From Chloroflexota bacterium (GTDB taxonomy: Bacteria; Chloroflexota; Anaerolineae; B4-G1; SLSP01), in the NCBI GenBank assembly GCA_022707705.1, contig JAKJAC010000021.1, positions 1-32,031 on the forward strand: a stretch of 32,031 nt of DNA, written 5' to 3'. The position numbers and the translations under genes were made by a program. The first letter of the stretch is position 1. Each line of letters begins with the position of its first letter. Positions 1 to 32,031 of this stretch are shown one piece after another. Under the pieces are notes generated by a model. It saw only the letters and a program-made list of their open reading frames with translations, was not told the origin of the DNA and ran no database searches.

Positions 1-901
1 TTTTCCAATGCTCAAATCGACTCATGATATTCGCGTTTTGAATGGTGGTTTCTCGCACCAGACGCAAGGGACCCCAGTTTTCCGCTAATGTCTCTGGAGG
101 GAAAAGCGCCACCCAGATAAATAACGCCAGAAGCGCTAACACACTGCCACCCAATAACCATAAGACCCGGCGTGAGATTCGGAAGGGAAAGAGTTGATTC
201 CCTATCAACAAGGGCTGCAAAAAGACAGTGATTATCAATGCAACCACAGGTCCACGAGAAGCTGCCAAAAGGATGCCTATCCCCAGAAAGGCACTGTATA
301 CCCAGCGATAGCGCCGGTAGCGTTGTGAATACAACACCAATACCAGACCTAATCCCACCGAACGTGAGGCAGTGATAGTGTCAATACCAAAAGTGCCATA
401 ACGCCCGCGTAGTGCACCCTCATTACTAAACACGAAGTTGCTCAATAACCCAAATGCAATGACTACAGCAACCCACACCAGGAGGTTATACAGTTTCTGA
501 CGCTGCGCCGAAGGCAAAAACAAAACAACCACAAAGGAGATGAGATTAGCGGCGACATATTTGAGAGCTTTCTCGATAGCCAGATCATGCCATGAATAGA
601 AAGCGCCCATAATGACCAGCAGGCTGAAAATAAGGACGAGCACCGATAATGGTGATAAGAGCTGCCCCCATCGAGCAGGAGAACGCACAAGGATGAACGC
701 CCCGCCTACTGCCGCAAGAGCTGCAATCAGGGGAAGAGTGATACCCTCAGGGATGTCAAGAATGCCCAGTTCGCGGACAAAGAACACGATAATCCCTACA
801 CCACCCTGCAATAAGCCCACAAAGAGCCAGGGCAACCCTCCCGTAATGGCAAGGAACACGAACATTGCCAGCATGGCAATGATGAGAATCAGCCAGTTCA
901 T
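1..901 (-). CDS. O-antigen ligase / Wzy-polymerase-like membrane protein (C-terminus beyond window)
   Basis: The minus-strand frame is open from an ATG at 901 to the left edge, giving 300 residues without a stop. The protein is almost wholly hydrophobic with about nine or ten predicted membrane segments. It carries an AASRGP segment about 210 residues in, like the SRG motif preceding the periplasmic loop of the O-antigen ligase/polymerase (Wzy_C, PF04932) family, and a more polar stretch begins near the truncated end. The family joins or polymerises lipid-linked glycans outside the membrane. The start follows GGAGC about 8 nt upstream, and the frame is closed by a TGA at 938-940, so few other starts are possible. 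It is the last visible gene of a glycan locus with glycosyltransferases and a flippase, which supports the call. Whether it is a ligase or a polymerase cannot be decided here. Confidence 0.72.
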   Translation of the reverse strand, partial: MNWLILIIAMLAMFVFLAITGGLPWLFVGLLQGGVGIIVFFVRELGILDIPEGITLPLIAALAAVGGAFILVRSPARWGQLLSPLSVLVLIFSLLVIMGAFYSWHDLAIEKALKYVAANLISFVVVLFLPSAQRQKLYNLLVWVAVVIAFGLLSNFVFSNEGALRGRYGTFGIDTITASRSVGLGLVLVLYSQRYRRYRWVYSAFLGIGILLAASRGPVVALIITVFLQPLLIGNQLFPFRISRRVLWLLGGSVLALLALFIWVALFPPETLAENWGPLRLVRETTIQNANIMSRFEHWK

Positions 902-976
902 TGTTGCCCAGCTCCACTTATGACGACATAACGCATTTCAGCGATAAAGGTGAAGACACCGACCATACTGATATTG

Positions 977-1957
977 CTACCTTTGCTCGCGGGCGCGTTC
1001 CAACCAATAATGCGCGCTTTCGAGAGAAGAATCAAGAGCAACCGCGGTCTCAAATTCCGCACTTGCAGCAACATAATCACCCTGGACAAATAAACTGCGT
1101 CCTAAATAATAATGTGCCAGCGCTGAATCCGGCGTCAGCACGACAGCAGCACGGCAATAGCTCACCGCAAGCTCGAGTTGCCCGTTATCGCGATACAATT
1201 CGCAGAGACGAATCTGGACCCAGGCATCATCAGGGTCAAGTGCGAGTGCAGCCAACAAGTCTTGTTCGCTGAAATACGCTTCGCCCTGGATGCTCATGTT
1301 AATCCGCGCACGTTGCGTGAGTGCATGGGCCAACCCTGGCTGATTTGTGCCGGCGGTTTCAATGAAAAGTGTGTAGGCATCCATTGCCCGCTCCATGTCC
1401 CCCAGCTCAAACCACACATCACCTGCTATCAATTGGGTCGCGCCGTCAGCCCCTCCGAGTGCCTGCGCCCTCTGAATGTAGGTCGCAGCTAGAGCATGTT
1501 CACTGTGTTCAACGGCATACACCGCCTGGTATGCCCAGAAGCGCCCACTGCCCGAACGCTGCCACATCTCGTGAGCTTGTTCCAGTCTTCCCGCGGTGGC
1601 ATACAGATTTCCCAATTCAAAGGCGATTAAGGGATTCTGAGGATTCTGCTCCAGAGCCTGTTGATATATGAAGAAGCGACAATCTTCAGAACAGCCCTGT
1701 AACCACCGGGCTTGAGTCCACAACCTTGTCACGGTAGCACCGGCAACATCCAGCAACCCACCTTGAGCCGGTGTACAAGCGCATTCCTCTGCAGAAGCCA
1801 CATCTGGCACACCGCCAGTGCCAAGAATCCTCCACATGTGCAAGTTAGTGTAAAGCAAATCAGGCACATGGAAAAGCAAGATCAGCAGTAGCATTCCTGC
1901 CACGGTGAAAGAGCGTCCGGTGTGCCGAAACCATTCTATGGTGTATCCGAATTTCAT
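977..1957 (-). CDS. Membrane-anchored TPR-repeat protein
   Basis: A 326-residue protein has one hydrophobic segment at about residues 17-36 after a short basic N-terminus, then about 280 residues of TPR-like helical repeats (recurring A..Y..R/A..L and LDPDDAW, LTPDSALAHYYLG, LDSSLESAHYWLERA). It is probably anchored in the membrane with the repeats outside. The ATG at 1957 overlaps the TGA of the upstream glycosyltransferase in the string ATGA, indicating translational coupling; the frame extends upstream to 2011 but that would lie inside the neighbour. Between an O-antigen-ligase-like gene and glycosyltransferases, it could be a scaffold for glycan assembly, by analogy with TPR proteins of exopolysaccharide systems. 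That role is inferred from context; the repeats only indicate protein binding. Confidence 0.8.
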   Translation of the reverse strand: MKFGYTIEWFRHTGRSFTVAGMLLLILLFHVPDLLYTNLHMWRILGTGGVPDVASAEECACTPAQGGLLDVAGATVTRLWTQARWLQGCSEDCRFFIYQQALEQNPQNPLIAFELGNLYATAGRLEQAHEMWQRSGSGRFWAYQAVYAVEHSEHALAATYIQRAQALGGADGATQLIAGDVWFELGDMERAMDAYTLFIETAGTNQPGLAHALTQRARINMSIQGEAYFSEQDLLAALALDPDDAWVQIRLCELYRDNGQLELAVSYCRAAVVLTPDSALAHYYLGRSLFVQGDYVAASAEFETAVALDSSLESAHYWLERAREQR

Positions 1958-3147
1958 CCCGATACCAGCTCGGTTAAGAAAGCGACCAGTCGTAGTGTAA
2001 CTGCTTCCCAACTGTGGTGGGCCTGGACTGCCTCCCGCCCCAGCTCTCCCATCTGAGCGCGCAGAGTAGGATCCCCTAGCAAGGCCACAATTGCCTCACG
2101 TAAGGCAACCGGGTCATCCGGTGGGACTGCAAGTCCCGCTCCCAGATTCTGAACGAAGGCGCCCGCCTCTCGGAAATGCGACGCGACGACAGGGCGCGAG
2201 CAAGCCATATAGGAAAACACCTTCAAAGGGGAACCCTTCATCGGAGCCCCCCAGCCCGTTCCCTCGCCGGGAAGTGCAACCAAATGGTTATACGGGGCAA
2301 CACATACATCGGCGCTGCCGATGTAGCTGGCAGCCAAATGCGGCGGACAACTTCCAGGGAATATGAAGCGCGCTTTCAACTCTGAGTCCGCAATACCAGA
2401 TAGCAGCTGCAAGTGCTCAGCCCCTTGAGACCCCACCAACAGAAAGATAACCTCGGGACAGGTTGCCACAATGCCAGGCGCCGCTTCAATCAAAGTGTTC
2501 AGCCCTTGCCAGGGTTGAAACATCCCCACATAGGTCACGTAATGCGCGTTCGGATCCAATCCCAAAACCTGACGGCACGCTGTCGCTTGCTGAGGGGCAA
2601 ATGTTGTGGTATCCACACCATTTTCAATGATTGCGATTCGAGCGTTCAAATCTGGGAAACGGCGTCGAATAGAAGCGCTAATCGCTGGTACGACTGCGAC
2701 CAACCCCGCAGCACGCTTATATACTGCTGACTCAGCAAAAGACCAAAACGCCCGCCGCAACTGGTTCCGCCCATAAGCCAGGTGTTCAGACGATTGGTCT
2801 GCATTCACCTCGACCACAAATGGAACGCCCATGAGCCTCAACACTGGAATCAACCACCACAGCATATTGAAAAAACGGGTATAGACAACCTCTGGACGTT
2901 GAACCAGCAACTGCCAGAAAAGAACCGGCAAGCACATCAAGGCAAACGTGATGGTATTGAAACCTGCATGCCGCCACCGCGCAACATGGATATAGCGTAT
3001 GCGACTCTGAGGGAGAGAGAACCAATTTGGAGCCAGGAGCGTCACTTCATTGCCCAGGGCAGCCAATGCGCGCACCACCCCACTCACGTGAGCGGCATTG
3101 CCCTCATTGGTCGTGCAATCAAAGTGAGCAATATACAAAATCCTCAT
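1954..3147 (-). CDS. Glycosyltransferase family 4 (GT-B fold)
   Basis: A 397-residue GT-B glycosyltransferase. The N-terminal acceptor domain begins MRILYIAHFD and has an early glycine/asparagine loop (residues 13-20, NEGNAAHV). ENGVD at 175-179 marks the interdomain linker typical of GT4. The donor domain has YVGMFQPWQGL near 206-216 and SPLKVFSYMACSRPVV at 306-320, where the family's EX7E-type nucleotide-sugar-binding region sits. These enzymes move a sugar from an NDP-sugar onto a lipid-linked acceptor at the inner membrane face. The frame is open to a TTG at 3186, but the ATG at 3147 starts the protein exactly at the first Rossmann strand, so it is preferred, although no strong Shine-Dalgarno sequence precedes it. 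It lies 39 nt after the GT2 gene and overlaps the TPR gene by 4 nt. Donor and acceptor are unknown. Confidence 0.85.
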   Translation of the reverse strand: MRILYIAHFDCTTNEGNAAHVSGVVRALAALGNEVTLLAPNWFSLPQSRIRYIHVARWRHAGFNTITFALMCLPVLFWQLLVQRPEVVYTRFFNMLWWLIPVLRLMGVPFVVEVNADQSSEHLAYGRNQLRRAFWSFAESAVYKRAAGLVAVVPAISASIRRRFPDLNARIAIIENGVDTTTFAPQQATACRQVLGLDPNAHYVTYVGMFQPWQGLNTLIEAAPGIVATCPEVIFLLVGSQGAEHLQLLSGIADSELKARFIFPGSCPPHLAASYIGSADVCVAPYNHLVALPGEGTGWGAPMKGSPLKVFSYMACSRPVVASHFREAGAFVQNLGAGLAVPPDDPVALREAIVALLGDPTLRAQMGELGREAVQAHHSWEAVTLRLVAFLTELVSG

Positions 3148-3186
3148 GGCTATTATGTAATTTCTAATCCAGAAAAAGAGGGGCAA

Positions 3187-4260
3187 TCAATTAGAGCGCT
3201 CAGATTCCGATGTGTTGGGCCTGTGTCTTCTTGCCAGCACCAGCAAACGCTTAACCATCTGCATAATCCAACGTCCACCGCTAGCACTAAAAAGGAGAAA
3301 AATGGCTGAGGGGGCGCTACGCAGCCGTGCACGCCGAAGGTATTCCCAGGCATATTCACGCGTCAATGAGGCGTCACTCGCTTTGTAAGCAATATAAGCC
3401 GCTGTGAGTGCGACCTGATTGCGTGCTGTCGCGTAATGTTCGCGGTAGTCAAGTGGCAAATCGGGGGATGCAAAAACCTTCTCAAAGACTCTCAGGCGAT
3501 TGGCAATCCGAATCTTGTGCTGCACACTGGTTTTTGCCTCAGCATGTTGTCGGAAATGAGCCAATACACAATCAAGGTATACTGCTCTCACGCCCTGGAG
3601 CGCCATACGGCTCCAATAATCAAAGTCCATACAAAAGTGCATTTGCGGATCGAGTTCACCAACACGTTCCCATAATCTGCGCTTCATGAGAAATCCCGGT
3701 TGGGGAATCGGGTTACGTCCCTGAATCAAAACAGCTTCGGGCACAAAAGAGCTTCCATGAATCAGACGCGGCTTCTGCGCATCGCTATCAACGGTCGTCA
3801 CATTGCCGTACACTAATTCCACCTGCGGATCATCGCCAAGCGCTGTAACCGTCACTTTGAGACTCTCAGGCGCTAGCGTATCATCCGAATTCAGCCAGGT
3901 GAGCACCTCTCCGGTAGCACGTCGCCACCCTTTGTTGATCGCATCCGCCTGCCCGCCGTCTTTCTCGCTGACCCAATAAGCCAACCACGGCGCGTATTTT
4001 TGAATAATCTCCACACTGCCATCTGTGCTTCCGCCATCCATGATAATGTACTCGAGGTCAGGATAGCCCTGCAATAACACTGAACGGATGGTCTCTTCGA
4101 GAAAATCGACCTGATTGTAGGAGGGGGTAACCACCGTCACACGAGGCAAGGGAGAACCATCGGTGCGGGTTGCCGGAAGTTGAGGACTTTCCTCAGTCCA
4201 GGGCCAACCCTTACGCCCCGATGGGGGGGGAGGCAGTTCATTAAGCTGTGGGCAGCGCAT
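3187..4260 (-). CDS. Glycosyltransferase family 2 (GT-A fold)
   Basis: A 357-residue inverting GT2 enzyme. PSYNQ at 46-50, MDGGSTDGS at 74-82, KDGGQADAINKG at 100-111 and the metal-binding NSDD at 124-127 are the standard GT-A elements. Bacterial relatives of this subfamily often begin with a Pro-rich leader plus GWPWTEESP, seen here at 18-26, so the ATG at 4260 is taken as the start; it has AAGGA about 10 nt upstream. The frame is open to an ATG at 4380, but that would add 40 poorly conserved residues and overlap the flippase gene by 62 nt. The protein has no clear membrane segment, so it should act at the cytoplasmic face. Its substrate is not readable from the sequence. Confidence 0.87.
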   Translation of the reverse strand: MRCPQLNELPPPPSGRKGWPWTEESPQLPATRTDGSPLPRVTVVTPSYNQVDFLEETIRSVLLQGYPDLEYIIMDGGSTDGSVEIIQKYAPWLAYWVSEKDGGQADAINKGWRRATGEVLTWLNSDDTLAPESLKVTVTALGDDPQVELVYGNVTTVDSDAQKPRLIHGSSFVPEAVLIQGRNPIPQPGFLMKRRLWERVGELDPQMHFCMDFDYWSRMALQGVRAVYLDCVLAHFRQHAEAKTSVQHKIRIANRLRVFEKVFASPDLPLDYREHYATARNQVALTAAYIAYKASDASLTREYAWEYLRRARLRSAPSAIFLLFSASGGRWIMQMVKRLLVLARRHRPNTSESERSN

Positions 4261-4318
4261 GGACGTCAAGTCCTTCAAACGATGTGCGACAACCTGCATC
4301 ACGCAATCAGCACTCCCT

Positions 4319-5827
4319 TCATAGCTGTACACCAGGGTGGTGTTTTTTGCGCGACCACAAGGAACGTCGCAGGAATTCAATCAGGTCGCGCTCATTCTTG
4401 ATGAACCATCCCACCAAGACGGTTCCCATCAACCCTCCCCATAGAATTGCCCATACCAGCGTTTGGGGAGAGAAAATCGCCATGACCCCAATCGCGACTG
4501 CGTACCACATTGCAGGGAACGCAAACCACCGTCCCCAAGCCGCAAAACGCAAATCAAGGCGCTTCATCCCGCTTACGAGTAACCACCAGGTCAACAGATA
4601 ACCGGCATTTCCGGCAATAGCTCCGACAAGGCCCCAAGACCGCGCTGCCAGACTGATTCCCGCTAACGCCAGGACGGCACCCGCCATCTGGATTCCCATC
4701 AGCAAGAGCACAGCATTCACACCCAAGAGCACATAATACCCAACGGCATTGAGTGAGTAAGCGCCGTAGATAACCACTGCCAGGCGAAACGCCAGGATTG
4801 CCTCAGCCGTAGCCGCATCGGAGAGCAAAATCTGCATCACCCAGGGCGCAAAAACGAACAACATCGCGCTCAGCCCCAACGCAGCTACTGCGTTGATATG
4901 TATTGCCTGCTGCACATGTCCCTGCAACTCTCCCGAATCCCGTGACCGTTGCTTGACCAAAGCACTGAGCGCTGGCAGAAGCGGTTGCACAGGGACAGCG
5001 GAAAGATGGTTGATCTTTGCCGTTACCGATGTGATAGCGCCATAGACCGCAAGCACCTCCGTGCCCAGGCTCGCACCAATCACCAGGCGGTCGGCTTTGC
5101 TGAACAACGCGCTCGATAGCGAGGTCAACCAGGTCAATCCGCTGTAACGGACGATTTCTCTCACACGGCTCCAGGACCACACCGGACGGAAATGATAATC
5201 ACGCAACAGCCAACGCACGATGCCGATGTGAGCCAACAGTGCGCCCAGGCTTAACGCCGCCTGCCACGCCACCAAAGACAAAACCGTTCCCCCTAGAGCA
5301 GCAATCAACAACAATCCCAAACTATGGAGAATCGCCTGTCCGGTGACGAGCAAATTGATCAAATCATACCGTTGAAAAGCCTGCTCAATACCAACCAGTA
5401 CCCGCCGCAATAAATCAGCCCACACAATCACCGCACTGATCCGCAAAGCCTGTGCCGCAATCAACCGTTGGGAAACGTGCAATGCAGACATCATTCCCAC
5501 GATGACATGAGCGCCAGCCCATAACAACCCCGCAGCAAGAGTCGCCAACGCCAACAGCACTCCCACGGTCACAGTCAGTGTCTGAGCAATACTACTATGC
5601 TCAGCATCTGACAAATCGCGCGATACAAAATACGTAGTGGAAACTGACAACCCAATCTCCGCCAGTTCAACCAGCCCAAACACAGAAGCTACCAGGGTCC
5701 AGAGTCCGAATTCATCCAGTCCAATACCACGGATGAGAACAGGAATGATCAGAATGCTCAACACCATTTGGATGGCGCTGCCGATACTGTTGTAGATTCC
5801 ATTCCTGAGTATGCTACCGCGACTCAC
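4319..5827 (-). CDS. Wzx-type polysaccharide flippase (MOP/MVF superfamily)
   Basis: A 502-residue protein with about 12-14 predicted membrane helices. The N-terminus has the first-helix pattern of the polysaccharide biosynthesis (PF01943/PF13440) family: a short basic start, IYNSIGSAIQMVLSILIIPVL, then GLDEFGLWTLV, with the usual G.....G.W spacing. Such proteins flip undecaprenyl-linked glycans to the outer membrane face. The start is a GTG at 5827 preceded by GGGGAATT; no ATG lies near enough to keep the first helix. The C-terminus is short and basic (WSRKKHH). It lies 83 nt downstream of the epimerase gene and 58 nt upstream of the GT2 start, in the same orientation, so it fits one glycan operon. 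Confidence 0.9.
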   Translation of the reverse strand: MSRGSILRNGIYNSIGSAIQMVLSILIIPVLIRGIGLDEFGLWTLVASVFGLVELAEIGLSVSTTYFVSRDLSDAEHSSIAQTLTVTVGVLLALATLAAGLLWAGAHVIVGMMSALHVSQRLIAAQALRISAVIVWADLLRRVLVGIEQAFQRYDLINLLVTGQAILHSLGLLLIAALGGTVLSLVAWQAALSLGALLAHIGIVRWLLRDYHFRPVWSWSRVREIVRYSGLTWLTSLSSALFSKADRLVIGASLGTEVLAVYGAITSVTAKINHLSAVPVQPLLPALSALVKQRSRDSGELQGHVQQAIHINAVAALGLSAMLFVFAPWVMQILLSDAATAEAILAFRLAVVIYGAYSLNAVGYYVLLGVNAVLLLMGIQMAGAVLALAGISLAARSWGLVGAIAGNAGYLLTWWLLVSGMKRLDLRFAAWGRWFAFPAMWYAVAIGVMAIFSPQTLVWAILWGGLMGTVLVGWFIKNERDLIEFLRRSLWSRKKHHPGVQL

Positions 5828-5910
5828 AGCTGCAATTCCCCAAATCCCCGGAGTTGAGTCTGCTTCAGGTCCGCACTTACCACATTGGCTATCGCAACCG
5901 GCATTAGCCG

Positions 5911-6873
5911 TTAGCTATGTGCCTGACGTACCTGCTCCGCAATCCACTGATACGTACGCGAGATGCCTGCCCTAAGCGTCGTTGGCGCCTTCCAGTTCAA
6001 CAACCGGCTACGCTCCTTGCTGAAATTTCGCGAGTGAACGCCTACCGGTCCCGCCACATACCGAATCCCCAATTGCTTACCGGAAATCTCTATCACCAGG
6101 TGCGCCAATTCAGAAACGGTTACATATTCATCACCGCCCAAATTCACCGCACCCTCGATCTCAGACTGAGTCAACCGGTAAATACCCTCAACCATATCAT
6201 CAACGTAGGTGAAGTTGCGAATTGCCGTGCCATCGCCCCACACCTCAATGACGTCCCCATCTTTAGCCTCAGCCACCTTGCGACACAGAGCCGCTGGGGC
6301 CTTCTCTCTGCCACCACGCCAGGTGCCCTCAGGACCATAGCAGTTCTCGAAGCGCGCGATTCGCACCTGAATCGGATAGTGCCGTGCGTATGTCTGAGCC
6401 ATCCGCTCTGCATAAAGCTTCTCCCACCCATACTCGTTATCCGGGTGCGCGGGAACAGCGTCCGCTTCCGTCAGAGCCGGTTCGCCGGGTTCCATATCGC
6501 GATAGACGCAGACCGAAGAAGAGAAGAAATAACGCGGTACGCCCATGCGCGTGGCAGTGTCAATCATGTTAATATTGATCAGCGCACTGTTGTGCATAAT
6601 CTCGCACTCAGCCGAATGAATGAAGCCCATGCCTCCCATATCAGCCGCTAGCTGATAAACTTCATCGAAGGTCTCACCAGCGCCTGCATTCAACGCCTGC
6701 CAGCAATTGTGGGGTTCGCGTAGGTCAAGCAACACAAACTCGTCAGCTTGCGTCAGGGCATATTCATGTGCCTTAACATCAACTCCCCGTACCCAATACC
6801 CTTCACGCTTCAGTTTTTTTACCAGGTGGCCTCCGATAAAACCACCGGCGCCACAAACCAGAGCTTTTTGCAT
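5911..6873 (-). CDS. GDP-mannose 3,5-epimerase-like SDR protein
   Basis: A 320-residue extended SDR. The NAD(P)-binding GAGGFIGGHL lies at 8-17 and the YxxxK pair at Y148/K152. Three features are specific to the GDP-mannose 3,5-epimerase (GME) branch: AADMGGMGFI at 76-85, SSVCVY at 119-124 with a cysteine (C122) aligned to the catalytic Cys of plant GME, and RGGREKAP at 186-193 with K191 aligned to its catalytic Lys. GME converts GDP-D-mannose to GDP-L-galactose and GDP-L-gulose. The ATG at 6873 has GGGAGGA 8-10 nt upstream. In a bacterial glycan locus it would supply an unusual hexose for the polymer rather than ascorbate. Bacterial relatives may act on other NDP-sugars, so the exact reaction is inferred. 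Confidence 0.82.
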   Translation of the reverse strand: MQKALVCGAGGFIGGHLVKKLKREGYWVRGVDVKAHEYALTQADEFVLLDLREPHNCWQALNAGAGETFDEVYQLAADMGGMGFIHSAECEIMHNSALININMIDTATRMGVPRYFFSSSVCVYRDMEPGEPALTEADAVPAHPDNEYGWEKLYAERMAQTYARHYPIQVRIARFENCYGPEGTWRGGREKAPAALCRKVAEAKDGDVIEVWGDGTAIRNFTYVDDMVEGIYRLTQSEIEGAVNLGGDEYVTVSELAHLVIEISGKQLGIRYVAGPVGVHSRNFSKERSRLLNWKAPTTLRAGISRTYQWIAEQVRQAHS

Positions 6874-7093
6874 TTGCCACTATCCTCCCTTAAACACAAT
6901 CAAGCAATCTGTAATTCAATCACGTAAACGGAATCACCATCCAGCGGCTACACACACGATCATCGCAGATTCGAATCACGGAAAACTGCCCGCCTTGCCA
7001 GCCTACTCAGGAAAACGCCACAACAATTCGCGCGCGTAGCTGTTCAACGTTCTCCCGTTCACCGCAACACGATGTGGCTAAAGCCAAGATTCA

Positions 7094-7142
7094 AGTGCGT
7101 ATTTTCGGCGCCGCGCTACGCGCGGCGCCGAAAATACGCACT
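7094..7142. repeat. Long perfect inverted repeat (23-bp stem, 3-nt loop)
   Basis: Positions 7094-7116 are the exact reverse complement of 7120-7142, with only TAC between. This hairpin lies in the 325-nt gap between the kinase gene (ending at 7199) and the epimerase gene (starting at 6873), both on the minus strand. No U-tract follows on either strand, so it is not a classical intrinsic terminator, although it could end or protect the kinase transcript. Its TTTTCGGCGCCGCG core (7102-7115) recurs at 26,484-26,497 in another hairpin, suggesting a REP-like repeat. The rest of the gap (6874-7093 and 7143-7198) shows no supported gene and no convincing promoter. Confidence 0.85.
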
Positions 7143-7198
7143 CAAACAGATTTCAGTCCATCATCTGCACTTTACGATGGGAGTCTAGACAGCACCTT

Positions 7199-9685
7199 CT
7201 ACGGCTGGCACTGTTTCAGCAGGTTCTGAGCGTATTGATTTTGGGGATCGATAGCCAACGCCTTATCCAGATAAGACTTGGCGGTCCAGCAATCCCCTAA
7301 TCCAATATACGCCGCCGCCACTTTCGAATTGGCGGAAACACTATCCGGCGACCGGCTTACCCAATTCAGATAAGCATCTAGCGCCGCACCATAATCCTGA
7401 AGCGCCAGATAAGCATCGCCCAACCCGGCATAGCAATCCACTATTCCCGGCTGATCACCCAGCTGTATGGCTCTGGAATAGATTTCAGCAGCCTCTTTGT
7501 AGCGCTTTAACTTAAAGAAAGTCTGACCAACCGCTTTATGCGACCAGATGCTGGTTGGAGCGAGTCTCAGCCAGTTTTGATAAGCCTCCAACGCGGCTTC
7601 ATTGTTATCGAGAGCCGCCTGACAATTCCCCAAACCCTGATAACCACCTGCAGTCTCCCCAATCCCCAACGATTGCTCAAAAGAAGCCAGCGCTTCAGGG
7701 TAACGCTTCAGCTGATACAAACTCCAACCGGCACCGTTGTGTGCCGCGGTACTACTGACATCCAAATCAATCGCCTGCCGGTAGTCACGCAATGCCTGTT
7801 CATAATCCTTCTGTGCGTAAGCGACATCCCCCAATCCCTTGTAAGCATCCGAGGTTGGCTCCAATTCCAAAGACTTGGTGAAAGCCGCGACAGCCTCATC
7901 GTAGCGCTGGAGCACATTCAATGTCTCGCCCAGAGTGCGCTGCGCTTCCGCATCCTCTGGAGCCAGTTCCACCCAACGCTGATACGCCTCAGCCGCAGCC
8001 TCATGCTCCCCTAAGGCGCGATAACTATCCCCCAAACCACGATACTCCGCAGGCGTCTGCGCAAGTTCAACCGCGCGCGAAAATGCTTGAACGGCTTCAT
8101 CATAGCGTTTCAGGCGGTAGGTAGTCCAGCCCAACATACCCTGAGCCTCAGCATTTGTCGTCGCTCCCGCCGCCCAAGACTGCAATGGCGCAAGAGCTTC
8201 CTCATAGCGTTCCGCTGCATAGGCGCTGCGCCCCAACCCTTCCTGCCCTTCAAGATTGGTGGGGTCCGACTTGACTGCTTCCCCAAATGCCGCCATTGCC
8301 TCGGCGTAACGCCCCGTCTGGTAATAAACCCATCCCAACCCACGTTGCGCAGCCGAATTCCCGGGCTCTTTCTCTAACGCCGACTCGAATGCGGCCTGCG
8401 CCGCCACATAATCCTGCGCCGTCAACGCGGTAGTGCCTTCCTCAAGTAACCTGGCAGGCGTCTGACGGAACAAGAAGAGATAGCCCAATACTGCCACCGC
8501 CGCCACGATGGCCAAAACCAGCGTACCGCCCAATAGCCAGGGCCATACCGCGCGTTTTTTCTTCTCAGAAACCGGCGCAACCCATCCAGAGGCTGAAGGG
8601 GCATACCCTTGCTGTGGGTAACCATAGCCTTGAGAGGGGATAGCTGCGGGTGGGCCATAGGGCTGCGGAGGGACACCCGGCGCTACCGGTGCAGCTTGAG
8701 TCGCGGAATATCCGTAAGGTTGAGCTGGAAGCGGAGGCGCCGCCTGCGGTAGGGATGCTCCAGAAGGCATCACCGCCGTACCGCTCTGGGGCGGTGGTGT
8801 AGGAAAGCGAGGAACTGCCGTTGCCCCATAAGCGGGCGCCGCCGCTGCCGCATTACCACCGTTGAGCAACGCTTCGACAAACTCACTGGCGCTTATGAAA
8901 CGTTCGGAAGGCTGCTTTGCCAGCATCCGTGAAATGACCCATTCGACATGAGGTGGCAATCCAGGCGCAAAGCGGGTAATCGCCGGTGGGGGATTGTTGA
9001 CCTGAGCATAAAGGAGCGCTGTGGTCGTCCCATCAAAAGGAACCTGACCGCTCAACATCTCATAAGCCACAATCCCGAAAGCATACAAATCACTGCGGTG
9101 ATCGACTGCCAAGCCCTGAATTTGCTCGGGGGACATGTAGGCAGGTGTGCCCAATACCGTGCCCGAAGAAGTCAATCGGGCCGTTGCCCCAGAACCTTCC
9201 AGCGCCTTTGCAATGCCAAAATCGGTAATCACCACGCGGTCATCTTCAGCGAGTAGAATATTCGCGGGTTTGATATCGCGGTGCAGGAAACGCCGCTTAT
9301 GTGCATAATCCAGCGCCTCCGCCACTTGACGCAAGATACGAGTTGTCCGCTCTAGTGGGAGCGCCCCCTGATCCAGAATCAACTGCTCCAGAGACATGCC
9401 TTCGACATATTCCATCGCAATGAAGATATGGCCCTCATGCTGACCGACCTCATAGATAGTCACAATATGAGGGTGACTCAAGTTGGCAGCCACAATCGCC
9501 TCTTGCTGAAAGCGTTGAATGAACTCCGGATCGTTCCCCAGATAAGGTAGTAGGACTTTCAACGCCACATAGCGGCGCAGGGAGGGTTGCCAGGCTTTAT
9601 AGACCAGAGCCATTCCACCACGCCCTAGTTCATCCAAAATCTGATACTGCCCCATCGTCGTGCCAATGAGATTTTCCTGCTGCAT
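7199..9685 (-). CDS. PknB-type Ser/Thr protein kinase with extracytoplasmic TPR domain
   Basis: An 828-residue transmembrane kinase. The kinase domain spans about residues 14-275: glycine loop GRGGMALVYKA at 21-31, ATP-binding lysine K43, catalytic HRD at 135-137 followed by IKPAN, DFG at 155-157, and GTPAYMSPE at 179-187. All key residues are present, so it should be active. A Pro/Gln/Tyr-rich linker (about 290-372) leads to a basic stop-transfer and one membrane helix at about 381-406. The outside part, 410-828, is a chain of roughly a dozen TPRs with recurring RYDEAV / LGWTxYRLKRY units. The ATG at 9685 is set by AAAGGAGGAGCT just upstream; an upstream start at 9703 would bury that site. 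It lies inside a glycan locus and could couple envelope state to glycan synthesis, but that is inference. Confidence 0.95.
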   Translation of the reverse strand: MQQENLIGTTMGQYQILDELGRGGMALVYKAWQPSLRRYVALKVLLPYLGNDPEFIQRFQQEAIVAANLSHPHIVTIYEVGQHEGHIFIAMEYVEGMSLEQLILDQGALPLERTTRILRQVAEALDYAHKRRFLHRDIKPANILLAEDDRVVITDFGIAKALEGSGATARLTSSGTVLGTPAYMSPEQIQGLAVDHRSDLYAFGIVAYEMLSGQVPFDGTTTALLYAQVNNPPPAITRFAPGLPPHVEWVISRMLAKQPSERFISASEFVEALLNGGNAAAAAPAYGATAVPRFPTPPPQSGTAVMPSGASLPQAAPPLPAQPYGYSATQAAPVAPGVPPQPYGPPAAIPSQGYGYPQQGYAPSASGWVAPVSEKKKRAVWPWLLGGTLVLAIVAAVAVLGYLFLFRQTPARLLEEGTTALTAQDYVAAQAAFESALEKEPGNSAAQRGLGWVYYQTGRYAEAMAAFGEAVKSDPTNLEGQEGLGRSAYAAERYEEALAPLQSWAAGATTNAEAQGMLGWTTYRLKRYDEAVQAFSRAVELAQTPAEYRGLGDSYRALGEHEAAAEAYQRWVELAPEDAEAQRTLGETLNVLQRYDEAVAAFTKSLELEPTSDAYKGLGDVAYAQKDYEQALRDYRQAIDLDVSSTAAHNGAGWSLYQLKRYPEALASFEQSLGIGETAGGYQGLGNCQAALDNNEAALEAYQNWLRLAPTSIWSHKAVGQTFFKLKRYKEAAEIYSRAIQLGDQPGIVDCYAGLGDAYLALQDYGAALDAYLNWVSRSPDSVSANSKVAAAYIGLGDCWTAKSYLDKALAIDPQNQYAQNLLKQCQP

Positions 9686-9771
9686 AGCTCCTCCTTTGCG
9701 CACTTACAAACCCAACCGGGCATTCTACGCCTGGGTGCAACAAGTATGGTCCTTACGAGCCAACCGCCGCA

Positions 9772-10701
9772 CTAATTCCGGAACCACTCCACTGTTTCAC
9801 ACAACCCCTGACGGAAATCCACAAATTGCTCCCAACCCAACAATGCTTTGGCGCGCGAAGCATCAGCCTGCGAATGTTTCACATCGCCAGGTCGGTCTGC
9901 CTCAAATTGCGGCAAATAGTGTATCCCGAGAATGACGTTCAATTCCTCAATCAATTCCAACAACGTCACCCGCTCCCCCAACGCCACATTCATCACCTGC
10001 CCCACAGCGCTGTCGCGCTCGCAAGCTAGGAGATTCGCAGCCACCACATTCGTCACGTAGGTAAAGTCGCGCGACTGCAAGCCATCCCCGTAGATGATGG
10101 GGCTTTCGCCCTGCAGCATCGCCGTGATGAATTTAGGGACAACGGCAGCATATTCAGAATTGGGATCTTGCCGGGGACCAAATACATTGAAATAACGCAA
10201 ACTCACACAGGGGAGATCATAAACCTGGTGAAAAGCCATGCAGTAATGCTCACCCGCCAGCTTCGACACCGCATAAGGTGAAAGGGGTTGCGTTGGCATA
10301 TCCTCGCATTTTGGCAACAAGGGACCATTGCCATAGACCGAGGAAGAAGATGAATAGACTACCCGGCGCACACCGGCATCGCGCGCCGCCAACAGCACAT
10401 GCAGAGTGCCGGTCGCATTCACCTGATGTGAAGCCAGTGGCGCCGCAACTGAGCGCGGGACCGAGGGAATTGCCCCTAAATGCAGCACGTAATCTGTGCC
10501 CTCGACCGCGCGATAGACTATCTCAAGGTCACAGAGGTCGCCCTCGAGCACCTCAATGTGTTGCAAGTTATGCGCAATATTCTCCCACCGCCCGCTAGAA
10601 AAATCATCCAGCACGCGGACAGTCTCACCGCGTCGCACCAGCTCATCTACGATGTGCGACCCGATGAAACCCGCCCCGCCTGTTACCAAATAACGCGCCA
10701 T
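9772..10701 (-). CDS. NDP-sugar 4-epimerase-like SDR protein (GalE/WbpP type)
   Basis: A 309-residue extended SDR. TGGAGFIGSH at 7-16 binds NAD, a serine run at 117-121 supplies the catalytic Ser/Thr, and Y143/K147 form the YxxxK pair. The sequence RYFNVFGPRQDP with SEYAAVVPKFI and YGDGLQSRDFTYV is typical of UDP-sugar 4-epimerases of the WbpP/TviC sort, which act on UDP-GlcNAc or UDP-GlcNAcA as well as UDP-Glc. The start is the ATG at 10,701, behind GGAGGG; the frame stays open to 10,815 but the extra 38 residues precede the Rossmann fold and look like leader DNA. It is 86 nt upstream of the kinase gene and 188 nt downstream of another SDR gene. Substrate choice cannot be fixed by eye. Confidence 0.85.
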   Translation of the reverse strand: MARYLVTGGAGFIGSHIVDELVRRGETVRVLDDFSSGRWENIAHNLQHIEVLEGDLCDLEIVYRAVEGTDYVLHLGAIPSVPRSVAAPLASHQVNATGTLHVLLAARDAGVRRVVYSSSSSVYGNGPLLPKCEDMPTQPLSPYAVSKLAGEHYCMAFHQVYDLPCVSLRYFNVFGPRQDPNSEYAAVVPKFITAMLQGESPIIYGDGLQSRDFTYVTNVVAANLLACERDSAVGQVMNVALGERVTLLELIEELNVILGIHYLPQFEADRPGDVKHSQADASRAKALLGWEQFVDFRQGLCETVEWFRN

Positions 10702-10889
10702 AGCCACCCTCCACAGAGCAGCTCGAGAAAGCCCTCGAGCAATCTGAGTAACGCCTCTATCCGTTACCCCACAGCCCCCATCATGATGATGAGTATTCCA
10801 CAAAAGCACACACAAAGATGTGGTGTTGAAACGTGTAAAGATAATGTCTTCAGCGGTTCATGGAGGCTCAATATGCCGCTGTTGTTTTT

Positions 10890-11909
10890 CTATGCTGTCG
10901 CACTCCGCGACAGCATATCCAAAATAACCTGCTCCAGTGTTTGCTGGAGAGGAATGCGGGGCTCCCAACCCGTGAGCCGTTTGATGCGGCTAATATCAGG
11001 CACACGCCGCTGCATGTCCTCGAAACCAGGCTCGTATGCCTGGTCGTAGGGGATGAAAACCATCCGCCCTGCAGGCTCTGGCATTTTTACAGTGGGCGCA
11101 CAACTCTCCACCCCAGTCCATACCCTTTGCGCCAATTCCAGAACCGTTACCTCTTCCACAGTTCCAACATTGAAGACCCGTCCAACCGCCTCAGGGGTTT
11201 CAACCAGCTGCAATAGGGCGCGAACCGTGTCCTGCACATTGCAGAAACAACGGCTCTGGCTTCCATCCCCATAAACTGTGATTGGACCTCCGCTGAGTGC
11301 CTGCCTCACAAAACGCGGCACCACCATCCCATATTGCCCTGTCTGGCGCGGTCCAATCGTGTTGAACAGGCGAAACACCACTACTGGCAAGCCTGTCTGG
11401 CGATGATAAGCCAATCCTAAAAACTCATCCACAGCTTTGGAATCGGAATAGCTCCAACGAGCTTTGGTCGTCGGACCTAATACACGATCATCATCCTCGC
11501 CAAACGGGACCTTATTGCTTTTGCCGTAAACTTCCGAAGTGGAAGCAAGGAGTACCTTTTTCCGGTAACGCGCTGCAGCCTGCAAAACAGCATGTGTCCC
11601 CAAGACATTGGTCTCAATGACGCGCACCGGGTCGCGCACAATCAACTCCACACCCACTGCCGCCGCCAGGTGAAAGATCACATCACACTCACCCGCAAGC
11701 CGATCAAGCACAACTTCGTGAGTGATTGTATCTATGACTGCTTTGAAGTGAGGTTCGGAGCTCAGATGCTGGATATTTTCATAGCGCCCCGTCGAGAGAT
11801 TGTCAATGACGGTAACCTGCCAGCCCTGCGCCAGCAATGCTTCAGAGAGGTGGGACCCGATAAACCCTGCTCCGCCTGTGATCAAGGCACGCCCGCGAAC
11901 GCTTGACAT
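10890..11909 (-). CDS. NAD-dependent NDP-sugar epimerase/decarboxylase (UXS-like SDR)
   Basis: A 339-residue extended SDR with TGGAGFIGSHL at 11-21, STSEVYG at 123-129 and Y154/K158. The C-terminal stretch PYDQAYEPGFEDMQRRVPDISRI and TGWEPRIPL resembles UDP-glucuronate decarboxylase (UDP-xylose synthase)-like proteins, and the HLAAAVGVE segment near 80-88 also fits that branch; a 4-epimerase function is possible. The ATG at 11,909 has GAGGTAGTGC directly upstream, and a strong promoter lies 85-120 nt upstream (12,002-12,029). The stop codon sits in an 11-bp hairpin. This would be the first gene of the glycan transcription unit, supplying an NDP-sugar to the downstream glycosyltransferases. 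Confidence 0.85.
   Translation of the reverse strand: MSSVRGRALITGGAGFIGSHLSEALLAQGWQVTVIDNLSTGRYENIQHLSSEPHFKAVIDTITHEVVLDRLAGECDVIFHLAAAVGVELIVRDPVRVIETNVLGTHAVLQAAARYRKKVLLASTSEVYGKSNKVPFGEDDDRVLGPTTKARWSYSDSKAVDEFLGLAYHRQTGLPVVVFRLFNTIGPRQTGQYGMVVPRFVRQALSGGPITVYGDGSQSRCFCNVQDTVRALLQLVETPEAVGRVFNVGTVEEVTVLELAQRVWTGVESCAPTVKMPEPAGRMVFIPYDQAYEPGFEDMQRRVPDISRIKRLTGWEPRIPLQQTLEQVILDMLSRSATA
10891..10917 (-). repeat. Stem-loop covering the 3' end of the SDR gene
   Basis: Positions 10,891-10,901 pair perfectly with 10,907-10,917 around a 5-nt loop. On the minus strand the stem is made from the last codons of the SDR gene and its TAG stop. It is followed by GAAAAAC rather than a T-run, so it does not look like an intrinsic terminator. 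A hairpin at the very 3' end of a reading frame could shield the message from exonucleases. The remaining 188-nt gap up to 10,701 also holds a 7-bp inverted repeat, GCTCGAG/CTCGAGC at 10,721-10,740. Confidence 0.6.
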
Positions 11910-12001
11910 GCACTACCTCATGGAACGGTCACAGTTTACGCAAGCCTCATCTTGTTGTGCTATGAAAAAGAAAGACGCCCGCGGTTGCCGTCCTGCGGTG
12001 C

Positions 12002-12029
12002 AGTATATGCCAACCATCGCTTGTGTCAA
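12002..12029 (-). promoter_or_regulatory. Sigma-70-type promoter for the SDR gene at 11,909
   Basis: On the minus strand a perfect TTGACA (12,024-12,029) is separated by 16 nt from TATACT (12,002-12,007), a five-of-six match to the -10 consensus. The expected start would give a leader of about 85 nt before the ATG at 11,909. It lies in the 140-nt gap downstream of the translin-family gene, so it separates the glycan locus from the genes to the right. Confidence 0.75.
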
Positions 12030-12049
12030 CTCTAACCATTACCGGTGGG

Positions 12050-12679
12050 CTAGCCCTGCTGTAACGCCTCCAACAAGCGCTGCATCTGCAAGCCATTGGT
12101 CAAATCACCGCGCGTGCGCTCCAACACCGCCCGCAGTTGATCCACCCGATGCCGCAACCCGCCGGTGAGCGCATCAGGATAGTCAAACGACATCAGCACT
12201 TCATAGACAGAATCCATGATTGCCAGCAGGCGCTCTGCTTCTGCCATCTGCCCCTGGCGCATGCAATCCAGACACCGCCGGCGCAATTCGCTCGCAGCTT
12301 CACACAAGCCGTTAAGATAAGCCGCATAAGGCACATCCAAGTCCGCAGGCGATGGAAGCTCGCGGTTTGCTACCAGCACCAGAGTCAGATGCGCCTCCAC
12401 CAATTCCTTGAAAGCATCCTGGGTATAACCGGCATAAAACAGATCAGGGTATGGTTCAAGCGCCATGCGGATCTGGCTTGCCATCGCATCTGCCTCAGCC
12501 AGAATCACCTGCGCCGCTTCCCATTCCTCGCGATGCCCGGCGCGGATCGCTTGCGAACAGAGTCGGATGAGCTCTCGGCTTTGGTTGAGCACCTGATCAC
12601 GTGCGACATTACGAGGGCGCCAATCACCCTGCACCGCTTCAGCCAATCCATCCAACCAAGCATCCAGATTGGTGGTCAT
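12050..12679 (-). CDS. Translin-family protein
   Basis: A 209-residue, mostly helical protein. It matches the translin (PF01997) pattern as known from archaea and eukaryotes: an N-terminal NQSRELIRLCSQAIR helix, AGYTQDAFKELVEA at about 84-97, YLNGLCEAASELRR near 120-133, and the family's most recognisable C-terminal stretch, MDSVYEVLMSFDYPDALTGG followed by LRHRVDQLRAVLE at about 149-181. Translin binds single-stranded DNA and RNA as an oligomer; with TRAX it forms an RNase, but translin itself is not catalytic. The ATG at 12,679 abuts the TAG of the DUF3467 gene (TAGATG) and has GAAGGAG about 9 nt upstream, so the two are translated together. With ssb nearby, a nucleic-acid role is plausible. 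Confidence 0.82.
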   Translation of the reverse strand: MTTNLDAWLDGLAEAVQGDWRPRNVARDQVLNQSRELIRLCSQAIRAGHREEWEAAQVILAEADAMASQIRMALEPYPDLFYAGYTQDAFKELVEAHLTLVLVANRELPSPADLDVPYAAYLNGLCEAASELRRRCLDCMRQGQMAEAERLLAIMDSVYEVLMSFDYPDALTGGLRHRVDQLRAVLERTRGDLTNGLQMQRLLEALQQG

Positions 12680-13000
12680 CTACTCTTCTCCTTCAGGGGG
12701 GCGCGCAGCGCCAAAGAAAGCACGAGCGAGGTCTTCACCCTGCCCCGGTAGCACAATTTCGCCGTACGTCGCTTCATACTTCGCCAGATTCTCCTGCAAC
12801 GCCCGCAACAGCAACTTGGCATTAAAAGGGGTCATGACCACCCGCGCCTTGACCCGAATCTGAGGCTGGTTGGGCAAAGCCTGCGCCAGATCAAATACCA
12901 TCTCCGATGGTGAATGGGTAATCAACGCAAAATTGGCGTAGATTGGCTCAAGGCCCGCCGGCAACTCCACATTCAATGCCTTTGGTTTCGGACTATTCAT
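12680..13000 (-). CDS. DUF3467 domain protein
   Basis: A 106-residue small protein of the DUF3467 family (PF11950), seen in the pattern IYANFALITHSPSEMVFDLA (20-39), a central VVMTPFNAKLLLRALQENLAKYE (54-76) and the following TYGEI. No function is established for the family. The ATG at 13,000 has GGAGAGGAT 5-13 nt upstream. It is directly joined to the translin-family gene, and lies 78 nt downstream of ssb across a terminator, so its expression may depend on read-through from the ssb promoter or on a promoter I could not recognise. Confidence 0.85.
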   Translation of the reverse strand: MNSPKPKALNVELPAGLEPIYANFALITHSPSEMVFDLAQALPNQPQIRVKARVVMTPFNAKLLLRALQENLAKYEATYGEIVLPGQGEDLARAFFGAARPPEGEE

Positions 13001-13030
13001 AGCTATCCTCTCCTATATAATCCTCGCAAT

Positions 13031-13060
13031 CAAAAACAGAGGGGCGTTGCCCCTCTGTTA
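13031..13060 (-). terminator. Rho-independent terminator after ssb
   Basis: Positions 13,035-13,045 pair perfectly with 13,049-13,059 around a 3-nt loop, an 11-bp GC-rich stem (AGAGGGGC / GCCCCTCT core). On the minus strand the stem runs directly into TTTTTG, the expected U-tract. It lies 20 nt after the ssb stop and 30 nt before the DUF3467 start. Confidence 0.85.
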
Positions 13061-13078
13061 TTCTGCATGCTATACTGC

Positions 13079-13492
13079 CTAGAAAGGCAGATCCTCGCCC
13101 TCATAGGGAGCGTCAGGCTCCGCCACGCCACCACGGCTCTCACCCTCACCCTTGCCGCCTATGAAGCGCACCATATCGGCAGTGATTTCAAAGCTTGCTC
13201 GTGGCGTGCCATCCTGCGCTGTCCAAATGCGTGGACCACCATTCTTATCAGGATTGAGGCGTCCCTCAACCAGCACGAGGTTACCCTTGTGCAGGTACTG
13301 CGCGACAGTCTCTGCTTGCCGTCGCCACACTGTCACACGGAACCACACGGTCTCCTCACCCTTGGAACCATCCGAGTTATTCCATTTGCGTGAGGTAGCC
13401 ACTGAGAAATCGGTAACAGGTGTGCCATCTGGAGTATAGCGCATCTCCGGATCGCGCCCCAAATGACCAACGATCGTAACTTTATGATACAT
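13079..13492 (-). CDS. ssb: Single-stranded DNA-binding protein
   Basis: A 137-residue SSB with one OB fold: MYHKVTIVGHLGRDPEMRYTPDGTPV at the start, FSVATSRKW, ETVWFRVTVWRRQAE and LVEGRL are the classic SSB strands. A short Gly/Glu-rich linker (about 112-128) ends in the acidic tip EGEDLPF, the docking peptide for replication and repair proteins (DIPF in E. coli). It coats single-stranded DNA during replication, recombination and repair. The ATG at 13,492 is preceded by AAAGGAGAG. It has its own promoter (13,540-13,568) and terminator (13,031-13,060), so it is probably transcribed alone, with some read-through into DUF3467 and translin possible. Confidence 0.96.
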   Translation of the reverse strand: MYHKVTIVGHLGRDPEMRYTPDGTPVTDFSVATSRKWNNSDGSKGEETVWFRVTVWRRQAETVAQYLHKGNLVLVEGRLNPDKNGGPRIWTAQDGTPRASFEITADMVRFIGGKGEGESRGGVAEPDAPYEGEDLPF

Positions 13493-13539
13493 TGCGGCTC
13501 TCCTTTCACTAGAGGTGTAGCGAATAGAAATGCAAATTT

Positions 13540-13568
13540 ATTATACACGAAGGACCAACACAGCACAA
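13540..13568 (-). promoter_or_regulatory. Promoter for ssb
   Basis: On the minus strand a perfect TATAAT (13,540-13,545) lies 17 nt downstream of TTGTGC (13,563-13,568), a weak three-of-six -35 match. The -10 box is 47 nt from the ssb ATG. The gap to the upstream amidase gene is 124 nt and holds nothing else recognisable. Confidence 0.62.
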
Positions 13569-13616
13569 GCATCCGTTCCCAAAACGCCCTGGTTCCCGTA
13601 CAGCCACCCACACACG

Positions 13617-14426
13617 CTAACGCACAGGCTCCCCCTCAAGGAAGCAGACCAGGCCCTCAACGATACCTGCAGCAACCACGTCCTGGCGTTCCACCAACAA
13701 TTCGCGGTCATCCAACATGAAGCCTGTTTCAATGATTGCCGCAGGTGTATTCTGATGGATTTCATAAAAGGCATGATAACGCGTCATATCAAACGTGATG
13801 GTGTTGGCATCGAAGGGTAGCCCTGTGCGCGCGTGATAATACCGGCTGAGGCACGATACCAATATATCTTCGCTACCCGGAATATAACTGGATTCCGCCC
13901 GAGCCACCTTAAAACCGGTTTTGCCTGCATAAACACAGGAATCCGCATGAATTGAAACCAACACATTCGCTTGATAACCGGCGAGACGCTCATCAAACTC
14001 ATCGAGCAGGTCTACAGTCCAACCGCGCGCCCGCAACATGCCGGCAACCAGGTCGGCAACCTGAGCGTTAAGTTGTGCTTCCTGCAAGCCGTCAGGGCAT
14101 ATTGCGCCACTATCGCTGCCCGCATGACCCGGAACAACCCCCACGCGGATGACCTGGGGCGCAGGAGGTACAGGAGTGACCAGCGCAACCGGTCCCGGAG
14201 TGGGTGTCGGCGCCCCCAAGGGAATTAGCGCGGGACCGCCCTGTGATTCAGGCACAGCAATGGCGCCAGTGGCGACGGGAATAATGGGCACAAAACCCAG
14301 GGGCGCCAGCAATGCCAATCCAGCCGCCAGGATAACTAATCCACGCAGTAACAATCCAGCGGTCCAGGGATCCGCCTCTGATAAAACCACCGATTTGGCT
14401 CGGCTAACCGTTTTGCTCATCGTCAT
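13617..14426 (-). CDS. N-acetylmuramoyl-L-alanine amidase (Amidase_3), membrane-anchored
   Basis: A 269-residue protein with an N-terminal membrane segment at about 22-50, a Pro/Thr-rich linker (about 65-92) and an Amidase_3 (PF01520) domain to the end. The zinc and catalytic residues can be placed: H101 in VPGHAGSDSG, E116 in LQEAQLN, H160 in VSIHADS and E233 in IETGFM. The family cuts the bond between muramic acid and L-alanine in peptidoglycan, outside the membrane. The start is at 14,426 or two codons later (14,420); neither has a strong Shine-Dalgarno sequence. It follows the hydrolase gene by 17 nt. If the host follows monoderm Chloroflexota, the enzyme would act on whatever peptidoglycan is present; the domain evidence stands by itself. 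Confidence 0.9.
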   Translation of the reverse strand: MTMSKTVSRAKSVVLSEADPWTAGLLLRGLVILAAGLALLAPLGFVPIIPVATGAIAVPESQGGPALIPLGAPTPTPGPVALVTPVPPAPQVIRVGVVPGHAGSDSGAICPDGLQEAQLNAQVADLVAGMLRARGWTVDLLDEFDERLAGYQANVLVSIHADSCVYAGKTGFKVARAESSYIPGSEDILVSCLSRYYHARTGLPFDANTITFDMTRYHAFYEIHQNTPAAIIETGFMLDDRELLVERQDVVAAGIVEGLVCFLEGEPVR

Positions 14427-14443
14427 TTCTCACAGGCGCAGAC

Positions 14444-15232
14444 TCAACGCATTCGCCGGCGCCATTCGGCCTTCATTTCAATCGCATCCCAGTTATCCCG
14501 ATGGATAAGGAAATCCAACACCAACCGGGTAAATTTGCTGGTATCCTCCAACATGGGGAAATGCTGCACGCCATCCATCAACAGGATGTTCACATTTTCC
14601 TCCAGATCATCGATGATCCCATCTGCTGGAACTTGAATGAGCGGGTCTTGCGTGCCATACAAGAACATGACCGGTATATCCAATTCTTCGAGCAGCGACC
14701 CCAAATCCTGATAGGGGGCATTACGCAAGGTGTTGAGCACCGCATCCCCATCGGTTTTTGCAGCTTCCAAAGCGACTTCCTGATAATCACTGAGACGCCG
14801 CCCCAGAATACGCGCAGCAGGGTTCTCCCCACCGCCAAAACCGGTCAGCGTCCGGCTCATGCTCTCAGCGGCAAAGGGGACATTGGATAACAGCAATTGC
14901 TCTACCTGATCCGGATAGCGCTGCGCAAAGTGCAACGCCACAATGCCGCCAAGACCGTGGCCCACCAGAGGAATCTGTGGTAACCCCATCTGCTGCATGA
15001 ATAGCGCCACTTGCGCCACATAACTGTCAATCGAGTATCGCGAACGGTTCTTATCGGAATCCCCAAAGCCCCAGAAATCCAGCGCATAAGCGCGATAGGA
15101 TGAGGATAGCGCCACCATCGCAGGCACCCAGTAGCGCCATGAGCCAAGCCAGCCATGCAGGAAGAGCAGCGGCTTACCGCGGCCCAAAGCCTCATAATGA
15201 GCGAGGCTGCTTTCCAGAATGACGGCACTCAT
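14444..15232 (-). CDS. Alpha/beta hydrolase-fold protein lacking the nucleophile serine
   Basis: A 262-residue alpha/beta hydrolase. The oxyanion HGW at 26-28, DFWGFGDSD at 52-60, the acid D196 in LYGTQDP and H224 in VQHFPMLE are all in place. The nucleophile elbow, however, reads G-H-G-L-G-G (91-96), so the catalytic serine is a glycine (codon GGT at the corresponding position). The protein is therefore probably not an ordinary esterase; it may bind a ligand or use another mechanism. It is clearly a paralog of the hydrolase at 24,065-24,850, which has serine there: both share HYEA.GRGKP, WLGSW.YW and YALDFWGFG. The ATG at 15,232 has AAGGGG about 9 nt upstream. It lies 19 nt after the receiver gene. 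Confidence 0.87.
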   Translation of the reverse strand: MSAVILESSLAHYEALGRGKPLLFLHGWLGSWRYWVPAMVALSSSYRAYALDFWGFGDSDKNRSRYSIDSYVAQVALFMQQMGLPQIPLVGHGLGGIVALHFAQRYPDQVEQLLLSNVPFAAESMSRTLTGFGGGENPAARILGRRLSDYQEVALEAAKTDGDAVLNTLRNAPYQDLGSLLEELDIPVMFLYGTQDPLIQVPADGIIDDLEENVNILLMDGVQHFPMLEDTSKFTRLVLDFLIHRDNWDAIEMKAEWRRRMR

Positions 15233-15251
15233 GCGCTAAGACCCCTTAAAT

Positions 15252-15629
15252 TCACGCTTTACCGTGCTGCTGCAGGATTTGCTTCACCTGTTTAATCAAC
15301 TCGTCAGGTGCGAAAGGCTTGAGAATGTACTGCGTCGCGCCCGCGCTAAGTCCCTCTTGAATCTCGCTTTCTTGCCCCTTAGCTGAAAGAAAAACCACAG
15401 GAGTCGCCTGCATTTCTGGAATCTGCATCAACGCCGCACACGCCTGATAGCCCGTCATGCGTGGCATGCGCACATCCATCAGGATCAAATCCGGTTTCAC
15501 CTGTGGCGCCTTCTCCACCGCATCAGCGCCATTCACTGCCAATTCCACCTCAAAACCGGCAAACCGCAGGGTGAAAGCGATCAGCTCGCGAATATCGCGC
15601 TCATCTTCTGCTACGAGAATTTTTACCAT
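15252..15629 (-). CDS. Single-domain response regulator (CheY-like receiver)
   Basis: A 125-residue stand-alone receiver domain with acidic pocket E8/D9, phosphoacceptor D52 in LILMDVRMP, S82 at the Thr/Ser switch position and K104 in ILKPF. There is no output domain, so it probably relays phosphate or binds a partner. The ATG at 15,629 is 3 nt downstream of the stop of the hybrid histidine kinase, so the two are cotranslated and this protein is a likely phosphorylation target of that kinase. Confidence 0.95.
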   Translation of the reverse strand: MVKILVAEDERDIRELIAFTLRFAGFEVELAVNGADAVEKAPQVKPDLILMDVRMPRMTGYQACAALMQIPEMQATPVVFLSAKGQESEIQEGLSAGATQYILKPFAPDELIKQVKQILQQHGKA

Positions 15630-15632
15630 AAC

Positions 15633-18600
15633 TCACTCCTTGTTCCCAATCGCCCCTTCTACCAGGCGGGAAATCTCTGCGCCCAATTCCTCCATCGAGA
15701 AGGGCTTCGTCACGAAGCGCAATGCTCCCAGCGCTTCGATTTCGGGCGGCACTCCATCCGCCGGATCCGCAAAACCAGTCATAACCACCACCGGGATATT
15801 TGCCGTAGCAGGGTGCTGCTTCAAAGCTTTCAGCACTTGATAGCCATCCATGCCTGGCAACTTCAAATCCAACATGATTAACGCCGGTGGATTCTCCTGA
15901 GCCACACGCAAGGCGCGCTCCCCCCGCGTGGCTGTCCGCACCTGTAACCCTTGCGCGCGCAACGCTGTGCGCAACAAATTCAAGGTATCGCGGTCATCAT
16001 CCACCACCAGCACAGTCCCCTTGCTGGCTAACACACCATTGATGACAGTCAATAACCGTGGCTCGTCCAGTGGTTTGCTGAAATAGTCCACTGCTCCCAA
16101 CCGCAAGCCACGATCTTGGTCGAAGACGACCGAGACAATCACCACCGGAATCGCTGCGGTATCTGGGTTGCGTTTGAGTAATTGCAGCACCTCAAAGCCA
16201 TCCAGGTCGGGAAGGCGTATATCCAACGAAATCAAATCCGGTTGTTCAGTTCGTGCCAGATGCAGAGCCTTCTCACCGGTATTAGCCAACAAGACCTGGT
16301 GTCCTTCATGCTCCAGAGTGAGGCGTAACAACTCTGCAACCTCGGGATCATCCTCCACCACCAAAATGGTTGCCCCCAGGTTTACCCCAAAGCCTGCAGG
16401 AGGTTGCCCAACAGGGGCGGTAGATTCGCCTTCCGCCAGCGGGAAGGTCGTCGTAAAGATACTCCCTTCCCCAGGCTCACTCTCGACGAAAATGCGTCCG
16501 CCGTGCATCTGTACCAGCGAGGCAGTAATCGCCAGTCCCAAGCCGGTACCGCCAGCTTCCAACACTAGCGGATCATCCACACGATAGAAACGCGAGAAAA
16601 TACGGCTCTGGTCCTCAGGCGAGAGGCCAATCCCCGTATCTACCACGGCTACGTGGAGCATCTCCTCTTTCACATAAGCCTGAACTGTTACCTCGCCCCC
16701 AACCGGAGTGTATTTATAAGCATTCCCTACCAGATTGGTCAAAATCTGCACCACACGATCAGGATCTCCCCAAACCATAGGCAGTAACGGAGGCACAACG
16801 GTGTGAATACGAAGCCCTTTTTCTTTAATCTTGGGTGTCAGCGTCAAAACCACCTGAGAGATTAACTCGCCCATATCCACCGGGCGACAGTTGAGCTCCA
16901 CCTTACCGCCTTCGATGCGCGACATATCCAACAAATCATTGACCAGGCTCGTCAACCGATCAGCATTGGTTCGAATGACATTCAGGAATTGCATCTGCAT
17001 CTCATTGAGCGTGCCGGTAGCGCCCATGAGCAACAAATCCACGTAACCCTTCACCGAAGTCATGGGAGTGCGCAATTCATGCGAGACGGTAGAAACAAAC
17101 TCGCTCTTGGCCCGATCCGCTTCCACTTCTGCAGTGATATCACGGAATGCCGAAACGACCCCCAGAAATTCACGGTTCGGCGAAATCACCGGAGAGAGGT
17201 GCATACTCACCACTTGTCGCCCAATCTCCAGGCGCTCCGAAAGGAATTCACCGCTCTGGTAATTCGCGGGTTGCGCCCGCCACACCTCCACCTGCTCCAA
17301 CCAACCGCGCACCTTGCCGCCGTACAATCCCAATACGTCGCTCAAGAAACGTCCCACTGCCTGCGTTCTGCCCAGAGACAAGATTCGCTCCGCAGCAACG
17401 TTGAACAGAATGATCTTGCCAGTAGCATCTGCCACCAATACCCCATCAGCGATGCCTTCCAGGATGGCCTGACTACGGGCGCCCTCGTTCTGTTGTGCGC
17501 GTAACATTACGCCCACCCGCTCAGCCTGCTCACGAATCAACCGGTACAGCTCGGCGTTATTGAGTGCGTGCCCCACCTGCACCGCAGCTGCCTCCACCAG
17601 GCGCTGGTCGCTAATATCAAAAGCAGCCAATTCTTCAGCGTGCAGGAAAATCACTCCCGCGGCTTCATCCGCCGCCATAATCGGCACAGCCAATACTGAG
17701 CGCGTATTGTCCTCAATGGGAATCCAGCGCTCATCGAGGCGGACATCCGGGACAATCGCCGATTCCCGGTGTTTGAGCACCCACCCTACCAGGCCCTCAT
17801 TGCGATTGTAAACCGCACGCACCCCGCCCGGCGGAACGGATTTTTCTCCCCCCACCGAAGCCCGATGTTGCAGATGTCCCGTATTGTTATCCAACAACAG
17901 CACGGTAGCGCGTTCAGCACGCACAGCATCCTTGAGCATCAAGACCGTCTTGTACAATACGCGATCAATATCCAGACTGGCTACCAAGCCTGATGCGATT
18001 TCATACAGGATGGTCGAGCGGTCACGCTCATTACGCAAACTGCCCAGAGCATCCGCAAGTTCTGCGGTACGCACTTCAACGCGCCGCTCCAGCTCTACCG
18101 AGAAGTTTTTCACTTCCTCGAACAGTTGTGCATTTTCCACCGCCACCGAGATTTGGTCGGCAAGCATCGTAAGTGTTGCCACTTGTAAAGGCTCGATGGC
18201 GCCCACCTGCCGGCGCTCCGCACTCAGGACCCCCACGGTATGCCCCTCGACCTGCAGTGGCACAAGCAACGCTGATCCCACGGGCAATGCACCGGCAACA
18301 AAACGAGGGTCACTGCCCACATCATCCAGAGCCAACGGCATTCCCGACTCGGCTACCGCGCCGACAAGCCCTACACCCGGGTCTATCCGCAGGTCTTTGC
18401 CGAGGAAATCCAAATCGTAGCCAGATGAAGCGCGCGGTACAAGGCCTATCTGACCATGCGGCTGCAAGTAGACCGTTGCATAGTCATAGCCCAGCAAATT
18501 GGTAATCGCCTGCGCCACCGTGTTGAGGACCATAGGCAGGTCCAACTTGGTCGTAATAGAACGGCTGAGCTCATTGAGCAACATCAAGGTATTCAGCTGC

Positions 18601-20006
18601 AACCGCAGGTTCTCTACCAGTCGGTTGTTGGCAATGGCGACGCCAATTTGCGCCGCAAACAATTCCAAGACCTCCAGCGATGTGCGTGTAGGAGCTCGAC
18701 CATCAAGCGGCACGTCTACCGACAAATGCCCCAATACATCTCCCTGGGGACTGTAGAGAGGGACAATCAACATATCCTGTGGATGCCACGTGCCAGGACG
18801 GCGTACCTCTACGGCTGCCGCTTGAGGCTCAAAAACATCAATCTCGCCACGCCAAACGTGCTGTTGCTCAGCTGGGATATAGTAACAGTTGCCGATGCGG
18901 AATTGCTCCTGCAACAACCGGGCAATCTGCGCCCAGGGGCGACGCACCTGCTTGAGGCGTTCAAGGTCTGCCAACGGCATACCGGCGCCCGCCACACGCC
19001 GTACCATCGTGCCGTCCAATACGCTAATCAGCACGATTTCATAGCCCACGGCTTCCTGAGTGGCATACGCCATATCCAGCAAAGTTTCTTCCAGCGGGCG
19101 GTCTGAACGCATGGTTCGCGTAGCTTCCAACAGCAACCGCATTTGTTCGGCGCGCTGGCGCACCAGATTCCCCCGCAGCAGCTGCTCCTGGTAACGCCGG
19201 TCATTACCCACAGCTAACGCAGTTTGCGCTGCCAAACCCTCCACAAAATCTATCATCGCCGGGATAAAGGCGTTGGGACGACGACAATGCAAGACAATGA
19301 TGGCTGCCAGGTGCCCTTCATAGAACACTGGCGACCACAGTTCCGTGCGCATACCTGCATCGTGTGCAGGCGTTGAGCGCAGATTGGAAATGTCAGGCAC
19401 ATATCGGGTGACGGGTTGGCGCATGAACGCGACCATCGTCGGATCGTTTTCGTGATGGGCGAGGAAATCCTCAAAACCCGCCACCACCGAAGCCTCATAA
19501 CCCTCAGCTAGAGCCAATGTGGGTTGCTCTTCACGCCAAAGCCAAATCATTCCCGCATCAGCGTTGGTGAATTGTAGAGCCTCTTCGAGCACGAGCTGCT
19601 GAATGCGCCCCAGGTCAAGCGTGCTGGCAATCTCCTGAGTGATTCGCCGGAGTGCCTCCTCCGAAGCCAAACGCAGCGCCACCTCTTGCTCCATCTCACG
19701 GGTGCGTTGCACTTGCTTCTGCCAAACTGAAGTCAATACAGCAGCGGCTACCGCCAAAACCCCCGCATACAACCAATCGAGCAGCAGGGCAGAGTTTTGC
19801 AGCAGCACAGGCATCGCCAGCAAAAACAGAACCAGCGCCGTGAGCCACACACGCCGCTTCCATAACAAACCGCCTAATGCCGCCGGCAAAATCAGCAGAT
19901 ATAAGCCCAAAGGCTGCATACCTGTATAGAGCAGCAACAATACCAACGCGCCGCTCAATACTACCGCAGCCCATCCTGGCTGAAACGACCCTAAACGCTC
20001 GCGCAT
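15633..20006 (-). CDS. Hybrid sensor histidine kinase (TM, 4x GAF, PAS, HisKA, HATPase_c, 2x REC)
   Basis: A 1457-residue hybrid kinase. Four membrane segments at about 13-95 contain almost no external loop. Four GAF domains follow at roughly 120-270, 290-460, 470-630 and 660-820, then a PAS domain at about 845-960. HisKA has phosphoacceptor H976 in VSHELRTPMTSV; HATPase_c shows NLVGNAYKYTP near 1091-1101, DTGIG at 1123-1127 and GTGLGLAI at 1153-1160. Two tandem receivers end the protein, with D1262/K1311 and D1380/K1434. All catalytic residues are present. Sensing is probably cytoplasmic through the GAF/PAS domains, ligand unknown. The ATG at 20,006 has AGGA 5-8 nt upstream. A single receiver gene follows after 3 nt. 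Confidence 0.95.
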   Translation of the reverse strand: MRERLGSFQPGWAAVVLSGALVLLLLYTGMQPLGLYLLILPAALGGLLWKRRVWLTALVLFLLAMPVLLQNSALLLDWLYAGVLAVAAAVLTSVWQKQVQRTREMEQEVALRLASEEALRRITQEIASTLDLGRIQQLVLEEALQFTNADAGMIWLWREEQPTLALAEGYEASVVAGFEDFLAHHENDPTMVAFMRQPVTRYVPDISNLRSTPAHDAGMRTELWSPVFYEGHLAAIIVLHCRRPNAFIPAMIDFVEGLAAQTALAVGNDRRYQEQLLRGNLVRQRAEQMRLLLEATRTMRSDRPLEETLLDMAYATQEAVGYEIVLISVLDGTMVRRVAGAGMPLADLERLKQVRRPWAQIARLLQEQFRIGNCYYIPAEQQHVWRGEIDVFEPQAAAVEVRRPGTWHPQDMLIVPLYSPQGDVLGHLSVDVPLDGRAPTRTSLEVLELFAAQIGVAIANNRLVENLRLQLNTLMLLNELSRSITTKLDLPMVLNTVAQAITNLLGYDYATVYLQPHGQIGLVPRASSGYDLDFLGKDLRIDPGVGLVGAVAESGMPLALDDVGSDPRFVAGALPVGSALLVPLQVEGHTVGVLSAERRQVGAIEPLQVATLTMLADQISVAVENAQLFEEVKNFSVELERRVEVRTAELADALGSLRNERDRSTILYEIASGLVASLDIDRVLYKTVLMLKDAVRAERATVLLLDNNTGHLQHRASVGGEKSVPPGGVRAVYNRNEGLVGWVLKHRESAIVPDVRLDERWIPIEDNTRSVLAVPIMAADEAAGVIFLHAEELAAFDISDQRLVEAAAVQVGHALNNAELYRLIREQAERVGVMLRAQQNEGARSQAILEGIADGVLVADATGKIILFNVAAERILSLGRTQAVGRFLSDVLGLYGGKVRGWLEQVEVWRAQPANYQSGEFLSERLEIGRQVVSMHLSPVISPNREFLGVVSAFRDITAEVEADRAKSEFVSTVSHELRTPMTSVKGYVDLLLMGATGTLNEMQMQFLNVIRTNADRLTSLVNDLLDMSRIEGGKVELNCRPVDMGELISQVVLTLTPKIKEKGLRIHTVVPPLLPMVWGDPDRVVQILTNLVGNAYKYTPVGGEVTVQAYVKEEMLHVAVVDTGIGLSPEDQSRIFSRFYRVDDPLVLEAGGTGLGLAITASLVQMHGGRIFVESEPGEGSIFTTTFPLAEGESTAPVGQPPAGFGVNLGATILVVEDDPEVAELLRLTLEHEGHQVLLANTGEKALHLARTEQPDLISLDIRLPDLDGFEVLQLLKRNPDTAAIPVVIVSVVFDQDRGLRLGAVDYFSKPLDEPRLLTVINGVLASKGTVLVVDDDRDTLNLLRTALRAQGLQVRTATRGERALRVAQENPPALIMLDLKLPGMDGYQVLKALKQHPATANIPVVVMTGFADPADGVPPEIEALGALRFVTKPFSMEELGAEISRLVEGAIGNKE

Positions 20007-20095
20007 ATTGTCCTGTTTACCCTGTCGTGTTTTTGATAACCCACCAAACGCTCATCGGTATTCCCAAAAACCTTTTTACACGTCCCCTAACCAAT

Positions 20096-20989
20096 TCATG
20101 CTTTCCGGACTCGCCTACGCGCTTCAGCTGCTGCTTCCGTCACCTCACGAATATCTGTAAAGGGACCTTCATCCGCCGATAGCACGCCGACTTGCAAGCG
20201 CATCAACGGTACCTGTTTTTCTGCGCCATCGCTGTCACGAACAACCAGGTAGCCCTGCATGCGCGTCATAAAATCATAGTGGGTGCCCACATTTTCCTCA
20301 AAGCGCCGCTCCAATTCCTGTTTGAGCTGACCGGCAAGCGCCTTGCGAGTAATCACGATGAAATTATCCCCGCCTATATGTCCAATAAAATCCTCAGCCG
20401 AACCAAGGCTCTCCACCGTTTCGCTGAGCACCAACGCGGTGAAACGCAACACCTCCTCGCCCGCTACAAAGCCATAAACCTCGTTGAAGGCATCCAGTCC
20501 CGCAATACCGATATAGAGAATCCCCCAGTCTGTCAGGCGCAGCAGTTGCCGCAGCTGCTGTTCAATCAACCTGCCACTGGGCAAGCCAGTCGTGGGGCTG
20601 GTCAGGCTCTCAATCTCAGCACGTTTGATGGTATTCCTGACCCGTAACCGCAGCTCCTCCACATCGAAAGGCTTGGTGATGTAATCATCGGCGCCCAATT
20701 CCAAACCGTGGATTTTGTCGCTACGCTCGTCTTTCTGCGTGAGAAAAAGGATGGGAATGTGGCTCGTGCGCAGATTCGTGCGCAGCAGACGGCAAACTTC
20801 ATAGCCATCAATATCCGGCAACATAATATCCAAAACAATGACGTTCGGCAATAACTGCCGCGTCACCTCAAGAGCAACCTTTCCACGCGGCGCCACATGC
20901 ACTTCATATTCCAACGAGCGGAAATACAGCTGCAGCATGTTGGAGATATCGGAATCATCTTCCACTACCAGAATACGACCTTCACTCAT
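20096..20989 (-). CDS. Response regulator with receiver and degenerate GGDEF domain
   Basis: A 297-residue protein. The receiver (1-122) has E10/D11/D12, phosphoacceptor D54 in VLDIMLP, T84 and K106 in ITKPF. The C-terminal half (about 128-297) is a GGDEF fold starting at SPTTGLPSGR, with GLDAFNEVYG (164-173) where the DxD/F..xND segment sits. The signature reads GGDNF (206-210), so the second acidic residue is Asn and cyclase activity is doubtful; it may bind nucleotide or serve as an output scaffold. The ATG at 20,989 has an excellent AGGAGGT 6-12 nt upstream. It lies 89 nt upstream of the large hybrid kinase and 56 nt downstream of the AAR-like gene, and is a plausible phosphorelay partner. 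Confidence 0.9.
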   Translation of the reverse strand: MSEGRILVVEDDSDISNMLQLYFRSLEYEVHVAPRGKVALEVTRQLLPNVIVLDIMLPDIDGYEVCRLLRTNLRTSHIPILFLTQKDERSDKIHGLELGADDYITKPFDVEELRLRVRNTIKRAEIESLTSPTTGLPSGRLIEQQLRQLLRLTDWGILYIGIAGLDAFNEVYGFVAGEEVLRFTALVLSETVESLGSAEDFIGHIGGDNFIVITRKALAGQLKQELERRFEENVGTHYDFMTRMQGYLVVRDSDGAEKQVPLMRLQVGVLSADEGPFTDIREVTEAAAEARRRVRKA

Positions 20990-21045
20990 ATCCTACCTCC
21001 TGCCCTATGCCCAAAGCGGACCAGGTTGCCTTTTAATCATACAAC

Positions 21046-22116
21046 TTACCGCAAACTCGCTTTAACACGCGCGATGGTTCCTTCAGGCAGCTCGCGCTCG
21101 AAACTGCGCAATGCTGCTAGTTGGAACCCATGTTTTTCAGCCAAGGCATCTATTTCCTGCATACGCTCAAGAGACAACTCTTTACCCAAAGAATAATCTT
21201 CAAAACGTCCTTCCAATGCTAATGTCATCGTCTCAGCCACACAACCAAACGTCAGCGTTGGAGGAGGACCATAATCAAAACCAAAGTCCACCACCCCCGG
21301 GACCTGTGCCAACCCGCCATCAAAAACGAGCACATCATCTCGGGCTTGCGCCACTTTCCACGACACATCCCGTGGGCGTGAGACATCGCAGACCACCGCC
21401 CCACGACGCAGGTACTCCGGGCTCACCAGATTGCCGCCCGCGCTGGTCACCGTGATGACCACTTCCGCACGCTGAATATCGGCGACGGCGGTAGAAAGTT
21501 GGCATTCTCTGGCGCCCGCAGCACGCAACCGCGCTGCAGTAGACTCTAACCGCGATTCGTCTCGACCAATCAATAACAACGACCCGGCTTCGGCAGCCAA
21601 TCCTTCGGCTACCACGCTGCCAATAGCACCTGTCGCACCAACCACGGCGACCGTAACTGCCGCGAGGTCGTATTCCATACGGCGTAACGCCTCACGTACT
21701 GCGCGAATCGCCAATGCTGCCGTATAACTATCGCCCGATGTCACAGCGATATCCAGAGCTCGGGCAATCGTCACGCCGCCATCCCCCACCACCGAGGTAT
21801 ATGCGCCCAATCCCAGAACCTGCGCTCCCAGGCGTTCAGCCAATCGCCCCGCCGCGATAATCTTGCGATAAACCTCCGCTGGCGGCAAATGCAGCATCCG
21901 CTGCACCGTATACGGCACGGCAATCAACCATCCTTCAATCTCTTTCCCCGTCGTTACTGAGCGCACCCCGGTAACATGCGAAATATAGACGGGAGGCCAA
22001 AAACGAGAAAAGAAATCAATTGCCGGCGCCGGCAGCACGCGCCCCAGAAACGGGTACTTGCGCGCCACATCGCGTTTTGGCGACAAAGGATGAATGATAA
22101 AGGCAAAGGCATCCAT
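21046..22116 (-). CDS. Acyl-ACP reductase (AAR)-like oxidoreductase
   Basis: A 356-residue protein resembling cyanobacterial long-chain acyl-[ACP] reductase over its whole length (about 340 residues there). The NADPH-binding VAVVGATGAIGS lies at 156-167, GLGAYTSVV at 102-110 corresponds to the GGFTSII segment, DGGL at 266-269 to the NGG segment, and FGCVAETMTLALEG at 290-303 to the block with the thioester-forming cysteine, here C292. LSLERMQEI and AEKHGFQ near the end also match. AAR reduces fatty acyl-ACP or acyl-CoA to the aldehyde. No aldehyde-deformylating oxygenase is nearby, so an alkane pathway is not supported. The ATG at 22,116 lies 14 nt after the beta-helix gene. A shikimate-dehydrogenase-like label would rest only on the Rossmann part. 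The substrate is inferred from homology. Confidence 0.8.
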   Translation of the reverse strand: MDAFAFIIHPLSPKRDVARKYPFLGRVLPAPAIDFFSRFWPPVYISHVTGVRSVTTGKEIEGWLIAVPYTVQRMLHLPPAEVYRKIIAAGRLAERLGAQVLGLGAYTSVVGDGGVTIARALDIAVTSGDSYTAALAIRAVREALRRMEYDLAAVTVAVVGATGAIGSVVAEGLAAEAGSLLLIGRDESRLESTAARLRAAGARECQLSTAVADIQRAEVVITVTSAGGNLVSPEYLRRGAVVCDVSRPRDVSWKVAQARDDVLVFDGGLAQVPGVVDFGFDYGPPPTLTFGCVAETMTLALEGRFEDYSLGKELSLERMQEIDALAEKHGFQLAALRSFERELPEGTIARVKASLR

Positions 22117-22130
22117 AGATCGTCCGGATC

Positions 22131-23384
22131 CTAGCGTGGATAGAGACGTGGGTGTGCAGCATCCGGATCCGGCAATTTCCAGTGGTCGCTATCTTCATAA
22201 TTAATGTTCCGGTCAATGACCCGACGTTCAGGCGAAGCAAACAGAATCACATCCGACTCAATCATGCGTGCCGGAAAAATGATCATCCCGGAGCCAATAC
22301 GCACGTTATGACCGACCGCAGAGCCCACCACCGGCATTCCGGTGTTCTCCAGCTTCCCGGCAAAATGCGAACGAATGGGGATGCGCGGCACGAGATTGAA
22401 GTCAGTGAAAGTATTGCCCGCGCCAATAAATGTACCACGTCCTACCACACACATCTGTAAACAGGTATTCTGCGCCACCATGCAGTCTTCCATAAGCACC
22501 GACTCAAACAACGAGGCGCGAAACGGCATGAAGGTCCCATCACCCACAACACTCAAAAGCAACTGGCAACCATGAGAGATGTTGACATTGTTGCCCAGGA
22601 TACAATTAGCGACCATCGCCCCAGCGCCAATGGTCACATTATTGCCGATAATCGTGGGTCCCTGAATGGTTGCTGTCGGGTCAATTTGGCAATTCTTGCC
22701 AATCTGAACTAACTGCGTGCTGGCAAGCAACTGCCGGCGCTCCAGCATCGCCTGCCACAACAAGCGCAGATTAAGCCCCAAGTCCTTCTCCAGCGCCTGC
22801 TCAAAACGTGCTCCAATCGAGAAAATGCCAAACATGACGTTGGCATAAAGGATGTGAATCCAGTGCTCGATAGACAAGAATGCCTTGGTGGGCAGCTGAT
22901 AGACAAGGTCACCATAGGCGTTGGACATGTGAGTGGGAACATGATAATATCCTGCCTCACGCGGTTCCGTATGCATGAGCAGAGGACGGACTACAGGATC
23001 AACGCCATAGGGATAATACCAAAGGTCCGCAACATAGACATTGCCCTGACGCCGAATACCCCGCTGCAAATAGATAGCATGCTGCGAAATAGCGGGGTCA
23101 TCCAAATCGAAGGCTACCTGACACGCTTTGCCAAGTTTTTGCGCCCGAGCAATGAAATCATCAATGAAGGGCTGGTCGAAGTAGAGATTCTCGCGATAAA
23201 CCAACGTCTCGACGCGCTCGTTGCCAATCTCAGAAATCGAATCCGCCTCAACCTCTTCGGTCGTATAGCGTGCGAGAATATCCCGCTGATGCAGCCATAG
23301 AGGTTTCCCCAACACACTCAAATCGCGTGCCGGTTCGTTGAATGGTGAAAGTTTGCGCCTATCACGCAGGATAATCTTACGCAC
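22131..23384 (-). CDS. Left-handed beta-helix (hexapeptide-repeat) protein, nucleotidyltransferase-like
   Basis: A 417-residue protein. Residues 1-60 carry a PFNEPARDLSVLGKPLWLHQRD segment; the middle has a mixed region with a small membrane-like patch near 175-192 (HILYANVMFGIFSIG). From about 228 to 385 there are hexapeptide repeats with Ile/Val at every sixth position (IDPTATIQGPTIIGNNVTIGAGAMVAN and on), the fold of GlmU-type acyltransferases and sugar-nucleotide pyrophosphorylases. I do not see the N-terminal G.G.R nucleotidyltransferase signature, so an enzyme activity is not assured; acetyl- or acyl-transfer, or a scaffold, are possible. Start is GTG at 23,384 with AAGGA 9-13 nt upstream. 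It lies 12 nt after the V4R gene and 14 nt before the AAR-like gene. Confidence 0.82.
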   Translation of the reverse strand: MRKIILRDRRKLSPFNEPARDLSVLGKPLWLHQRDILARYTTEEVEADSISEIGNERVETLVYRENLYFDQPFIDDFIARAQKLGKACQVAFDLDDPAISQHAIYLQRGIRRQGNVYVADLWYYPYGVDPVVRPLLMHTEPREAGYYHVPTHMSNAYGDLVYQLPTKAFLSIEHWIHILYANVMFGIFSIGARFEQALEKDLGLNLRLLWQAMLERRQLLASTQLVQIGKNCQIDPTATIQGPTIIGNNVTIGAGAMVANCILGNNVNISHGCQLLLSVVGDGTFMPFRASLFESVLMEDCMVAQNTCLQMCVVGRGTFIGAGNTFTDFNLVPRIPIRSHFAGKLENTGMPVVGSAVGHNVRIGSGMIIFPARMIESDVILFASPERRVIDRNINYEDSDHWKLPDPDAAHPRLYPR

Positions 23385-23396
23385 AGAATCGCTTCC

Positions 23397-24068
23397 TTAT
23401 GCAGTCACGCTGGGCGCCCGCCCAATACGAAACATACAGGCAGGGTCGCCCAACCCAGCACATGTCACTTCCTCAACTTGAAAAGACCGCCCGCCACTTG
23501 CCCAATATAGTGTTTCCGAAAGCAGTCCTGTTACTATGGAGCAAGCTGGAGCAGCTACTTGTAACCCCCAACAAATGGCGCAGCGCTCCACGATCCACAA
23601 ATAACTTTCCGGCGTTTCCGTCAAGCGCACATGCTGACCAGAGTAGCGATTTAAGATCTCCGCCAGCACCTCCATACTCAGGCGTACTCGGAAAGAGAGC
23701 GGCAGAATTCTAAAAGCCACATCAGCAACGCTCAGCAAGCCCCCAAAATCCTTGATGCCGTGACGGAAAACGGCGTGTCCTGCGCGCAAAGAAAGCTGCT
23801 GTCCGCTGCGCGTCCCATGCATCTCATCAATCGCAGCATTCAATTGCGCCACTTCCGAAAAAGAAAGTGCGGGTTCGAAATTCGGCGGTAACGCCTGCTC
23901 TGCTAACTCGGGTAACCGCGCCAGGGTCAAAACCGCGCGCAGGCTGTTCGATCCGAGCACATCTTCCAGCGAGAACAACAAGAGACGCACCAGCTTGTTA
24001 GGAAAATACCCACCCTCGCGCGAATCCTGCGCCGCGACCCCAGTTTCAAGCCGCTGCGCCATACTCAC
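23397..24068 (-). CDS. V4R (4-vinyl reductase) domain protein
   Basis: A 223-residue protein with a helical N-terminal part and a C-terminal V4R domain (PF02830, about 150-215). The conserved cysteine set is visible: C163 and C166 in ERCAICWG, C176 in APACSIVTG, C203 in EVTCAGLGD and C211 in PACMFRI. V4R domains are thought to bind small molecules, including hydrocarbons or tetrapyrrole intermediates, and BchJ of bacteriochlorophyll synthesis belongs here, but no photosynthesis gene is in this window. The GTG start overlaps the TGA of the hydrolase gene by 4 nt (GTGA) and has GGA 7-9 nt upstream; an ATG at 24,062 is the alternative. In this operon it may sense a lipid-like ligand; that is inference. 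Confidence 0.83.
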   Translation of the reverse strand: MSMAQRLETGVAAQDSREGGYFPNKLVRLLLFSLEDVLGSNSLRAVLTLARLPELAEQALPPNFEPALSFSEVAQLNAAIDEMHGTRSGQQLSLRAGHAVFRHGIKDFGGLLSVADVAFRILPLSFRVRLSMEVLAEILNRYSGQHVRLTETPESYLWIVERCAICWGLQVAAPACSIVTGLLSETLYWASGGRSFQVEEVTCAGLGDPACMFRIGRAPSVTA

Positions 24069-24850
24069 TGCAATTCCAGGAAGCCCTGTACAACCTGATT
24101 GAAATGGTCTTTTTCATCCAACATGGGGAAATGCGCCGAGCCATCGAAATAGTGTAGTGATGCATGTTTTACACCGACCTGCAATACACGACCCTGTTTG
24201 GGGTCTACAATGTTGTCCTTCTTGCCGTAGACACCCATGGCTGGAATGCGCAGTTCGTGCAGGTGGGGACGCAAATCGGTGAAGCGCAAATCCCGAATAC
24301 TGTTTGAAAAAGAATCCATGGTGGTGCTGGACAAATCCTTCTGAAACATCTCATACCACGTACGCCAATCCCGCGCATAAAACCGCGAGGCAATCCGCAT
24401 ACCAAAGGCGAAAATACGCGGGAAACGATACAACAGCGCAGCAATCTGGCGGTTCCCTGCCAGCTTGAGAGGGATAGCCAGTCCAGAGCCGACGATAGGA
24501 GACCCTACCACCGCAACGCGCGAGACGCGTTGGGGATACATCAAAGCCAGGCTCAACGATACGGTCCCGCCCATGGAGTGTCCCATCACAGGCGCCTTTT
24601 CCAGCCCCAGGCGCTCCATGAACTGGTTCACCATCTCCACATATTCCACAACCGAGAAAGCGCCGTGTTTGGCAGACTCGCCAAACCCCCAGAAATCAAG
24701 CGCGTAGGTCTTATACTTGGGAGCCAAAAGCTGCATAGTCGGTAGCCAGTAGCTCCAAGAACCCAGCCAACAATGCAGCAAGATAACCGGTTTGCCGCGT
24801 CCGATGGCTTCGTAGTGTACAATCCCACGATCCGTAACAATGGCTACCAT
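24065..24850 (-). CDS. Alpha/beta hydrolase with intact catalytic triad
   Basis: A 261-residue alpha/beta hydrolase. The nucleophile elbow GHSMGG (90-95) gives S92, with D212 in VYGKKDN and H240 in SAHFPMLD. The oxyanion loop reads HCW at 26-28 where the paralog at 14,444-15,232 has HGW. It probably cleaves an ester, thioester or epoxide-like bond; substrate unknown. The ATG at 24,850 has GGGGTTGG upstream and starts the protein right before the first strand; the frame is open to a GTG at 24,877, judged less likely. It is the first gene of a tight group: its stop overlaps the V4R gene, then come the beta-helix and AAR-like genes. It lies 92 nt downstream of the GTPase. Confidence 0.9.
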   Translation of the reverse strand: MVAIVTDRGIVHYEAIGRGKPVILLHCWLGSWSYWLPTMQLLAPKYKTYALDFWGFGESAKHGAFSVVEYVEMVNQFMERLGLEKAPVMGHSMGGTVSLSLALMYPQRVSRVAVVGSPIVGSGLAIPLKLAGNRQIAALLYRFPRIFAFGMRIASRFYARDWRTWYEMFQKDLSSTTMDSFSNSIRDLRFTDLRPHLHELRIPAMGVYGKKDNIVDPKQGRVLQVGVKHASLHYFDGSAHFPMLDEKDHFNQVVQGFLELQ

Positions 24851-24942
24851 AACACCAACCCCAGCCTGATTTCCCACCTCTATAATAACACACCTACTCG
24901 ATCTGCGGGGAAAAGGGCTGTTGCGGTTTAGTTAAAAAATGG

Positions 24943-25482
24943 TTACTCTCCGCTTTGATCCATCACTTCAAGGATGGAATACAATAGCTCCAACAGCACT
25001 TGTTTCACGCTTTCGCGATTGCGCGCTATACAAGGCACCACCTTGATCCCCGGCTCGATCTTAAGTACAATGCGCAGGTCGTCAGGGGGCCAGGCATCTT
25101 TCATATCCTGTTTGTTGGCAGCCACGATGTAGGGTACTGGGGAATAAGCGCGGAAAGTATCCAGAATGCGCTGCGCCTCACGGAAGGTCTCCGGGCGAGT
25201 GCTGTCAACCATCACCACAAAGCCCAGCATGCCCTCAGAGAGAATCTCCCACATAAAATCAAAGCGGCGCTGCCCTGGGGTGCCAAATAGATAGAGAATG
25301 AGCTCTTCATCAATCGTGATACGACCGAAGTCCATGGCCACGGTCGTGGCTTCCTTGATACGTTCAGCGCGGCTAGAAATCTTCTTTTCGGTTGAAACCA
25401 CATCAATTTCGCTGACGCTCTGGATAAATTCTGTCTTGCCGGAGGAAAAGGGACCTGTCACTACGATTTTTAAGGTCTGCAT
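24943..25482 (-). CDS. MglA/Arf-like small GTPase
   Basis: A 179-residue Ras-superfamily GTPase of the bacterial MglA-like group. G1 is GPFSSGKT at 10-17, the switch I threonine lies at T46/T47 in EATTVAMDFG, G3 is FGTPGQ at 66-71, with Gly in place of the usual Asp before TPG as in many MglA-like proteins, and G4 is NKQD at 123-126. The G5 position reads CIARN (about 150-154) in place of SA. Such GTPases are cytoplasmic switches for polarity, motility or envelope functions. The ATG at 25,482 is 3 nt downstream of the DUF4388 gene, so the two are coupled. No Roadblock/LC7 protein is visible in the window; the DUF4388 protein is the obvious partner. Confidence 0.93.
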   Translation of the reverse strand: MQTLKIVVTGPFSSGKTEFIQSVSEIDVVSTEKKISSRAERIKEATTVAMDFGRITIDEELILYLFGTPGQRRFDFMWEILSEGMLGFVVMVDSTRPETFREAQRILDTFRAYSPVPYIVAANKQDMKDAWPPDDLRIVLKIEPGIKVVPCIARNRESVKQVLLELLYSILEVMDQSGE

Positions 25483-25485
25483 GGG

Positions 25486-26340
25486 TTAGAGCTCCCGGAT
25501 GCGGTCAATCAGCTTATGAATCAGACCCCGCTTAACATCGGGGCGACGCACAGTCGCATCCATGCGGTCTCGTTCCTCCACCTTGACGCTGCGTGGCTCA
25601 CCCACCGAGGCGTCAGTCACCTGTCGCGGCGGGCGGATGATTTCCACCAGGCCTGCCTGCAACAAGCCGTAGACAATCTTGCGAATCTGGAATTCGCTCA
25701 TGCTGTTATACTGCGCGATCTGCTGGATGGTGTTGCGCGGGTTCACGAAAGAAATCACCCGCCACTCCTCCACCGTCAAGTTCACATCGCGGAGTGGTGT
25801 GTTCGGCTTTTCGGCAAACTTGAGCGCCACATCGAGCGAGGGCAACTCATCCTGCAAGCGCTCGTATTCTTTAAGCCGCCGGCTTCCCTCCATAATCACG
25901 TTCTCTAACGCAATCGAGGTGACCAGTTTGCCCTGAATCGGAAGTTCCGCTGGCTCAAAACGGAATGTGCCTGTATTCCAGGAAAACACCCGGTAGACGA
26001 GATTGACAATATGCTGACGCACACTCTGCACCACTTCTTGTTGCTGAATGTGCCCGGATTGGATAAGCATCATCGCCACATCGCGATCGGGCTTGCCCGC
26101 CGCGTTTGCCGTGATGACACGCACCTGCTCAGCAGTCAGCTTGCCCGCTTGTTGCAGCAAAGGTAACAGTGATAGTTCCTGCCCATCAGCAGCTGCATAT
26201 ACCAGCGCGCCCTCGCGGAAGCACAGGTAGGCTTTGTTTTGTGGACCTTCGAGATAGAGAGTTCCAGTTTTGCGAGCCAGATTGATCAGGTTCAGCAGTT
26301 GCGTGATGCCGAAATCCTTCAGATTGCCTTTAAGTGCCAT
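25486..26340 (-). CDS. DUF4388 (PATAN) domain protein, likely GTPase partner
   Basis: A 284-residue protein. Residues 1-150 carry the DUF4388/PATAN pattern: MALKGNLKDFGITQLLNLINLARKTGTL at the start, EGALVYAAADG at about 43-53, and LIQSGHIQQQEVVQSVRQHIVNLVYRVFSWNTGTF near 97-131. The C-terminal part (about 187-240) looks like a winged helix (ISFVNPRNTIQQIAQYNSMSEFQIRKIVYGLLQAGLVEI). The family occurs next to MglA-like GTPases and in regulators of chemotaxis and motility. The ATG at 26,340 has AAGGACGG 7-14 nt upstream; the next gene, a GTPase, starts 3 nt after its stop. A possible promoter lies at 26,399-26,426. No membrane segment is seen, so it should be cytoplasmic. Confidence 0.88.
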   Translation of the reverse strand: MALKGNLKDFGITQLLNLINLARKTGTLYLEGPQNKAYLCFREGALVYAAADGQELSLLPLLQQAGKLTAEQVRVITANAAGKPDRDVAMMLIQSGHIQQQEVVQSVRQHIVNLVYRVFSWNTGTFRFEPAELPIQGKLVTSIALENVIMEGSRRLKEYERLQDELPSLDVALKFAEKPNTPLRDVNLTVEEWRVISFVNPRNTIQQIAQYNSMSEFQIRKIVYGLLQAGLVEIIRPPRQVTDASVGEPRSVKVEERDRMDATVRRPDVKRGLIHKLIDRIREL

Positions 26341-26398
26341 GTATACCGTCCTTACACAATTTCAACATGACAGTACCATCAAGAATAATCATATATCC

Positions 26399-26426
26399 AT
26401 TATAACTTGCTTCTAATAGTCAGCAA
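26399..26426 (-). promoter_or_regulatory. Candidate promoter for DUF4388-GTPase genes
   Basis: On the minus strand TATAAT (26,399-26,404) lies 16 nt after TTGCTG (26,421-26,426), a poor -35. The -10 box is 58 nt upstream of the ATG at 26,340. The 315-nt gap up to the recN end (26,656) shows no supported gene: it holds this promoter candidate, a hairpin at 26,485-26,515 and a small GTGC/GCAC hairpin near 26,588 followed by TTTTTG on the plus strand. Confidence 0.42.
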
Positions 26427-26484
26427 ATCCAACTTTGGGGGTAAGGTGTCAGATTTCCACCTAAAACCCGTTACGGAAAATGCT

Positions 26485-26515
26485 TTTCGGCGCCGCGTGC
26501 TGTGTGGCGTCGAAA
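26485..26515 (+). repeat. Palindromic repeat related to the one at 7094-7142
   Basis: Positions 26,485-26,498 can pair with 26,502-26,515 as plus-strand RNA around a 3-nt loop, with four of fourteen pairs being G-U. The left arm contains TTTTCGGCGCCGCG (26,484-26,497), the same 14 nt as in the hairpin at 7094-7142. The substitutions keep pairing on the plus strand only, so an RNA made from that strand would preserve the hairpin. Confidence 0.55.
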
Positions 26516-26655
26516 CATGCCCTTTTGCAGCATCGCGTCAACCACATCTCGTTATTGCAGGCAGAAAAACGCTAAACGACTATCTCGTGGTGCTCAAGCA
26601 CTTTTTGCATACCCCAAGGTCAGGCTTCTGAAGGGAATCTGCTTGAAATGCGTGC

Positions 26656-27156
26656 CTATCCAGACTTGAGGTTGCTCGCCTGCACCAGAAGGTCTTCCGC
26701 GCCTTGGAGCGCGGCGGCGCCCTGCGTCCCCAACATCTGCGCCAATTCGTCCAATCGCGCCCTAGACTCCAGACGCCGCACCAGAGCAATTGTGCGTCCA
26801 TCCGTGACGGTTTTTTCCACCCCATAATGGACATCACCAAACGCCGCCAATTGCGGCAGGTGTGTAATACACAACACCTGATGCCCCGGTTGCCCGACGC
26901 CTTCGACTTCTGGATAGGAGGACTGCGTGAGACGCCACAACTTGGCGCCTACCACAGTTCCTACCCGTCCACCAATGCCTTGATCAATTTCGTCAAAAAT
27001 CAGGGTCGGAGTGCGGTCAGCGCGGGAGAGGACCGTCTTGAGAGCCAACATCAGGCGCGCCGTCTCGCCGCCGGAGGCAATTCGCGCCAGGGGTTTGAAG
27101 CCTTCTCCCACATTGGGGGCAATCAGAAACTCGACCTGTGCTATCGAAAGCAGCAT
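26656..27156 (-). pseudogene. recN: recN, C-terminal part (frameshifted)
   Basis: This frame holds the C-terminal third of the DNA repair ATPase RecN: QVEFLIAPNVGEGFKPLARI at the start, the ABC signature region ASGGETARLMLALK at about 27-40, Walker B LIFDEIDQGIGG at 52-63, and THLPQLAAFG with its His. The ATG at 27,156 is incidental, because it lies inside codons of the N-terminal part in another frame; the real junction is around 27,131-27,146. The piece cannot make RecN alone, since Walker A is in the other frame. If the shift is a sequencing or assembly error, this and the next entry form one recN gene of about 606 codons. The stop at 26,656 is at the normal distance after the ATPase core. 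Confidence 0.8.
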
Positions 27157-28471
27157 GAGATACCCGGGCAGCTATTTGCAGCTCTGCGTTCCCCGCCGTT
27201 AGCCACACCTCCGCAGGCTGAGCCTGTTCCACCGGCAAGGCAGAAGCATCCGGTTCCCAACGGAATGCCACCCCGAAACGGGTCCCCGCCATCCGCAGAT
27301 CCCCAAGTTCAGCCTCCACGCCCGTAGCAAGGCGTACCGCCGCTTCCCGTCGCGCAGCAGAAAGGGCAGCGCAGAGCTGACCCGCTGTCTCACTGCACGT
27401 TGCCGCTTCTTGCTCTAGCGCTGCAACACGCTCATCACTGTGCTCCAAAACCTCCAGTTCCGCTGCAATTTTGGTCGCATAAGACAAAATCTCCGGGATA
27501 TCGCCACCGTATTTGCGCTGTAGCCCGTGAATCAAGACCAGACGCTCTTCCACTTGCTGCAACCGTCGGGGATTGAACTCTATCCCGCCCAAATATTCCC
27601 GTAGAAAACCTGCCAGGTCTTCAATCTGATAAACGGCTTCCAGCCAGGCAGTCTCTTTTGCACTCAACGAAGGGTCCACACGGACCAGCGCTGCCATCTC
27701 GCGTTGCCCCTTTCCCAATAAATCCAGCACCGCGGGCGATTCTTCCGTGCCCTCCTCGAGCAGTGTCAGCAATGTCGAGGTCAATGCAGCTAGCTGCTCA
27801 GCATTTGCCAGGCGGATGCGCTCAGAATTGAGCTCTGCCTCCTCATCAGAGTGCAATGCAGCCGTGGTGATCTCCTGCAGCTGAAAGCGCAACAAATCCT
27901 GACGTTGTATACGCGTACGCTCATCCTGCCTCAGCGCATGCAGCTCCCGCCGCACTGCCTGTAACTGCCGAACGGCATCCGCTACCTGCCCGCGCAGTTC
28001 CCAGAGGTCGGCAAAACGGTCAAGCAGGTTGACATGTTCTCCTACACGCAACAGGCTGAGATGCTCACTTTGCCCATGGATATCCACCAGGTTCTCGCCA
28101 ATCTGCCGCAACAGCGCGACTGAGACGACTGTCCCATTTACCCGCGCTATAGAGCGTCCAGTTTCGCGCAGTTCACGGCTCAGCCAAAGCGCGTCAGGCG
28201 TCTCGGCTTCCAGACCCTCTTGCGCGAGCAGCGGCGCCAGCAGCGCCTGCTGTCCGGCATCGAGCAAGAACATCCCCTCAACCAAAGCGCGCGTTGTCCC
28301 CTCGCGGACGACAGTGACATCAGCGCGCCCCCCCAGCAGCAAGATCACCGCATCAATCAGGATTGATTTCCCGGCACCCGTCTCGCCAGTGAGGATGTTG
28401 AATCCTGGCTCCAGGCTCAAATGCAGCTCATCAATAATCGCAAAATCGCGGATATGCAGTTCTCTTAACAC
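27017..28471 (-). pseudogene. recN: recN, N-terminal part (frameshifted)
   Basis: The frame encodes the first 75% of RecN: ELHIRDFAIIDELHLSLE at the start, Walker A TGETGAGKS near residues 29-37, the RecN-typical VDIHGQSEHLSLL at about 136-148, and long coiled-coil arms (about 165-380). RecN is an SMC-like ATPase for double-strand-break repair. At 27,131-27,146 the sequence AAFDSTG, conserved in RecN, leaves the frame and continues as an unrelated tail to a stop at 27,017, while VEFLIAPN continues in the +1 frame. The start is taken as GTG at 28,471 with GAGGG about 6 nt upstream; TTG at 28,477 is possible. It is divergent from the mevalonate genes. Confidence 0.82.
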
Positions 28472-28549
28472 ACACAACCCTCACACAACAGAATAGGAGC
28501 CTATCCGAAGCCTATGGCGGCGATACGACGTTCCGTCAAGGCTGCGGTC

Positions 28550-28576
28550 AAAACCGCTTTCCGGGAAAACGGTTTT
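28550..28576. repeat. Inverted repeat with 13-nt arms
   Basis: Positions 28,550-28,562 and 28,564-28,576 are reverse complements with one mismatch (AAAACCG...TTTCC / GGAAA...CGGTTTT). CGGGAAAAC also occurs twice as a direct repeat (28,562-28,570 and 28,577-28,585). On the minus strand, which would be the recN leader, the mismatch becomes G-U, so the RNA hairpin would be complete there. Confidence 0.55.
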
Positions 28577-28852
28577 CGGGAAAACTGTGTCTGTAGACGC
28601 CAAGCACGGGCGAAGATGAATTTTCGGATAGATTCTACGGCATCTTATGCCAGGATGCCAACAACACTCTCCTCACAATGTAGGAAAAGGATATACCAAA
28701 TCGGTGTATAAGGCAAGTGATAAACGGACCTCGAAACCTTCCTCACTTACGGTTCTCAGTGTGGTTTTGGACCATAATTCCAAGTCAAAACCGGAAAATG
28801 ACTCAAAGGGAAGGCTTTGGAGCATGTCTGATAGTTTTTGGAAGCTACTTTG

Positions 28853-28861
28853 TGCTAAGAT
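28853..28861 (+). promoter_or_regulatory. Extended -10 promoter candidate for the mevalonate genes
   Basis: TGCTAAGAT combines a TGn extension with TAAGAT (four of six). No good -35 lies at the right distance. It is 32 nt before the HMG-CoA reductase ATG, leaving a leader of about 26 nt that contains GGGGG as ribosome site. Confidence 0.4.
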
Positions 28862-28893
28862 GATACCGTTGAAACGCACGAGATTGGGGGCCT

Positions 28894-30177
28894 ATGCCTG
28901 AGGAGCGTAATTCCCGTATTGCGGGATTCTACAACCTTGAGTTCAATGAACGCCTGCAGCTGCTCACCGAGTGGGCTGCGCTGAACGCCGAAGAGCAAGC
29001 AACGCTCTCCGGCGCTTTGGGGTTGAATGTAGAGCGCGGCGCACACATGATTGAGAACGTCGCCGGCGTTTATGGCTTGCCGCTAGGCATTGCCACCAAT
29101 TTCACGGTGAACGGACGCGATGTGCTGGTTCCCATGGTCATCGAGGAACCCTCAGTGGTCGCCGGCGCCTCGCTGGCAGCAAAACTGGCCCGCGCGGGCG
29201 GTGGCTTCAAAGCCAACACCAATGCGCCGGTCATGATCGGGCAACTGCAAGTTGTGAATCTGGAGGACCTGGCTACGGCGCGCGCGCAAATCCTGAAGGA
29301 GAAAGAAGCGCTCCTCGCGTTAGTGCATGCGGTAGACCCGGTACTGGTCCAGTTAGGCGGTGGCGCGCGGGATCTGGAAGTGCGCCTGCTGCCCGATACC
29401 GCAACAGGTCCCATGCTCATCGTGCACCTGCTCTACGATGTCCGTGACGCGATGGGCGCCAACGCCATCAACACTGCCTGCGAACGTCTCGCACCCGAAG
29501 TCGAACGATTGACAGGGGGCAAAGTCTTCCTGCGCATTCTCAGCAATCTAGCAGACCGGCGTCTGGCGCGTGCCGAAGTAGTCATTCCGGAGAGCGCCCT
29601 GGCATTCAATGCCTTCACCGGTGAAGTTGTGGCTACCGGGATCGAGAAGGCTTGGGCTTTCGCTGAAGCAGACCCTTACCGCGCCACCACCCACAACAAA
29701 GGCATTATGAATGGCATTGATGCCGTTGTGATTGCCACAGGCAATGACTGGCGGGCCATCGAAGCCGGGGCACACGCCTACGCTGCCCGCGACGGGCGCT
29801 ACACCAGCCTGAGCACGTGGCGGCGCGATGGACAGGGCAATCTCACCGGCAAACTGGAGCTGCCCCTGGCGCTAGGTATTGTCGGAGGGGCAACACGTGT
29901 GCATCCAACCGCACAAATCGCACTCAAGATCCTGGGAGTGCAAACCGCCCGCGAACTGGCAGAGATCGTTGTCAGTGTCGGCTTGGCGCAGAATCTTGCT
30001 GCCATCCGTGCTCTGGCAACGGAGGGCATCCAGAAAGGACACATGAGCCTGCATGCCCGGCAAGTCGCTATGGCTGCCGGCGCCACGGGTGAGGCTATCG
30101 AACAGGTTGCACAAGCCATGATCGCTGAAGGCGTGATCCGTGTGGATCGTGCAACTACATTGTTGAAGGCTTTATAG
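28894..30177 (+). CDS. Class II hydroxymethylglutaryl-CoA reductase
   Basis: A 427-residue class II HMG-CoA reductase, the size of the Pseudomonas mevalonii type, without the membrane anchor of the eukaryotic class I. Catalytic residues can be placed by motif: Glu in IEEPSVVA (84/85), K269 in THNKGI, D285 in ATGNDWRA and H387 in HMSLHARQ. DAMGAN at 185-190 is the cofactor/dimer motif. It interconverts HMG-CoA and mevalonate. Class II enzymes include catabolic NAD-linked ones, but followed here by HMG-CoA synthase and thiolase it must work in the biosynthetic direction, toward isoprenoids. The ATG at 28,894 has GGGGG 4-8 nt upstream. The stop is 9 nt from the next start, so it heads the operon. 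Confidence 0.95.
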   Translation: MPEERNSRIAGFYNLEFNERLQLLTEWAALNAEEQATLSGALGLNVERGAHMIENVAGVYGLPLGIATNFTVNGRDVLVPMVIEEPSVVAGASLAAKLARAGGGFKANTNAPVMIGQLQVVNLEDLATARAQILKEKEALLALVHAVDPVLVQLGGGARDLEVRLLPDTATGPMLIVHLLYDVRDAMGANAINTACERLAPEVERLTGGKVFLRILSNLADRRLARAEVVIPESALAFNAFTGEVVATGIEKAWAFAEADPYRATTHNKGIMNGIDAVVIATGNDWRAIEAGAHAYAARDGRYTSLSTWRRDGQGNLTGKLELPLALGIVGGATRVHPTAQIALKILGVQTARELAEIVVSVGLAQNLAAIRALATEGIQKGHMSLHARQVAMAAGATGEAIEQVAQAMIAEGVIRVDRATTLLKAL

Positions 30178-30186
30178 GAGGCAACT

Positions 30187-31251
30187 GTGGCAGAACGTTG
30201 GACGATGCATCCACAACGCCCAGTCGGCATCATTGGATACGGCTCTTATATACCGATGTACCGCCTGCCCAATGCAGAAATCAGCCGCATCTGGGGCAGT
30301 GGCGATGAAGGTGGTCCGATCAAGGAAAAAGCCGTCGCCGGATTGGATGAGGATACCATTACCATCTCCATTGAAGCTGCGCGTAACGCGCTAAGCCGCG
30401 CCGGCATTGATCCGGAGGGCATTCGCGCCGTCTGGGTAGGCAGCGAGTCGCATCCCTACGCCGTCAAACCCAGTTCGACCGTGGTCGCGGAAGCCATTGG
30501 CACATCACCTTTTCACCTGGCGGCAGACCTGGAATTCGCCTGTAAAGCCGGCACGGAAGCATTACAAGCTGCCATCGGATTAGTTGGCGCGGGCATGGCA
30601 GAATATGCCATGGCCATCGGCGCAGATACAGCCCAGGGACGTCCCGGTGATGCACTGGAGTATACGGCTGCCTGTGGCGGCACTGCCTTTATCGTCGGAC
30701 CGGCTGAAGAAGCGCTCGCGGTTCTGCGTGGTTCGCTCTCTTTTGTGAGCGACACGCCCGATTTCTGGCGCCGCGCCTATCAGCACTATCCGAGCCACGG
30801 AGGGCGCTTCACGGGCGAACCGGCTTACTTTCGCCACATTCAATCGGCAGAAGAAGCGCTGCTGCACGAATTGGGCATGGAAGCTCAAGATTTTACCTAC
30901 GCTATTTTCCACCAGCCCAATGTCAAATTTCCGCAACGGGTAGGCAAGCGCCTGGGCTTCACCAAAGAACAGCTTGAACCAGGTCTGATCAGCAATGTCA
31001 TCGGCAACACGTATGCTGGCGCAGCCATAACGGGTTTCTCAGCGACGCTGGATATTGCCAAACCGGGAGACCGCATCCTGGTGGTCAGCTTCGGCTCTGG
31101 AGCAGGCTCCGACGCCTTTGTATGGGAAGTCACCGAAGCGCTGGAAGCGCGACGGCATAAGGCGCCGCTTATCGCAGACTACATCGCCCGGCGGGTCGAA
31201 ATTGACTATGGCTTGTACGTCCGCTATCGCAGCAAGCTGCTGGTGAAGTAG
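30187..31251 (+). CDS. Hydroxymethylglutaryl-CoA synthase (archaeal type)
   Basis: A 354-residue HMG-CoA synthase of the archaeal type (about 350 residues; eukaryotic forms are longer). Nucleophile C119 lies in EFACKAG, the His in IFHQPN is H242, and the catalytic Glu is probably E87 in GSESHP. The glycine-rich [13 protein letters not shown] near the end is also typical. It condenses acetoacetyl-CoA and acetyl-CoA to HMG-CoA. The start is GTG at 30,187, with AGGAGG 6 nt upstream; the ATG six codons later lacks a ribosome site. It lies between reductase and thiolase genes, and the thiolase starts 9 nt after its stop. In archaea this enzyme and the thiolase form a channelling complex with a DUF35 protein; the same may hold here. 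Confidence 0.95.
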
Positions 31252-31260
31252 GAGGCGCAG

Positions 31261-32031
31261 ATGCGAGAAGTTGCCATTATCGGTATCGGTCAGACTCCCG
31301 TTCAGGAGCATTGGCCCATCAGCCTTCGGCATCTGGCGTTGGAAGCCTCACTCAACGCGCTACAAGATGCCAACATCGAAAGAGTGGATGCAGTCTACGT
31401 GGGTAATATGATGTCGGGTGAAATCACCGGGCAGGAGCATCTGGGTGCTCTACTTGCCGATAGTTTGGGACAAGCGGGCGCAGAAGCCATGAAAGTCGAA
31501 GCTGCCTGTGCCTCAGGCGCAGCAGCATTTCGTGTGGGGATGATGGCAGTCGCCAGCGGCATGAATGATTTGGTATTGGTCACCGGCGTGGAGAAAATGA
31601 CCGACACCTCAGGGCGCGAAACCACAGCAGCGCTGGCAATGGCTGCCGATGCGGAATACGAGGTCGCCCAAGGAGTTTCATTCGTGAGCCTCAACGCGCT
31701 GCTGATGCGACGCTATATGTACGAATACGGTTGGGAACGCCAGGATTTCGCCAATTTCGTCGTCACGGCACACGCCAACGGAATGAACAATCCCAATGCC
31801 ATGTTCCACATGAAGGTCACGCCGGAACAATACACCCGCTGTGCTACCATCGCCGATCCTGTGGGGCTGCTCGACGCCTCGCCGGTTTGCGATGGCGCCG
31901 CTGCAGTCATCCTGGCGCCGGCAGAATACGCCCGGACGCTAAGCCCGGCGCCTATACGGGTTCGTGGCTCAGGTATTGCCACCGCCCCGATAGCCGCCCA
32001 TGACCGCAAAGACCCGCTGGCGTTGGAAGCA
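31261..32031 (+). CDS. Thiolase, SCP2/archaeal acetyl-CoA acetyltransferase type (C-terminus beyond window)
   Basis: The frame is open from an ATG at 31,261 to the right edge (257 codons). It begins MREVAIIGIGQTPV and has the nucleophile C83 in EAACASGAAAF, VTGVEKMTD near 107-115, and CDGAAAVILAP in the last third, all typical of the SCP2-type thiolases found beside archaeal HMG-CoA synthase. The C-terminal His and Cys motifs lie beyond the edge. It makes acetoacetyl-CoA for the HMG-CoA synthase. AGGAGGCGCAG precedes the ATG. A DUF35 OB-fold protein would be expected next, outside the window. Confidence 0.92.
   Translation, partial: MREVAIIGIGQTPVQEHWPISLRHLALEASLNALQDANIERVDAVYVGNMMSGEITGQEHLGALLADSLGQAGAEAMKVEAACASGAAAFRVGMMAVASGMNDLVLVTGVEKMTDTSGRETTAALAMAADAEYEVAQGVSFVSLNALLMRRYMYEYGWERQDFANFVVTAHANGMNNPNAMFHMKVTPEQYTRCATIADPVGLLDASPVCDGAAAVILAPAEYARTLSPAPIRVRGSGIATAPIAAHDRKDPLALEA

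Follow-up and report, generated by a model that had tools for sequence, protein, structure and literature searches.

The window, by which we mean the whole 32,031-nucleotide stretch of a Chloroflexota contig that was analysed, carries a conserved cluster of signalling and lipid-metabolism genes found in Chloroflexota of the class Anaerolineae, broadly defined. Each part of the cluster is a member of a known superfamily; the analysis shows its gene content, order and conservation, and the folds and residues of its products. A fatty-acyl-reductase-like enzyme, an ester hydrolase and a protein that probably binds lipid lie in near-fixed order beside a small GTPase and a two-component pair, an arrangement that suggests a regulated system for handling lipids, as yet undescribed. 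The source assembly (456 contigs, 4.8 Mb, 77.6% complete) has its nearest named relatives among Anaerolineae/Thermoflexia MAGs of the Chloroflexota.

The original prediction described a single four-gene unit encoding a hydrolase, a V4R protein, a hexapeptide (left-handed beta-helix, LbH) protein and an acyl-ACP-reductase (AAR)-like enzyme. All four open reading frames are confirmed, each on the minus strand; the 4-nt overlap of hydrolase and V4R, the 12-nt gap from V4R to hexapeptide and the 14-nt gap from hexapeptide to AAR are reproduced exactly, and the proposed families match the Pfam and NCBIfam results. One unit it remains, with different boundaries, since the run extends on the same strand to both sides: the four genes occupy the centre of a longer unit whose upstream members (GTPase and DUF4388 protein) and downstream members (response regulator or RR, hybrid kinase, single receiver, second hydrolase and amidase) had been missed. 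Transcription proceeds in the order DUF4388/PATAN, MglA-type GTPase, hydrolase, V4R, hexapeptide, AAR-like, receiver–GGDEF-like regulator and hybrid histidine kinase, followed by looser members:

25486..26340, minus strand: DUF4388 (PATAN-like) protein, opening the conserved unit (Pfam PF14332, E 8e-28)
24943..25482, minus strand: MglA-family small GTPase (Pfam Ras/Arf/ATP_bind_1)
24065..24877, minus strand: alpha/beta hydrolase (Abhydrolase_1, E 5e-29)
23397..24068, minus strand: V4R protein (PF02830, above cut-off)
22131..23384, minus strand: predicted pseudo-nucleotidylyltransferase with left-handed beta-helix (LbH, hexapeptide; AlphaFold fold match)
21046..22116, minus strand: acyl-ACP-reductase-like NAD(P)-dependent reductase (profile matches to 4ppm and 6jzq)
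20096..20989, minus strand: response regulator, receiver plus degenerate GGDEF (Pfam Response_reg, GGDEF)
15633..20006, minus strand: hybrid histidine kinase (Pfam GAF domains, PAS, HisKA, HATPase and two receivers)
15252..15629, minus strand: single-domain receiver, looser member (Response_reg, E 7e-30)
14444..15232, minus strand: second alpha/beta hydrolase, looser member (Pfam)
13617..14426, minus strand: amidase, downstream on the same strand

The first hydrolase probably starts at the ATG at 24850, the start originally chosen and the position at which its relatives also begin. Promoter and terminator scans performed like shuffled sequence, with nothing above it. Elsewhere in the window, recN (26662-28477) is broken by a frameshift near 27134-27144, its halves being 86-89% identical to RecN of a close relative, where the frame is intact and 610 residues long, and the break is either a sequencing error or a real lesion; at 28894-31251 a degradative-type (class II) HMG-CoA reductase adjoins an archaeal-type HMG-CoA synthase, a mevalonate-type pair that is kept beside the unit in near relatives.

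The lack of a conserved neighbourhood in related genomes had been named at the outset as grounds for abandoning the prediction. Synteny is in fact conserved: DUF4388, GTPase, hydrolase, V4R, LbH, AAR and RR (the kinase not being counted) lie in the same order and on the same strand in 18 of 20 wide loci, and the neighbourhood is found in most of 80 genome loci, some sharing a genome, that were scanned via the LbH profile out of 349 confirmed relatives. Counting for each gene only those loci whose contig is long enough to hold it, DUF4388 is in place in 49 of 54, the GTPase in 52 of 57, the hydrolase in 61 of 68, V4R in 58 of 74 (some lineages have no recognisable V4R), AAR in 63 of 74, RR in 64 of 68 and the kinase in 55 of 65; for the single receiver and the second hydrolase the counts are 29/56 and 29/55. 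LbH, RR, hydrolase, GTPase and DUF4388 make up the stable core. The clustering is far beyond chance, since the order persists in many families of the class, down to protein identities of about 40-65%. V4R, LbH, RR and kinase, at times together with the hydrolase, remain linked in several genomes of other classes. The unit also occurs (L086, 1-5092) on a contig labelled as an Archaeoglobales archaeon, which is probably a misbinned Chloroflexota contig.

The AAR-like protein has 356 residues and no Aminotran_3 domain; its family profile matches the N-terminal domain of PigE (4ppm, E 8e-56, profile positions 4-355) and cyanobacterial AAR (6jzq, E 1e-41). Cys292, which we take to align with the catalytic cysteine of AAR, is conserved in 84 of 84 sequences, as are Gly160, Gly163 and Gly166, likewise aligned with 6jzq. 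The likely fatty-acyl reductase of the original prediction is thus homologous to solved acyl-ACP reductases, with a putative catalytic cysteine conserved. Falling below the cut-offs of both named equivalogs (107.1 bits against 449.7 for TIGR04058, cyanobacterial AAR; 206.8 bits against 850 for NF053554, PigE), it is best treated, judging from its sequence, as a separate subfamily. Homology to AAR might suggest that hydrocarbons are produced as in the cyanobacterial AAR/ADO pathway, a reading that we consider highly improbable: the protein does not reach the TIGR04058 cut-off, many hosts of the unit are anaerobes, and ADO (PF11266) was found in 0 of 60 genomes by a search that detected it in the control Synechococcus elongatus, so that an alkane pathway is nearly excluded.

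AAR is tightly linked to the unit yet dispensable. In 13 of 14 loci LbH and AAR stand 3-61 nt apart, and an AAR-like protein is present at E < 1e-69 in 47 of the 60 nearest genomes (source genome included). In a 301-genome sample of the phylum LbH and AAR-like proteins each occur in 53 genomes, both in 49, one alone in 4 and 4, and neither in 244 (Fisher p ~1e-46, with no correction for phylogeny, which confounds co-occurrence). They occur together even in families whose AAR-like domain lies elsewhere, in the sequences read at the C-terminal side of a protein of 690-780 residues whose N-terminal part has no Pfam match. A Chloroflexota protein with an uncharacterised N-terminal domain of about 300 residues fused to an AAR-like domain is encoded at 6033-8087 of L133, where a hydrolase gene overlaps the fused gene by 4 nt, and similar fusions, 680-760 residues long in all, are found in L134-L138; at L139 (6018-8567) a Chloroflexota protein joins an N-terminal class III aminotransferase to a C-terminal AAR-like domain, the PigE pair in swapped order. 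A plasmid search with AAR returned mostly aminotransferase-fused PigE-like proteins. Ten genomes carry LbH without an AAR beside it, and in eight of them no AAR-like gene exceeds the threshold; part of the contigs are incomplete, and gaps could account for some of the eight. Because the other genes persist where AAR is absent, AAR looks like an output enzyme rather than part of the core, and the unit is more than just a pathway to an aldehyde. Of the lipid or wax-aldehyde modification system originally proposed, the wax branch has no support: a search for WS/DGAT wax ester synthase gave no match, a weak test, as the control genomes gave none either.

The full triad originally reported for the hydrolase is borne out, Ser101, Asp221 and His249 being near invariant (80, 84 and 85 of 85 sequences). 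The hexapeptide protein fared differently. An AlphaFold model built from 74 sequences (pLDDT 83.8, pTM 0.86, with low confidence at residues ~210-290; a model from 20 sequences was of low quality, at pLDDT 64.5) predicts a GT-A-like N-domain followed by a hexapeptide C-domain, and matches ST0452 (Z 29.6, 3.0 A, 318 residues) over residues 1-402 and the GMPPA/GMPPB complex (Z 21.3). The signature GG.GTR is present in 0 of 74 LbH sequences and G.G.R in 1 of 74; the N-domain has no sequence match, and a profile-profile comparison against nucleotidyltransferases of the same genome covers the helix part only. Instead of the acyltransferase-like beta-helix protein first suggested, the model thus predicts a nucleotidyltransferase-type fold along the whole length of a protein that lacks the catalytic signature, and on these two grounds the protein is likely a pseudo-enzyme or neofunctionalised. 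A plasmid search with it found nothing.

Close to the original prediction is the reading that these enzymes simply form an operon for making an unusual lipid of the membrane or envelope (an aldehyde, alcohol or ether lipid), with regulators that control transcription only, which is consistent with the conserved reductase cysteine, the hydrolase triad, the hexapeptide domain and the tight LbH-AAR linkage. We consider it rather unlikely: within the unit no enzyme is recognised that would act next on the aldehyde, the signature of nucleotidyltransferases is missing from the hexapeptide protein, AAR is the dispensable part, and MglA/PATAN proteins are not, to our knowledge, usual regulators of transcription.

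The regulatory side of the cluster begins with DUF4388, which presumably corresponds to the PATAN domain, and with a GTPase whose motifs (G1 GPFSSGKT, G2 TT, G3 GTPGQ and G4 NKQD) are present in 77-78 of 78 sequences. MglA Group 5 proteins have GxxxxGK[TS], threonine in place of arginine in G2, GTPGQ in G3 and [NT]KxD in G4, and their genes sometimes lie near PATAN genes (PMC4316618); assigned by motifs, the GTPase fits this group. No gene for an MglB/Roadblock partner lies inside the window unit. Receiver residues D54, T84 and K106 of the RR are conserved in 78 of 78 sequences; its GGDEF site reads GGDNF in the window, the fourth residue being D in 45, N in 28 and E in 3 of 78, and the protein does not match the diguanylate cyclase active site GG[DE]EF.

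The V4R protein scores 35.8 bits against PF02830 (cut-off 31), and the Cys-rich ligand-binding domain of the original prediction proves to be of this type. It carries a putative zinc site, C176/E200/C203/C211, conserved in 61-66 of 67 sequences and aligned with the zinc residues of MopR/PoxR-type sensors, in which zinc is held by three cysteines and one glutamate (PMC10715001). V4R is homologous to Bet3/TRAPPC3, and has been proposed as the ancestor of this key eukaryotic vesicle-tethering subunit (PMC2253512); V4R/TRAPPC3 folds take hydrophobic ligands (PMC2253512, PMC10933270), mouse TRAPPC3 having palmitate bound (PMC10933270). By this homology the window V4R is predicted to be a bacterial relative of TRAPPC3/Bet3; the TRAPP Pfam model is absent among matches at E <= 1 for 18 V4R members.

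A Roadblock gene is found in a sister locus. The sole Roadblock/LC7 gene detected in the source genome, 77.6% complete, lies at C33:21060-21329 and is followed by the genome's second V4R (36% identical to the window V4R); the locus also holds an RR paralogue (43% identical to the window RR). Among 30 Roadblock loci examined in the source genome and its relatives, a V4R gene comes next in 25. A Roadblock-V4R-receiver operon of this sister type, kept in relatives, lies at 9028-10969 of L168. L146, from a related class, has two Roadblock genes at a single locus that also holds genes for DUF4388, GTPase, V4R, LbH and hydrolase. A full-text literature search for V4R, Roadblock and GTPase returned archaeal work only, and in the Asgard strain MK-D1 GTPase genes generally share no operon with genes for TRAPPC3 or Roadblock (PMC10933270).

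An MglA Group 5 GTPase beside a PATAN-type gene, a hybrid kinase and RR with non-canonical GGDEF, and a Roadblock-V4R sister operon are what one might expect of an MglA/PATAN-kind regulator of cell polarity, motility or surface sensing, with accessory enzymes acting on a signal molecule. We are doubtful of this interpretation: no motility genes are recognised within the unit, and the metabolic genes are nearly as conserved in position as the regulators.

Our tentative preference, held at somewhat less than even confidence, is for a module in which a GTPase and a two-component system sense acyl-lipid chemistry and regulate it. Specifically, i) V4R would bind a hydrophobic ligand such as an acyl chain, fatty aldehyde or alcohol; ii) it would signal the ligand to two pairs, MglA-type GTPase/PATAN and histidine kinase-receiver; iii) these switches would set where or how fast acyl chemistry runs; iv) the AAR-like enzyme would turn an acyl thioester into an aldehyde by means of Cys292 and NAD(P)H; v) the hydrolase would add or take off acyl groups; and vi) the pseudo-nucleotidyltransferase/beta-helix protein may be a multimeric scaffold or regulatory subunit, or else a neofunctionalised enzyme. 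We wish to stress that we infer the ligand, the reaction, the product and every interaction between the parts; physical interaction does not follow from a shared operon. In a bolder variant, which we think distinctly unlikely, a Bet3/V4R-fold lipid sensor, an MglA-type GTPase and Roadblock, spread over two sister operons, would follow a TRAPP-like logic and mark or remodel membrane domains, the acyl-thioester reductase, hydrolase and pseudo-nucleotidyltransferase serving as effectors.

The original statement that no pathway of this make-up has been described agrees with our search of a literature collection with few subscription journals, and within the same scope neither the pseudo-nucleotidyltransferase family nor the V4R-GTPase and V4R-Roadblock sister operons were found to be described. 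Across a whole bacterial class V4R shares an operon with an MglA-type GTPase and, at a sister locus, immediately follows Roadblock; with acyl enzymes alongside as well, this arrangement makes it directly testable which partners and which ligand V4R has. The favoured reading would assign a regulated role to non-cyanobacterial AAR-like reductases, in hosts that are widespread, little-studied environmental bacteria.

Comparison with known systems places the parts as follows. The AAR-like protein shares with cyanobacterial AAR (TIGR04058; the 6JZQ family) near full-length homology, the Rossmann motif GATGAIG, and the catalytic cysteine with the glutamate after it, but it lies under the cut-off, has no ADO partner, and has signalling genes as its fixed neighbours; its best solved relative is the N-terminal domain of PigE (prodigiosin; PDB 4PPM), which, unlike the window protein, comes with a class-III aminotransferase domain. 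The LbH protein resembles the sugar-1-phosphate nucleotidylyltransferase/acetyltransferases (ST0452, GlmU, GMPPA/B, eIF2B epsilon/gamma) in whole-length fold, and differs from them in lacking GxGTR and any N-domain sequence match. The window V4R has the zinc ligands of MopR/PoxR/DmpR (Cys, Glu, Cys, Cys) at equal spacing (Glu-x2-Cys-x7-Cys), but stands alone, with no AAA or DNA-binding domain, and at the level of sequence aligns weakly and in the C-terminal part only (E 0.05). With MglA Group 5 proteins that have PATAN neighbours, and with the actinobacterial conservons (CvnABCD), the unit shares the GTPGQ and TT motifs and a GTPase near a kinase; Roadblock lies outside the window unit, in the sister locus or in another class, and the G4 motif of conservon Group 2 is NxFD whereas that of the window GTPase is NKQD. 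Unlike either, the window unit adds V4R, the pseudo-nucleotidyltransferase, AAR and hydrolase. We place the cluster with GTPase signalling of the MglA/PATAN type and not in the AAR/ADO system.
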